The position numbers and the translations under genes were made by a program. A DNA stretch of 64,000 bases from Alphaproteobacteria bacterium (GTDB lineage Bacteria; Pseudomonadota; Alphaproteobacteria; Rickettsiales; JABDBP01): NCBI GenBank assembly GCA_013288565.1, contig JABDBP010000001.1, forward strand, positions 303-64,302, in the 5' to 3' direction. The notes under the pieces were generated by a model. The model saw only the letters and a list, made by a program, of their open reading frames with translations. It was not told the DNA's origin and did no database searches. Below, one piece after another: positions 1 to 64,000 of this stretch (position 1 is its first letter; every line of letters begins with the position of its first letter).

Positions 1-1392
1 TTTCAAGGATTTTCCGGCTTCCTTCAGATAATCGCCGATGGGCAGAACTATCGTTTCCGTCCGGTTTATTATGCCTAATTTTTTGGTGAGCACCTTTTCC
101 CCGCTTGCATCGTAAACCAATAATTGCAGCGGTAATTCACGTTGGGAAGTTGCCATCGGCGTCGGCACGATGAAAGTTTCAAATTCCTCTGGCGGCAATA
201 TCGGCAGCGCCAATATATAGCCTTTCCCCAGCCACTTCGCATTTTTCGCAATGTTCGGATCGGGCTGTAAATCCGTGCGCTCGACATTCAAATGCGCGAT
301 GAAGCTGTGACCATTCGCAGCCGTCACCTCATATCGTGGCCGAACGAAATATTTTCCGGCGATCAGCTCCAATTGGCAGGGATGATTCCGCGTTGGCATG
401 ATTTCCTTGGTGCGAAGGGCCGAAGTCCCGAACGGCGGGATTTCGGATTTATACGGATATGAATCATTCGCACCCATTTCGCGTAGGCGAATTGCGCCCT
501 TCGGAATTGTCACCGGATGGCTGTTCTGCACCCAGATTTTTATCTCGTCCTCCGGCGATAACACCGGCAGCCCGGCGTAGGAATCGGCAGGCCAGGAGTT
601 CGCGTCATGGGTGACGGAAAGAACATCATCCGAATCACCGTAGTGATCCTGGATGTATTTCACGATATCATGCCCGGCGATGTTTGTGGCATGGATGAAC
701 AGCGATCCGGTGAATTCACCGAGCCCAAATTTTTTCCGGATTTCGACGCTGTCGAAATGATACATCCCACCGGGATTGGTTAAATTTTCCTCCCAGGTAG
801 CAAGAGTTTTCCCTTGAGCGTCGAATAGCCGCAGCCATAATTTGGGGGCTTTCGCGCCGTATTTCGCCCAGTAATTTATGATGCTGACACGGGTATGTCG
901 GCTTTGGCCTTCCTGAATCAGTGCGAAATTGGTGGCGAAATTGATGGAGCTCAAATAATCGTTTGGCGCTGAGAGCATATTGTTCGGAATCCGCAAATCA
1001 TCCAGGCCGAAAATCTCCATTCCATCCGGCAGCAGGAATTGCAATTGTGGAATGATTTTTGCCGCATCGAACGCCGCTATGAACAATATTTTCGCCTGAG
1101 TTTTGGTGAGTTCGCTGATTAGTTCAACCTTGCGGCCCCATAATTCTCGGTCTATATCCTCGGTTTTCTGGACATAAATCCCGGAGATCCTAGCTTTTGG
1201 CACCGGATAGAACAAATTGCACATTTCGGCGATATTCAGCGGGTCATAAACCGCGATTTTTCCAGGTTTTTTCAGTTTCTCCGCAAGTTTCACCGCCCCT
1301 TCCGCCGCCAACGGATGTCCGAGCGCCTTAGCTAGTGCGTTCTGCGCGCGAAGCGGCAGGTTATTATCAAACGATGCGATGTTTAGCGACAT
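1..1392 (-). CDS. hypothetical protein, partial (runs off the left edge)
   Basis: Open minus-strand frame starting ATG at 1392 (MSLNIASFDNNLPLRAQNALAKALGHPLAAEGAVKLAEKLKKPGKIAVYDPLN...), no stop before position 1. Confidence 0.6.
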   Translation of the reverse strand, partial: MSLNIASFDNNLPLRAQNALAKALGHPLAAEGAVKLAEKLKKPGKIAVYDPLNIAEMCNLFYPVPKARISGIYVQKTEDIDRELWGRKVELISELTKTQAKILFIAAFDAAKIIPQLQFLLPDGMEIFGLDDLRIPNNMLSAPNDYLSSINFATNFALIQEGQSRHTRVSIINYWAKYGAKAPKLWLRLFDAQGKTLATWEENLTNPGGMYHFDSVEIRKKFGLGEFTGSLFIHATNIAGHDIVKYIQDHYGDSDDVLSVTHDANSWPADSYAGLPVLSPEDEIKIWVQNSHPVTIPKGAIRLREMGANDSYPYKSEIPPFGTSALRTKEIMPTRNHPCQLELIAGKYFVRPRYEVTAANGHSFIAHLNVERTDLQPDPNIAKNAKWLGKGYILALPILPPEEFETFIVPTPMATSQRELPLQLLVYDASGEKVLTKKLGIINRTETIVLPIGDYLKEAGKSLK

Positions 1393-1465
1393 AGGTAGGC
1401 CCGATATACCGCCAAATCCCAAGGTTGTCAAAGAACGGACGCTTAAAAAGTTTTATTGTGGATAA

Positions 1466-2647
1466 CTAAACCGCCGCCGTTTTCTGCCCACCCGCGAGTC
1501 GGCGCAACTCATCCGCCAAATCCAATCTCTCCCAGGAAAATCCGCCATCTTTTTCCGGCTCACGGCCGAAATGGCCGTAGGCCGCGGTGCGGGCGTATAT
1601 CGGGCGGTTCATGCCAAGATGGGTGCGTATTCCTTTTGGCGATAAATCCATCAACTGCTGCAATTTCGCGGCGATTTTTTCCTCCGCAATCTGGCTGGTG
1701 CCATGATTGTTCACATAAACCGCCAATGGTCTCGCAATGCCTATCGCATAAGCCAATTGGACGGTGCAGCGGTCAGCCAGGCCTGAGGCCACAACGTTTT
1801 TCGCCAGGTATCGTGCTGCATAGGCGCCTGAGCGATCGACCTTTGTTGGATCTTTGCCGGAAAACGCACCGCCGCCATGCGGTGCTGAGCCGCCGTAGCT
1901 ATCGACGATGATTTTCCGCCCGGTAAGCCCGCAATCGCCGTCCGGCCCGCCGATGATAAAACTGCCAGTGGGGTTGGTGTAGAAATGATCCTCGCCGCAC
2001 ATCCAGCCTTTCGGCAATACGTCCAGTACATATTTCCGCACCGTCTCGCGGATTTCCTTTTGCGAAACTTCCGGCGTATGCTGGGTGGAAACGACAATGG
2101 AATGTGCACGAACCGGCTTGCCGTCCTTATATTCCAGCGAAACCTGGCTTTTGGCATCGGGCCCGAAAAATTTCACCGCGCCGGAATGCCTAGCATCGGC
2201 TAGGGCCTTCACTATTTTATGCGCGTAATGTATGGCAGCCGGCATCAGCGCCTCGGTTTCGCGGCAGGCGTAACCGAACATGATGCCCTGATCGCCTGCG
2301 CCTTCTTCTTTGTTGTGCCCGGAATCGACGCCCTTGGCGATGTCGATCGATTGCTTATGCACCAGCACTTCGATCTGCACTTTATTCCAGTGGAATTCAT
2401 CCTGCTCGTAGCCGATGTCTTTTATCGCGGCACGGGTGACGCCCTCGATTTTTTTCAAGACTGCTTCCGGTCCGCGCACCTCGCCGGCGATGATGACGCG
2501 GTTGGTGGTGGCCAAGCATTCGATGGCGCAGCGCGACTCCGGCTCCTCGGCTAGATAAGCATCGACGATGGCGTCGGAAATCCGATCGCAGACTTTATCG
2601 GGGTGGCCTTCACCCACCGATTCGCTGGTGAATATATAATTTTTCAT
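1466..2647 (-). CDS. metK: S-adenosylmethionine synthetase
   Basis: ORF 393 aa; [30 protein letters not shown] and [19 protein letters not shown] motifs. Confidence 0.98.
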
Positions 2648-2690
2648 GAGGGGAAAATTAGCGGAATTTTTGCTGGGGTCAAGCGAAGAG

Positions 2691-3119
2691 TCAGTCTTTC
2701 TTATCCTTCTTTTCCTTCATTTCCTTGATTTTTGCCATGAGGAATCCGGTTTGTTTTTCATCGTCCTTACCCTTTTTAAACTCAAGGAATTGCTGGACAG
2801 CTTTCTTCTCGAACTCCGGGTCGAACCCATATTTGCTACGGATTTCCTCGATGGCTTCCGGCGGTGGTTCCTTGCCCGGGCCAGTGATCAATATCTCGCC
2901 GTAATCATCGACGAAAAACGCCTCGCCCTTGGCCTGCGCTTTCTTGAATCCGTATAGTTGCGTCGGCGGGATGGCGACGAATGACCAGAACGGTGTAACC
3001 CCATCTTCCTCGGTGCCTTTGACCATCATGATGACGGCAATATGCTCGTCGATTTCTGCTAGGTTCTCTTTGCTGAGTTCCGGGTATTCCGAGAGCAGAT
3101 TCGCCAATTCCTCGTCCAT
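2691..3119 (-). CDS. conserved hypothetical protein
   Basis: 142 aa ORF just upstream of metK on the same strand; charged Lys/Glu-rich tail. Confidence 0.7.
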
Positions 3120-3168
3120 ATCTCAAGTATATGGACGGTGGATGGGAAATCAAGCGGAATGGTTTGTT

Positions 3169-4461
3169 TTAGCCTCGGCCGCCTCGGCCGCTGCCGCCCC
3201 TGCCGCCAGCAGGTGAAGGTTTAAATGCTTCGTCACCATTTTTTATCAGGTCAACTAACCCAGTGATTCCGGTCAAGTCCCCTAATCCCTTAATCATGGA
3301 AGCCCCGGTTTTTTCTGCAACTTTAGACGCAGCCAATTCTGCGGCACCTAGTGCCATTAATGCAATGCCTACTGGAGGAAATACTAAAGTCGTGACAGCT
3401 CCAATTAGAATTGTCGCCACACCCCCTAATTTTCCAAAGGTTGCGGCGGTTTTTACGCCCTGGTCGAGGGTCATTCCGACAGGAGTTGCCTCCTCTGGTT
3501 TCTGTTTTTTTCTATCGACGCCTTCAAATTTGCCTACGTCCCTTTTGCTTCCGGATTCTTCCCTGGCCTGATTGAAAGTTCTTTTCAGATCTTTCTGGAC
3601 TTTCGGGTCTTGTATCCCGTCGATAACCCCGGCGATTGCTCGCAAATCTTCTTTGCTCGTGTATCGGTCATTAAATGCTTTGGCTATCTCCTTGCGAAGC
3701 TCTTTATGCGTTGCAGAGCGGGGATTTTTTTCAGTAAACCCTCCTATCTTTGCAGGAGCTGGTTCCTCATTTTTTTGATCTGCTAGGCCTTGAATGATGT
3801 CGAGATGTGTAGCTAGAGCTACTGTTGTTGGTTGTTTTTGCGTCTCCTTATCAAGAGTTTCATCAAGAGTTTTTATTAAATCCTTATTTTTGGTATCACG
3901 GATTAGTTTTTCAACGCCCTGTAATTGTTCGGTAGTTGCGCCGTAGTCTTTGCCAAAGATCCTGTCTACAAGTACGGCAGCCCTCTCTTTATCTCTCGTA
4001 TCAACTATAAAACCATTCAGACTCAGTTTGCTAAGTTCGTCGATGTAGAGCGGTACGGAATCTCTATGAGGCGTTATAGCTTGATGGGGAACATTTGATC
4101 TTTTATTTTTACTCTGTTCACTCTGCAACGCATCAAAAAAAGCATCCGATAACTTATCAAATTTATGTCCGCCTTTTGCAGACTGAATTCTTGAAATAAA
4201 CTCGCCAAGGTTGTTCACATCTTTATCGTTAACTTTAGTTTGATCAGCGCTAACGAATTTATTTATAAATTTTATTTTCTGTTCTGGCCTGTTATTCTGA
4301 TTGAGAATGTATTCTTTTAAACGATCCAGATCAGATTGTTTCTTACCGCCTACAGAATCTTCAATCGTCCCCCTAGGTATGTCCGCAGACGCCCCGTCAT
4401 TATTCAGTGTCGGAGACGGTATTGTCTCACTACGCGGCTCTTTTTTTTCATCTATCGCCAT
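3169..4461 (-). CDS. hypothetical protein with C-terminal hydrophobic segment and Gly/Arg-rich tail
   Basis: 430 aa ORF; AAGGAGAAGTATATG start context; hydrophobic stretch GVATILIGAVTTLVFPPVGIALMALGAAELAA; tail PAGGRGGSGRGGRG. Confidence 0.75.
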   Translation of the reverse strand: MAIDEKKEPRSETIPSPTLNNDGASADIPRGTIEDSVGGKKQSDLDRLKEYILNQNNRPEQKIKFINKFVSADQTKVNDKDVNNLGEFISRIQSAKGGHKFDKLSDAFFDALQSEQSKNKRSNVPHQAITPHRDSVPLYIDELSKLSLNGFIVDTRDKERAAVLVDRIFGKDYGATTEQLQGVEKLIRDTKNKDLIKTLDETLDKETQKQPTTVALATHLDIIQGLADQKNEEPAPAKIGGFTEKNPRSATHKELRKEIAKAFNDRYTSKEDLRAIAGVIDGIQDPKVQKDLKRTFNQAREESGSKRDVGKFEGVDRKKQKPEEATPVGMTLDQGVKTAATFGKLGGVATILIGAVTTLVFPPVGIALMALGAAELAASKVAEKTGASMIKGLGDLTGITGLVDLIKNGDEAFKPSPAGGRGGSGRGGRG

Positions 4462-4514
4462 ATACTTCTCCTTAAAAAATTCTAAATCCTATAGTTCCTT
4501 TATACTCCCCGAAT

Positions 4515-4532
4515 GTTACAATTTTATGACAA
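4515..4532 (-). promoter_or_regulatory. Pho-box-like site TTGTCATAAAATTGTAAC with TATAAA -10 (4499-4504) 10 nt downstream
   Basis: Resembles CTGTCAT-N4-CTGTCAC consensus; upstream of the 3169-4461 gene. Confidence 0.5.
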
Positions 4533-4592
4533 TCCGGCGGTTTTTTGAAATTATTTTCGTTTACTTGAATCTGCCAATATAACATAAGAAAG

Positions 4593-4608
4593 GTTAATAA
4601 ACCGTTAA
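4593..4608 (-). promoter_or_regulatory. CtrA-type site TTAA-N7-TTAAC
   Basis: Minus strand reads TTAACGGTTTATTAAC upstream of the 3169-4461 gene. Confidence 0.5.
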
Positions 4609-4616
4609 TGTCATGC

Positions 4617-4722
4617 GTCATTTCCGCCTAGGTGGAAATATTCCTTAAAGTACAGCATGTTATACAAGAGATTCCTGCCTCTCGCCGCGCTAGCGCTGGC
4701 GCAGCGGGTCGCAGGAATGACG
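4617..4722. repeat. composite palindromic REPIN-like repeat
   Basis: GTCATTTCCGCCTAGGTGGAAAT ... AGATTCCTGC...GCAGGAATGAC; two hairpins with inverted GTCATTYCC ends. Confidence 0.55.
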
Positions 4723-4734
4723 ATTAGGGGGTAT

Positions 4735-5172
4735 CTATCCAGCGGCGCCAAACAACTCATCTGCCCGGGCCTCAAACGCCGAAACCATGGCCTTGAGGGC
4801 TTTTTCGAACACCAGCCCGATCATTTTCTCCAAAAGGTACGAGCGGAACTGGAAATCCAGCGAAAAATTAATCTCACAGCCATTTTCTCCCCGGTCGAAC
4901 CGCCAGCTATTGGTCAATCTAGAAAACGGCCCCTCCACTAGCTCCACCTCGATGCGCTCCGGCGGGTATAAATGCACTTTCGAGGTGTATTTTTCGCTGA
5001 AACCGGCGAAACTTACCAGTAAATCGGCGATCAGCCAGCCTTCCCCTCTGTCCCGGATACGCGCCGCCTTGCACCAGGGCAGGAATTCCGAGTATTTTTC
5101 AATATCAGCTACAAGCGAAAAAAGCTCTTCCGGGCTGTGGTTGGAATGGCGGGTTTCGCTGTGAATTGGCAT
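4735..5172 (-). CDS. ratA: RatA/COQ10-family START-domain ubiquinone-binding protein
   Basis: 145 aa; HSPEELFSLVADIEKYSEFLPWCKAARI, EINFSLDFQFRSYLLEKMIGLVFEKALKAMVSAFEARA. Confidence 0.9.
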   Translation of the reverse strand: MPIHSETRHSNHSPEELFSLVADIEKYSEFLPWCKAARIRDRGEGWLIADLLVSFAGFSEKYTSKVHLYPPERIEVELVEGPFSRLTNSWRFDRGENGCEINFSLDFQFRSYLLEKMIGLVFEKALKAMVSAFEARADELFGAAG

Positions 5173-5180
5173 GATAAGTT

Positions 5181-5271
5181 TCGAGTTAAGAGTTGCAAGT
5201 TGCGAGTTGCCAGAAAAATGTTCTAAACTGATAACTTATAACTCTCAACTCTGAACTCTGCACTCGCAACT
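5181..5271. repeat. heptad-period inverted repeat array
   Basis: GAGTTAA GAGTTGC AAGTTGC GAGTTGC then TAACTCT CAACTCT GAACTCT GCACTCG CAAC, ending directly at the ppk ATG. Confidence 0.75.
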
Positions 5272-7389
5272 ATGTCCAATCCCTCCCGCTTCCTAAACCG
5301 TGAAATTTCGTCGCTCTCGTTCCAGGCACGGGTGCTGGAGGAGGCGAACAATCCGAACAATCCACTACTGGAACGCCTCAAATTCTTAAGCATTTCCGCC
5401 AGCAACCTCGACGAATTCTATATGATTCGCGTCGGTGGGCTGATGTATCGCGCTAAAGACGAGGATGATGAACCTGGCATCGACGGCAAAACCGCAACCG
5501 AGCAACTGGAATTAATCAATGCGCGCGCATTGGAATTAATGAAAAACCAACAATCTTGTTGGGCGGCACTCCGCGCGGATTTAAAAAAACAAAACATCAC
5601 GTTGGTGGAAAAGCAGGAATTATCGCTGGAGGAAACCCAATGGCTTAAAGCACATTTCATCGCCAGCATTTTCCCAGCTTTGACGCCAATCGCCATCGAC
5701 CCAGCGCATCCATTTCCCTTCCTGCCGAATCTGGCACTGGCGATCATATTGCACTTGGAGCGTGCCGCGGAGGGCTATGACCGGAAACTACTGGGAAGCC
5801 GGGATTTCCGTGGCATCATCCCGCTGCCCGCCAGTCTGCCACGTCTAGTCCGGTTGCCTGATTCCGGCCAAGAAATACGGTTCATATTGTTGGAGGACGT
5901 GTTGGATATTTTCTCGAGCGAATTATTTCCCGGTTGCAAGGTGCTGGAATCTGGACTCGTCCGCATCACCCGCGATAGCGATTTGGAAGCGATGGAAGAA
6001 GCGGAAGATTTGGTCAGCTCATTCGAGACAGCGCTGAAAAAACGCAAGCGTGGCATCATCATCCGGCTTAAGGCGAGCAGTTCCATGGCCGCGCATCTCC
6101 TGGATTTTGCCATCCAGGAATTCGCCGTTGCGCCGGGAGACGTGATAAGAATTGACGGCCTGCTTGGGATTTCAAGTCTTGCCGAGCTTTATTTAATCGA
6201 CCGCCCGGATTTAAAATTTCCCGCGATGAACATTAGGTTTCCCGAGCGGATCAGCGATTTCGATGGTGATTGCTTTGCTGCCATCCATGCGAAAGACATT
6301 GTAGTACATCATCCGTATGAAAGTTTTGACGTGGTGGTGCAGTTCTTGCGTCAAGCGGCGGCCGACCCGGACGTGGTGGCGATAAAACAGACGCTATACC
6401 GCACCAGCAACGATTCGCCGATAGTGAAGGCATTGATCGAAGCGGCGGAAAACGGCAAGGCGGTGACGGCATTGGTGGAATTGAAAGCACGATTCGACGA
6501 GGAGGCCAACATCAGGTGGGCGAGGAACCTGGAGCGCGCTGGCGCGCAGGTGATTTACGGATTCGTGCGCCTAAAAACCCATGCAAAGGTGTCGCTGATC
6601 GTGCGGAAAACGCCGGAAGGGTTGCAATCCTACGTGCATTTCGGCACCGGGAATTATCATCCGGTGAATGCGAAAATCTACACCGATTTGTCCTTTTTTA
6701 CCTGCGATCCTGCCTTATGCCGTGACGCAGCCCATTTATTCAATTATTTAACCGGCTATTCGCCGCCTGCCGTTTTCGAAAAAATCTCTATCGCGCCGAT
6801 CAACCTGCGGCAAAACCTGAAATCATTGATCGCAGATGAGATGGCGCATGCGAAATCTGGCAAAAAGGCGGCAATATGGCTGAAGGCTAATTCGCTGGTC
6901 GATCCTGATATAATCGATGATTTATACCGAGCATCCGCAGCTGGAGTTTCGATTGATCTGGTAATCCGGGGAATTTGCTGTCTCAGGCCGGGAGTGAAAG
7001 GATTGTCGGAAAATATCCGGGTAAAATCGATCGTCGGGCGATTCCTGGAACACTCGCGGATTTTCTGCTTTGGCGCCGGGTATGGGCTGCCCTCGGCCAA
7101 AGCTAAGGTTTTCATATCGTCCGCCGATTTGATGCCGCGCAACCTCGACTGGCGGATTGAAGTCATGGTTCCGATCGAAAACCCGACGGTTCATGAGCAG
7201 ATCATGAGCCAAATAATGGGCGCAAATTTGAAAGATGAGAACCAAAGCTGGGTGCTGCAAGGCGATGGGAGCTATTCGCGCGCGGAACATAAAAAGAATT
7301 CATTCTCTGCGCACGAGTTTTTCATGCAAAATCCTTCGCTTTCCGGCCGTGGTAAAGCACTGCATGGAAAGAAGAAGGCTAGCAACTAG
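5272..7389 (+). CDS. ppk: polyphosphate kinase 1
   Basis: 705 aa; RFLNREISSLSFQARVLEEA, SNLDEFYMIRVGGL, HAKVSLIVRKTPEGLQSYVHFGTGNYHPVNAKIYTD. Confidence 0.97.
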   Translation: MSNPSRFLNREISSLSFQARVLEEANNPNNPLLERLKFLSISASNLDEFYMIRVGGLMYRAKDEDDEPGIDGKTATEQLELINARALELMKNQQSCWAALRADLKKQNITLVEKQELSLEETQWLKAHFIASIFPALTPIAIDPAHPFPFLPNLALAIILHLERAAEGYDRKLLGSRDFRGIIPLPASLPRLVRLPDSGQEIRFILLEDVLDIFSSELFPGCKVLESGLVRITRDSDLEAMEEAEDLVSSFETALKKRKRGIIIRLKASSSMAAHLLDFAIQEFAVAPGDVIRIDGLLGISSLAELYLIDRPDLKFPAMNIRFPERISDFDGDCFAAIHAKDIVVHHPYESFDVVVQFLRQAAADPDVVAIKQTLYRTSNDSPIVKALIEAAENGKAVTALVELKARFDEEANIRWARNLERAGAQVIYGFVRLKTHAKVSLIVRKTPEGLQSYVHFGTGNYHPVNAKIYTDLSFFTCDPALCRDAAHLFNYLTGYSPPAVFEKISIAPINLRQNLKSLIADEMAHAKSGKKAAIWLKANSLVDPDIIDDLYRASAAGVSIDLVIRGICCLRPGVKGLSENIRVKSIVGRFLEHSRIFCFGAGYGLPSAKAKVFISSADLMPRNLDWRIEVMVPIENPTVHEQIMSQIMGANLKDENQSWVLQGDGSYSRAEHKKNSFSAHEFFMQNPSLSGRGKALHGKKKASN

Positions 7390-7395
7390 AATATA

Positions 7396-8910
7396 TTGCC
7401 AATGACCAATGACCAATTATCAATCGCCGGCCAAAAAATCGCAGTAATCGATATCGGCTCGAATTCGGTCAGGATGGTGGTTTATGACGGGCTAAAGCGT
7501 GTGCCATTGCCGTTGTTCAACGAAAAAGTATTATGTGGCCTGGGCAAAGGGATGAACAAAACCGGCCGGCTTAACCCGGAAGGCATTGAAGCGGCAGAAC
7601 GCGCAATCGCCCGGTTTGCACTCATCGCGCAAAGCATGAAGGTCACCCGCGTAATCGCGCTTGCTACCGCTGCGGTGCGCGACGCTTCCGACGGTAAATC
7701 ATTCGCCGAAACAATCAGGAATAAATACCGGTTGGACGTGAAAATCATCAGTGGTGAGGAAGAAGCACGGCTTTCCTGCCTCGGTGTTTTGGAATCGATA
7801 TTCGATGCGCGCGGCGTGGTCGGCGATTTGGGCGGTGGCAGCCTGGAGCTTTCCTACATAAACTCCGATAAAAAAGATTTCGGCGGCTATAGAAGCTTCC
7901 CCATCGGGCCGCTCCGGCTCAAAAACCGCGACAAGCAGGATTATAAAAAAGCCGCGGAAATAATCGACGAATATATCCTCTCCTGGCCGCACCTGAAAAT
8001 GGCGGAGGGTCGGGATTTTTACGCGGTCGGCGGCGGTTTCCGGGCGCTGGCGAAAATCCATATGGCCAATTCGGAATATCCGCTCCGCGTGTTGCATAAT
8101 TATTCTGTGCCGGTGAAAAAGCTTGAGGAAACCTTGGATGACATCGCTGGAACATCGCCCACATATCTAAAGAAATTCCCGTTCATCTCGGAAAACCGGC
8201 GGGAAACAATGGCCTTGACCGCGCTTATCGCCAACCGGTTGATAAAACACTTAAAGCCGGAGCGCATGATTTTTTCGGTGCATGGCATTCGCGAGGGTTA
8301 TTTGTTCGACCAGTTGAGCGAAAAAATAAAATCCGAAGACCCCCTGCTAACCGGCTGCTCCGACATGATTGAGCGCACTTCGCCCGAGCCGAAATCGCTA
8401 TGGACAAAATTCGGCTATGAGCTTTTTGATTGGATGTCGCCGCTTTTCCCGGAGGAAAAATCTGGGCCCGCGAAACTTCGGCTCGCCGCCTGCATCCTAT
8501 CGCGCCTCGCCTGGTACGAGCATGCTGAATACCGTGCCGGAGTGGCCTGCCGATTGATATTGGATGCAGCGATTTCCGGCATCGGCCACGAAGCGCGGGT
8601 GTTCATTGCCACAGCAGTTTACCATCGCTATAAGACCGTGTTCGAAAGCTCTGGGCTAGCAAGGCCGGTTGCCTTGATCGAAAAAAAGGAAATCGCTGCG
8701 GCGAAAACCGTTGGTTTGGCGGCGCGCTTAGGGATCGGTCTTTCTGGTGGAGCGCTTGGGGTTTTGCGCCAGGCGCCGCTCGTCCTGGAGAAAAACCGGC
8801 TGGCGATTAGCCCAGAGCGGCGCTCGGAAAGCTTGGTCGGCGAGCCAGTTCGGAGAAGATTTTATAAGCTGGCCGAAAGCCTGGATTTGAAACCTGAGAT
8901 AAGAATCTAG
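7396..8910 (+). CDS. ppx: Ppx/GppA exopolyphosphatase family protein
   Basis: 504 aa; AVIDIGSNSVRMVVYDG, GVVGDLGGGSLELSYI; N-terminal codons overlap a heptad repeat so the true start may be slightly downstream. Confidence 0.92.
   Translation: MPMTNDQLSIAGQKIAVIDIGSNSVRMVVYDGLKRVPLPLFNEKVLCGLGKGMNKTGRLNPEGIEAAERAIARFALIAQSMKVTRVIALATAAVRDASDGKSFAETIRNKYRLDVKIISGEEEARLSCLGVLESIFDARGVVGDLGGGSLELSYINSDKKDFGGYRSFPIGPLRLKNRDKQDYKKAAEIIDEYILSWPHLKMAEGRDFYAVGGGFRALAKIHMANSEYPLRVLHNYSVPVKKLEETLDDIAGTSPTYLKKFPFISENRRETMALTALIANRLIKHLKPERMIFSVHGIREGYLFDQLSEKIKSEDPLLTGCSDMIERTSPEPKSLWTKFGYELFDWMSPLFPEEKSGPAKLRLAACILSRLAWYEHAEYRAGVACRLILDAAISGIGHEARVFIATAVYHRYKTVFESSGLARPVALIEKKEIAAAKTVGLAARLGIGLSGGALGVLRQAPLVLEKNRLAISPERRSESLVGEPVRRRFYKLAESLDLKPEIRI
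7397..7426. repeat. heptad-period tandem repeat at ppx 5' end
   Basis: CCAATGA CCAATGA CCAATTA TCAATCG. Confidence 0.6.
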
Positions 8911-8931
8911 AAATAGAAAAGGAGAAATAAA

Positions 8932-9420
8932 ATGCTGCCAAGAAAATTATTGACGATAGTGGCCTTTATCCTGATCTTATATGTGCTTTTCATACAGAAG
9001 AAGGTGGTGCCCGTCGACACAAATTCTCCGGCATCGGTAGAAAGCAATGCCGTGCCAGAACTTTGCGGCATGAAAATCCCCGCGGATACGAACGGCCCGC
9101 CCTTGAAAATGTACGAGGATGCGCTGGGAGCCGGAGAGCCGGTATCCTGCGGCACAGCAGCTACGGTGAATTATAAAGTATGGTACATGCGGGGAAACCT
9201 GATTGCTCAGAGAGATGCGGTGAAAATCACTGCCGGTGAAGGCAAATTTCCTTACGCGCTGGAGCTGGCAATCGCCGGGGATGGTGTGAAGCCGGGGATG
9301 CGCCCGGGCGGGAAAAGAACCGTCATCGCCCCACCCACTTTCACAAAAACTCCAGGCATTCCGGCAGCATTGGTTTTACCGGAAAATAAAATGCTGCTGA
9401 TAGAGGTGGAGGTGAAATAG
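8932..9420 (+). CDS. membrane-anchored FKBP-like peptidyl-prolyl isomerase domain protein
   Basis: 162 aa; N-terminal TM; GAGEPVSCGTAATVNYKVWYMRGNLI...GVKPGMRPGGKRTVIAPP...LLIEVEV pattern of FKBP fold. Confidence 0.6.
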   Translation: MLPRKLLTIVAFILILYVLFIQKKVVPVDTNSPASVESNAVPELCGMKIPADTNGPPLKMYEDALGAGEPVSCGTAATVNYKVWYMRGNLIAQRDAVKITAGEGKFPYALELAIAGDGVKPGMRPGGKRTVIAPPTFTKTPGIPAALVLPENKMLLIEVEVK

Positions 9421-9455
9421 GATAATTTTTAGGTTTTTTAGAAAATTTTATCGTT

Positions 9456-9473
9456 TTGTCATAATTCTGTAAC
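9456..9473 (+). promoter_or_regulatory. Pho-box-like site TTGTCATAATTCTGTAAC with TATGAT -10 (9484-9489) 10 nt downstream
   Basis: Direct 11-bp repeat; same spacing as the site at 4515. Confidence 0.5.
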
Positions 9474-9535
9474 AATTCCATGGTATGATTCTCAAAAATA
9501 AATAATGCCAGATTCAGAAGGCATAGAGCGTTTAT

Positions 9536-10987
9536 ATGGCAGATACCTTAGAAATTAAAGCGGAACAAGTTATCTACACTAACGTGGAAGAAGATCTGAG
9601 TACCAATAGATTTCGGGGCTTCCAATTATGGCAACGCTCTCCAGGAATTAACGATTCCACATATCGAGAGATATCAGAAGTGCTTGGCTCTGGAACCACA
9701 ACATACACTCTTTCAGATTTACAACGAGAAATTAGAAAAGGAGCAAACTACAAAATTTTTTATGAAAAAAGTGGAACAATTTATATTCCTACCGACTTAC
9801 AAAAAACAGGTAAAGGCAAAGATGGTACAATCAAAGGAGGTCGCGAAGTATTTTTTCATAAGGAAATAAGTGGAGATAGAATAGTGATTGCCAGGGCTAT
9901 CGACTTAACGCGAACAGATATATTTGGCAGAAAGGGCAGGGCTACAGGCCATGCGGTTATTATAGATAAAGAAGATTTTGCAAAGATCGGCAATGATCCA
10001 ACCCAGATATTCAACAGAGTCCAATTCTACGGTGAGCCATACGAAGATCCTAGGTATGTACAAGATAGAAAGATTATAAAGCGCCCTCAAGAGAACGATC
10101 TTGAGCAGATTACCTTAAAACTGGAGCCACGGGAGCAATCTCAAACTGCTCCTGAGCTTGAAGAAGATCCGGTTCCAGATGAAGTATTGCCAGAAGTTGC
10201 GGAACAAGACGGGCCAGTTTTTAACGGAGAAGAAGATGATGATTTCAAGCTGAATTTGGATGATGAATCCTCTCTGGAGCCGGAGGAGGAGAGTGATCTC
10301 GCTCTACGGGATGATTTTGATTCCTGGCCGGGACTGAATGATGATGACTCCTCTCTGGAGCGGGATGGCTTTGCTGGCTGGGATGAAGAGGAGGAATTAA
10401 CTAGCGAGCCTGGCAAAAATCATGCTCAGGAAATCATAGAGCAAAGTGATGGCCTGAGATACCGCGTATGGCAAAAGAATGAAGACGGCGTTTTCGAGAA
10501 AGTAGAAGAAGTAGAAGAAGTAGAAGAAGGCGAAGAGATCAGGGTGGCTACCACCCGCAATCTGCGGGATTTCGTGGTAAAAAAACTTAAAGATGTAAAC
10601 TATAGAAATCCCACCAAATTAGAAGAAGTAGCTGAGGTTAATGGCGTATCAATCTATAACTTAAAAGATTTTATAAAGGCAAAACTCCCCAATACCCGGG
10701 ATAAGCTGAAATTGGAACCGGATAATTTCCGCCTGTACTGCAAAAAAGACGAGGAGCCTCCTTTGACGCTCCACTATTATGGGGAGAAAGATAGTGAGGC
10801 AGCTGCTGGTATTAAAAAGTTACTAGTAAAACTGGGAATGGTGTCCAATCATTTTAACCCCGAAAAGAAATTCACAGAATTTAAATTAGATAATCCAAAG
10901 CTTGCCCTCGATTTCTTCCAGGCGGTATCGGAGAAGCAGGCGGAGATAAAGCGGGCTAAAACAGAAGCCGCTGCTAAGATGCCTTAA
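9536..10987 (+). CDS. hypothetical acidic protein
   Basis: 483 aa ORF; Asp/Glu/Ser-rich central region; possible ATG at 9537 region. Confidence 0.75.
   Translation: MADTLEIKAEQVIYTNVEEDLSTNRFRGFQLWQRSPGINDSTYREISEVLGSGTTTYTLSDLQREIRKGANYKIFYEKSGTIYIPTDLQKTGKGKDGTIKGGREVFFHKEISGDRIVIARAIDLTRTDIFGRKGRATGHAVIIDKEDFAKIGNDPTQIFNRVQFYGEPYEDPRYVQDRKIIKRPQENDLEQITLKLEPREQSQTAPELEEDPVPDEVLPEVAEQDGPVFNGEEDDDFKLNLDDESSLEPEEESDLALRDDFDSWPGLNDDDSSLERDGFAGWDEEEELTSEPGKNHAQEIIEQSDGLRYRVWQKNEDGVFEKVEEVEEVEEGEEIRVATTRNLRDFVVKKLKDVNYRNPTKLEEVAEVNGVSIYNLKDFIKAKLPNTRDKLKLEPDNFRLYCKKDEEPPLTLHYYGEKDSEAAAGIKKLLVKLGMVSNHFNPEKKFTEFKLDNPKLALDFFQAVSEKQAEIKRAKTEAAAKMP
10502..10528 (+). repeat. 9-bp in-frame tandem repeat (GTAGAAGAA)x3
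   Basis: Direct reading; encodes VEEVEEVEE. Confidence 0.85.
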
Positions 10988-11555
10988 ATCCCAACCCCTG
11001 CAGCATTCTCAGCGTCTCCGCCAGCGGCAGGCCGATGACGCCGGAATATGAGCCGTTCAGCCACTCGATATAACGTCCGGCGCGGCCATGCAATGTGTAG
11101 CAGCCGGATTTCCCGCGCCATTCGCTGGATGTGATGTAATCCTCGATTTCGGCATCGGTAAGTTTCCCGATTTTCACCCGTGTTTCAACAATGCGTGAGG
11201 ATTTCCCGCTGCCGGGCGACATCACACAGACTGCGGTGACTACCATATGCCTTTTGCCGGAGAGGATTTTTAGGATTTCCCGTGCTTCCGTTTCATCCGC
11301 CGCCTTGCCGATCAGCCGGGTTCCGCTGAGAACTATTGTATCAGCAGCGATGATAAAGCTTTCTGGGTTTTTTACCGCGATTTTCGCGGCTTTTTCCTCA
11401 GCTAACCGGAGCGCGTAACGCCGCGGCGATTCTTTTGTGCGCGGGGTTTCGTCAATATCCGCTGGTTCGACCTTATCGGGGACAATCCCAGCCTGGCGCA
11501 ATAACTCCAGCCGGCCTGGGGAAGCGGAAGCGAGGATTAGTTGTGGTTTTACCAT
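10974..11555 (-). CDS. maf: Maf family nucleotide pyrophosphatase
   Basis: 193 aa; LILASASPGRLELLRQAGI, ESFIIAADTIVL, ILSGKRHMVVTAV. Confidence 0.95.
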   Translation of the reverse strand: MVKPQLILASASPGRLELLRQAGIVPDKVEPADIDETPRTKESPRRYALRLAEEKAAKIAVKNPESFIIAADTIVLSGTRLIGKAADETEAREILKILSGKRHMVVTAVCVMSPGSGKSSRIVETRVKIGKLTDAEIEDYITSSEWRGKSGCYTLHGRAGRYIEWLNGSYSGVIGLPLAETLRMLQGLGFKAS

Positions 11556-11603
11556 GATGTTACCCGTATGCGAGGACAGTAGTCCGAGCCAGCCTTGAGC
11601 TCC

Positions 11604-11638
11604 GTCCCATTGCGAATTTAGTAAAATTCGCAGGGGAC
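11604..11638. other. long hairpin downstream of infA
   Basis: GTCCCATTGCGAATTT-AGTA-AAATTCGCAGGGGAC near-perfect stem. Confidence 0.6.
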
Positions 11639-11646
11639 ATTAAAAA

Positions 11647-11865
11647 TCATTTATGCCTCAGCATTATCCGCGCCTTGCTGAGGTCATACGGTGTCATTTC
11701 CACCGACACCTCGTCGCCGAGCAGGATTTTGATGCGGTTTTTCCGCATCCGGCCTGATGTGTGAGCCAGCACTTCATGCCCGTTTTCCAGCTTGACGCGG
11801 AACATGGCGTTGGGCAGCACTTCCTCCACCCGTCCTTTAAATTCCAGTAATTCTTCTTTTGCCAT
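11647..11865 (-). CDS. infA: translation initiation factor IF-1
   Basis: [67 protein letters not shown]. Confidence 0.97.
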
Positions 11866-11933
11866 GGGGAATAAATAGAGCAATCCGGCGATTTTTCAAG
11901 CGGAAAGAACTTAGAAAGCAGTGCTGGACTGCA

Positions 11934-12821
11934 TTAATTCTCCACCCATCGGCGATGCAGCCACAGCCATTGCTCCGGGTGTTCACGCACCCAGCGCTCT
12001 AAAATATCGTTGATTTGCTGCATGATTGCGGCAGCGTCTTTTTCACCATCTCCGGTTTTTTCATATTGCAGCGGCGGCTCGACGCGCACCAGGAAATTCG
12101 CTCCGTTTTCGCGGAATACCACTACCGGGAGCAGGATGCAATCCAGCGCCAGAGCGAGCTGCGCTGGCCCAGGGGTGGTCATGGCGTCTCGGCCGAAGAA
12201 CTTCAGTTTCAATCCCTCGTTCGTCTTCTGGTCAACCAACATCCCGGCGACGCCCTTTTTCTTTAGAACCTTAAATATTCCGCGCGTTGATTCGGCGCCT
12301 TTGCCGTATATCCCGGCATGGCTTTTGCCGCGGGCTTTAAGGATTAATTTATTCACCAGCCGGTTGTTGGCCGGGCGGTAGATAAGGGCCGGTGGCACGC
12401 CATATTCATAGGAGGATTTTGCTATTATTTCCCAGTTGGCGAAATGCCCGGAAAAAACAATGCAGCCTTTGCCCGATTTCACTGCCGCGTCCAGGTGATG
12501 TGTACCCTCGACTTTTACTCGGCCCCAGAGGGCTTCGCCTGAGAGTTTTTCCATATGTGGAAATTCGCCGATGAACCGGCCCAGATTATTCCACGATTTC
12601 CTGGCGGTCTCGTCAACTTTTTCTGGTGAGAAATCCGGGAAGCAAATGGCGATGTTGCGTTTTATCCTTTTATTCGCGGCGGGTTTCAGGAGTGGGCCGA
12701 TTTTCTCCAGAGCCAAGCCAAAAAAAGCCGAAGTCGCATCAATGGAAAACAGCCGGCTCGGATAATAAAGCGCCAGTACCAGGAGATATTCGAGGAAATG
12801 CTTTATCGGTCGGCGCTGCAT
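11934..12821 (-). CDS. lpxL: LpxL/HtrB family lipid A biosynthesis acyltransferase
   Basis: MQRRPIKHFLEYLLVL...; SGHFANWEI, GMLVDQKTNEGLKLKFFG, REHPEQWLWLHRRW; start overlaps the lpxK stop. Confidence 0.9.
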   Translation of the reverse strand: MQRRPIKHFLEYLLVLALYYPSRLFSIDATSAFFGLALEKIGPLLKPAANKRIKRNIAICFPDFSPEKVDETARKSWNNLGRFIGEFPHMEKLSGEALWGRVKVEGTHHLDAAVKSGKGCIVFSGHFANWEIIAKSSYEYGVPPALIYRPANNRLVNKLILKARGKSHAGIYGKGAESTRGIFKVLKKKGVAGMLVDQKTNEGLKLKFFGRDAMTTPGPAQLALALDCILLPVVVFRENGANFLVRVEPPLQYEKTGDGEKDAAAIMQQINDILERWVREHPEQWLWLHRRWVEN

Positions 12822-13873
12822 TAAAGATATGGTTGCAGCAGGACGTTGAATACCGCTGGGTCGGGGATTTCCAGTTTGACCGAAAGGGCCAGGATTTTCT
12901 CCCGGAAATCTAGGGGAAGGCGAACGTGATCCTTTTCGGTAGTAATCAAAATGCAATCCAGCTTCTCGCTGCGTGCGGCCAATTCTGCCAGTTCCGCCCG
13001 GCGGTAAAAATGATGGTCAGGAAACGGGATTTTATCAACAAGCTGTACGCCGATATTTTCCAAAGTCTCGAAGAATTTTTCTGGCCGCCCGATGCCGGCG
13101 AAGGCGATGGCTTTTTTGCCCTTAAGGTTCTCCACATTTAAATTTTCTGCATAGGTCGGCTGCAATTTTGCCCGGATTATCCGAGCATAGCGGGAAAGGA
13201 AGGGCAGCTCGTCGTTTTTGTCATCTCCGATAAAAACCACAGCATTGGCGCGTTTCAAGCCCTTCATCAGCGGCTCACGCAAAGGGCCAGCCGGAACCAC
13301 CAGGGCATTGCCTATCCCGAACCCGCCGTCAATTGCGGCAAACGACAAATCCTTTTCAATGGTCGGATTCTGCAATCCGTCATCCATGATGATGATTTCC
13401 GCGCCGTTTGCGACTGCAGATTTTGCGGTTTCCAACCGGTCTTTTCCGATCCAGGTTTCGGCAATGCGGGAGAGCAGCAACGGTTCGTCACCGACATCCT
13501 CCGCGCCGTGTGCAGACGGATCGACTTGCAGCGGACCTTTATTTCTTCCTCCATATCCACGGCTGACGAACGCGATTTTCTTCCGCGACGATTTTTTGAT
13601 TTCCTCGGCTATCTTCAGTGCCAGCGGCGTTTTTCCCGCACCTCCGGCAGTCAGATTTCCGGCGCAGATCACTGGAACCGCCAGCTTTTCTGGCTTTATT
13701 CTGCGACTCTGAAATAAAACGATGCTGTAATAAATCACCGAAAAAGGAAGCAGCAGATCGGGAACGATGGAGGCGAAAACCGATTTTTTCTGCCAAAATT
13801 TTGGCACCCGCCGCGAAGGTTTGAAATTGAGCGGGGATTTTTTCAACGAATCCAGGAAATTCTTGAACATCAT
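12821..13873 (-). CDS. lpxK: tetraacyldisaccharide 4'-kinase
   Basis: 350 aa; VPVICAGNLTAGGAGKTPLALKIAEEI, VSRGYGG, IIMDDGLQNPTIEKDLS. Confidence 0.96.
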   Translation of the reverse strand: MMFKNFLDSLKKSPLNFKPSRRVPKFWQKKSVFASIVPDLLLPFSVIYYSIVLFQSRRIKPEKLAVPVICAGNLTAGGAGKTPLALKIAEEIKKSSRKKIAFVSRGYGGRNKGPLQVDPSAHGAEDVGDEPLLLSRIAETWIGKDRLETAKSAVANGAEIIIMDDGLQNPTIEKDLSFAAIDGGFGIGNALVVPAGPLREPLMKGLKRANAVVFIGDDKNDELPFLSRYARIIRAKLQPTYAENLNVENLKGKKAIAFAGIGRPEKFFETLENIGVQLVDKIPFPDHHFYRRAELAELAARSEKLDCILITTEKDHVRLPLDFREKILALSVKLEIPDPAVFNVLLQPYL

Positions 13874-15132
13874 ATCTTATCTAAATATTGTTTGATTTCC
13901 TGTAAATAAGTTTCGGCGACGCCGCTTCTTTCTTCGGTGAATTCCCGCGCCTTGTGCGCCAGCTCCTCGCATATGTCGTAATGCCCAAGCAGCCGGGCCA
14001 GTACTACCGCCAGTTCCTTGGCGTTATCGACCACCGTAACCGCGCCGTCGGCAGCCATCTGCTGGTAAATATCTGCAAAATTACGGTGATACATACCGGT
14101 GATAACCGCTGCATCCAACCTGGCCGGTTCCAGCGGATTCTGGCCGCCATGCCTGACCAACGAGCCGCCCATGAAAACTATGGAGGACAACCGGTAAAAA
14201 ATCCCGAGTTCCCCTATAGTATCGGCGATATAGATGCTGGTCTCCATGGTTATTGGTTCGCCGCGTGAGCGCAGGGCAATAACGATTCCCGGACTTTTCA
14301 ATTGCTCCGCGATTTCCGGACCACGCACGGGATGGCGTGGGACGATAATGGTGAGCAGCCCGGGATACTGGCGTTTCAGGCGCATATGGACGTCTTTTAT
14401 TATCTCCTCTTCGCCGGGATGGGTACTGGCGGCAATCCAGCGGTCACGGCTGCCGATAGCGGAAGTAAGCCGTGCATATTCCTTCGGGTCGGCGGCAAGT
14501 TCCGCCGAATCGTATTTGAGGTTGCCAAGGAATTTTACGTTTTTACTCCCAAGTTTTTCCAGCCGTTCCGCGTCGCGCAGGCTTTGCGCCAGGCATAATG
14601 AAAAAGGCCTAAGCAATTTCCCGGCAAACGGCCGGAAATATTTCCACATACGGAATGAATTGTCTGAAATTCGGGCGTTAAGTAAGATCATCGGGCAGCC
14701 GTGCCGTGACGATTCATGAATGAGGTTTGGCCACAGTTCTGATTCTACCCAGAAGGCTATTTCCGGCTGCCAATGCTGCACAAACCGCCTCACCGCATCC
14801 GGCCGATCGATTGGGACATATTGATGAAAAGCCCGTTCGGGCAGCAGTGAAGCCAGCAGCCGTGCCGAAGTCACAGTGCCAGTGGTGACGAGTATATGCA
14901 TTTGCGGATAATTTCTCAGGATCATGACAATCAGCGGCAGCACGGATGTCGCCTCGCCGATACTCGCGGCGTGGAACCAGGCGAGTTTGCCTTGTGGGCG
15001 CGGCAGCCCGGCGAATCCGTACCTTTCCCGGAATCTTTCGCTATCCTCGCGGCCTTTCTTCTTCCGCCTTTTTAAATAAAAGTCGATAAGCGGGGAGGCG
15101 GCCTTTGTTATGAAGCGGTAGAGGGAGAACAT
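13870..15132 (-). CDS. waaA: 3-deoxy-D-manno-octulosonic acid (Kdo) transferase
   Basis: 420 aa; AWFHAASIGEATSVLPLI, WVESELWPNLI, GGSLVRHGGQNPLEPA. Confidence 0.95.
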   Translation of the reverse strand: MFSLYRFITKAASPLIDFYLKRRKKKGREDSERFRERYGFAGLPRPQGKLAWFHAASIGEATSVLPLIVMILRNYPQMHILVTTGTVTSARLLASLLPERAFHQYVPIDRPDAVRRFVQHWQPEIAFWVESELWPNLIHESSRHGCPMILLNARISDNSFRMWKYFRPFAGKLLRPFSLCLAQSLRDAERLEKLGSKNVKFLGNLKYDSAELAADPKEYARLTSAIGSRDRWIAASTHPGEEEIIKDVHMRLKRQYPGLLTIIVPRHPVRGPEIAEQLKSPGIVIALRSRGEPITMETSIYIADTIGELGIFYRLSSIVFMGGSLVRHGGQNPLEPARLDAAVITGMYHRNFADIYQQMAADGAVTVVDNAKELAVVLARLLGHYDICEELAHKAREFTEERSGVAETYLQEIKQYLDKI

Positions 15133-16895
15133 TAAACCGCCTTTGCAAATTGCCGATTAAACAGCCGGGTATATTCGCTGTTGCGTTCCAATAATTCCTT
15201 GTGTGTTCCGGACTCGGTAACGCGACCGTCCGAAATCACATAAATTAAATCGGCATGAATCACCGTGGATAAGCGATGCGCGATTACTACCGTGGTGCGG
15301 CCCTTCATCAGCCGCTCCAGAGCGAGTTGGATTTGATGCTCGGAAACCGGGTCGAGCGAGCTGGTGGCTTCATCAAGCAATAATATCGGCGCATTTTTCA
15401 GCATGGCGCGGGCGATGGTGAGCCGTTGGCGCTGACCTCCCGATAGACGCAACCCATGCTGACCGACCAGCGTATCGTACCCCTCAGGCAACTCCACGAT
15501 GAAATCGTGCGCAGCAGCAGCGTAGGATGCGGCGATGATCTCGTCTTCGCCCACGTCGAGGCGGCCATACGCGATATTGGCCTTCACCGTATCGTCGAAC
15601 AAAATCGTTTCCTGGCCGACGAAGGCGATCTGTTCGCGCAATGATTTTATTTGCAAGGAAGCTATGTCGATTCCGTCTATGGTAATGAGGCCTTTTTCTG
15701 GATCATAGAAGCGGAGGATTAAATTCATTATTGTAGATTTCCCACCACCGGATTCGCCGACTAGTGCAACCTTTTTCCCTGGGTGTACGATAAGACTTAA
15801 GTCATCGATGGCCGATCTTTCAGGGTGATAGCGGAAATGTACGCGGTCGAAAATAATCTCGCCGCCCTTCGGCTGATAGACAGTTGCACCGGGTTTATCT
15901 ACAATCTTCGGCTTATCGTCGATTACCGCAAAATAGCGGCGTACCGAGGCCAGCCCTTCCTGCAAGCTGGAATTGAGGCTGGACATACTTTTGCTCGGCT
16001 TGAACGCCATCAACAGCGCGGTGATGAATGAGAAAAATGCGCCGGGCGTGGTATGGCCATGAATCACCTGGCTGCCGCCGTACCAGACCACCATAGCTAC
16101 CGCAAAACCCGAAAGCATCTCCATCAGCGGCGGCGATGCCGATTCGATTTTTGCCGCCTTGAAATAAAGCTTGAAAATCTTCTGCATGAATTCGCGCGCT
16201 TTGCTAACTTCATAGCTTTCGCGGCCATAGGCCTTCACCACCCGGATACCATGGAAAGTGCCGTCCAACTGTGCGGTGAAATCGCCCAGGTGCTCCTGAG
16301 TTTGGCTTGCCACTTTCCTCATGCGGCGGGAGAGTTTCAGCATTGGTAATATTGCGATGGGAAATGCAGCGAATGCCACCAGCGAAAGCGTTACGCTCTG
16401 ATAGAGCATCACGCCGAGCAGGAAAACCATGGTGAAAGATTCCTTGATGACGTTGGTCAGGATATTGGCGAGCGCACGGCGGATGACCTGGATATCGTTT
16501 GAGAACCGGGAAAGCAAGCGCCCTGACGAATGTTCCTGGAACAACGAAACGTCCGACTCCAGAAGATGTTCGTAAAGTCTGAGCTGCATCTCTGTTATCA
16601 CCTTCTGGCCGATATATTTCATCAATATAGTTTGGCCGTATGTGGCCACAGCTTTGATGATGGCAATAATGATGACGGCTAGCGGAATCAGGAATAGCAT
16701 TCGCATTTCCCGCTGCACGAAGATTTTATCCAGTACCGGCTCCATTAGCCAGGCATTAGCGGCGGTGGTGGCAGCAACTAAGATCATGCAGACGACCGAT
16801 AGATATATTTTTACGCGGTGTTGTTTTATGTGTTCGGAAAACAGCCTCTTTGCTAGGTAAAAAGTACCGTCCTTTGCGGATTTGTTATTCTGCAT
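15132..16895 (-). CDS. msbA: ABC transporter, MsbA-like lipid A flippase
   Basis: 587 aa; fused TMD-NBD; GESGGGKSTIMNLILRFYDPEKG, LSGGQRQRLTIARAML; operon context with lpxK/waaA. Confidence 0.9.
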   Translation of the reverse strand: MQNNKSAKDGTFYLAKRLFSEHIKQHRVKIYLSVVCMILVAATTAANAWLMEPVLDKIFVQREMRMLFLIPLAVIIIAIIKAVATYGQTILMKYIGQKVITEMQLRLYEHLLESDVSLFQEHSSGRLLSRFSNDIQVIRRALANILTNVIKESFTMVFLLGVMLYQSVTLSLVAFAAFPIAILPMLKLSRRMRKVASQTQEHLGDFTAQLDGTFHGIRVVKAYGRESYEVSKAREFMQKIFKLYFKAAKIESASPPLMEMLSGFAVAMVVWYGGSQVIHGHTTPGAFFSFITALLMAFKPSKSMSSLNSSLQEGLASVRRYFAVIDDKPKIVDKPGATVYQPKGGEIIFDRVHFRYHPERSAIDDLSLIVHPGKKVALVGESGGGKSTIMNLILRFYDPEKGLITIDGIDIASLQIKSLREQIAFVGQETILFDDTVKANIAYGRLDVGEDEIIAASYAAAAHDFIVELPEGYDTLVGQHGLRLSGGQRQRLTIARAMLKNAPILLLDEATSSLDPVSEHQIQLALERLMKGRTTVVIAHRLSTVIHADLIYVISDGRVTESGTHKELLERNSEYTRLFNRQFAKAV

Positions 16896-17005
16896 GGAGG
16901 AAACTTAGAGAGATGCTGGAAAAGATGCAAGAATTTCGGTTAACTTACTAGAAAATTTGAGGGTTAGTGTTTACAATCATTCCAACTATTTTCATCGTAT
17001 TTGCT

Positions 17006-17305
17006 ATGGAACAGAAAGAGTTAGAATCAAGGATGGACATAATTTACGGCAAAATTAAGGAAAAGTTGACTAAAGGATTGCAGCCGGAATCCTTAAAAAT
17101 TATCGACGAATCGCATAAGCATAAAGGCCATGCGGGCTGGCGGGAGGGAGGGGAAACGCATTTCGCGTTGACTATAGTTTCAGAAAAATTTGCCGGAATG
17201 CCGCGGCTGGTACGCCACCGGCTGGTGCTTGAAATATTGCAGGAGGAACGAGCGACGGGCGTTCACGCGTTCTCGATTTCCGCCCGTGCGCCGGGGGAAA
17301 AATGA
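17006..17305 (+). CDS. bolA: BolA family protein
   Basis: ESLKIIDESHKHKGHAGWREGGETHFALTIVSEKFAGMPRLVRHRLV. Confidence 0.92.
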   Translation: MEQKELESRMDIIYGKIKEKLTKGLQPESLKIIDESHKHKGHAGWREGGETHFALTIVSEKFAGMPRLVRHRLVLEILQEERATGVHAFSISARAPGEK

Positions 17306-18060
17306 GATATCTCATGGGAAATTTCCGGCGGCACGGGACGGAGATGAATTCGCATGACCTGCTGAAATTCGCTGCGATAATACTGATGGTGGTCGATCAT
17401 GCCGGGTTTTATTTTTTCCCGCACGCATCTTGTCTGCGCCTGATCGGGAGAGTGAGCTTCCCGATTTTTTTCTTCCTGATCGGCTATTCGCTGAATTATA
17501 AAATCAGGAAAGATTTGCTGATCATGGCGCTTTTACTGGCGGCAAACGATTTTCTCATCGGCTGGCAGCACCTGCCGTTGAACATATTGTTTTCCGTTAT
17601 TTTCTGCCGGATGTTTCTGGTTTGGGTGGAAAAAAAGGGATATTTGCGAGAGCATCTGCTCGATGTAGTCGTGGTACTGGTGTTCCTGGCTATACTGACG
17701 CCGATGATTTTTGAATATGGCACGGCGGCTATGCTTTTTTCCCTGCTTGGGGTTTTCACGCGCAAACGCGACGAATATAGACCGCCCGTCTATCTTTACA
17801 TAACAACCCTCATCACCTATTGCTTTTTCCAAATCCTTGGATTTTCATTCGATTATGTTCAATCAGTACTGCTGATCTTAGGTATGGCGTTGATTACTTG
17901 GATGTTTATGCAATACCGATTCCGCAAATTCCCCGCCGTGCCGAAATATCTCTCATATCCGGCTATGTTCATCGGCCGCAATTCGCTGGCTTTCTATTTC
18001 CTGCATGTAACGCTGTTCAGATGGGCGTGGCATTTTTTGCAGTTGAAAGGCGCGGGGTGA
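17302..18060 (+). CDS. TraX-family integral membrane protein
   Basis: HDLLKFAAIILMVVDHAGFYFFP...LRLIGRVSFPIFFFLIGYSLNY. Confidence 0.75.
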   Translation: MRYLMGNFRRHGTEMNSHDLLKFAAIILMVVDHAGFYFFPHASCLRLIGRVSFPIFFFLIGYSLNYKIRKDLLIMALLLAANDFLIGWQHLPLNILFSVIFCRMFLVWVEKKGYLREHLLDVVVVLVFLAILTPMIFEYGTAAMLFSLLGVFTRKRDEYRPPVYLYITTLITYCFFQILGFSFDYVQSVLLILGMALITWMFMQYRFRKFPAVPKYLSYPAMFIGRNSLAFYFLHVTLFRWAWHFLQLKGAG

Positions 18061-18077
18061 TCTACAGTCGGTAGATC
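18059..18077. other. small hairpin between convergent genes
   Basis: GATCTAC-AGTCG-GTAGATC. Confidence 0.5.
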
Positions 18078-20758
18078 TACGCCGCCTTTTTCTTTTTTGC
18101 CTTTGATTCTAGTGCAGCTTGCGCTGCGGCGAGGCGGGCGATCGGAACTCGGTAAGGAGAGCATGAAACATAATCCAACCCAACTTTTTGGCAGAATTTT
18201 ATCGACCCGGGATTGCCGCCATGCTCGCCGCAGATGCCGATTTTCAAGGCTGGCTGGGCCGCACGGCCACGCTCTGCCGCGATCTGGATCAACTCACCCA
18301 CGCCTTCTTCGTCAATCGCAACAAATGGGTCTTTTTCCAGAATTCCCTTGTTTATATATGGCGTGAGGAACGAACCAGCGTCATCGCGGGAAACTCCAAG
18401 CGTCGTCTGGGTGAGATCGTTGGTGCCAAAGCTGAAGAATTCGGCGTGTTTGGCAATATCCCCGGCACGCAAGCAGGCGCGTGGCAATTCAATCATCGTG
18501 CCGATCAGATATTGCAATTTCGTGCCGGTTTTTTTCTCCACCCGTCGTGCCGCACCGACGATAAGCTCCCGCAAAATCTGCAATTCCTTTTCGTTCATTA
18601 CCAACGGGATCATAATTTCGGGAATCACACCATCATGCAGCTCGCGCGAAACTTCGGCGGCGGCAAGGAAAATTGCCTCAGCCTGCATTTCGTAAATTTC
18701 CGGGAATGAAATGCCAAGACGGCAGCCGCGATGGCCTAGCATCGGATTTGTCTCATGCAATTCATTCGCGCGGTGTTTCACCGTCGCAATATCGACGTTC
18801 GCCGCTTTTGCAACCTCCGCAATTTCCGATTCGGTATGCGGCAGGAATTCATGGAGCGGCGGATCAAGCAGCCGGATCGTCACCGGGAATGGTGCCATAA
18901 TTCGGAACAATTCGGCGAAATCCTGGCGCTGCATCGGCAATAATTTATTGATAGCTTTTTTGCGTGTTTCTGGTTCTCCGGCCAGTATCATTTCGCGAAC
19001 GGCGACGATGCGTTCTGCATCAAAAAACATATGCTCGGTGCGGCAGAGACCGATGCCTTCCGCACCGAATTTGCGGGCAGTCCTAGCATCAAGCGGCGTC
19101 TCCGCGTTGGCACGGATTTTTAAGTGTCGAAACTCATCCGCCCATTGCATTACAGTTGCGAAATCGCCGGATAATTTTGGTTCGATGGTGGGAACTGCAC
19201 CCAGCATCACTTCGCCGGAACCACCGTTTATAGTGATGGTTTCGCCCTCTTTTATGGTGATGTTGGATGCGCTGAAGGTTTTATTTTTATAATCTATCCG
19301 CAGTTCCCCGGCTCCAGAAACACATGGTTTTCCCATCCCGCGTGCAACTACCGCCGCGTGTGAAGTCATCCCGCCGCGCGCCGTTAAAATCCCAACTGCA
19401 GCATGCATTCCATGAATATCTTCCGGGCTGGTTTCTAGCCGCACGAGGATGGTTTTTTCAACGCTCCGCCGCTCCGCCTCTTCCGCCGAAAATACCACGA
19501 TCCCGGAAGCGGCGCCTGGGCTGGCTGGCAGACCTTTCGTGATTACTTTCTTCTCTGCTTTAGGATCCAAAGTTGGGTGCAATAATTGATCAAGTGACAT
19601 CGGGTCGATGCGACGAATTGCCTCTTCCTTAGAGATCAACCCTTCGGCCACCATATCGACGGCGATTTTGATGGCCGCGGGGGCAGTGCGTTTGCCGCTG
19701 CGCGTTTGCAGCATCCATAATTTTCCGCTCTGCACGGTGAATTCAATGTCCTGCATGTCCTTGTAATGTTTTTCCAATTTTTTATAAACTTTCACCAGCT
19801 CGCCGAAAATCTCCGGCATCACTTCTTCCATCGCTGGCGAATCAGAGCTGTTTTTTTTCTTCGCCTCGATTGTTATATGTTGCGGTGTACGGATTCCGGC
19901 CACCACATCCTCGCCTTGCGCATTCACCAGATATTCGCCGTAGAAAATCTTCTCGCCGGTCGAAGGATCGCGGGTGAAGGCGACGCCGGTGGCAGATTCC
20001 TTGTTCATATTGCCGAACACCATCGACTGCACATTCACCGCCGTGCCCCAGGATTCCGGGATATCATGGAGCTTGCGGTAAGTTATCGCTCGCGCATTCA
20101 TCCAGGAATCGAACACGGCGTTTATCGCTTTCCATAATTGTTCGTTTACATCTTCGGGGAAATTTTCTCCCAACTCCTCTTTCACTTTGGCTTTGTAAGA
20201 TTTCACTAAATCTTTCAGGTCTTCCGCTGTCAAATCGGTGTCGAGTTCAATCCCGCGATCTTGTTTTTTTAAGTCCAATATTTCCTCGAAATGATAATGC
20301 TCGACTCCCAGAACTACATCCGAATACATCTGAATAAACCGGCGGTAACAATCGTAGGCGAACCGCTCGTTATTGCTCATTTTCGCGAGTCCCGCGGCGG
20401 TTTTATCATTGAGGCCGAGATTTAAAATAGTATCCATCATCCCCGGCATCGAAGCGCGCGCACCGCTTCTAACCGAAACCAACAGCGGCTTTTCGGGATT
20501 GCCGAATTCGAGTTTCAATTTTTTCTCGATTTTTTTTAAGCTTTCTTGAATCTGACTTGTCAGTTCTTTCGGATGTTGTTTTTTGTTCTGATAATAGGCA
20601 ACGCAGACTTCGGTAGGGATGGTGAATCCCGGTGGAACAGGTAAGCCCAACGAACACATCTCGGCTAGGTTTGCACCCTTGCCGCCGAGCAATTCCTTCA
20701 TATCGCCCCGGCCATCCGCCGATCCGTCGCCGAAATTATATACCCATTTATTCGCCAT
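18077..20758 (-). CDS. ppdK: pyruvate, phosphate dikinase
   Basis: 893 aa; LLGGKGANLAEMCSLGLPVPPGFTI, GILTARGGMTSHAAVVARGMGKPCVSGAG. Confidence 0.98.
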   Translation of the reverse strand: MANKWVYNFGDGSADGRGDMKELLGGKGANLAEMCSLGLPVPPGFTIPTEVCVAYYQNKKQHPKELTSQIQESLKKIEKKLKLEFGNPEKPLLVSVRSGARASMPGMMDTILNLGLNDKTAAGLAKMSNNERFAYDCYRRFIQMYSDVVLGVEHYHFEEILDLKKQDRGIELDTDLTAEDLKDLVKSYKAKVKEELGENFPEDVNEQLWKAINAVFDSWMNARAITYRKLHDIPESWGTAVNVQSMVFGNMNKESATGVAFTRDPSTGEKIFYGEYLVNAQGEDVVAGIRTPQHITIEAKKKNSSDSPAMEEVMPEIFGELVKVYKKLEKHYKDMQDIEFTVQSGKLWMLQTRSGKRTAPAAIKIAVDMVAEGLISKEEAIRRIDPMSLDQLLHPTLDPKAEKKVITKGLPASPGAASGIVVFSAEEAERRSVEKTILVRLETSPEDIHGMHAAVGILTARGGMTSHAAVVARGMGKPCVSGAGELRIDYKNKTFSASNITIKEGETITINGGSGEVMLGAVPTIEPKLSGDFATVMQWADEFRHLKIRANAETPLDARTARKFGAEGIGLCRTEHMFFDAERIVAVREMILAGEPETRKKAINKLLPMQRQDFAELFRIMAPFPVTIRLLDPPLHEFLPHTESEIAEVAKAANVDIATVKHRANELHETNPMLGHRGCRLGISFPEIYEMQAEAIFLAAAEVSRELHDGVIPEIMIPLVMNEKELQILRELIVGAARRVEKKTGTKLQYLIGTMIELPRACLRAGDIAKHAEFFSFGTNDLTQTTLGVSRDDAGSFLTPYINKGILEKDPFVAIDEEGVGELIQIAAERGRAAQPALKIGICGEHGGNPGSIKFCQKVGLDYVSCSPYRVPIARLAAAQAALESKAKKKKAA

Positions 20759-20763
20759 ATTTT

Positions 20764-22890
20764 TTAGCCTTCTATTTTTGAGAAATCGGCGATGTTATCC
20801 ATTATTCCCTTCAATTCTGCCAGAATATGCAGCCGATTCTCGCGCAAAGCGGGGTTATCGCAATTTACCGTCGTTTTGTCAAAGAAAGCATCGATAGTGC
20901 CGCGCATGATTGACAATTCGCCCATAGCCATAATGAACTGCTCCTGTTTTATTTTGCCATCAATCCAAGGCTTTATTTCACGGAACAATTTATATAAATC
21001 CTTCTCTTCCTTCGTTTCCAGCAGAGTTTCATTGACCTGGCTTCTATAATTTTTTTTGTCCTTCTTTTCTTCGGCCGCTACTATATTTGCCGCCCTTCTA
21101 TAGATGACCAAATTATTCACACCTTCCCCGGTTTTCAGGAAATCCTGCAATGCCTTCGCGCGTGCCACGATGCGAACTAGATCGTCATCGCCTTTTGCTA
21201 TAGGATTTGCGCCAATGTGCATTGCTGCACTAACTATATCAGGTTGGATAGATTCTCTGAGTTGTATTTTGAGGCGCTCTAGAATGAAAGAATACGCGTC
21301 TAGGATATTATTGTGAAAGCCGGCGTCATGGGGATCTAAAGAGCTTATAATTTGTGGCCCTTTTATATTAGTAAAATCATTAGCAATAATAGATTTGTAG
21401 TTCTGCAGTATTTCACCAATATTAAGTCGCACATCATTCTCTAAGATAATTCTAATAATCCCCAATGCTGTGCGTCTAAGTGCAAAAGGATCTTTTGATC
21501 CTGTTGGTTTTTCGTTCGCCACAAATAGGCCAGCGAGCGTATCCAATTTATCCGCCAGCGCGATACATATGGAAACCGGGCTGTTCGGCACCGAATCGTT
21601 TGGGCCTTGCGGTTTATAATGATCGCGTATGGCATCGGCGGTTTCGGGAGACTCTTTACCGGCTATGGCATAGTATCTACCCATGATTCCCTGGAGTTCC
21701 GCAAATTCACCAACCATTCCGGTTACTAAATCTGCCTTGCACAACTCTGCCGCACGTTTCACCTTCGCTTTATCGGCGCCGGTAAATTCGGCCAGTTTCT
21801 GAGCTAAATCGTCTATACGCTTAACTTTATTCGCAACCGTCCCCAATTTTTCGTGGAAAATTACGCCGCTTAAACCCTTGGCCCATTCATCAAGAGGTTT
21901 TTTCAGATCCTGTTCCCAGAAGAATTTGGCATCGGAAAGCCGGGCGCGTAATACCCGCTCATTCCCGGTAATTATTGCCTTACCGCCATCCTTGGCTTTG
22001 ATGTTCGAGACGACTAGAAAATGCGGGGCAAGCTTTCCCGTTTTATGCAGCAGCGAAAAATATTTCTGATGCGTACGCATTGAAGTGGAAAGCACCTCGG
22101 GCGGCAAACCCATGAATTGCTTGTCAATATTGCCGAGCAAAACTTCCGGCCATTCAACCAGCCCGGTAACTTCCTCGAGCAATCCATCATCGCGTTTCAC
22201 CGTGAGGCCATGCTTTGCCGCTAATGCTTCTGCCTGTTTCCAGATTTCCGCTTTGCGCTTATCGCGATCGGCAATTACATGCGCTTTTTCCAACAATGAT
22301 TCATATTTTTCCGTAGATTTTACTGTAATCGGCTTTGGACTCAAGAAACGATGGCCGTGTGTAACATTTCCCGCCTTGATTCCGCCAAATTCCACAGGCA
22401 CAACTTTTCCATTAAATAAACACAGAATCGAATGTAACGGCCGAACCCAGGTGATTTTATTATCGCCCCACCTCATTGATTTTGGCCACTTAAAGGCCTC
22501 TAAAAACATCTCAACATTAATTTTGATATTTTCTGCAACTGGCAAACCTTCGGCATTCTTTACCCCAAAATAAACCTCGTCATTTCCCATTTTACGCACA
22601 ACCAATTCTTCGTGGCTAAAACCCCATTTAGCCATAAATTTTTCCAGTATTTCCTTTGGAACTGAGGTTTTAGGGCCTTTCTGCTCGACCGTGAGTGGTG
22701 GAGATACGATAGGAAGTCCGGTTACCAGTAGCGTTAATCTTCTTGGAGTAACTAGTGTTTTAAGCTGATCATATTTCAGCGAACCATTTTTGAATGCATC
22801 TTCGAAGAACTTCTGCAACACCGCTGCAGAGGGTTCCTGCATCCTTGCCGGGATTTCCTCGGAGAATAATTCGAGCAGTAAATCAGGCAT
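20764..22890 (-). CDS. glyS: glycyl-tRNA synthetase beta subunit
   Basis: [18 protein letters not shown] start; MRTHQKYFSL; IALADKLDTLAGLF. Confidence 0.97.
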   Translation of the reverse strand: MPDLLLELFSEEIPARMQEPSAAVLQKFFEDAFKNGSLKYDQLKTLVTPRRLTLLVTGLPIVSPPLTVEQKGPKTSVPKEILEKFMAKWGFSHEELVVRKMGNDEVYFGVKNAEGLPVAENIKINVEMFLEAFKWPKSMRWGDNKITWVRPLHSILCLFNGKVVPVEFGGIKAGNVTHGHRFLSPKPITVKSTEKYESLLEKAHVIADRDKRKAEIWKQAEALAAKHGLTVKRDDGLLEEVTGLVEWPEVLLGNIDKQFMGLPPEVLSTSMRTHQKYFSLLHKTGKLAPHFLVVSNIKAKDGGKAIITGNERVLRARLSDAKFFWEQDLKKPLDEWAKGLSGVIFHEKLGTVANKVKRIDDLAQKLAEFTGADKAKVKRAAELCKADLVTGMVGEFAELQGIMGRYYAIAGKESPETADAIRDHYKPQGPNDSVPNSPVSICIALADKLDTLAGLFVANEKPTGSKDPFALRRTALGIIRIILENDVRLNIGEILQNYKSIIANDFTNIKGPQIISSLDPHDAGFHNNILDAYSFILERLKIQLRESIQPDIVSAAMHIGANPIAKGDDDLVRIVARAKALQDFLKTGEGVNNLVIYRRAANIVAAEEKKDKKNYRSQVNETLLETKEEKDLYKLFREIKPWIDGKIKQEQFIMAMGELSIMRGTIDAFFDKTTVNCDNPALRENRLHILAELKGIMDNIADFSKIEG

Positions 22891-23257
22891 CGGAATCGTG
22901 ATCCTTTTTGATTGCCACTTTATTCTCGCTATCAACTATCACCACTTTCGGATGGTATTTCTTTGCCTCTTTTTCCTCGCATAATCCGAAGGCGCAGATG
23001 ATTAATAAATCGCCCTTTTTCGCCAGATGTGCCGCTGCGCCGTAAATGAAAATCCGGCCGCTCCCGCGCGGGGAGGGGATAGCATAAGTGGTGAACCGGT
23101 GGCCGTTGGTAATGTTATAAACTTCCACATGCTCGTTATTAATAATTCCCGCTGCTTCCAGCAAATTTTCATCGATTCCGATCGAGCCGGAATAATTCAA
23201 ATCTGCCTCGGTGACCATGGCGCGGTGAATTTTGCCTTTCAATATTTTAAGCAGCAT
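22883..23257 (-). CDS. panD: aspartate 1-decarboxylase
   Basis: 124 aa; [21 protein letters not shown] pyruvoyl cleavage site; [29 protein letters not shown]. Confidence 0.97.
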
Positions 23258-24143
23258 TTTTCGCTTCCTTCTCTACCCACATCTCACAACACCCCTTCGC
23301 CAGCGTCCGGATTCGGCCTATATATGCCGCCCGTTCGGTGACGCCGATTACCCCGCGTGCATCAAGCAGATTGAAATTATGCGCCGCTTTCAAACATTGG
23401 TCATAAGCCGGAAGCGGCAGATTTTTATCCAGCATTGCGCGGCATTCTTTTTCCGCATCGCGGAAATGCTGCAATAAAATATTTGTATCGGCAAATTCCA
23501 GATTGAACGCGGAGAATTCCCGCTCGTTTTCCTTGAATACATCGTTATAGGTGAGCGCACCCGCCCCTTTAACGCCATTCCAATCAATATCGTAAACACT
23601 CTCCAGGCCTTGTACGAACATGGCGAGGCGTTCCAAACCATAGGTGATTTCTCCGGAAACCGGTGAGCATTCTATCCCTCCGACCTGCTGAAAATAGGTG
23701 AACTGCGTTACTTCCATGCCGTCGCACCATACTTCCCAGCCGAGGCCTGAGGCACCGAGCGTTGGGTTTTCCCAATCATCCTCGACGAACCGGATATCAT
23801 GCAGAAGTGGGTCGATCCCAATCGCATATAAGCTTTGCAAATATAAATCCTGAATATTTTCAGGTGAAGGCTTCAAAATAACCTGGAATTGGTAGTAATG
23901 CTGGAGCCGGTTCGGATTTTCGCCATATCGGCCGTCTTTCGGGCGGCGGCTGGGCTGGACATAAGCGGCATTCCAGGTTTTTGGCCCTAGCGCCCGCAAG
24001 ATCGTTGCCGGATGGGATGTTCCCGCACCCACTTCCATGTCATATGGCTGCAAAATGGCGCAGCCTTGATCTGCCCAGAAATGCTGAAGGGTCAATATCA
24101 AATCCTGGAATGATTTAACGTTATTTTTCATAGAGGCGGCCAA
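23247..24143 (-). CDS. glyQ: glycyl-tRNA synthetase alpha subunit
   Basis: 298 aa; [36 protein letters not shown]. Confidence 0.98.
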
Positions 24144-24180
24144 TATAACCGAATAAAGGCGATTTTCAACAACGAAGGCA

Positions 24181-24214
24181 AGGCTTGCAACTTTGCAACT
24201 TGCAACTTACAACA
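24181..24214. repeat. heptad-period tandem repeat
   Basis: CTTGCAA CTTTGCAA CTTGCAA CTTACAA between glyQ and the polyprenyl synthase. Confidence 0.65.
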
Positions 24215-24226
24215 GAAAAATTATTT

Positions 24227-25213
24227 ATGTCCTCCACCGCCGCCATATTGGAAACCATCCGCCCGCTGTTCGGCGACGAGCTGGACGCGGTGGAGCTGGA
24301 GATAGATCGCCTGCTGGAAAACGACGTCACGCTTATCCCGGAAGTGGCTAAGCATGTAATATTGTCGGGCGGGAAACGGCTCCGGCCTATTTTAACACTG
24401 CTTTCCAGCCGCCTTTCCGGCTATATAGGCGACCGGCAAATCCGGCTTGCCGTCTGCGTCGAATTCATCCATACCGCGACTCTCCTGCATGACGATGTGG
24501 TGGATAAAAGCGATCTTAGGCGTGGATCAAAAACCGCCAATAATCTATGGGGTAACGAGGCCAGCATCCTGGTCGGCGATTTCCTGCTTTCCCGGGCATT
24601 TCAACTGATGGTCGGCGACGGTAGCTTGAAGGTTCTGAAGTTGCTTTCCGATACTTCCGCCATCATATCCGAGGGTGAGGTTCTGCAACTGACGCATGAG
24701 AATAACATCGAAAATGATTTGCCGACTTACCTAAAAATAATCTCGGCGAAAACGGCGCAATTGTTCGCGGCAGCCTGCCAGATCGGCGCGGCGCTGGCGG
24801 AGCGGGAGGAGCACGAAAAGCCGCTGTTCGATTTCGGGCATAATCTAGGGCTGGCGTTCCAGATCGCTGACGATGCGCTGGATTATTCGGCCAGGCGCGA
24901 GAAGCTCGGTAAATCCATCGGTGGCGATTTCCGCGAATCCAAAGCTACCTTGCCGGTGATACTCGCCTGGCGCAAAAGCAATGCGGAGGAGAAGAAATTC
25001 TGGATAAGGACAGTCCGGGAAAAGAACCAATGGCAGGGCGATTTGGCCCGGGCGATTTCCATCATGGAAAAATACCGAATATTGCAGGAAGCGATTGATT
25101 ACGCGAAAAAATATGTGGAAAAAGCCAGGGGATCCCTGGAAATATTCAAAAACTCGCCGGAGAAGGACGCTCTGCTGGAGCTTCTGGATTTCTCGGTAAG
25201 TAGGGAATATTGA
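24227..25213 (+). CDS. ispB: polyprenyl synthetase (octaprenyl diphosphate synthase-like)
   Basis: MSSTAAILETIRPLF; HVILSGGKRLRPILTLL, LLHDDVVDKSDLRRG, IADDALDY. Confidence 0.93.
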   Translation: MSSTAAILETIRPLFGDELDAVELEIDRLLENDVTLIPEVAKHVILSGGKRLRPILTLLSSRLSGYIGDRQIRLAVCVEFIHTATLLHDDVVDKSDLRRGSKTANNLWGNEASILVGDFLLSRAFQLMVGDGSLKVLKLLSDTSAIISEGEVLQLTHENNIENDLPTYLKIISAKTAQLFAAACQIGAALAEREEHEKPLFDFGHNLGLAFQIADDALDYSARREKLGKSIGGDFRESKATLPVILAWRKSNAEEKKFWIRTVREKNQWQGDLARAISIMEKYRILQEAIDYAKKYVEKARGSLEIFKNSPEKDALLELLDFSVSREY

Positions 25214-25294
25214 TGAAAAGCTACGCGGTAATCAAGGGCTATTATAAATATACCGTGATATATTAAGCCAAGCTCTGGGCTTCCCCTGGATAAA

Positions 25295-27181
25295 CTATTT
25301 TGCCCCGCCCAGCTGCGCCAGGTAAATCCCGGCCTTCCCGGCGGAGCCGCCATAGACCGGCCAGTTGTTGGCCAGCACCATATCCATGGTTTTACTGTCG
25401 CCCTCCAGGCGCCTGCAGTATATCCAGTAGTTCGCTACCACCTGCTCGACGAAACTCCGGGTTTCGCGGCTGGGAATGGATTCCATGAACAATAGCGGAT
25501 CGTTCTTGTAATCTATCTTCTCCGCCCATTCGGAGAGTTTGCCGGGCCCCGCGTTATAAGCGGCGGCCAAGAAAAACAGGTTACCGTTTATATCGGCGCG
25601 GGAGAGCAGCTGCTGCACGTAATTCTGCGCCAGGCCGATGTTGCGCTCCGGTTTATAGAGATCGTCCCGGTTGAATGCGGAATTCTCCTTTCCGGCGATG
25701 TAGGCTGCGGTTTCTGGCATTATCTGCATCAGTCCGACCGCACCAACGCTGCTCTCGGCATTCGGGTTAAACCCTGATTCATGGCGCATCAGCGCGAAAA
25801 TCAGCGCCGGTTCCACTTTATATCCGCCTGCCGGTTTCCACTGCGGCACCGGGTAATTAGCGTAATCATTATGCTGGCCCTGCTCCTGGCGTATCGTCCC
25901 GGCGATGCGTACCTGCAGGCCGGGCATTTTCATGCGGTCAGCCAAGGCCAGCAGCTTACCCTTATCCTCTGCCGCAGCGCTGGGGTAATACTTCCTAAGT
26001 TCTTTTTCCGCATCATAATCGAATCCGACCTCAACTAGGGCAATGGCGCGTGCCACCGCCGGGATGGAGGCGAGATAATGCAGGTTGCTGGAGGTTAACG
26101 CCTCTTTCTTCCACTCGAAATCCGGCGATTGATTCATCGCCCGACGCGCCAGCAGGCCATAGAAGGTGTATCGGTTTTCAGCGGCCATTTTCAGCATCTG
26201 CTTAGCGGCGGATTTATCGCCTTGCTGCAAGTAGCCGCGGTAGGCCCAGAAAGCCGCTGCCGATTGTTCCCAGCCGGAAATTCCCTTCACTTTGGCCAGG
26301 TATGCGAAATCTTTAGTGGCGTTTTCCAGGTCGCCTAAGCGCCAGGCGGCGATGCCAGCCGTCCAGTAAGCGCCGGGAATATCGTCGCCGGAGCGGTCGG
26401 CCGCTTCCTTGGCCAGGCGATAAGCCTCTTTATCGTGCCCTTCGGCGAAATGGGCAGAAGCCAAGCTCCATTTGGCGATATCCTGCTCATATGGTTTCCA
26501 GACTATCTGCAACTTCTGTGATTCAAGCACTTGTGCCGCCTTGGCGAGGTATCCACCCTTCACCAAGCCAGCAAAACGTTTCCAGGCTTCCGCCGCCTTG
26601 GTTCTATTGCCCCAATGGACTTGGGAAATCGAATTTTCCACCCGTGCCGAAAGGCCGTTATTCTCACCGTAGCCCTTTAAGGCTTTGCTTTCCGGTTTAT
26701 AATTTTCTGCCAGGCCAAGCCTTTTGCCTTTAGCATATATCCGGTCGGCTTCGGAAAGATCACTATAATTCTCTAGCCAGGATTTGATTTCCGGCGTGGT
26801 CGCTTTGTATTCATTTTGTAGGTAGCGATCGGCCAGGACGTGGCCCATCAGGATTTTATCATTTATCTTTTTAATCTCGCGGTCGGCCCCAGCGAAATCG
26901 CCGCTATGCTGAAGGGTGAATATCTTGGTATAAGAATCCCGGTCGGCATCTTCTAGTATTGATGGAACCGGGTTTTCCGAGCTCAATATCGTGGGTAAAG
27001 TCTCAAGCGAAATTTCCACTTTATATGGCTCCGCTATGGAGCTGGAAGACATATCTGACTTCACCAGGAAAGCCCCAAGCGCAACCGGCAATAAAACACC
27101 TGCCGGCCAGTACTTCTTTGCCGCTGAACTCGCCGCTGAAAGGAATCGGTATATCCGGTCTTTTTCCATGGCTATCCTCAC
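25295..27181 (-). CDS. lytic murein transglycosylase
   Basis: 628 aa; ALMRHESGFNPNAESSVGAVGLMQIMPETA, LAAAYNAGPGKLSEW. Confidence 0.92.
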   Translation of the reverse strand: MRIAMEKDRIYRFLSAASSAAKKYWPAGVLLPVALGAFLVKSDMSSSSIAEPYKVEISLETLPTILSSENPVPSILEDADRDSYTKIFTLQHSGDFAGADREIKKINDKILMGHVLADRYLQNEYKATTPEIKSWLENYSDLSEADRIYAKGKRLGLAENYKPESKALKGYGENNGLSARVENSISQVHWGNRTKAAEAWKRFAGLVKGGYLAKAAQVLESQKLQIVWKPYEQDIAKWSLASAHFAEGHDKEAYRLAKEAADRSGDDIPGAYWTAGIAAWRLGDLENATKDFAYLAKVKGISGWEQSAAAFWAYRGYLQQGDKSAAKQMLKMAAENRYTFYGLLARRAMNQSPDFEWKKEALTSSNLHYLASIPAVARAIALVEVGFDYDAEKELRKYYPSAAAEDKGKLLALADRMKMPGLQVRIAGTIRQEQGQHNDYANYPVPQWKPAGGYKVEPALIFALMRHESGFNPNAESSVGAVGLMQIMPETAAYIAGKENSAFNRDDLYKPERNIGLAQNYVQQLLSRADINGNLFFLAAAYNAGPGKLSEWAEKIDYKNDPLLFMESIPSRETRSFVEQVVANYWIYCRRLEGDSKTMDMVLANNWPVYGGSAGKAGIYLAQLGGAK

Positions 27182-27249
27182 TTTTACTAAAACTTTATCT
27201 ATTTTACCCCGGGGTAGTTAAGCGGGGCAAGGCATTTTCTCCATAAACA

Positions 27250-27290
27250 CAATATATAGTATATTAAATATTTGTTACAACTATATATTG
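27250..27290. other. AT-rich inverted repeat overlapping the end of the UDG gene
   Basis: CAATATATAGT ... ACTATATATTG. Confidence 0.5.
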
Positions 27291-28066
27291 CGAATTTTTC
27301 CCTCAATAAAGTGCTTAATTTTAATCAAATCCTGCCAAGCCAGCCGCTTTTGGGAAGGCTGGCGGAGGAGGTATGAGGGGTGGAAGATCACCATTGCCGG
27401 TATTTCGCGGGGCAAAAACCGGTTGGAATATTTGGAAAACCTGCCGCGCTGGCCTGACATCGCCGATTTATCTCCTTTCAATGCCTCGCTCGCGGTGGAA
27501 CCTACCATCACCAGCAAATCCGGGTTGACCAGCGCTATATGCTTCTCTACGAACGGTTTGCATATCGTCAGTTCGTCAGGCGTTGGCCTCCGGTTGCCGG
27601 GCGGGCGCCAGAATATGGTATTGGTTATATATAAATTCTTAGCCCGGGAATAGCCTATGGCAGCAAACATTTCGTCCATTAACTTGCCAGAAACGCCACA
27701 GAACGGGCGTCCTTCCATATCCTCGTTGGCTCCTGGCGCCTCGCCGACCAGCATTATCTTTGCTTTTGGGTTGCCCTCGGCAAAGACCGTTTTGTTGGCG
27801 GTTTTCTTTATCAATAACCCATCAAAACCCCTGACCGCCTTTTCCAAATCGGCCAAAGTTGCGGCGTTTTCGGAGAGAGCTGCGGCCGACATTGTGGCTT
27901 GTGAGATGCTCGGCCTCTTTTTTTCCGGTTGTAGCGGCTCTGTATTTGCCATACTCGAATCCTGACTTTCCTTTTCCGTGAATTTATTGACCGGTACGGA
28001 GGCGATCTCATCGTCCGCCCCAACGTCGGAATACCACTTAGCCAGATCAAATTCCCTAGAAACCAT
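27281..28066 (-). CDS. uracil-DNA glycosylase family 4
   Basis: FAEGNPKAKIMLVGEAPGANEDMEGRPFCGVSGKLMDEM, NTIFWRPPGNRRPT; likely start MVSREFDLAKWYSDVG. Confidence 0.92.
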   Translation of the reverse strand: MVSREFDLAKWYSDVGADDEIASVPVNKFTEKESQDSSMANTEPLQPEKKRPSISQATMSAAALSENAATLADLEKAVRGFDGLLIKKTANKTVFAEGNPKAKIMLVGEAPGANEDMEGRPFCGVSGKLMDEMFAAIGYSRAKNLYITNTIFWRPPGNRRPTPDELTICKPFVEKHIALVNPDLLVMVGSTASEALKGDKSAMSGQRGRFSKYSNRFLPREIPAMVIFHPSYLLRQPSQKRLAWQDLIKIKHFIEGKIRNI

Positions 28067-28225
28067 GCTTATATCCAACTTTTTCTTTGTAGTGACTGTT
28101 ATGTGGCAATATAATGAATATAGATGCAATATATATGCCATTTGCAGGAGGAAAGAGTGTATATATTAGGTTAATTGGCTACAGGCAAACCAATTTTGTT
28201 AATACCTTGAAATCAAAGGATTATC

Positions 28226-29851
28226 TTGGCAAAAGAACGGATGAATTTTGACGTTCTAATCGTCGGCGCCGGGCCCTCAGGGCTATCCGCTGCGATAAGG
28301 CTTAAGACATTGGCGCTAGCGCAAGGCCGGGGCTTAGACGTCTGTGTCATCGAAAAAGGGGCGGAAATCGGCGCTCACATATTATCGGGTGCGGTAATCG
28401 AGCCGAAAGCACTGAATGAATTGATTCCCGATTGGAAAAAGCGCGGCGCTCCACTTAATACCCCGGCAATAATGGATGAATTCCTGTTTCTCTCAGAGAG
28501 TGGTGCGGTGAAACTCCCAACGCCGCCGCAGATGAAAAACCACGGCAATTATATAATCAGCCTAGGCAATTTTTGCCGCTGGCTGGCATTGCAGGCCGAG
28601 GAGCTTGGTGTTCAGATTTTCCCGGGATTCCCGGGCAAAGAAGTTATGTTCAACCTGGAGGGGCAGGTCTTAGGTGTCCTGACCGCTGACCGCGGCGTCG
28701 CCAAGAACGGCAATCGGAAGGAAAATTACCAGCCCGGAATCGAACTGACCGCTAAATATACATTATTCGCCGAAGGGGCTAGAGGTTCGCTCACCAGGCA
28801 ATTATTCGAGAAATTTAATTTAAGAAAGAAATGCAATCCGCAGACTTATGCCATTGGCATTAAAGAATTATGGGAAGTTGACCCAAAAAACCATCATCCC
28901 GGTAAGGTCACCCATACTATCGGCTGGCCGCTGGATAGCGCGACTTACGGTGGCTCATTCATCTATCACCTGGAGAACAACCAGGTGGCAATAGGCTATG
29001 CCGTTGGATTAGATTATAAAAACCCGTATCTCAACCCGTTCAAGGAATTCCAGCGGTTCAAGGCACATCCAGTGATACGCGGAACTTTCGCCGGCGGCAG
29101 GCGGATTTCTTACGGCGCACGTGCAATCAGTGAGGGCGGCTATCAATCTATCCCGAAACTTACCTTTCCCGGCGGGGCGATAATCGGTGATGCGGCGGGT
29201 TTCCTGAACGTTCCGAAAATAAAAGGCACCCATACCGCGATGAAATCCGGGATGGTAGCGGCCGACGCGATATTCCTGGCGTTAAAGAAAGGCGATAAAG
29301 AGCTGGTGGAATATCCAAAAATGCTGAAAAAAAGCTGGGTTTATAAAGAACTCCGCCGTGCCCGGAACATTCGTCCGGCGTTCCGGTTTGGGCTTTGGTT
29401 TGGGCTGATATATTCGGCGATAGACACTTATATCTTCCGAGGCCTGGCGCCTTGGACGCTGAAAAACCATGCCGATCACCTCGCCTTGAAACCGGCTGAT
29501 AAATGTCGGCAAATCGAATATCCAAAACCCGACGGCCAGGTAAGTTTCGATCTCATGTCCTCGGTTTTCATTTCCAACACCAACCATGCCGAGGATCAGC
29601 CTTCGCACCTGGTTCTAACCGATTACGACCTGACGCTGGAGCATAGCCTGAAAGTTTATGACTCGCCGGAAACTCGGTATTGCCCGGCCGGGGTTTATGA
29701 AATCGTCAGGGATGAAAAACAGAAGCCGCAGCTCCAGGTGAACGCACAAAATTGCGTGCATTGCAAAACCTGTGACATCAAAGACCCCGACCAGGCGATA
29801 GTCTGGGTAACCCCCGAAGGCGGCGACGGCCCGAATTATCCGAATATGTGA
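28226..29851 (+). CDS. electron transfer flavoprotein-ubiquinone oxidoreductase
   Basis: 541 aa; FDVLIVGAGPSGLSAAIRLK; C-terminal NCVHCKTCDIKDP Fe-S motif. Confidence 0.96.
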   Translation: MAKERMNFDVLIVGAGPSGLSAAIRLKTLALAQGRGLDVCVIEKGAEIGAHILSGAVIEPKALNELIPDWKKRGAPLNTPAIMDEFLFLSESGAVKLPTPPQMKNHGNYIISLGNFCRWLALQAEELGVQIFPGFPGKEVMFNLEGQVLGVLTADRGVAKNGNRKENYQPGIELTAKYTLFAEGARGSLTRQLFEKFNLRKKCNPQTYAIGIKELWEVDPKNHHPGKVTHTIGWPLDSATYGGSFIYHLENNQVAIGYAVGLDYKNPYLNPFKEFQRFKAHPVIRGTFAGGRRISYGARAISEGGYQSIPKLTFPGGAIIGDAAGFLNVPKIKGTHTAMKSGMVAADAIFLALKKGDKELVEYPKMLKKSWVYKELRRARNIRPAFRFGLWFGLIYSAIDTYIFRGLAPWTLKNHADHLALKPADKCRQIEYPKPDGQVSFDLMSSVFISNTNHAEDQPSHLVLTDYDLTLEHSLKVYDSPETRYCPAGVYEIVRDEKQKPQLQVNAQNCVHCKTCDIKDPDQAIVWVTPEGGDGPNYPNM

Positions 29852-29863
29852 TTAGTGTTAAGA

Positions 29864-30481
29864 CTATTTCAATTCAAAACCTTCACGTTTTGAACATTTT
29901 TGCATTGACTCTTTCCATAACTCCTTGAGCCTTAAATATTTTTCCTGGGGTAACTTTTTCCTAAAAAGCTCCTGTATTTCTTCGTGTATGTTTGCGTTAC
30001 TTTCGTGTATTGCACCATCACCTCTTCCTGACTCTGTCCGGATTATAATATCTGCACTTCTTTCGTCCTCAATCCCCGGCCAACCGCCGAGACCTAATAT
30101 TTTTCCTGTTTTTACATCCAAAGTAAAATTTATAAGTTTTCTCGGCTCTCTTTTGTCATAGTATATATAAAAATCTTCACCACGATAATTAAAATCATAT
30201 CCAAGATCGGTACATATCCCCTTCAAAAACTCTACTGTTTCTTCTAACGGATTTTTAATTGGAGCTTCGGGAACTACAGGAGGAGCCACCGGCGTTTTTG
30301 CTGTTGGATTTGGTTTATTAACTGCCGGGTTCTGTGGATAAAAAAGCTCCAAAATTGCCGCTACCGTCATCGTCCCTAATATAGTCGCAATAAGTCCATA
30401 GCCTAATTTTTCCGATCTTGCATCGGCCCACTCATAAGCTCTTTGCCGCCATGATTTTTGGTTATCCGCCATAACTCCCAC
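29864..30481 (-). CDS. hypothetical protein with N-terminal transmembrane segment
   Basis: 205 aa ORF; GYGLIATILGTMTVAAILELF then Pro-rich linker. Confidence 0.7.
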   Translation of the reverse strand: MGVMADNQKSWRQRAYEWADARSEKLGYGLIATILGTMTVAAILELFYPQNPAVNKPNPTAKTPVAPPVVPEAPIKNPLEETVEFLKGICTDLGYDFNYRGEDFYIYYDKREPRKLINFTLDVKTGKILGLGGWPGIEDERSADIIIRTESGRGDGAIHESNANIHEEIQELFRKKLPQEKYLRLKELWKESMQKCSKREGFELK

Positions 30482-30518
30482 GATTTCTCGGAATAAGATT
30501 AAATTCTATCCAAGAAAG

Positions 30519-30534
30519 GTTAATAAATCGTTAA
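30519..30534 (-). promoter_or_regulatory. CtrA-type site TTAA-N7-TTAAC
   Basis: Minus strand TTAACGATTTATTAAC upstream of the 29864-30481 gene. Confidence 0.5.
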
Positions 30535-30641
30535 TACCCTGGCAAATATATTTATTATATGAGAAGTGGCTTGTGGTTTGTCTCGTGCCTTGTATAAGTA
30601 TTTCGTAAGGCATTAAGCATAACTGTTAGCGAAGGGTTTAA

Positions 30642-32975
30642 GTGGTTGCGAAAGAAGGATTTTTAGGGATAACGGCGAAAAACTTGCTAAGGCAGATGGC
30701 TGTCTCCATCACCATATTTTTCCTAACCGCGGCATCGGCAGGTGCGACTTCTAAACCCGCCGCCGATATGATAAGAACCATCAGCGTTGAGGGCAACCAG
30801 CGCATCGAGGCCGATACGGTAAAATCGTTCCTGAAATTCCACGAGGGCGACAGGTTCAGCCCCGTCCTGCTTGATAGTTCGCTGCAAAATATATATGCTA
30901 CCGGCCTGTTTTCCGACGTTACCATAAACCTGCAGGGCAACGATCTAGTCGTGAAAGTGGTAGAAAATCCGGTAATAAACGAAGTGGCGTTCGAGGGCAA
31001 TAAACGCATAAAGAAAGAGGATCTGGAAAAGGAGCTAAAGCTGAAAAGTCGTTCGGTCTATAATAAAAACGACCTGCAGAACGACGTGGCGCGGATATTG
31101 GATATTTACCATAAAAGTGGGCGGTTCGCGGCGACCGTCGCGCCAAAACTCATCAAGCTAGATCAGAACCGCGTCAACCTGGTCTATGAAATCAACGAGG
31201 GCAAGCGAACTGCTGTAGGTGGGATTTATTTTGCTGGCAATCATAATTTCTATGACGTCAAGCTGAAGTCGGTAATCCAGACCAAGGAAACCGCCTGGTG
31301 GCGGTTTTTCTCCAATGACGACTCCTATGACGCCGACCGCCTCGCCTATGACCAGGAATTGCTTCGGAAATTCTATAATTCTAAAGGTTACGCCGATTTC
31401 AAAGTGACTTCGTATACCGCCTATCTCGATCCGGATAAAAACGCCTTCTACATAACTTTCTCGTTCTCCGAGGGGGAAAAGTACAAATTCGGCAAAATAA
31501 ACATGGAAGCGAGCTTCAAAGGGCTTGATATGAAAAAGCTTGAGAAACTCCTGAAACCTAAGGAAGGCGATACTTTCAACGCCGATTTTATCGAAGATAC
31601 AGTGCAGGATTTGACCAAGGAGCTCGGCAATCAAGGCTTCGCCTTCGTCGCCATCGATCCAAAATTCGACCGTGATCGGGTGCATCATACCGTCGGTGTG
31701 GATTTCATAATAAAGGAAGGCCCGCGAGTTTATGTGCAGAACATCAACATTCACGGTAACGTCCGCACCGAGGATAAGGTAATCCGGCGCGAATTCCGCC
31801 TGGCCGAGGGTGATCCCTATAATGCCGACCGGCTCCGCCGCTCACAGCAGCGTATAAAGAACCTAGGCTATTTCGACAAGGCGGAGATAAAAAACAATCG
31901 GGGTGAAGATCCCGACAAGGTCGATATCGATGTCGATGTGACCGAGAAATCGACCGGCGAATTGACGCTCGGTGCCGGATATTCGACCACCGATGGGCTA
32001 CTTGCCAACATAGTTTTAAGCGAGCGCAACCTGCTTGGTACCGGGCAAAGCGTGCGGATCAACACCGTGGTGGCGCAGCGCCGCCAGGAAATCGACCTTA
32101 GCTATACTGAGCCCTATTTTATGAATAAGAACATCGCCGCCGGGTTCGATATTTTCGATACGCTTACTGACCTGCAGCAAATCAGCCAATATGAGGAAAA
32201 CTCGGTCGGGTTCGACCTGCGTGCCACTTACCCGTTCAACGAGCATCTCTCGCATACGGTGAAATATACACTGAAGAGTGATAATGTGTACAACATCCAG
32301 CCCACCGCCTCGGCCTTCATCCAGGAGCAGGCGGGAACCCTTATCACCTCAATGATCGGCCATTCTCTACTCTATGATGAAACCGATAATAAATTCGATC
32401 CCACCTCGGGCTATTACCTCCGCGCCAATGAGGATTTCGCCGGGCTTGGCGGCCAGGTGGCATTCCTGCGGCATGAATTGCGCGGCGGCTATTTCATTCC
32501 CACTCTTGGCGATAAATGGATATTGAAGGTGCTGGGCCGCGGCGGCTATGTTTTCGGCACTGAAGGCCTAGGAGCTCCCGATCACGGGGTAAACATCACC
32601 AACCGGTTTTTCCTAGGGGGCGATAATCTGCGCGGCTTCCGGCCGGATGGTGCTGGCCCGCATGATAAAATCACCGGCGATGCCCTGGGCGGGGATCTTT
32701 ATTACGCCGCAACCATCGAGCATTCCTTCCCGCTCGGACTGCCCGAGGAGCTTGGCTTCTACGGCGCAGCTTTCACCGATTTCGGCACTCTCTACAAGGC
32801 CGAAGACAAAGGCCCAAACGTTGAGGACTCAAGTACAATGCGCATCTCCGCTGGTATCGGATTTTCCTGGAGTTCGCCGCTTGGCCCAATCAGGATTGAC
32901 TTTGCTAAGGCTTTGCTTAAAAACACATATGACAAAACCGAGATAGTCCATTTTAGTTTCGGCACCAAATTTTAA
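30642..32975 (+). CDS. bamA: outer membrane protein assembly factor BamA
   Basis: 777 aa; POTRA repeats; NRFFLGGDNLRGFRPDGAGP; SSPLGPIRIDFA...HFSFGTKF C-terminal beta signal. Confidence 0.97.
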   Translation: MVAKEGFLGITAKNLLRQMAVSITIFFLTAASAGATSKPAADMIRTISVEGNQRIEADTVKSFLKFHEGDRFSPVLLDSSLQNIYATGLFSDVTINLQGNDLVVKVVENPVINEVAFEGNKRIKKEDLEKELKLKSRSVYNKNDLQNDVARILDIYHKSGRFAATVAPKLIKLDQNRVNLVYEINEGKRTAVGGIYFAGNHNFYDVKLKSVIQTKETAWWRFFSNDDSYDADRLAYDQELLRKFYNSKGYADFKVTSYTAYLDPDKNAFYITFSFSEGEKYKFGKINMEASFKGLDMKKLEKLLKPKEGDTFNADFIEDTVQDLTKELGNQGFAFVAIDPKFDRDRVHHTVGVDFIIKEGPRVYVQNINIHGNVRTEDKVIRREFRLAEGDPYNADRLRRSQQRIKNLGYFDKAEIKNNRGEDPDKVDIDVDVTEKSTGELTLGAGYSTTDGLLANIVLSERNLLGTGQSVRINTVVAQRRQEIDLSYTEPYFMNKNIAAGFDIFDTLTDLQQISQYEENSVGFDLRATYPFNEHLSHTVKYTLKSDNVYNIQPTASAFIQEQAGTLITSMIGHSLLYDETDNKFDPTSGYYLRANEDFAGLGGQVAFLRHELRGGYFIPTLGDKWILKVLGRGGYVFGTEGLGAPDHGVNITNRFFLGGDNLRGFRPDGAGPHDKITGDALGGDLYYAATIEHSFPLGLPEELGFYGAAFTDFGTLYKAEDKGPNVEDSSTMRISAGIGFSWSSPLGPIRIDFAKALLKNTYDKTEIVHFSFGTKF

Positions 32976-33009
32976 CAATATTCAACCACTAACAAAGAAG
33001 GCTCTCACT

Positions 33010-33639
33010 ATGAAAACAAAACTGTTTATAATCGCCGCCGCTTTTTTCCTGCTAGCAACTTTCCTATTGGGAGGGGCAGCAAGAGCCGATAATCCCGCCG
33101 ACATCGCTGGTAAGGTCGGCGTCGTCGATATACAGAAGATAATGCGTGATTCACTGGCGGCGAAAAACCTGCAAAGCCAGATCAGCAAGAAGAAAGATGA
33201 TTTCGAGGCCGAGATAAAAAAGCAAGAAGACGAACTGCAGAAAGCCGATAAGGATTTGGCGGAGCAGAGGAACGTCCTTTCCGCCGAGGCGCTGGAGAAA
33301 AAACGTAATGAGTTCAAAAGCCGCCTGACTAAGGTGCAGCGAAATGTCCAGACGCGCAAAGCCCAGCTTGAGGATGCCTATAACAAAGCGCTGTCGGAAA
33401 TCCAGACCAGCGTTTTAAAAATCACCGCCGATCTCGCCAAGGAGAAAAACCTGGCCCTGGTCATCCCTACTTCGCAGATTCTTTATGCGCAGGATAAGAT
33501 GAACATCTCGGATGAAGTGCTGAAAAAACTGGACAAGGAACTGCCGAAGGTCACTGTCACCATCGATCCGAACATCGAGAAAGAAGCGAAGAAAGCGGCG
33601 GAGCAATCCGAAAAATCGGATAAGCCAGCCAAGCAATAA
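33010..33639 (+). CDS. OmpH/Skp family periplasmic chaperone
   Basis: 209 aa; signal peptide; GVVDIQKIMRDSLAAKNLQSQISKKKDDFEAEIKKQEDELQK. Confidence 0.9.
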   Translation: MKTKLFIIAAAFFLLATFLLGGAARADNPADIAGKVGVVDIQKIMRDSLAAKNLQSQISKKKDDFEAEIKKQEDELQKADKDLAEQRNVLSAEALEKKRNEFKSRLTKVQRNVQTRKAQLEDAYNKALSEIQTSVLKITADLAKEKNLALVIPTSQILYAQDKMNISDEVLKKLDKELPKVTVTIDPNIEKEAKKAAEQSEKSDKPAKQ

Positions 33640-33661
33640 CAACTAGCCTTTAGGTGCGGAA

Positions 33662-34714
33662 ATGGCCGACAAGCGGTTCTTCGACTACAAAGGCCCTTTC
33701 CGCTTAAGGGAGCTGGCCGAGATTTCTGGCACAACGCTGCATCCTTCAGCCGATGCGGAAAAGCAGGTAAAAGACCTTTCCCCGCTTGATCGTGCCGGAG
33801 TGGATGAGATCGGGTTTCTCGACAATCCGAAATACATTGTCTCGTTTGAGCGCAGCCGCGCTGGGGCTTGCGTTGCCCGCGAGCGCCATGCGGCGAAAGC
33901 ACCGCATGGAATGAATTTGCTGATAACCGAAAATCCATACCTCGCTTTCGCTAAAATCACTAATCATTTCTACCCGGTCGATTACGCAAGTTTCAAGGGT
34001 GACATAGCGCAAACCGCCGTGATCGACGGTACTGCGAAAATCGGCAAAAATGTTTGGATAGAAGCCTTCGCAACCATTGGCGCCAACGCAGAAATCGGCG
34101 ATAATTGCCATATTGGTGCAGGAACGGTAATCGGCCGCGGCGTGAAAATCGGCAATGATTGTTTCATCAGCAACAACAGTTCGCTCAACTTCTGCCTGGT
34201 GGGAAACAGTGCGATAATACACAATGGCGCCAGGATCGGCCAGGATGGATTCGGGTTTGCCCAGGAAAAAGGTCATAATGTGAAAGTGCCGCAGGTCGGA
34301 CGTGTCATCATCGGTGATAATGTGGAAATTGGCGCCAATACCTGCATCGATAGGGGCAGTGGGCCGGATACTGTCATTGGCGACGGGACAAAAATCGATA
34401 ATCAGGTGCAGATCGGCCATAACGTGCATATTGGCAAACATTGCATCATTGTCGCGCAGGTTGGGATTTCCGGCTCGACGCAGCTAGGCGATCATGTGAT
34501 GGTCGGCGGCCAGGCCGGTATGACCGGACATTTGAAAATCGGTGCACAGGCAAGAATTGCTGCCGGCTCCGGCGTCGGGTTCGACGTTGCACCGGGTGAA
34601 AGCGTAGGCGGCTATCCGGCGATTCCGATAAAAGAATGGCATCGCTTGAGTTTTTCGCTTAAAAAGATAGCCGAGGAAATGGGCGCCAAGCTGAAGAAAG
34701 AAAAAAATGAGTGA
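33662..34714 (+). CDS. lpxD: UDP-3-O-(3-hydroxyacyl)glucosamine N-acyltransferase
   Basis: 350 aa; hexapeptide repeats, [42 protein letters not shown]. Confidence 0.97.
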
Positions 34715-35162
34715 TGAGCCAAAAAGTAAGATCATAAACATCGAACGGATCATGCAGATGATTCCGCACCGTTACCCGTTCCTGCTGATCGACCGGGTAG
34801 TGGATGTGGTGCCGGATAAAAGCGCGGTCGGAATTAAAAACGTTAGCATCAACGAAGCGTTTTTCGCCGGGCATTTCCCCGGACGCCCGGTGATGCCGGG
34901 CGTGCTGATAGTTGAGGCCATGGCGCAGACTGCCGGCACTTTGGTGGTCCATACCCTGGGCAAGAAAGCCGAGGGCAAGCTGGTTTATTTCATGTCGATT
35001 GAGGAAGCCAAATTTAGGCGGCCGGTGGTTCCGGGCGACCAGTTGCGCATCCATGTGGAAAAGCTGCAAAGTCGGGGCAATGCCTGGAAATTCTCCTGCA
35101 CCGCCAAGGTCGATGAAATCAAGGTCGCCGAGGCGGTGGTTTCGGCGATGATATTGGATTGA
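34707..35162 (+). CDS. fabZ: 3-hydroxyacyl-ACP dehydratase
   Basis: [46 protein letters not shown]. Confidence 0.97.
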
Positions 35163-35671
35163 TGGGGATGCTAAATCCACCGTCAGCTACATATGACGTG
35201 GCAGAACAAGCTGCCCGCGAAGCTGTAGTAACGCAGCTTACGCAATGGGGATTTAATCCTGATAGGCATAAGCGGGTTTGGAACGGACTTCTTAATTCGC
35301 CTATTAGCAGGGTACAATTGAAAGCCGCCGGGTACAAATTTGACGGAGGAAAAGAGTATTTTTATAATTATCTGCAAGAAAGGGCTACATCTCCTGAGGT
35401 AGATTTTTCCTTTTTCAAGCCTGCATTTGCGGACAAGATGGCCAGAACGCTTATGAAATATTCGTTCGACAGCGTTGAGTTCACCCAAGAGAAATTTTCT
35501 GATCCTTATTTGCAGGATATTTTTAAGGTAAGTAAATCTGCGGGGGCTGGTTATGATTCTACTTATGCGCTTCTTGAAGGGCTTAGAAATTCTTTAGAGC
35601 GCACGGCCGCCATCGCAATGCTCGAGATACTTCCGCCATTTGCTAAAACAAAGAAAGCAGAGAGGCAATGA
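35162..35671 (+). CDS. hypothetical protein embedded between fabZ and lpxA
   Basis: Starts at TGATG overlap with fabZ stop, ends in ATGA overlap with lpxA start; no family recognised. Confidence 0.75.
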   Translation: MGMLNPPSATYDVAEQAAREAVVTQLTQWGFNPDRHKRVWNGLLNSPISRVQLKAAGYKFDGGKEYFYNYLQERATSPEVDFSFFKPAFADKMARTLMKYSFDSVEFTQEKFSDPYLQDIFKVSKSAGAGYDSTYALLEGLRNSLERTAAIAMLEILPPFAKTKKAERQ

Positions 35672-36471
35672 CTAAAATCCACCCCACCGCAATAATCGAA
35701 AAAGGTGCGAAAATCGCCGAGGGTTGCGTCATCGGGCCTTATTGTGTTATCGGCTCGGAAGTGAAACTTGGCCGCAATTGCCAATTGCAAAGCCATGTCG
35801 TCATCGCCGCCAGAACCACCATCGGCGAAAACTGCAAGATTTTCCCATTCGCGTCGTTAGGCAGCCAGCCGCAGGATTTGAAATTCAAGGGCGAAAAATC
35901 CGAATTAATTATCGGCAAGAACAACATCATCCGCGAATACGTCACCATGAGCCCTGGCACCGAAGGTGGCGGGATGCTGACGCAAGTCGGTGATGATTGC
36001 TTGTTCATGGCGGGCAGCCATGTCGCGCATGATTGCAAGGTAGGAAACCACGTCATCCTCGCCAACAATGCGACGCTGGCCGGGCATGTCACCATCGAGG
36101 ATTTCGTGATAATTGGCGGATTATCGGCGGTGCATCAGTTTGTCCGCATTGGCCGGCATGCGATAATCGGCGGTATGAGCGGCGTTGAGAATGACGTCAT
36201 CCCGTACGGCTCGGCTTTAAGCGAGCGCGCCGGGCTGGCGGGACTGAATATCGTGGGCCTGAAACGCCGGGGGTTCGACCGCGAGGAAATCCACAACTTG
36301 CGCATCGCCTACCGCATGCTGTTCTCGCCGGAAGGAACGCTGGCTGAGCGCATTGAGGATGTTGCCGAGCGTTTTGCTGACACAAAATCGGTGATGGATA
36401 TAGTGAATTTTGTGAGAGCGGAAAGCCCGCGCTCGATCTGCCAGCCACGCAATGGAAAATCAACCTCCTAA
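35668..36471 (+). CDS. lpxA: acyl-ACP--UDP-N-acetylglucosamine O-acyltransferase
   Basis: 267 aa; IHPTAIIEKGAKIAEGCVIGPYCVIG; INREYVTMSPGTEGGG-type motif. Confidence 0.97.
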   Translation: MTKIHPTAIIEKGAKIAEGCVIGPYCVIGSEVKLGRNCQLQSHVVIAARTTIGENCKIFPFASLGSQPQDLKFKGEKSELIIGKNNIIREYVTMSPGTEGGGMLTQVGDDCLFMAGSHVAHDCKVGNHVILANNATLAGHVTIEDFVIIGGLSAVHQFVRIGRHAIIGGMSGVENDVIPYGSALSERAGLAGLNIVGLKRRGFDREEIHNLRIAYRMLFSPEGTLAERIEDVAERFADTKSVMDIVNFVRAESPRSICQPRNGKSTS

Positions 36472-37276
36472 ACTTGGGCTAATTGCTGGCGGTGGGAATC
36501 TACCAAAAATTCTGGTCAGGGAATTACAGGAAAAGCGCGATGTTTTCGTCATCGCCCTCATCGGTGATTGCGAGCCGGAAACCATCGAAAATATTCCGCA
36601 CGAATGGGTGAACATCGCTGCCGTCGGTAAAGCGTTAAACATCCTGAAAGGTAATAACATAACGGAAGTGGTGCTGGCGGGCAGCGTGAAACGCCCGGCA
36701 CTTTCCTCGCTGCGCCCTGATTTTGCTGGAGCGAAATTCCTGGCGAAATTTCTGGCGCGCAAGAGCCAGGGCGATAATGCGATACTTTCGGCGATAATTA
36801 ACTATCTGGAGGAATGCGGCCTCCGCGTGGCGGGCGCGCATGAATTACTTGGCAACCTTCTGGTAGGTGTTGGTGCGCTTGGGAAAATCAAGCCGGACGC
36901 CCGAGTGAAAAAGGATATAGAACTGGCAACACGGACGCTCCGCGAAATCGGAAAGCTTGATATCGGCCAGGCGGCAATCGCCCAGAACGGCAGAATAATC
37001 GGCATTGAAGCAGTGGAAGGAACCGATGAATTGATAAAAAGGTGCGCTCCGTATTTGCGGCAAGATAAGGGCGGAGTTTTGGTAAAAATTAGAAAACCCG
37101 GCCAGGATTTACGCGCCGATTTGCCCACAATCGGGGTGGGGACGGTTGAAAATATCGCAGCCGCCGGAATGGCCGGAATCGCCCTGGAAGCCCGGTCTGC
37201 GCTAGTGCTGGATAAGGCTGAAGCAATAGAATCGGCGAACCGGCACGGTGTTTTCATATTCGGAATAAAACAATGA
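36452..37276 (+). CDS. lpxI: UDP-2,3-diacylglucosamine pyrophosphatase LpxI
   Basis: 274 aa; LGLIAGGGNLPKILV; position between lpxA and lpxB. Confidence 0.93.
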   Translation: MENQPPKLGLIAGGGNLPKILVRELQEKRDVFVIALIGDCEPETIENIPHEWVNIAAVGKALNILKGNNITEVVLAGSVKRPALSSLRPDFAGAKFLAKFLARKSQGDNAILSAIINYLEECGLRVAGAHELLGNLLVGVGALGKIKPDARVKKDIELATRTLREIGKLDIGQAAIAQNGRIIGIEAVEGTDELIKRCAPYLRQDKGGVLVKIRKPGQDLRADLPTIGVGTVENIAAAGMAGIALEARSALVLDKAEAIESANRHGVFIFGIKQ

Positions 37277-38409
37277 AGATTTTCATAATCGCGGGCGAGG
37301 CCTCTGGCGATTATATTGGTGCGCGTATCATGGCAGCGTTAAAAAATTCAAGCAAAAATGCTATCCGGTTTTTTGGAATCGGCGGTGAATTGATGGCGGA
37401 TGAAGGGCTTCTCAGCATTTTCCCCATGTCCGAAATTGCGCTGATGGGATTTGCCGAAATTATCCCCCATTTGCTGCGGCTTCTGCGGCGCATTAACGAA
37501 ACCGTGGAAAAAATCCGTGAGATAAATCCGGATATTTTAATCACTGTCGATTCGCCAGGATTCAATTACCGCGTGGCGAAAAAAGTAACCGGAGTGAAAA
37601 AAATCCACGTCGTTGCGCCGAGCGTGTGGGCGTATAAGCCCGGCCGCGCAAAAAAAACTGCAGAGATTTTTGACCGGCTGTTGACGTTGCTGCCGTTCGA
37701 GCTGCCGTATTTTACCCGCGAAGGCTTGGCAACCGATTATATAGGCCATCCGCTGATAGAACAGTTTTTAGCCGGTAATGGCCAGGATTTCCGGGAAAAA
37801 CACGGCATCGGAAAATCGGCCCCGGTTATTTTAGTCATGCCAGGAAGTCGGAAGACCGAGCTGAAAAAACTGCTGCCAGTTTTTGAAAAAACCATCGGGC
37901 TATTGGCGAAAAATATAAAAAACCTTCACGCCGTTATCCTGGCGACGCCGCAATTTGCACCACCACTTGTCGAGTGCGCTAAAGTTTGGCCGGTGAAAAC
38001 TATTGTGGTAACGGAGCTTAAGGAAAAGGCAGATGCCAAAGCTGCGGCTAATGTTGCGCTGGTGAAATCCGGCACTGCGGCGCTGGAAATCGCATTGGAA
38101 AATATCCCGATGGTCGTCGCCTATAAAGTAAATCCGGTTTCTGCCTGGCTGGTAAAAAGGATGGTGCGGGTGAACTTCGCAAGCCTGGTAAATATTATTT
38201 TAGGGCGCGAAGCAGTGCCGGAATTCATCCAGGAAAAATGCCGGGCCGAGGCGATCGCGCTGGAACTGGAGAAGCTGCTAATCGATCCACAGGCTAGGGT
38301 GAATCAGGTTTCGCTGCAGAAAATCGCGTTGAACAAATTAGGTTTTGGGCAGGAGCGCGCCCCTAGCGAAAAAGCGGCAGAGATTATACTACGGGAGATT
38401 GGAAGTTAG
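37273..38409 (+). CDS. lpxB: lipid-A-disaccharide synthase
   Basis: 378 aa; IFIIAGEASGDYIGARIM; VAPSVWAYKPGRAKK; LPGSRKTEL-type motif. Confidence 0.97.
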   Translation: MKIFIIAGEASGDYIGARIMAALKNSSKNAIRFFGIGGELMADEGLLSIFPMSEIALMGFAEIIPHLLRLLRRINETVEKIREINPDILITVDSPGFNYRVAKKVTGVKKIHVVAPSVWAYKPGRAKKTAEIFDRLLTLLPFELPYFTREGLATDYIGHPLIEQFLAGNGQDFREKHGIGKSAPVILVMPGSRKTELKKLLPVFEKTIGLLAKNIKNLHAVILATPQFAPPLVECAKVWPVKTIVVTELKEKADAKAAANVALVKSGTAALEIALENIPMVVAYKVNPVSAWLVKRMVRVNFASLVNIILGREAVPEFIQEKCRAEAIALELEKLLIDPQARVNQVSLQKIALNKLGFGQERAPSEKAAEIILREIGS

Positions 38410-39707
38410 GCGGCGGTTTTATCCCCGCCATATTCCTTGAGCTTGTTCCGCAAAGTTCGGATGGATATGCCGAGGATATTTGCAGCGTGGGTGCGGTTGC
38501 CGAGGCAATGGTCGAGCGTATTCAATATTAATTCCCGCTCCACGCTTTCCATGGTGCGCCCAATCAGAGTGCCGGAACCCCCGGCGGTGCCGGATTTTGC
38601 TTCCTCCAGCTTACCTGGAAGCATCACCGCTTTTTCATCGATTTCTCCGCCGGTCGCCAACAATACTGCGCGGTGCATGGTGTTTTCCAGTTCGCGCACA
38701 TTGCCGGGCCATGAGTAATTTTCCATCAGCGCCAACGCCGATTTCCCCAGCGCCTTTTCCGGTATGCCGTTTGTGGTGGAATATTTTTTGATAAAATGGC
38801 GGGCGAAAAGTTCAATGTCGGATTTGCGTTCGCGGAGCGGCGGTAGGTGGATGTTGATGATATTGAGGCGAAACAATAAATCCTCGCGGAATCGGCCGTC
38901 TTTCACTTCCCTCACCAAGTCGCGGTTGCTGGTGGCAATGATGCGGATATTGAGTTTCACCGGCTTGGCTCCGCCAACGCGGTCAATTTCCCGCTCCTGG
39001 ACGGCGCGCAATAGTTTTGCCTGCAATTTCGTATCCATTTCGCTGATTTCATCGAGCATCAGTGTGCCGCCTTCGGCTTCCTCGAACTTGCCGATGCGGC
39101 GGGCAATGGCACCGGTAAATGCTCCCTTTTCATGCCCGAACATTTCTGATTCAAGCAGGTTTTCCGGTATCGCCGCACAGTTTACTGAGATAAAATTACC
39201 ATCCGCTCTTTTGCTTTTGCTATGGATATAACGTGCGATCATTTCTTTGCCGGTGCCGGATTCGCCGGTGATGAGGATGTTAGCCTCGGAAGGCGCGACT
39301 TGCGCTGCCATTGCCACCACTTTTTCCATCTGCGGCGATTTGTAGATTAGCGGATTATTTTCATCCGAGATGGCTTCCAGCACTGCCGCGATTAATTCTT
39401 CGTCTGGCGGCAGCGGGATATATTCGCGTGCGCCGGATTTTATGGCGCGCACCGCGTCTTCCGATTTAGCGTTAAGCCCGAATCCGACTACCGGAACGAT
39501 AATCCGCTCGGCGCTTAAAGAATCAATAAGTTTTTTAATATCCAAGGAAACATCTGCCATTATCAATTCGGCGCTTTTGCCGGAGCGTAAAGAATGAAGC
39601 GCATCCTCGATATTGGCGGCATAGGAAACCTTTGCGCCGCGCTTTTCCGCCATGGCAGTTGCAGAATTTATTTGGCTGTTGGCGGCTCCGATTATCAGCA
39701 GGCGCAT
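38406..39707 (-). CDS. flbD: sigma-54-dependent transcriptional regulator, FlbD-like
   Basis: 433 aa; GESGTGKEMIARYIH, GAFTGA motif, C-terminal Fis-type HTH; flagellar gene context. Confidence 0.85.
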   Translation of the reverse strand: MRLLIIGAANSQINSATAMAEKRGAKVSYAANIEDALHSLRSGKSAELIMADVSLDIKKLIDSLSAERIIVPVVGFGLNAKSEDAVRAIKSGAREYIPLPPDEELIAAVLEAISDENNPLIYKSPQMEKVVAMAAQVAPSEANILITGESGTGKEMIARYIHSKSKRADGNFISVNCAAIPENLLESEMFGHEKGAFTGAIARRIGKFEEAEGGTLMLDEISEMDTKLQAKLLRAVQEREIDRVGGAKPVKLNIRIIATSNRDLVREVKDGRFREDLLFRLNIINIHLPPLRERKSDIELFARHFIKKYSTTNGIPEKALGKSALALMENYSWPGNVRELENTMHRAVLLATGGEIDEKAVMLPGKLEEAKSGTAGGSGTLIGRTMESVERELILNTLDHCLGNRTHAANILGISIRTLRNKLKEYGGDKTAA

Positions 39708-39729
39708 AGCTTACCTAATTATTGTCTAA

Positions 39730-40515
39730 TTACAGGAAATATTTTACTCTTTTCGCTGGCGGCAGGATGGAGTTTAACAGGATTTCGAGGCGGCGCGGAT
39801 TTTCCTTCTTGCCGATGGAAGTGGCGGTTTTCGTATACATCCGCATGATCAGGACTTCCTGCTTGGAATTCCTCTCTAGCTTGGTTGCCAAGGGCTGGAA
39901 CAGCATATAGGAAAGCGCCGCACCATAGAAAGTACCGAGCAGCGCCACCGCCATTGCCGCGCCGATGGTCGATGGATCGCTCAAAGCCCCGAGCATCTGT
40001 ATCAGCCCGATCAGCGTTGCGATCAGCCCCATTGCCGGCGAGATTTCCGCCGATTTTCGCAGGATGGAGGAACTGCGCAAATGACGATCGACCATCGCGC
40101 CGATTTCCTGGAGCATTATCCTTTCCACCTCTTCATGCGGCGTGCCGTCGACTATCATATTGACGCCGCGCTCGAGGAAATTATTGTGCTTAAACAACCC
40201 GGTTTGGCTTTGCAGGCCGAGCAATCCTTTTTTCCTTGCCGCTTCCGCCAGTTCCAGTGCTTTTTTCGCAGCGGTGGATAAATCCTCGCCGTGGTAAAAA
40301 ATGGTTTTGCCGATGACTTTCTGCGCGTTTAGCAGCTCTGGAATCGAGAAACAAGCGGCGGTTAGTGCATATGTACCGCCAATAACTATTAAGGCTGCGG
40401 GAAGATCGAAGAACGATTTCAACGTGCCGCCGCCGATATGGATGCTTATGATAATGAAGAAGAAAGCGAGTAGAATGCCGATTAACGTTGAAAATTCCCG
40501 GACGATACTTTTCAT
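39730..40515 (-). CDS. motA: flagellar motor stator protein MotA
   Basis: 261 aa; SIHIGGGTLKSFFDLPAALIVIGGTYALT; adjacent to fliN. Confidence 0.88.
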   Translation of the reverse strand: MKSIVREFSTLIGILLAFFFIIISIHIGGGTLKSFFDLPAALIVIGGTYALTAACFSIPELLNAQKVIGKTIFYHGEDLSTAAKKALELAEAARKKGLLGLQSQTGLFKHNNFLERGVNMIVDGTPHEEVERIMLQEIGAMVDRHLRSSSILRKSAEISPAMGLIATLIGLIQMLGALSDPSTIGAAMAVALLGTFYGAALSYMLFQPLATKLERNSKQEVLIMRMYTKTATSIGKKENPRRLEILLNSILPPAKRVKYFL

Positions 40516-40802
40516 GGTTTATCGTTTTTTATGATTTCGGTCATGGTGATGCCGATTTTATCCTCCACTATCACCACTTCGCCGCGTGCCACCAGCCGGT
40601 CATTGACGAAAATATCTATCGCTTCGCCGACCTTCCTATCCAGCTCCACCACCGCGCCACGCCCGAGTTTCAATAGCTGGCTGATTGGCATGGTGGTTTT
40701 GCCGAGAACAGCGGAAATCTGCACTGGAATCTCATAGACCGCCTGGAGGTCAAGCTCCGAGCCTTCCGCGCCTTCAAGTTGCGTTGGGGTATTTTCCGCC
40801 AT
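40512..40802 (-). CDS. fliN: flagellar motor switch protein FliN
   Basis: IPVQISAVLGKTTMPISQLLKLGRGAVVELDRKVGEAIDIFVNDRLVARGEVVIVEDKIGITMTEII. Confidence 0.96.
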   Translation of the reverse strand: MAENTPTQLEGAEGSELDLQAVYEIPVQISAVLGKTTMPISQLLKLGRGAVVELDRKVGEAIDIFVNDRLVARGEVVIVEDKIGITMTEIIKNDKP

Positions 40803-40865
40803 GTTTTTTATCTTGTAAAAAACTACCGGATGTTAACCTATTTTGCCAGATAAATTAATAAATTT

Positions 40866-41549
40866 TCACTTAGCTGTTATATTTTGCAGCAGCCTATCCA
40901 CTTCCTGCCACAGCTTTTCGGTATCGTGGTGCGCTTCACCGTTCTGCCAGACGACTCGGCAACCGGTTTCCGGGAGGGCGGAATCGGCCTGTAAATGTAT
41001 TTGGCCAGAAAATCCGCCCGCCTCTTTGAGCTTCACGATTTTCTCCTGAAGCAGGGGCAAGATTTTATCGCTTACGAATATATCTACCTCCTCATGGTTC
41101 ATCAGCATCTGCAGGCAGCTTTTCACCATGGATTCTATTTTTGCCTCGGGAAATTCCTTTAGCGCATCGCCAGCGATTTTTTTGCAGATCGCCATCACGA
41201 CGCCCAGCAGTTCGGCGGTTTTCTGGGCCAGCATTTGATCGAATGCACCGATGACGTTGGCGACTGCGGCCTGGATATCAGCTAGCAGCATGGCGATTTT
41301 CTTATCGACTTCCAGTTTCTCCGTTTCGGCTTTGGCCAAACTTTCCTTCATTCCCTGGTCATGGCCCTCCTTGAATGATTCTGCCTTGGCTTTTTCCAGA
41401 TCAGCTTCGCTGAAGGTTTTTTGTGGCTGGTTGGCTGGCACTGGAGTTTTGCCGGATTCAACGAACTCTTTGGTGTCGGAAAGTGAACCACCATCACCCT
41501 CTGTAGCCTTGCCTTCCAACGCCGGAAAATTAAATCGCTGTACTGCCAT
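40866..41549 (-). CDS. fliH: flagellar assembly protein FliH/FlbE-like
   Basis: 227 aa, coiled-coil, between fliN and fliG; C-terminal V-ATPase E-subunit-like pattern. Confidence 0.8.
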   Translation of the reverse strand: MAVQRFNFPALEGKATEGDGGSLSDTKEFVESGKTPVPANQPQKTFSEADLEKAKAESFKEGHDQGMKESLAKAETEKLEVDKKIAMLLADIQAAVANVIGAFDQMLAQKTAELLGVVMAICKKIAGDALKEFPEAKIESMVKSCLQMLMNHEEVDIFVSDKILPLLQEKIVKLKEAGGFSGQIHLQADSALPETGCRVVWQNGEAHHDTEKLWQEVDRLLQNITAK

Positions 41550-41579
41550 CAGAATATAAAATCACTCATTGGAATTTTC

Positions 41580-42599
41580 CTAATAGATCAGTTGATCTTC
41601 CTCGCCCTTATCGGCAATGACGATTTCGCCCTTGTCCGCCAGATCGCGTGCGATGCCGACGATGTACATTTGCGCATCGTCAACATCGCGCATCCGGACT
41701 GGCCCTTTGGCCTCCATATCCTCTTTTAGAATCTTGGAGGCGCGTTCTGACATGTTCTTGAAGAACAGGCTGCGAATATCCTCCGACGAGCCTTTGAGCG
41801 CGACTGCCAGTTTGTCTTTATCCAGGTTTCTAAGCAAGGCCTGGATGCCCTTGCTGTCCACTCCCGTCAGATCGTCGAAGGTGAACATCAATTCCTTGAT
41901 TTTCTCTGCCGATTCCGGCTCGCGTTTTTCCAGGTTTTCCATGAATTTTTTTTCGGCCTGGCGGTCGAAATTATTGAAGATTTCGGCTATGGCCTCGTAG
42001 CTGTCACGTTTTTTTGCCTTACCCAGGTTGCCGACGAACTCCAGCTGCAGCGTTTTTTCCAGGCTCGCCAGCACCTCCTTCTTTACTGGCTCAATGGTTA
42101 TCATCCGCATTATCACTTCCAGCGCAAAATCCTCCTTCATCACCGAGAGCACTTTAGCCGCTTGCCCCGGCCTGATCCTGGTAAGAACCAGCGCAGCGGT
42201 CTGGGGATATTCGTTCCTTAAATAAGTTGCCAGCACCTCCTCGTTGACATTGCCAAGTTTGTCCCAGGTGGTGCGTCCCGACGGCCCGCTTATGCCCTCC
42301 ATTATTCCGGACACCTTTTCCTTGCCGAGTGCCTTCATCAACAGCTTCTCGGTATTTTCCATGCTGCCGGTAAAAGGGCTGACCTCGGAAATCTGATCGA
42401 CGAATTCACTCATCAGAGTATCCACCGTGTCGGTTTTAACCTGGCCGAGCGTGGACATGGCAAACGAGACTTCCTTTATCTCGTCCTCGTTCATCATGGC
42501 AAAAAGTTTCGACGCATTCTCCTCGCCGATCGCCATCATAACGATCCCGGCTTTCTGGGCTCCGGTTAGCTTTCCGTCAATTCTTGTCCGCGGGGCCAT
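41580..42599 (-). CDS. fliG: flagellar motor switch protein FliG
   Basis: 339 aa; TGAQKAGIVMMAIGEENASKLFAMM; MFTFDDLTGVDSKGIQALLRNLDKDKLAVALKG. Confidence 0.97.
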   Translation of the reverse strand: MAPRTRIDGKLTGAQKAGIVMMAIGEENASKLFAMMNEDEIKEVSFAMSTLGQVKTDTVDTLMSEFVDQISEVSPFTGSMENTEKLLMKALGKEKVSGIMEGISGPSGRTTWDKLGNVNEEVLATYLRNEYPQTAALVLTRIRPGQAAKVLSVMKEDFALEVIMRMITIEPVKKEVLASLEKTLQLEFVGNLGKAKKRDSYEAIAEIFNNFDRQAEKKFMENLEKREPESAEKIKELMFTFDDLTGVDSKGIQALLRNLDKDKLAVALKGSSEDIRSLFFKNMSERASKILKEDMEAKGPVRMRDVDDAQMYIVGIARDLADKGEIVIADKGEEDQLIY

Positions 42600-43007
42600 T
42601 TATTGAGAGTCTGAGAGTTTGAGAATTTGAGAATCTGAGTTAGATTCTTTCCGTTTCAGAGAATTATACAGAAAATGCAGCATAACGCTAATTTCCTTTA
42701 ATTTTTCATATAGGCCGGAAAAATCAGAATCATCAATATATCCTAGTTTCGTGGATATTATAAGCTGAGTTTCGCATTCTGCGACCGAGCCTTGCGAAAC
42801 TCTGATGAACCTTAAAAACTCTTTCGTCGATTTCCTGCTGCTTCCCTCGGCGATATTAGAAGGGATTGAGATTGCCGCACGGCAAATTTGATTGATAAGC
42901 CGGTATTTTTCCTTTTCCGGAAACTTCTCAGTAGCGACATAAACTTCCTCCACCAATGCTATGGATTTTTGCCAAACCACTAGATCCTTATAACTTTTAA
43001 TACTCAT
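42600..43007 (-). CDS. S23/four-helix bundle protein (23S rRNA intervening-sequence protein family)
   Basis: 135 aa; YKDLVVWQKSIALVEEVY...INQICRAAISIPSNIAEGSSRKSTKEFLRFIRVSQGSVAECETQL; C-terminus NSDSQILKLSDSQ encoded by the flanking repeat. Confidence 0.93.
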   Translation of the reverse strand: MSIKSYKDLVVWQKSIALVEEVYVATEKFPEKEKYRLINQICRAAISIPSNIAEGSSRKSTKEFLRFIRVSQGSVAECETQLIISTKLGYIDDSDFSGLYEKLKEISVMLHFLYNSLKRKESNSDSQILKLSDSQ

Positions 43008-43059
43008 TTACTTCACTCAAACTCTCAGATTCTCAAACTCTCAGATTCTCACCTCCTCA
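42603..43059. mobile_element. putative S23-containing insertion bracketed by inverted 8-nt-period repeat arrays
   Basis: Left GAGAGTCT GAGAGTTT GAGAATTT GAGAATCT GAG; right CTCAAACT CTCAGATT CTCAAACT CTCAGATT CTCAC (inverted orientation); lies exactly between fliF stop and fliG ATG. Confidence 0.55.
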
Positions 43060-44667
43060 CTTCTGGTTCAACCATGCCCTTATAACTGCCAAAGTCTCTT
43101 CCGGGTTGGTGCTTACCACCTCGGAAACCTGCCTGGCCGAGGACGAACCCATCTTGTGTTGAAGCTTGCCAATATCCAAATCCGTTTCTTCATGATCTTC
43201 GCCGCCGCCTGGACCGGAAATAGCAGCCGTTTCGGCCGCTTCCTGTCCCGGAGCGATCTCAAACGCCCGGTTTACCAGTGGCCGTATCACCAGCAATATC
43301 ACCAATATTGCCACAACGCCTATTACCATGGTTTTTAGGATGTTGTCGAAATCGCGCTTCAGCCAATCGTAAGGTGTTTCGGCTACGGCAAAATCGGTCT
43401 CGCGGTTGAACTGCATGCTGATGACTTCAATAGAATCACCGCGTTTTTCATCGTAACCGATGGTGGATTTTACCAGCGATTTCAGCTTATCCAGCTCCTC
43501 CTGCGAGCGTGGTTCATATTTTGAATCGGCCCTGGTTTTGCCGCCGCTATAGATGCCGTCCACTAGCACTGCCACGGAAATCTTCTTCAACGCGCCGACT
43601 TCCTTGACCTGGCTCTTCGTCACCTTGGAAATCTCGAAATTAGTGGTTTCATCGGTTTTGTCGGTATTGGATGTGCTGGTTGAGCCCGGCGGTTCGGTTT
43701 TGCCGGCGGGAGTCGCCCCTTGTGCATTCGGCAGATTGCCGCTAACGCCGACCGGGGTATTGTTTTGCTTATCAACTGATGAATCCTTTTCCTCAGTGGT
43801 TTGTATCGACCGCGCCACCTGCGTGTTTGGATCATAGCTTTCCGAGTTGGTGGTGATGCGGTCGAAATCCATATCGGCCGAAACTTGCGCCTTCACATTT
43901 CCCGCACCCACCGATTTTTCGAGCAAATTCTCAATTTCCGATTTCAGCCGGTTTTCATAGGAAGCCTTGTATGATTGGTTGGTCTCGGCGATGACTGTCG
44001 GGTCTTTATCATCGGTAGGCTTGGAGAGCATGTTGCCGTTGCCGTCTAGTATGGTGATGCGGTTGGCTTTCAGTCCCGGCACCGCCGAAGCGACCAGGTG
44101 AGTTATCCCGGCAATTTCATCCTTGGATGCGCCCCCTCCAGCACCCTTGAATTTTATCACCACCGAGGCGGAAGGCTCGGATTTTTCGCTGGCGAAAAGC
44201 TCGCGTTTCGGCATCACCAGGTGCACGCGCGCGCTTTCTACCGTAGTTATCGAGGCAATGGTGCGGGATAATTCACCCTCCAATGCGCGGGACAGGTTTA
44301 CGTTATGGACAAAGTTAGATGTGCCGAAAGTTTCCGATTTATCGAATATTTCATAGCCGACGATGGAGCCCTGCGCCGGCAGGCCGGATTGCGCCATGCT
44401 CATGCGCAGCCTCAAAACTTCATCGTTTGGAACCATGACCTGGGTGCCGTTGGCGCGGAGTTCATATTTCACGCCGCTTGCCTCCAATTGCGAAACGATT
44501 TTGGCAGCGTCATCCATCGAGAGATCGCTGTATAGCGTGCTCATTACCGGCGTGGTGAGCCGCATGGTGAGGAAACCCAGGATGACCAGCATAATGACGC
44601 CGGAAACCGCCAGCATTGCAATCCGCATGCCGCCGAGATTCCGGAACGATTGCATCACCGCGTTCAT
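43057..44667 (-). CDS. fliF: flagellar MS-ring protein FliF
   Basis: 536 aa; SDLSMDDAAKIVSQLEASGVKYEL, LSRALEGELSRTIASITTVESARVHLVMPKRELF. Confidence 0.97.
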   Translation of the reverse strand: MNAVMQSFRNLGGMRIAMLAVSGVIMLVILGFLTMRLTTPVMSTLYSDLSMDDAAKIVSQLEASGVKYELRANGTQVMVPNDEVLRLRMSMAQSGLPAQGSIVGYEIFDKSETFGTSNFVHNVNLSRALEGELSRTIASITTVESARVHLVMPKRELFASEKSEPSASVVIKFKGAGGGASKDEIAGITHLVASAVPGLKANRITILDGNGNMLSKPTDDKDPTVIAETNQSYKASYENRLKSEIENLLEKSVGAGNVKAQVSADMDFDRITTNSESYDPNTQVARSIQTTEEKDSSVDKQNNTPVGVSGNLPNAQGATPAGKTEPPGSTSTSNTDKTDETTNFEISKVTKSQVKEVGALKKISVAVLVDGIYSGGKTRADSKYEPRSQEELDKLKSLVKSTIGYDEKRGDSIEVISMQFNRETDFAVAETPYDWLKRDFDNILKTMVIGVVAILVILLVIRPLVNRAFEIAPGQEAAETAAISGPGGGEDHEETDLDIGKLQHKMGSSSARQVSEVVSTNPEETLAVIRAWLNQK

Positions 44668-44925
44668 TTAGGCACTGTTCTCCAGAAAATCAGCCATCAA
44701 GAATAATCGCCATCCCCATATAGCGGTTGTTTTATATTTTATAACCACAATATGTTGTGAAGTAAAGTGGGTTATTGATTGTTTATAAACTCGTGATACT
44801 CTTAAATTTGATCACAATAGCCTTAATCTTCCATTCGTAGAATAATCTTGGACTATCAACATATTGCTGAAGTAGCGATTTTTCCGTATGCTTCGGTTTG
44901 TCCCGCGTCTGTCTTAGGCGTAGGG

Positions 44926-45001
44926 TGGTGGGCTCGGTCGGGATTGAACCGACGACAACACGATTAAGAGTCGCGTGCTCTACCAACTGAGCTACGAGCC
45001 C
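44926..45001 (-). tRNA. tRNA-Lys(CTT)
   Basis: GGGCTCGTAGCTCAGTTGGTAGAGCACGCGACTCTTAATCGTGTTGTCGTCGGTTCAATCCCGACCGAGCCCACCA; loop CTCTTAA gives anticodon CTT; CCA encoded. Confidence 0.95.
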
Positions 45002-45055
45002 CCCTGGGCAGTGGGGTTCAAGCCCTATTTGCCGGGTAATTTTTGGGGCTTCTTT

Positions 45056-46765
<1,710 letters not shown>

Positions 46766-46842
46766 CTAGTTAACCATCGGTAAAAAATCACTAGGAAAAT
46801 TCTAGTATATGAATATCTATCTAAATCGGTTATGACCGATGC

Positions 46843-48921
46843 ATGGTTGAAGAGATTTCCACCGCTGAAGGTCGCCTGGAAGGTTCCGCCGCTGCTGACG
46901 AGTTTCTGCTCAAGGCGACCGATCTAGAGAAAAATTTCACCGTTAATTTCAACGAGCCGCTGCCCCACCTTTCAGCTGATTTCGCCAAGGCCTATGGGGT
47001 AACGTCCCGCAAGGCGAAGCTCCTAGAGTCGGGAAGAAGCCCGCGCCCGGCTTACGCGCTGGTTTTTGAGCGCAGCTTTCCGCCGCGCATGAATATGATC
47101 AATTTCTTGCGCAACGCGCCGAACGAGGAAGGATTTTTTCTTTCGGTGCTGGAATCCGGGGTAATTCGCAACAAGAATACTGGCGCGGAAAACCTGGTGG
47201 CGATAATGGAGCAGCCGAGCGGCAAGAAGCTCTCCGAGCTTTTTATAAATAACCCGATTTCCGACAAACTGCTCATCAACAATATAGTCCGTCCGATAAA
47301 TGAATTTATCGGCAGCCTGGCGGAAAACCGGCTGATGCACGGAGCATTGAATGCCGATAATATTTTCTTCGATGCCGTGGGCGAAAAGATTGTAATTGGC
47401 GATTGCCTCTCTGGGCCTTGCGGTTTTAATCAACCCATGGTCTCAGAGCCGATCGAGCGTGCCGTCTGCCATCCCATGGCCAAGGGCGACGGTAATGTAA
47501 CCGCCGATTTCTATGCGCTCGGCATGGTGATATTGTTTCTTATCACTGGAAAAAAGCCAATTCCTGACATGAATACCGAGGAAATACTGGAGCGCCGGTT
47601 TGAGCTCGGCTCATTTGCGCTGTTCACACAAGGGACCAAATTGTCGACATTTGTGTTGGAATTGTTGAAGGGCCTGCTTTCCGACAGCGTCGACCGCCGC
47701 TGGGGATATATGCAAGTGGATAGCTGGATACGCAAGAAACTTAGCTCCACCCCATCGTCGCTGATACGAGAGGCGATGCGGGGATTTATATATGGCGAAA
47801 AGGAATATTTCAACACCAAGTATCTGGCCTATGCAATTGCTAAAGACATTCCCTATGCTCGCCATAACCTGAAGCCCGCCGATCTTTCGCGTTGGATCAA
47901 GCATAGTGTGCTCCAGCCTGAACTGGCCGGGAAGTTCGATATTCTAGCTGGTGGCAGGCGTTCGGATGCGGCCATACTGGACGAAGACGAAATACCGCGT
48001 ATAGTAACCCTGCTTGATTCCACTGGTCCTTTGCGACAGGCTGGCGTTATACTTGATATTTACGGATTCGGGCCTTTCCTGGCCGATGCTTACGCGCGGG
48101 ACAACCGGGAATCCATTCAACTGGTCGGCAATATTCTTACCAGCGGGCTGTTGCAATTCTGGCTTGACGTGGCGGAAACCGCTCCTGACCAGGAAGATAT
48201 GCGCTCCCAAGACTTGACATGGATACCTGGGAAGGTTTTGAAGCTGGTACGGAAATCGGCGCCTGGTTTCGGCATGGAGCGCGCGCTCTATGAGATGAAC
48301 CCCACGCTTCCCTGCCAAAGCCCACTGCTCGGGCAGGAATATGTCGATGATCTAGCGCAGCTTTTACGCACCCTCGACCGCATCGCCAAGGATAAATATG
48401 CGGAGGGTGACCCGGTTGATCGGCACATCGCCGCGTTCATCGCTACGAAAATCGACTTGCGTGAGGAAATAATCCTGAAAAAGCTGATCGAATTTTCCGA
48501 ATTCGTAAACAACCCGCAAATAACCATGCTAGCGCTGCTGCTCGCTGCCCAGACCGCCGCTAAGGCGAAATCGTTGAAAGGCCTGTCGGCCTGGGTATCA
48601 GAACGATTGCTCCTGCCGATGCAATCAATAAAAAGCCAGAATATCCGGGATGAAGTGGTGAAAAACATTCGCCGCGCCGCCCGCGACGGTAATCTACAGG
48701 AAATATACCGAATTTCCACTAGCGCCACACATTTGAAGCGCGATAAATTCGGGTTTAAAGAGGCGGGAAAGGCCTATCAGCAATTATCGGAAAAAATCAA
48801 TTTCGTAAGCCGGAGCGATAACAACGAAAGGCTAGCCTACGAATACGGCCTGAAACTGGCGATTATATTCTCATACCTCATCTGCGCCGGGACTTTGCTT
48901 TACTTGCTCTGTACGATTTAA
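46843..48921 (+). CDS. protein-kinase-fold protein with C-terminal TM (probable pseudokinase)
   Basis: 692 aa; MHGALNADNIFFDAVGEKIVIGDCLSGP matches HRDxKxxN...DFG region with catalytic Asp replaced; DFYALGMVILFLITGKKP; C-terminal hydrophobic helix. Confidence 0.7.
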   Translation: MVEEISTAEGRLEGSAAADEFLLKATDLEKNFTVNFNEPLPHLSADFAKAYGVTSRKAKLLESGRSPRPAYALVFERSFPPRMNMINFLRNAPNEEGFFLSVLESGVIRNKNTGAENLVAIMEQPSGKKLSELFINNPISDKLLINNIVRPINEFIGSLAENRLMHGALNADNIFFDAVGEKIVIGDCLSGPCGFNQPMVSEPIERAVCHPMAKGDGNVTADFYALGMVILFLITGKKPIPDMNTEEILERRFELGSFALFTQGTKLSTFVLELLKGLLSDSVDRRWGYMQVDSWIRKKLSSTPSSLIREAMRGFIYGEKEYFNTKYLAYAIAKDIPYARHNLKPADLSRWIKHSVLQPELAGKFDILAGGRRSDAAILDEDEIPRIVTLLDSTGPLRQAGVILDIYGFGPFLADAYARDNRESIQLVGNILTSGLLQFWLDVAETAPDQEDMRSQDLTWIPGKVLKLVRKSAPGFGMERALYEMNPTLPCQSPLLGQEYVDDLAQLLRTLDRIAKDKYAEGDPVDRHIAAFIATKIDLREEIILKKLIEFSEFVNNPQITMLALLLAAQTAAKAKSLKGLSAWVSERLLLPMQSIKSQNIRDEVVKNIRRAARDGNLQEIYRISTSATHLKRDKFGFKEAGKAYQQLSEKINFVSRSDNNERLAYEYGLKLAIIFSYLICAGTLLYLLCTI

Positions 48922-49191
48922 GGCAAGTTCTGAAATGTCATAAACATCCTGTAAATTACCATCCATATCGACGATCTGGCGCAGTTCTTTTTTCACTTTA
49001 TCGCGCGTGGCGGAAATTTCATCCTCGGCCAGCGCTTCATCGAACGATTTTTTGATTTCTTCGCCTATTTTCCTAGCCTTGGCGAACATCCTGCCGCAGG
49101 CGCGCAGAACCGAGGGCAATTCCTTCGGGCCAATGACGACGATGGCCACCACCAGGATTACCGCTATCTCGCCCCAGGATAGATCAAGCAT
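48871..49191 (-). CDS. tatB: twin-arginine translocase subunit TatB
   Basis: MLDLSWGEIAVILVVAIVVIGPKELPSVLRACGRMFAKARKIGEE. Confidence 0.95.
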   Translation of the reverse strand: MLDLSWGEIAVILVVAIVVIGPKELPSVLRACGRMFAKARKIGEEIKKSFDEALAEDEISATRDKVKKELRQIVDMDGNLQDVYDISELALNRTEQVKQSPGADEV

Positions 49192-49379
49192 TATTTCTTA
49201 TTTTCTCCCGATTCGCCGGGTTTTTTCTCGCCCTCGGATTCTCCGGATTTCAAGCCTTCCTTCAGGCTTTTTATGCCCTTGCCGACATCGCCCATTACTT
49301 TCGGCAATTTTCCCGCGCCAAACAGGACAAAGATTATCACCATTATAACTATCAGGTGCCAGATGCTGAACGTTCCCAT
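49191..49379 (-). CDS. tatA: twin-arginine translocase subunit TatA
   Basis: MGTFSIWHLIVIMVIIFVLFGAGKLPKVMGDVGKGIKSLKEGL. Confidence 0.96.
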   Translation of the reverse strand: MGTFSIWHLIVIMVIIFVLFGAGKLPKVMGDVGKGIKSLKEGLKSGESEGEKKPGESGENKK

Positions 49380-49446
49380 GTCTTAACACTCCAGAAATTA
49401 AAAATTCGGTATATCGAAAACCGCAAATAAAGTATAACTGCTATTC

Positions 49447-51156
49447 ATGGAATTGCACAATAATTTAAAGGAGATATTGTTGCTCCTGATGGCGGCGGTG
49501 TTTATCGTTGCTATTTTCAAGCGGCTGAGACTCTCACCGGTGCTTGGCTACCTGGTTGCGGGGATGGCGATCGGCCCATTCGGCCTGGAACAGGTGAACG
49601 AAATCAGGACCACCGGCGGCGTGGCGGAATTTGGGGTGGTTTTCCTTTTATTCTATATCGGCCTGGAACTAACATTCGATAGGTTGCGCACCATGTACCA
49701 GTTGGTGTTCGGGTTTGGCGGCTGCCAGGTGATAATCACCGGCACCATATTCACTCTGGCCGGGATTTATATATTTAAGCTCTCCCCACAGGCGGCGATT
49801 ATCGTGGGCGGAGGATTGGCGCTTTCCTCGACTGCCATCGTATTGCAGGTGATGGCCGAGCGAGGTAACGCTACTTCGCAGCTTGGGCGCCTGACACTCT
49901 CCGTGCTCATCGCCCAGGATTTAGCCGTGGTGCCGTTATTGGTGCTGGTATCGATCTTAAGCAAAGGCAATACCAACTTAGCGGAGGCGCTGTTAATCGC
50001 CACCGTGAAAGCGCTGGCGGCGCTGGTGATGATTTTCCTATTCGGGCGGATATTGTTGCGTCCGCTATTTAGGCTTATCGGCATGCTGAAAAGCGAGGAA
50101 CTGTTTGCAGCAACCACGCTGATTATAGTGCTTGGCGCCGCCTGGGCGACTGAGCGCGCCGGATTATCGCTGGCACTCGGTGCCTTCGTCGCCGGGCTGA
50201 TGGTTGCGGAAACCGAATTCCGGCATCAGGTGACGGCGAATATAATGCCGTTCAAGGGGTTGTTGCTCGGCCTATTTTTCATGACGGTCGGCATGTCGAT
50301 CAATATGGAATTCCTTATCGCCAACCTTGCCGTCGTTATATTGCTCTCCGCTGCCATCATTGCCATCAAGTCCGGCATAATAATCGGCCTGTGCCAGGTG
50401 GCGAAAATGCCTAAAAGTAGGGGAGTACAGGCCGGATTATTGTTGGCGCAGGGCGGCGAATTTGCCTTCGTGCTGTTCGGCATCGCTTTGCATACCGGTC
50501 TATTGCCGCGGGATGTTTCGCAGATTCTTTTGGTAGTGGTGAGCCTTACCATGGCGCTGACGCCGCTGCTTGCCATGGCCGGGCGGAAAATCGCCGGGAA
50601 AATCGATAAAGGCAAGCAAGCCCATATGGAGCATATCTCGCAGGAAGCGGCGGACCTAAAAAACCACGTCATCATCGCCGGGTTCGGGCGCATGGGCCAA
50701 ACCATAGGCAGGCTGTTGGCGCTGGAAGACATCCAGTATATCGCGCTGGATACCGACCCGAAAAGGATATATAAGGCCAGGCTCCAGGGCTTCCCGGTTT
50801 TTTACGGCGATGCCTCGCGCCTGGAAGTGCTGAATTCACTCGGCATTGCCAAAGCCAGCGCCGTCATCGTTACCACCAATAACATCCGTTCATCCAAGGC
50901 GGCGGTGGAGACGGTGCATGATAATTTCCCGCAGCTGCCGCTATACGCCCGCGCCAAGGATTTGGATGATGTGAAAAACCTCGAAGAATCCGGTGCGACC
51001 CTGGTGGTGCCGGAAACACTCGAAACTTCGCTCCGGCTCGGCGCGGCGGCGCTCTACCATTTCGGCATAGCCGAGCATGAGGTGGAAAGAGTCATCCGCC
51101 TTTTCCGCACCCAGGATTACATGGCGGCGAAAGGGGCTGAGGAAGCCGTTGGTTAA
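49447..51156 (+). CDS. monovalent cation:proton antiporter-2 (KefB/KefC-like) with TrkA-N domain
   Basis: 569 aa; multi-TM; NHVIIAGFGRMGQTIGRLLALEDIQYIALDTD. Confidence 0.92.
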   Translation: MELHNNLKEILLLLMAAVFIVAIFKRLRLSPVLGYLVAGMAIGPFGLEQVNEIRTTGGVAEFGVVFLLFYIGLELTFDRLRTMYQLVFGFGGCQVIITGTIFTLAGIYIFKLSPQAAIIVGGGLALSSTAIVLQVMAERGNATSQLGRLTLSVLIAQDLAVVPLLVLVSILSKGNTNLAEALLIATVKALAALVMIFLFGRILLRPLFRLIGMLKSEELFAATTLIIVLGAAWATERAGLSLALGAFVAGLMVAETEFRHQVTANIMPFKGLLLGLFFMTVGMSINMEFLIANLAVVILLSAAIIAIKSGIIIGLCQVAKMPKSRGVQAGLLLAQGGEFAFVLFGIALHTGLLPRDVSQILLVVVSLTMALTPLLAMAGRKIAGKIDKGKQAHMEHISQEAADLKNHVIIAGFGRMGQTIGRLLALEDIQYIALDTDPKRIYKARLQGFPVFYGDASRLEVLNSLGIAKASAVIVTTNNIRSSKAAVETVHDNFPQLPLYARAKDLDDVKNLEESGATLVVPETLETSLRLGAAALYHFGIAEHEVERVIRLFRTQDYMAAKGAEEAVG

Positions 51157-52069
51157 GAAAAAAATTGAGTTTCTGCCAATATTCCTGGGGGTCGCGTTTT
51201 CTGGTTAATGGATTCAACCAATCATATGTACGGGTGAGTAGGAACCTTAGTGCTGCACCCAGGAGTAATATCGGGAAATTTTCCGATTCTTTGGGCGTAA
51301 TCTTCCGCACCGAATCGTACCCGGCAAACATCGCCTCTGCCCGCCCGGCTAAATAATTCCACTCCGCGTTGAAACACCAAGCATTGACGCATATCGCTAA
51401 ATCATACGCCAGAAAATCATTGCAGGCGAAATAGAAATCGATAACGCCGGTGAGCTTGTCGCGCGTAAAAAAAACATTGTCGGGAAATAAATCGGCATGG
51501 ATGATTCCGGCGGGAAGATTTGCCGGCCATTCATTATCAAGCTTATCCAGCGCCTGATTTATAATATCGGATTTAATTTCCGGAATTTCAGAAATTCGGC
51601 CCGCTATTTTCCCGAACAATTCCCGCCAACTTTCCTTGCCGATATTATTGTGCCGCTGCAGCGGGAAACCATCAGCCGCCAGGTGCATTTTCGCCAGCAT
51701 CTCCCCCACTTCCTGGCAATGCGTTGGCGTTATTTTACTAACCGATTTGCCGTTCAGAAAACTCACGATCGCCGCATTCTTGCCCTTTATTTCCTTGAGC
51801 ACATTGCCGTTTTTATCATGCACCGGCCGGGGACAGGGAATGCCGCGATCCGCCAGATGCTCGGTTAGCTTCAAGAAAAACGGCAGATCCTCCGGCTGCA
51901 CCCGTTTTTCATAAATCGTCAATATGTGTTTTGCTGCACTGGCCTGGATCAAATAATTGGTATTTTCCGATCCTTCCTCGATGCCGCGAAAATCCTTCAT
52001 CTCCCCTATATCATATTGATTTACGAGGCTTTTTATTTCTGCCGCTGCCAGCTTGGTATATACCGCCAA
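51092..52069 (-). CDS. thrB: homoserine kinase (ThrB, aminoglycoside phosphotransferase-like)
   Basis: 325 aa; FRGIEEGSENTNYLIQ, GIIHADLFPDNVFFTRDKLTGVIDFYFACNDFLAYDLAICVNAWCF. Confidence 0.94.
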   Translation of the reverse strand: MAVYTKLAAAEIKSLVNQYDIGEMKDFRGIEEGSENTNYLIQASAAKHILTIYEKRVQPEDLPFFLKLTEHLADRGIPCPRPVHDKNGNVLKEIKGKNAAIVSFLNGKSVSKITPTHCQEVGEMLAKMHLAADGFPLQRHNNIGKESWRELFGKIAGRISEIPEIKSDIINQALDKLDNEWPANLPAGIIHADLFPDNVFFTRDKLTGVIDFYFACNDFLAYDLAICVNAWCFNAEWNYLAGRAEAMFAGYDSVRKITPKESENFPILLLGAALRFLLTRTYDWLNPLTRKRDPQEYWQKLNFFLNQRLPQPLSPPCNPGCGKGG

Positions 52070-52127
52070 ATGATTCTAAGCCCTCTTGAAACTATCTTTA
52101 TTAGAACTTATTTGGTATATATCAGAT

Positions 52128-52709
52128 ATGGCCGAATTCAACAGGACAAAAAAGGATGGGTACCTGGAAGGGCAGTTGCTAATCGCAACGCCGGGCCTTC
52201 GGTTTTCTTGCTTCAACAAAGCGGTGATTTACCTGTGCAGCCATAGCGAGCACGGGGCGATGGGCATCATCATCAACCAAGCACTCGAAGATTTGAACGG
52301 CTCGCTGTTATGGCGGCATTTCAACATTGATACGCACGGCCAGCAAATATATCTGCCGGTGCATTTCGGCGGGCCGGTGGATTCGGCGCGCGGATTCATC
52401 CTGCACAGTGCTGATTACCAGAAACTCGGAACCATAAACATCAACCAGGGTGTTTCATTATCGTCGAGCGTTGAGATATTGAAAGATATAGCGGAAGGCC
52501 AGGGGCCGAAGCAGCGGCTGTTCGCGCTCGGCTATGCCGGATGGGGGCCTCAGCAATTGGAACAGGAGTTGCAGCAGAATAGCTGGCTCACCGTTCCCGC
52601 CAGCGAGGAATTGATATTCGGCATGGAAAACGGCCGGAAATGGCAAGGCGCCGCTAAATCCGCCGGAGTGGATATGTACCGCCTCTCCCCCGATGTCGGG
52701 CATGCTTAG
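52128..52709 (+). CDS. YqgE/AlgH family protein
   Basis: GQLLIATPGLRFSCFNKAVIYLCSHSEHGAMGIIINQ; VHFGGPVDSARGFILHS. Confidence 0.94.
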   Translation: MAEFNRTKKDGYLEGQLLIATPGLRFSCFNKAVIYLCSHSEHGAMGIIINQALEDLNGSLLWRHFNIDTHGQQIYLPVHFGGPVDSARGFILHSADYQKLGTININQGVSLSSSVEILKDIAEGQGPKQRLFALGYAGWGPQQLEQELQQNSWLTVPASEELIFGMENGRKWQGAAKSAGVDMYRLSPDVGHA

Positions 52710-52714
52710 TTGAT

Positions 52715-52798
52715 CGTCATTGCGAGGAGGCCAACGGCCGACGTGGCAATCCAGAGTGTTGCAAAGTACTGGATTGCTTCGCTCTGCTCGCAATGACG
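52715..52798. repeat. composite palindromic repeat (CGTCATTGCGAG...CTCGCAATGACG)
   Basis: Inverted ends CGTCATTGCGAG / CTCGCAATGACG and inner GGCAATCCAG / CTGGATTGC. Confidence 0.75.
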
Positions 52799-52844
52799 AA
52801 ATATACTATTTATCTTGAATTAGCGGCGGTTTAAAAAAGAAAAA

Positions 52845-52863
52845 GGGTGGCATCATGCCACCC
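52845..52863 (-). terminator. intrinsic terminator of the csrA-like locus
   Basis: GGGTGGCATCATGCCACCC hairpin followed on the minus strand by TTTTTCTTTTTT. Confidence 0.85.
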
Positions 52864-52875
52864 TTTCCCCTCTTA

Positions 52876-52908
52876 GCAACCTATAGAGCAATCATTGCTC
52901 CAGGTTGC
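52876..52908. other. nested hairpin next to the csrA-like stop codon
   Basis: GCAACC-TATAG-AGCAATcATTGCT-CCA-GGTTGC. Confidence 0.6.
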
Positions 52909-52913
52909 CTATT

Positions 52914-53308
52914 TTACTTACCGCTATCGCGTCGGCGTTGGTCTTCTTCCCACCACCGAAGGTAATCTTCGTCTTCGGCGTCCAGAGGCTTTACCTGGGC
53001 CTCGGCTGCGTAGCGACGAATAGCATCCGCCGCTTCCGGGGACATATCATCCCGAACGATGGGGACGTCCCGCGGAGCCTCGATCCCGAGCCGCACCTTA
53101 CCGGCCTTGGGGATCTCGACAATAGTCAGGGTGATCTCTGCTGGTTGCCGATTACTATCGGCTTCCTAGGCACAAACCACCGGTCTACCACCCCCTGTTG
53201 GGGGTCGAGGATTTCGAGTCGAACCCTCCTGTTCTGCACCTCGAGGACGGTGAGCGTGATGTCGCCGACCTCAATGCTCTCGTTCTTCTTCCTGGACAGA
53301 ACCAGCAT
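52914..53308 (-). pseudogene. csrA: csrA-like locus: tandem CsrA domains separated by a frameshift
   Basis: Frame 1 from 53308: MLVLSRKKNESIEVGDITLTVLEVQNRRVRLEILDPQQGVVDRWFVPRKPIVIGNQQRSP*; frame 2: EITLTIVEIPKAGKVRLGIEAPRDVPIVRDDMSPEAADAIRRYAAEAQ... to the stop at 52914; RBS GGAGGG upstream of the ATG. Confidence 0.7.
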
Positions 53309-53457
53309 AGGTCTTCCCTCCTTGCTCCCAAGTCCTTGGGGGGAGCGCCCTGGAGGAAACGCCTCAGCCATACCACACAACATGTGCGGAAAAAAGCGGA
53401 GGACAAGGAAAATATTTCCTCCATAAGGTAAGAACCTAAGCAGCCTGTAATATACCA

Positions 53458-53488
53458 CATTTCCCGCCTATGCCCAAGGCGGGAAATG
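53458..53488. repeat. palindrome CATTTCCCGCC...GGCGGGAAATG
   Basis: Perfect 11-bp stem upstream of the csrA-like locus. Confidence 0.7.
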
Positions 53489-53576
53489 GATTTTAATAAA
53501 AATTTAATATTTCGCTGTAAGTGGCTGTGGGCGTAGCAGAATGACAAAGGGAAGGGCGGGAATGACCACTCTTAAA

Positions 53577-54650
53577 TCAAACATTAAACCTGAAATGGAA
53601 TATATCCCCGTCCTTCACGATATAATCCTTGCCTTCCAGCCTTAATTTTCCCGCTTCTTTCGCGCCCTGCTCGCCGTTAAATTTGATGTAATCATCGCAG
53701 GAGATGGTTTCGGCGCGGATGAAACCTTTTTGGAAATCGGTGTGGATAACGCCCGCGGCTTCCGGTGCTGTGGCGCCGCTGCGCAGCGTCCAGGCATGCG
53801 CCTCTTTCGGGCCGATGGTAAAAAATGTGATGAGCCCGAGCAATTTATATCCGGCGCGGATGACCCGGTTTAAGCCGGTTTCGCTGAGCCCCAACGATTC
53901 CAAAAATTCCTTTTTTTCCTCATCATTACCGAGTGATGCCACTTCCGCTTCGATTGCAGCGGAAATTATCACTGATTCGCTGTACGTAGCTTTTACTTTT
54001 TCTGATAGTGTATTTCCATTTGCTGCGGTCGATTCCTCAACGTTACAGATATGCAGCACCGGCTTTGCGGTAATCAGTTGCAAATCTTTGAGTGCCGCCT
54101 TGTTTGGATATTCCCGTGCTGGCTTTCCCGCTGCCAAAATAGCGAAAACATCCTTCATTGCAGCGATTTGTGCTTTTGCCTCCGGATCGCTTTTTGATTT
54201 TTTTTCCAATGCTGGTAGGCGTTTTTCTAGACTTTCCAAATCAGCCAATATCAATTCGGTGGTGATTATTTCATCATCGCGCAACGGATCGATGGAATTT
54301 TCAACGTGCGTAATATCCTTGTCCTCGAAGCAGCGCAGCAGGTGCAAAATCGCATCCACCTCGCGGATGTGCGAGAGGAATTGGTTGCCGAGGCCTTCGC
54401 CCTTGCTGGCGCCGCGCACTAAGCCCGCTATATCGACGAATTCGAGTTGGGTAGGAATTATTTTGGCGCTGCTCGCAATTTTGGCCAGCTTGTCCAACCG
54501 CTCATCCGGCACCGAAACGCGGCCGATATTCGGCTCAATGGTGCAGAACGGGTAATTGGCCGCCTCAGCCATCATCGTTGAGGTCAGCGCATTAAATAAC
54601 GTGGATTTCCCAACGTTTGGCAGTCCGACAATCCCGCATTTAAAGCCCAT
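53577..54650 (-). CDS. ychF: redox-regulated ATPase/GTP-binding protein YchF
   Basis: 357 aa; MGFKCGIVGLPNVGKSTLFNALT, FVDIAGLVRGASKGEGLGNQFLSHIREVDAI. Confidence 0.98.
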   Translation of the reverse strand: MGFKCGIVGLPNVGKSTLFNALTSTMMAEAANYPFCTIEPNIGRVSVPDERLDKLAKIASSAKIIPTQLEFVDIAGLVRGASKGEGLGNQFLSHIREVDAILHLLRCFEDKDITHVENSIDPLRDDEIITTELILADLESLEKRLPALEKKSKSDPEAKAQIAAMKDVFAILAAGKPAREYPNKAALKDLQLITAKPVLHICNVEESTAANGNTLSEKVKATYSESVIISAAIEAEVASLGNDEEKKEFLESLGLSETGLNRVIRAGYKLLGLITFFTIGPKEAHAWTLRSGATAPEAAGVIHTDFQKGFIRAETISCDDYIKFNGEQGAKEAGKLRLEGKDYIVKDGDIFHFRFNV

Positions 54651-55242
54651 TGATTTGTTCCGCGATTTTGCTCATGAATTTATCCGGGTGATCGTTCAGT
54701 AAAAACGGCAGATGATCGGCGATGTTTATTATGACTTTATCGGCAACTGCTTTTTCCGTTTTTTTGAATTTGGTAAGAACGTAGTCGGTAACCACATCCT
54801 TGTTTCCCGGGCTCGCCTCGCTAGCGCTACGGCGCAGCGGGTGCCCAATGCCGACTCTTATGCGGGTATATTCATTGCCGATATGTTCATCCAAACTGGC
54901 AAGTCCGTTATGTCCGCCGTTGCCGCCGCCGGTTTTTACTTTTATGCGCCCGAGTTCCAAATCAAGATCGTCATGGAAAACAAAAATATCCGGCAATGGA
55001 ATTTTATAAAAACTCGCCGCTTCGTTCACAGAAACGCCGGAATTGTTCATGTAAGTGGCGGGCATTAAGGTCAGGATTTTATGTCCGTCTATCTCGCCGG
55101 TTGCGTAATGCCCGGAAAATTTCCGCTTGTAAGCGGTGAATTTATAATATTCGGTTATGAAACGGATGGTAGCAAACCCAATATTATGCCGGGTTCCATC
55201 ATATTCGGAACCGGGATTGCCAAGACCGACCAGGAGGAGCAT
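54640..55242 (-). CDS. pth: peptidyl-tRNA hydrolase
   Basis: 200 aa; LLLVGLGNPGSEYDGTRHNIGF, VFHDDLDLELGRIKVKTGGGNGGHNGLASL. Confidence 0.97.
   Translation of the reverse strand: MLLLVGLGNPGSEYDGTRHNIGFATIRFITEYYKFTAYKRKFSGHYATGEIDGHKILTLMPATYMNNSGVSVNEAASFYKIPLPDIFVFHDDLDLELGRIKVKTGGGNGGHNGLASLDEHIGNEYTRIRVGIGHPLRRSASEASPGNKDVVTDYVLTKFKKTEKAVADKVIINIADHLPFLLNDHPDKFMSKIAEQINGL
54811..54842. repeat. in-frame palindromic repeat fragment inside pth
   Basis: GCTCGCCTCGCTAGCGCTACGGCGCAGCGGGT, near-identical to CTCGCCGCGCTAGCGCTGGCGCAGCGGGT at 4681-4709; encodes LRRSASEASP. Confidence 0.6.
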
Positions 55243-55254
55243 TTTTTAATCGGC

Positions 55255-55319
55255 GTCATTCCGGAACATCGCAAAGCGATTTATCCGGAATCTTAGATTC
55301 CTGCTTGCGCAGGAATGAC
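55255..55319. repeat. composite palindromic REPIN-like repeat
   Basis: GTCATTCCGG...CCGGAATCTTAGATTCCTGCTTGCGCAGGAATGAC. Confidence 0.7.
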
Positions 55320-55346
55320 GGCTGAGTAAATAATATTGCAAGAATG

Positions 55347-56171
55347 CTACTTCTTCGGTTCCTTGCCCTTTTCGGCGGCAGGAGCGGCAGGAGCTTTGCC
55401 AGCAGCAGCGGCCGGAGCTTTGCCAGCGGCGGCGGGAGCGGCGGCTTTGCCACCAGCTGGAGCGGCTGCGCCAGCTGCGGGAGCTGTGCCCGGAGCTGCG
55501 GCAGGACCGGCTTTCGCTGCGGCATCGGCGGCTTTGAGTGCGGCCTGAGCTTCCGTAGCTGCGGCTTCCGCCTCTTTCGCCCGGCGTTCTTCCTCTTCTT
55601 CCGAGAGCCTGCCAACGACGGTGGCCAACGTGAAATTACGGCCGCGGATAGCGGTTTGCACACCTTCAGGCAATTTGGCATCGTTAATGTGGATACTATC
55701 ACCGATTTCTAGGCCAGCTACATCGACTGATATTGATTCCGGTATCTTGTCGAAATCGCAGATCAGTTCCACTTCGCGGCGCACGGCGTTGAATATCCCG
55801 CCGCGTTTCACACCGGCTGATTTTTCGATGTTGTTATAGATGATTTTCACCATCACATGCAGTTTTTCATCCTTGGAAACACGCATGAAATCTGCATGCT
55901 CCAGCGTATCGTTCACTGGATGCAGCTGAACGTTTTTCGGCAGTACCAGGTTGCTTTTTTCGCCAACTTTTAAATCGATTATGCGGGACATGAACCCGGA
56001 GCGGGAAAATTCTTTGTAAAATGCCTTGGAATCCAGCGAAATCATGGATTCTTTGTCTTTGCCGCCGTAAATAATCGCCGGGACTTTTCCGCTGCGGCGC
56101 AGTGCGCGTGACGCACCTTTTCCGGCTTTTGCGCGGGCTTCCGCTTGTAATACTATTGCTTGAACGGCCAT
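55347..56171 (-). CDS. rplY: 50S ribosomal protein L25 (Ctc/TL5 type) with long Ala/Pro/Lys-rich tail
   Basis: GKGASRALRRSGKVPAIIYGGKD; tail AAAKAGPAAAPGTAPAAGAAAPAGGKAAAPAAAGKAPAAAAGKAPAAPAAEKGKEPKK. Confidence 0.95.
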   Translation of the reverse strand: MAVQAIVLQAEARAKAGKGASRALRRSGKVPAIIYGGKDKESMISLDSKAFYKEFSRSGFMSRIIDLKVGEKSNLVLPKNVQLHPVNDTLEHADFMRVSKDEKLHVMVKIIYNNIEKSAGVKRGGIFNAVRREVELICDFDKIPESISVDVAGLEIGDSIHINDAKLPEGVQTAIRGRNFTLATVVGRLSEEEEERRAKEAEAAATEAQAALKAADAAAKAGPAAAPGTAPAAGAAAPAGGKAAAPAAAGKAPAAAAGKAPAAPAAEKGKEPKK

Positions 56172-56268
56172 ATGAATCTCCTTTTTATTATCGTTTAAAA
56201 AACTACACTAAAAAACGAGTGAGGCGGCGCTTATAACTGAAATCCCTAAGGATTGCAAAGGTTTTTTG

Positions 56269-57240
56269 CTACAAAAGAATCCGTCGTTTTATCTCTGCCG
56301 CCACGGCAAGGCTGTCATTTAACTTTCCCGGTGGCGTAAATAGGCCGGAATTTATTTCCTCCAGGGACTTAGCCAACCGGCGTTCGTATAATGCCCGGTG
56401 GAATTTGCGGTATTTGCCGGTGGTGAAATCGCCGGAAGAATAGATGTATAGAGGCTTTCCCGTGGCCGCTGCTTCCGAACACATCGAAACCGAATCGCCG
56501 GTGGCAATTATCGCATCAGATAGGCCAAGGAATCCATAATAGGGATTTTCGCCAGCAGTAGGCGCGCCTTCACGCCAATCATGCAGGAAATATTTGCAGT
56601 CGAGGTTTGCAGTTAATGTGGAAACCATTTCCGCGCTGGTTCTGCGGCTGGTGGTAATGAGCAGCGAACCGCCGGAGGATTTCGCCGCTGTTGAGGCCAA
56701 TTCCGCCAGCTTTTTCGCGTGTTTCGCATCAAACCCTTTGCGGTGCGAGCTGCCGCCGATTAAAACCGCGAACCTGGGTGCGGGAAATTCGGCAAGGTGC
56801 GCGCGCCATTTGTCCGCCTCTTGTTTCAGCAATTCATCCGTCACCCGGTGCGGCGCGCCGATAGTGTGAAAAACATTGGCTGCGTCTTTGGCCCTATCAT
56901 GCAGTGGTGCGGCGATAAGATCGAAATCCCATGCGGGAAAGGTTGGCCATTGAATTTGCGCGAGAAAAGTTTGTGGATTTTTCGTTTTTATATAAGTAGC
57001 AACGGCGGCGAGCCGGCGGGCGGTCGCTATCACGATATCCGGCCATGGAGGCTGCAATTCGGCAGGATTTGCGATGCCAAATGAAGTGCGGTTTATGAGA
57101 AAATTTGGTAGCTTAATGAGCGGCGTGAATTCTATTTTTTTCGTTTCGAACGACCAACCCAAAGCCTCCGCAACGCCCAGCGACTGGCTGGCATTCCCCG
57201 CCCGTTCATCAAGCAAAACCCATATTTTCTTTTCGCGCAT
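56269..57240 (-). CDS. ELM1/GtrOC1-family putative glycosyltransferase (mitochondrial fission ELM1-like)
   Basis: MREKKIWVLLDERAGNASQSLGVAEALG; AVLIGGSSHRKGF; ITTSRRTSAEM; TGDSVSMCSEAAATGKPLYIY. Confidence 0.9.
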   Translation of the reverse strand: MREKKIWVLLDERAGNASQSLGVAEALGWSFETKKIEFTPLIKLPNFLINRTSFGIANPAELQPPWPDIVIATARRLAAVATYIKTKNPQTFLAQIQWPTFPAWDFDLIAAPLHDRAKDAANVFHTIGAPHRVTDELLKQEADKWRAHLAEFPAPRFAVLIGGSSHRKGFDAKHAKKLAELASTAAKSSGGSLLITTSRRTSAEMVSTLTANLDCKYFLHDWREGAPTAGENPYYGFLGLSDAIIATGDSVSMCSEAAATGKPLYIYSSGDFTTGKYRKFHRALYERRLAKSLEEINSGLFTPPGKLNDSLAVAAEIKRRILL

Positions 57241-57290
57241 AGGGGCGAAGATATAGCAAAACAGCCATATAATCTTCAACGTTTATAAAT

Positions 57291-57306
57291 TTAACAAAAG
57301 TTTAAC
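57291..57306 (+). promoter_or_regulatory. CtrA-type site TTAA-N7-TTAAC
   Basis: TTAACAAAAGTTTAAC, directly upstream of the Pho-box-like site. Confidence 0.5.
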
Positions 57307-57310
57307 ATTC

Positions 57311-57328
57311 CTGTAATAATTCTTTAAC
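57311..57328 (+). promoter_or_regulatory. Pho-box-like site CTGTAATAATTCTTTAAC with TAGTGT 10 nt downstream (57339-57344)
   Basis: Same layout as the sites at 4515 and 9456. Confidence 0.4.
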
Positions 57329-57378
57329 ATTACTATGTTAGTGTCTCTCCTAGTGTAACTTCACCGTAGGGAGAATGT

Positions 57379-57678
57379 ATGAGCAAAACTTTCCAAAAGT
57401 TATCTACAGCAGAAAAAACCTCAAGCATTAGTGAATTTCTTCGGGATATGGAAAATCCCAATTTTGCCCTTGAAATAGCTATGCAAGCTGAAATGCTCAA
57501 TAATGCTAGGGCTATTGAACGAGGCGATCCAGATGCTGACTATCTTCCAAGGATAGTTCATCCTGGACCTATTATTGCTCGATTAAAAGAAAATGCGAAA
57601 GCGGATTTAGGCCGTTACCAGATGCTGCTTATTGGTGAAGGTTATGGCAAAGCTGCTGAAGCCGCATTTCAAAGATAA
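57379..57678 (+). CDS. hypothetical small protein
   Basis: 99 aa ORF after GTAGGGAGAATGT RBS context. Confidence 0.7.
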   Translation: MSKTFQKLSTAEKTSSISEFLRDMENPNFALEIAMQAEMLNNARAIERGDPDADYLPRIVHPGPIIARLKENAKADLGRYQMLLIGEGYGKAAEAAFQR

Positions 57679-57722
57679 GCTATTTTGTATTTAGGGGAGC
57701 AGTGGCGGAGGGTTTTCCTATC

Positions 57723-59773
<2,051 letters not shown>

Positions 59774-60051
59774 TTATAGCTAACTAACCTAATATTTACA
59801 CATTTGTTGCGTAGCAGAAATTGCCAGCCCGCTAGGAAAGGCGTGCAGGGAATAGTTTACCCTATTCCCAAGCGTCTTGACAACGCGGATTGCAATTTCT
59901 GCAGCAATCCTTTGGACGGTGTAGGAAATTGGCAATTGAGCTGCGCTAAAATTATTCCGAATAGGAACCGCTATGCGAAATAATTTATAGTTTGCTCCTT
60001 GCCAATTTCCTCCTACCGCAAATGCGTGAATATTAGGTTAGTTAGCTATAA
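59774..60051. mobile_element. CREE/MITE-like non-coding element with terminal inverted repeats and nested internal stems
   Basis: TIR TTATAGCTAACTAACCTAATATTTACACATTTG (59774-59806) / CAAATGCGTGAATATTAGGTTAGTTAGCTATAA (60019-60051), 31/33 paired; internal stems GCAGAAATTGC/GCAATTTCTGC and GGAAATTGGCAA/TTGCCAATTTCC. Confidence 0.85.
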
Positions 60052-60613
60052 CATCCGCAGCGATCCGCATGTCAATTATTACGTCCGGGTCTTTGACCTT
60101 TCCTTCCTTAGCGTCGCCTTTTTTTATCTTATCGACTACCGCCATGCCGTCTATCACCTTGCCCCATACGGTGAATTTGCCGTTCAGATATTCCGAATCT
60201 TTGAGCACGATGAAAAACTGGCTGTCGGCACTGTTTTCCCACTGCCTACGCGCCATCGCCACCGTCCCGCGCTTGAATGGAATATTGGAAAATTCCGCCG
60301 GGATATTCACGCCGGTTCCGCCAAGGCCGGTACCAGTGTGGTCACCGGTTTGGGCGATAAAATAAGGTATCACCCGGTGCCACGGACAGCCATCGTAATA
60401 ATGTTCGCGCACCAATTGTTTTACCCTTTGCACATGCAGCGGCGCAGTTTCCGGCAACATTTGAATAACCACCCTACCGGCCGGAACATCCATATATATT
60501 ACGTTCTCTAGGTCCAATTGCGGATAGTGCTGGCCGGAGTGGAAAATCGAGCCGATGAAGATTACTATATTGCCGACCATGCCAACGACGAAATTGCCGA
60601 TCGCGCTAGGCAT
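60038..60613 (-). CDS. cyclophilin-type peptidyl-prolyl cis-trans isomerase
   Basis: 191 aa; VRE-HYYDGCPWHRVIPYFIAQTGDHTGTGLGG; MARRQWENSADSQFFIVL. Confidence 0.95.
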   Translation of the reverse strand: MPSAIGNFVVGMVGNIVIFIGSIFHSGQHYPQLDLENVIYMDVPAGRVVIQMLPETAPLHVQRVKQLVREHYYDGCPWHRVIPYFIAQTGDHTGTGLGGTGVNIPAEFSNIPFKRGTVAMARRQWENSADSQFFIVLKDSEYLNGKFTVWGKVIDGMAVVDKIKKGDAKEGKVKDPDVIIDMRIAADVIAN

Positions 60614-61934
60614 TTTTCCCCACGATTGTCTTCACGGCGATGAAAACGAAAAGGAACCCACCTATGATAGCTAATCCCCCGCCGCTGAAAAACATGGCTT
60701 TGCCGATGATGGTATCGATTGTCGCGGAGGAGCCAGCGGCTTTCCGGAGCGCCCCGTAACCGCCCATTATGGCAAGACCGCTGATGTGCATGAGCTGGCC
60801 GGTTCCATAAACTACCGGCTGCCAAGCGGCTATTTTCCCCAAGGGTTTTTTGAACCCAAGTCGTGGCAGGATATCATATACCAGCGCCATGAAACTGAGC
60901 GTCACCGCGACAATAGAGCCATGATAATGTGCCGGGATTATGGCGTTGCTGCCTTGGATCATGAAACCAATAATTCCTCCGGCGATGAAAAGAAGCAGAG
61001 AAAAGACGATAGCGTTTTTCTCTGATCCCGTTACCCCGCTCTTGCGATGGGAGAATAACAAAAGAATTCCCGCCAGCAGCGGCGCAAGACCTAAACCGTA
61101 TTGCATCTGGCGTGTGAAGAAATCTGGGAATTCCCCGGACAGGACAGGATATTCGAGATATATGAAAGGTGCCGCGATCACCATCGCCAATGCGAACGAA
61201 TAGATGAAAATCGTTTGCCACGGTTTGCTTTCAACCCTGCCCACCCACAACCAGGCAAAAACCATCATCTGGATATAGGCGAACTGCAAAGTATGTCCGC
61301 CCGCCCAAAATAGATTTTCATAATAATCTTTCGCTGCTAAAGCGGCGCTTTTCAATTCCCTGGCTGAAAGTGCGAAACACAGGAACGCGATCAGAATGAT
61401 TACGGCGGTAGAATATGCGGCGAAGCTCCTAGCGAAATTATCGTCGAATTTCCAGGAAAACCTAAAACTGCAAAGGCAGATCGCCGATTGCAGCAGCGCT
61501 CCGGCGGTGAAGCAGGCGAGACCCAGCATGAACCAGATATTGCCTAGGATCGGAATGTAATCGTTGGTATAGGGAATGGATTTTGCGATTAGTGGGGAAA
61601 TCGCCATCAGTAAGGTGCCAAATATCGCCAGGAACGCGCTGCCACGGCTGAAAAAATAAAGCTTTTCCGCGCTTCTTAACGAGAAAACCAGACAGCATAT
61701 CGAAACCAGCCAGACCAGCTCCGACATGTTGACGTGGATAATTAACGCCGTATCGAATATGCGCCGCGCATCGGCTACGCCTGCCAGCGTTTTCCGTAAA
61801 ATCACCGGCGGCAGGGCAAAAAGACCGGCGACACCGAGTGCGAACACAGCGTTATACAACCATAGCCTTGCAAGTTTCACGGTTTTGCGGGCGGCGGGAG
61901 AGAATAGCAGATAATCGTTTCCAGTCATATGCAA
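60606..61934 (-). CDS. heme-copper oxidase subunit I-like membrane protein
   Basis: 442 aa multi-TM; NLFWAGGHTLQFAYIQMMVFAWLW, IPAHYHGSIVAVTLSFMALVY, GTGQLMHISGLAIMGGYGALRK; adjacent to ctaA. Confidence 0.65.
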   Translation of the reverse strand: MHMTGNDYLLFSPAARKTVKLARLWLYNAVFALGVAGLFALPPVILRKTLAGVADARRIFDTALIIHVNMSELVWLVSICCLVFSLRSAEKLYFFSRGSAFLAIFGTLLMAISPLIAKSIPYTNDYIPILGNIWFMLGLACFTAGALLQSAICLCSFRFSWKFDDNFARSFAAYSTAVIILIAFLCFALSARELKSAALAAKDYYENLFWAGGHTLQFAYIQMMVFAWLWVGRVESKPWQTIFIYSFALAMVIAAPFIYLEYPVLSGEFPDFFTRQMQYGLGLAPLLAGILLLFSHRKSGVTGSEKNAIVFSLLLFIAGGIIGFMIQGSNAIIPAHYHGSIVAVTLSFMALVYDILPRLGFKKPLGKIAAWQPVVYGTGQLMHISGLAIMGGYGALRKAAGSSATIDTIIGKAMFFSGGGLAIIGGFLFVFIAVKTIVGKNA

Positions 61935-62000
61935 ATGGGTTAGTTTCTTAGTCTTAAATATTCACGCAACCATTGAGATAAGTAAAGATAAAAGCTGGCG

Positions 62001-63113
62001 ATGCCCCTTAAACAACGTTGTCATCCCCGCGAAGGCGGGGATCCATATCCCAGAGAATTCTCAGTATGCCGCACGATGGATTCCCGCTTTCGCGGGAATG
62101 ACAAGGCCCATATTTCCATCTGGCTTTTTGCCTGTGCCGCGTTGGTTTTCCTGATAGTGATCATCGGCGGGTTGACGCGGCTTAGCGAATCCGGCTTGTC
62201 GATTGTTAGCTGGCAGCCGGTGAAAGGCGTGATTCCGCCACTGGATGTGCGCGATTGGCAAAATCTTTTCGCTGCCTATAAGCAAACTCCGCAATATCTG
62301 AAAATAAATTACGACATGAGCCTGGAGGAATTCAAAAACATTTTCTGGCTGGAATATATCCACCGTGTTCTGGGCCGTATTATCGGGCTGGTTTTTCTCG
62401 TTCCGCTATTATTTTTCATCATCACGAAAAAAATCGGGAAAAATCTCGCTCTGAAGCTTTTTTCTATCGCTCTGCTTGGCGCGTTGCAGGGATTTATTGG
62501 CTGGTACATGGTAAAAAGCGGGTTGGTTGATAATCCCGCGGTCAGTCACTATCGGCTGGCACTGCATCTTTTTCTTGGATTTGTGATTTATGCGATGTTA
62601 CTCTGGGCGGGGCTTAATAGTGCAGAGTGCGAAGTGCAGAGTGCAGAGAAGGCAACTCTTAACTCAGCACTTCGCACTCTGCACTCCCTCGCTATCAGCG
62701 CTTTCATCCTATTCCAAACCATCCTCGGCGCATTCGTATCGGGGACGCATGCTGGGCTGATATATAATGATTTTCCCCTGATGGGCGGCCATATTATCCC
62801 GGAGGATATTTTTTTCCTGCATCCATTGTGGCTGAATTTCTTGCAAAATCCGGCGACAATCCAGTTCCAGCACCGTATGATGGCGTTTATTTTGTTCATA
62901 CTTATCTTGATTTTCCGGGTAAAGAATCCTGGAGATAAGGCTGCCGGGTTGCTGCTGGCCGTGGCACTTATACAAGTTCTTCTCGGGATTTTAACCCTGG
63001 TGAACCATGTTCCGGTACTCTTCGCCGCTGCGCACCAGGCCGGGGCGCTGGTATTATTCTCGGTTTCCCTGTTTATTAATTACCGCCTATATGCTATAAG
63101 CCAAAAATCATGA
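62001..63113 (+). CDS. ctaA: heme A synthase (COX15/CtaA)
   Basis: 370 aa; [40 protein letters not shown]; carries two repeat-derived segments. Confidence 0.95.
62020..62102. repeat. composite palindromic repeat inside the ctaA reading frame
   Basis: GTCATCCCCGCGAAGGCGGGGATCCAT...ATGGATTCCCGCTTTCGCGGGAATGAC, translated as [28 protein letters not shown]. Confidence 0.85.
62619..62687. repeat. heptad-period inverted repeat inside ctaA
   Basis: AGTGCAGAGTGCGAAGTGC (62619-62637) and exact reverse complement GCACTTCGCACTCTGCACT (62667-62685). Confidence 0.85.
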
Positions 63114-64000
63114 ATTACGAAAATCATTTCGCTAAAAGCCTGGCCAAACTCAAAGCCGAAGGCAATTACCGGCAGTTCACCGACATTGAGCGCATCGCCG
63201 GGAAATTCCCGCTGGCGCGCGATCATAAGAGCGGACGTGATATAATCCTCTGGTGCAGCAATGATTATCTGGGGATGGGTCAGCACCCGAAGGTGGTGAC
63301 GGCGATGGTCGATGCGGCACAGAAAATGGGCGCCGGGGCAGGGGGGACGCGCAATATTTCCGGCACCAATCACCCGCTGGTGTTACTAGAGCGCGAACTT
63401 GCAGATTTGCATGATAAGGAATCGGCGCTGGTGTTCACTTCCGGCTATGTGGCGAATGAAACTACGCTGGCAACTTTGGGCGCGTTACTGCCGAATGCGG
63501 TGATTTTTTCCGACCAGATGAATCACGCTTCAATGATTGAAGGCATCAGGAAATCCAAGGCCGAGAAGCATATTTTCCGGCATAATGATGTAGCACATCT
63601 GGAAGAACTTTTGCGGCAAGTGGATATCAACCGCCCGAAAATTATTGCCTTCGAATCGGTTTATTCTATGGATGGCGACATCGCGCCAATCAAGGAAATC
63701 TGGGATCTTGCCGATAAATATAATGCGATGACATACCTGGACGAAGTCCATGCCGTAGGCCTTTATGGCAACAAAGGCGGCGGAATCTCCGACCGGGAAA
63801 ATTTGAGTCACCGCGTCACGGTAATCCAGGGAACGCTGGCGAAAGGATTCGGCGTCATCGGGGGATATATCGCCGCATCGGCGGGCCTGGTGGATGCAAT
63901 ACGTTCATTCGCACCGGGATTTATTTTTTCGACCGCATTGCCGCCCGCCATCGCCGCCGCGGCTCTTGCCAGCGTTCGGCATTTGAAAACGAGTAATTCA
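63110..64000 (+). CDS. hemA: 5-aminolevulinate synthase, partial (runs off the right edge)
   Basis: [34 protein letters not shown]...; [50 protein letters not shown]; overlaps ctaA stop (ATGA). Confidence 0.96.

What the first reader, a model, noticed from the sequence alone, without database searches (positions are those of the whole stretch)
5181..5271. Heptad-period inverted array directly abutting the ppk start codon
Reads GAGTTAA GAGTTGC AAGTTGC GAGTTGC - spacer - TAACTCT CAACTCT GAACTCT GCACTCG CAAC, then ATG. Both arms have a strict 7-nt period with related words in opposite orientation, so the pair can fold. It fills the ratA-ppk divergent intergenic region and leaves ppk with no visible Shine-Dalgarno. 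It is the clearest member of a family seen at least six times here (ppk, ppx, glyQ-ispB, thiC, ctaA, S23 element). The closest described class I know is the heptanucleotide STRR repeats of cyanobacteria; here arms are inverted and word sequence drifts between loci while period is kept.
Basis: partly seen in the sequence, partly recalled or inferred. Interest (0 to 1): 0.7.

Follow-up and report, generated by a model that had tools for sequence, protein, structure and literature searches.

The report
Gene-less copy of an IVP repeat element
The stretch in front of the ppk gene is a small hairpin of inverted 7-letter repeats that belongs to a family of spreading elements; complete members carry one gene, for the little-understood 'S23/IVP' ring protein, and this link may explain why 7-letter repeats are so common in bacteria.

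Summary
Window 5176-5271 carries five G-rich heptads, a 21-nt spacer and five to six inverted heptads that end at the ppk ATG; there is no Shine-Dalgarno, and simulated sequences never gave such arrays. The comparison with cyanobacterial STRRs misses the main point. The 'S23 element' in the same window is a PF05635 (IVP) gene bracketed by inverted 8-nt arrays, and this layout is general: in 95 IVP loci, 97/190 flanks carry 7-nt arrays against 2/118 control flanks. The two arms match each other. Words travel with IVP lineages, and the ppk word (AGTTGC) is that of an IVP clade in sister genomes. Arrays of that word occur in 17 of 39 IVP+ and 2 of 95 IVP- genomes of the order (p=4e-9). Within one genus the element is present, absent, decayed or reduced to arms at one junction, and both arms change word and period together. 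The ppk array is best read as an IVP-less (MITE-like) member of this family. How it moves, and why the unit is 7 nt, are not shown. I found no paper linking IVP to heptad repeats.

The parts
5176..5210 (+). G-rich left arm: AAGTTTC GAGTTAA GAGTTGC AAGTTGC GAGTTGC (7-nt period)
5211..5231 (.). A/T-rich spacer of the IVP-less element (no gene)
5232..5271 (+). C-rich right arm, inverted relative to the left arm: TAACTTA TAACTCT CAACTCT GAACTCT GCACTCG CAACT, ending at the ppk ATG
   Evidence: fold
5272..7389 (+). ppk (polyphosphate kinase); start codon abuts the array, no Shine-Dalgarno
4735..5172 (-). ratA-like gene (Polyketide_cyc), divergent; array begins 3 nt from its start
42600..43007 (-). 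IVP/S23 four-helix-bundle gene (PF05635, E 6e-40; PDB 2gsc XCC0516, E 4e-25) between fliF and fliG: the full-length element of this window
42602..42641 (.). 8-nt arm (TGAGAATC-type) at the IVP 3' end, inside the end of its ORF and next to the fliG start
43016..43051 (.). inverted 8-nt arm at the IVP 5' end, next to the fliF end
62616..62688 (.). inverted heptad pair (AGTGCAG type) in frame inside ctaA/COX15
7395..7426 (+). single heptad arm (CCAATGA type) between ppk and ppx
24184..24213 (+). single heptad arm (TTGCAAC type) at the start of ispB
46363..46400 (.). single heptad arm (GGAGTTG type) inside thiC

Best explanation
The ppk array is a non-autonomous, IVP-less member of a dispersed element family. 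A full-length member is two inverted arrays of 7-8-nt units, G-rich strand pointing inward, around one small gene for the IVP/S23 four-helix-bundle protein, a pentamer related to the Avd accessory protein of diversity-generating retroelements. A short member keeps only arms and spacer. Likely working: the arms pair as a hairpin in RNA or single-stranded DNA. Slippage changes copy number, and copying between paired arms keeps them complementary while word and even period drift. IVP acts on arms of its word class in cis and in trans and lets elements settle in tolerated gaps: operon junctions, 3' ends, start codons, in-frame loops. SHOWN: the IVP-array association, matching arms, concerted change, word inheritance, presence/absence between species, purifying selection on IVP. 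INFERRED: binding by IVP, action in trans, the copying mechanism, and any effect on ppk translation.
For: Period-7 arrays in 97/190 IVP flanks and period-8 in 14, against 2/118 and 0 in flanks 620-850 bp away; inverted-repeat score median 17 against 8. Also on plasmids of Cyanobacteriota, Bacteroidota and Gemmatimonadota. Own-arm match 15.9 against 7.0 for other loci, p 5e-5. Left arm G-rich in 53/55; word correlates with IVP identity at different junctions, Mantel r 0.23, p 2e-4. ppk word AGTTGC flanks IVPs of one clade (L152, L172, L240); G031 has an IVP-less copy of that word almost against the start of a gene, as at ppk (L412). AGTTGC arrays: 17/39 IVP+ against 2/95 IVP- genomes, p 4e-9, within-family p 0.004, 207 of 209 hits in IVP+. 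Filled, empty, decayed and arms-only states at one junction. Orthologous IVP-less site 3' of acnA: both arms change word and period together, p 5e-5. Same junction entered by different IVP lineages. IVP dN/dS 0.07. ratA-ppk pair without an array in three relatives.
Against: The only IVP found in this 70%-complete genome has an 8-nt word, not AGTTGC, so the presumed helper of the ppk element is not seen. No target-site duplication was recognised. Four more divergent species of the test genus have arms without IVP at the same junction, so arms may sometimes come before the gene. Xanthomonas heptads are reported as mostly stable in position between species (PMC4692102). No binding or movement has been observed. 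Array density outside IVP loci was only weakly higher in IVP+ genomes in a small sample.
Confidence: 0.72

Rival explanations
1. Self-generated hairpin repeats: replication slippage plus template switching within a chance palindrome makes and homogenises inverted heptad arrays without any protein; IVP genes merely land in such arrays.
For: Arms change together and copy number varies widely, as template switching in palindromes predicts. Arms-only states exist at the test junction. Reverse transcriptase (RVT_1) is absent from 9 of 10 array-rich genomes.
Against: IVP flanks carry arrays far above control; arrays of the ppk word concentrate in IVP+ genomes; word follows IVP lineage across different junctions. 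Chance hairpins would not respect this.
Confidence: 0.17
2. A cis-regulatory element for ppk: the array is a translational or transcriptional control site (protein-binding heptads at a start codon without a Shine-Dalgarno), as proposed for TAACTGA repeats.
For: It abuts the ATG, there is no Shine-Dalgarno, and it folds stably. Parallel cases lie in front of other starts.
Against: Similar elements sit in 3' regions, in operon junctions and in frame inside leuS, ileS, ubiD and ctaA. Words differ between loci, and the related ratA-ppk pairs lack it. A regulatory effect could still be a by-product.
Confidence: 0.08
3. A processing or termination signal: the hairpin is an RNase III site or terminator between transcripts.
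For: Long imperfect hairpin in RNA; IVS stems in 23S rRNA are cut by RNase III (PMC4990558).
Against: No U-run or terminator found. It lies between divergent genes, where a terminator has no use. It does not explain the IVP link.
Confidence: 0.03

Closest known systems
IVS elements of 23S rRNA with the S23/IVP ORF (e.g. Coxiella, Leptospira; PMC4990558)
   Same: Same protein family (PF05635), complementary ends that form a stem, patchy distribution.
   Different: Here the elements lie in protein operons and within genes, not in rRNA; ends are variable-word 7-8-nt arrays; gene-less copies abound.
GGGAATC heptads of Xanthomonas, 70-75 convergent inverted pairs per genome (PMC4692102)
   Same: 7-nt unit, convergent G-rich pairs, dispersed between genes. 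A Xanthomonas IVP (XCC0516) is the solved structure nearest the window's IVP.
   Different: Described as G-quadruplex repeats not linked to mobile elements; IVP not mentioned.
TAACTGA repeats of Beggiatoaceae and cyanobacterial/Bacteroidetes relatives (PMC4679880)
   Same: Heptads ending next to start codons without a Shine-Dalgarno; the author suggested that a repeat-binding protein might itself be the mobile part.
   Different: Almost all direct arrays, one fixed word; no such protein was named.
Geobacter metallireducens class-3 heptad sites (PMC2700814)
   Same: Heptad arrays drawn as strand-switching pairs.
   Different: Filed as global regulator binding sites.
Cyanobacterial STRR heptanucleotides
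   Same: 7-nt unit in intergenic DNA.
   Different: Mainly direct arrays, as known from the literature; the cyanobacterial plasmid IVPs examined here are flanked by inverted heptads.
Rickettsia palindromic elements and MITEs
   Same: Short inverted elements, in-frame insertions in essential genes, gene-less copies.
   Different: No fixed consensus and no transposase parent seen; the parent gene appears to be IVP.

Membership tests
IVP-associated inverted heptad element (defined here) | Two inverted arrays of 7-8-nt units, G-rich strand inward, short spacing | tested here: met
   ppk element 5176-5271; polarity in family
IVP-associated inverted heptad element (defined here) | Word shared with an IVP-bearing element | tested here: met
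   AGTTGC word at IVPs L152, L172, L240 in sister genomes; not at the own-genome IVP
IVP-associated inverted heptad element (defined here) | IVP gene between the arms | tested here: not met
   ppk element has only a 21-nt spacer; met at window 42600-43007. Hence gene-less member at most.
IVS element of 23S rRNA | PF05635 ORF | tested here: met
   Window 42600-43007 only
IVS element of 23S rRNA | Location in 23S rRNA | tested here: not met
   Between fliF and fliG; other loci in operon junctions
IVS element of 23S rRNA | Excision by RNase III | not testable with these tools
   Needs RNA mapping
STRR / long simple sequence repeat | Tandem 7-nt units in intergenic DNA | tested here: met
STRR / long simple sequence repeat | Direct array with one fixed word | tested here: not met
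   Inverted arms and drifting words
MITE | Short element with inverted ends, gene-less, dispersed | tested here: met
MITE | Target-site duplication | tested here: inconclusive
   Filled and empty sites compared; none obvious
MITE | Transposase-encoding parent | not tested
   Loci with matching ends carry IVP; no search for a transposase elsewhere was made
Rickettsia palindromic element | In-frame insertion in protein genes | tested here: met
   ubiD 11-residue insertion; leuS linker; ileS, ctaA, thiC frames open. Not for the ppk copy, which is intergenic
Rickettsia palindromic element | Conserved consensus sequence | tested here: not met
   Word varies by locus
Retroelement / DGR | Reverse transcriptase in the genome | tested here: not met
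   RVT_1 absent in 9 of 10 array-rich genomes

The most novel reading that the evidence does not exclude
IVP genes and their variable-word inverted heptad ends form an unrecognised class of mobile element without transposase or reverse transcriptase, in which the ring-shaped IVP works on hairpins of 7-nt units; gene-less copies are a main source of the heptanucleotide repeats that dominate long simple repeats of bacteria.
Probability: 0.4. Interest if true: 0.9.

Novelty: new variant of a known kind. Interest (0 to 1): 0.75.

Why it matters
Two old puzzles meet here: why 7-nt units are the most common long simple repeats in bacteria (attributed to polymerase contact by Mrazek and co-workers in 2007, as reported in PMC4679880), and what the S23/IVP protein does (no known function, PMC4990558). 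If IVP elements make or spread heptads, both become testable with one protein and one repeat array. It would also offer a protein candidate for the 'repeat-binding mobile element' guessed at in 2015, and would matter for annotation, since arrays alter start regions, stop codons and loops of essential genes.

Tried and rejected
Terminator and promoter reading: nothing towards ppk. Reverse-transcriptase help: absent in 9 of 10 genomes. Array density in 20 IVP+ and 20 IVP- stretches: 4 inverted heptad elements against 0, too few to weigh; replaced by the AGTTGC test over 134 genomes. First Mantel test was contaminated by shared flanking genes and was redone with array windows only, same-junction pairs excluded. 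My early reading that the array always replaces the upstream stop codon was wrong: several species keep a stop codon in front of the array. 'IVP and arms always arrive together' was dropped after four arms-only sites. CtaA against solved structures: no match. Rfam on the window: only the tRNA.

Full report
WHAT IS THERE. Window 5176-5271 holds five G-rich heptads, a 21-nt spacer and five to six heptads in the opposite orientation, ending at the ppk ATG at 5272. Lag-7 arrays of this strength occur four times in the window and never in simulated sequences of the same dinucleotide make-up. The stretch folds far better than shuffles as RNA (z -4.2) or DNA (z -3.2). It fills the gap between a ratA-like gene and ppk. 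Three relatives in the order keep the divergent ratA-ppk pair without any array, so the element is specific to this lineage.

THE REST OF THE GENOME. The host is an alphaproteobacterium (Ppk best hits about 60% identical to Rhodospirillales) with a 1.34-Mb, 70%-complete assembly. Twenty stretches round pattern hits gave, together with the window, 18 period-7 and 9 period-8 arrays; most other periods gave 0-3, apart from the multiples 14 and 16. Many are inverted pairs. They fill gaps between genes (psd-pss, infB-rbfA, in front of fabH) or lie in frame inside leuS, ileS, ubiD and ctaA, and a single arm lies in thiC. In UbiD one arm encodes an 11-residue insertion relative to E. coli UbiD and the other lies in a loop.

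THE KEY LINK. IVP genes occur in 39 of 134 genomes of the order and 64 of 399 of the phylum. In 95 IVP loci, 97 of 190 flanks carry period-7 arrays and 14 carry period-8, against 2 and 0 of 118 control flanks 620-850 bp away. The inverted match between the two flanks has a median of 17 against 8. The usual layout is upstream stop, G-rich arm, IVP, C-rich arm, start of the next gene, often in operon junctions such as carA-carB or pdhA-pdhB (gene names there read from the sequence, not from a family search). Plasmid IVPs of Nostoc, Geminocystis, Trichormus, Riemerella and Gemmatirosa look the same.

THE ARMS. In IVP loci each arm matches its own partner (15.9) better than partners at other loci (7.0; p 5e-5). 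The left arm is G-rich in 53 of 55. IVP similarity and array word correlate even for pairs at different junctions (Mantel r 0.23, p 2e-4). The ppk word, AGTTGC, is that of IVPs L152, L172 and L240, which fall in one supported clade. One of those genomes, G031, also has an IVP-less AGTTGC element that almost abuts a start codon, a close twin of the ppk element (L412). G030 has many IVP-less elements with the word of its one IVP.

GENOME-LEVEL TEST. AGTTGC arrays were counted in 134 genomes of the order. They occur in 17 of 39 IVP+ and 2 of 95 IVP- genomes (Fisher p 4e-9; within-family permutation p 0.004); 207 of 209 hits lie in IVP+ genomes, and the reversed-pattern control rang in one genome.

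MOVEMENT. In one genus of 41 species (unnamed by the tool), a roughly 0.5-kb IVP element lies between an acyl-CoA dehydrogenase gene and a dehydrogenase gene (named from their sequences); filled gaps measure 449-579 bp. It is filled in 13 species and empty, with about 35 bp, in most others. It is decayed in one, where both arms have become 8-nt arrays, and arms-only in four more divergent species. Heptad copy number differs widely. IVP there is under purifying selection (dN/dS 0.07). Gene-less elements of the same word (GTAGGCA) are frequent in that genus. At one orthologous gene-less site 3' of acnA the word differs between species (GTAGGCA, GTAGTGA, and 8-nt words CAGTAGGG, GAGTAGGG, GGGAATAG), with both arms following (p 5e-5). 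The IVP tree shows that junctions such as carAB were entered by more than one IVP lineage.

MECHANISM. Shown: association, pairing arms, concerted change, word inheritance, presence/absence, selection on IVP. Inferred: the arms pair and are copied onto each other during replication or repair; slippage sets copy number; IVP, a pentameric ring related to the DGR accessory protein Avd (PMC10053308), acts on arms of its word class. A reverse transcriptase is not needed in the same genome (absent in 9 of 10). Why the unit is 7 nt is open. Any effect on ppk translation is untested.

AGAINST WHAT IS KNOWN. Inverted heptad pairs were seen in Xanthomonas (PMC4692102) and, as putative regulator sites, in Geobacter (PMC2700814). 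Heptads at start codons were seen in Beggiatoaceae (PMC4679880). S23/IVP was known from IVS elements in rRNA (PMC4990558), and IVP was named among CRISPR-linked candidates in a large clustering study (PMC10910872). I found no paper that joins IVP to heptad arrays, but only open-licence papers could be searched.

LIMITS. The own genome is incomplete and shows only an 8-nt-word IVP. Related genomes are not independent, though the within-family test stands. The order of events at the test junction is unresolved.

Noticed in passing
L184:3094-3277 and many places in genomes of genus g102: A separate palindromic element of about 185 bp, matching on both strands, is present in many copies in this genus; it lies beyond the IVP element and is unrelated to the heptads.
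   Followed up: no
L281 (G529) and L409 (G564): At the same dehydrogenase-gene junction where other species have the IVP element, two species carry a different palindromic insert (ATGCATGTCGCCCAAAAGTGCG...), so the junction attracts more than one element.
   Followed up: no
window 10500-10536: 18-nt tandem repeat (AAGTAGAAGAAGGAGAAG) inside or near an ORF at 9536-10987; multiple of three, probably coding.
   Followed up: no
L253, Riemerella anatipestifer plasmid NZ_CP081938: IVP with AAGGTTC/AAGGTTT heptads near lepA on a plasmid record; similar records from several isolates could serve as a strain-level test of movement.
   Followed up: partly
L252, Anabaena sp. 90 plasmid pANA02: IVP gene between cas6 and cas4 of a type I-D CRISPR locus; heptad flanks might explain why IVP was reported as CRISPR-linked (PMC10910872).
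   Followed up: no
G128 (95 AGTTGC hits) and G558 (113 GTAGGCA hits): Two genomes with extreme numbers of one heptad word, good candidates for recent activity.
   Followed up: no
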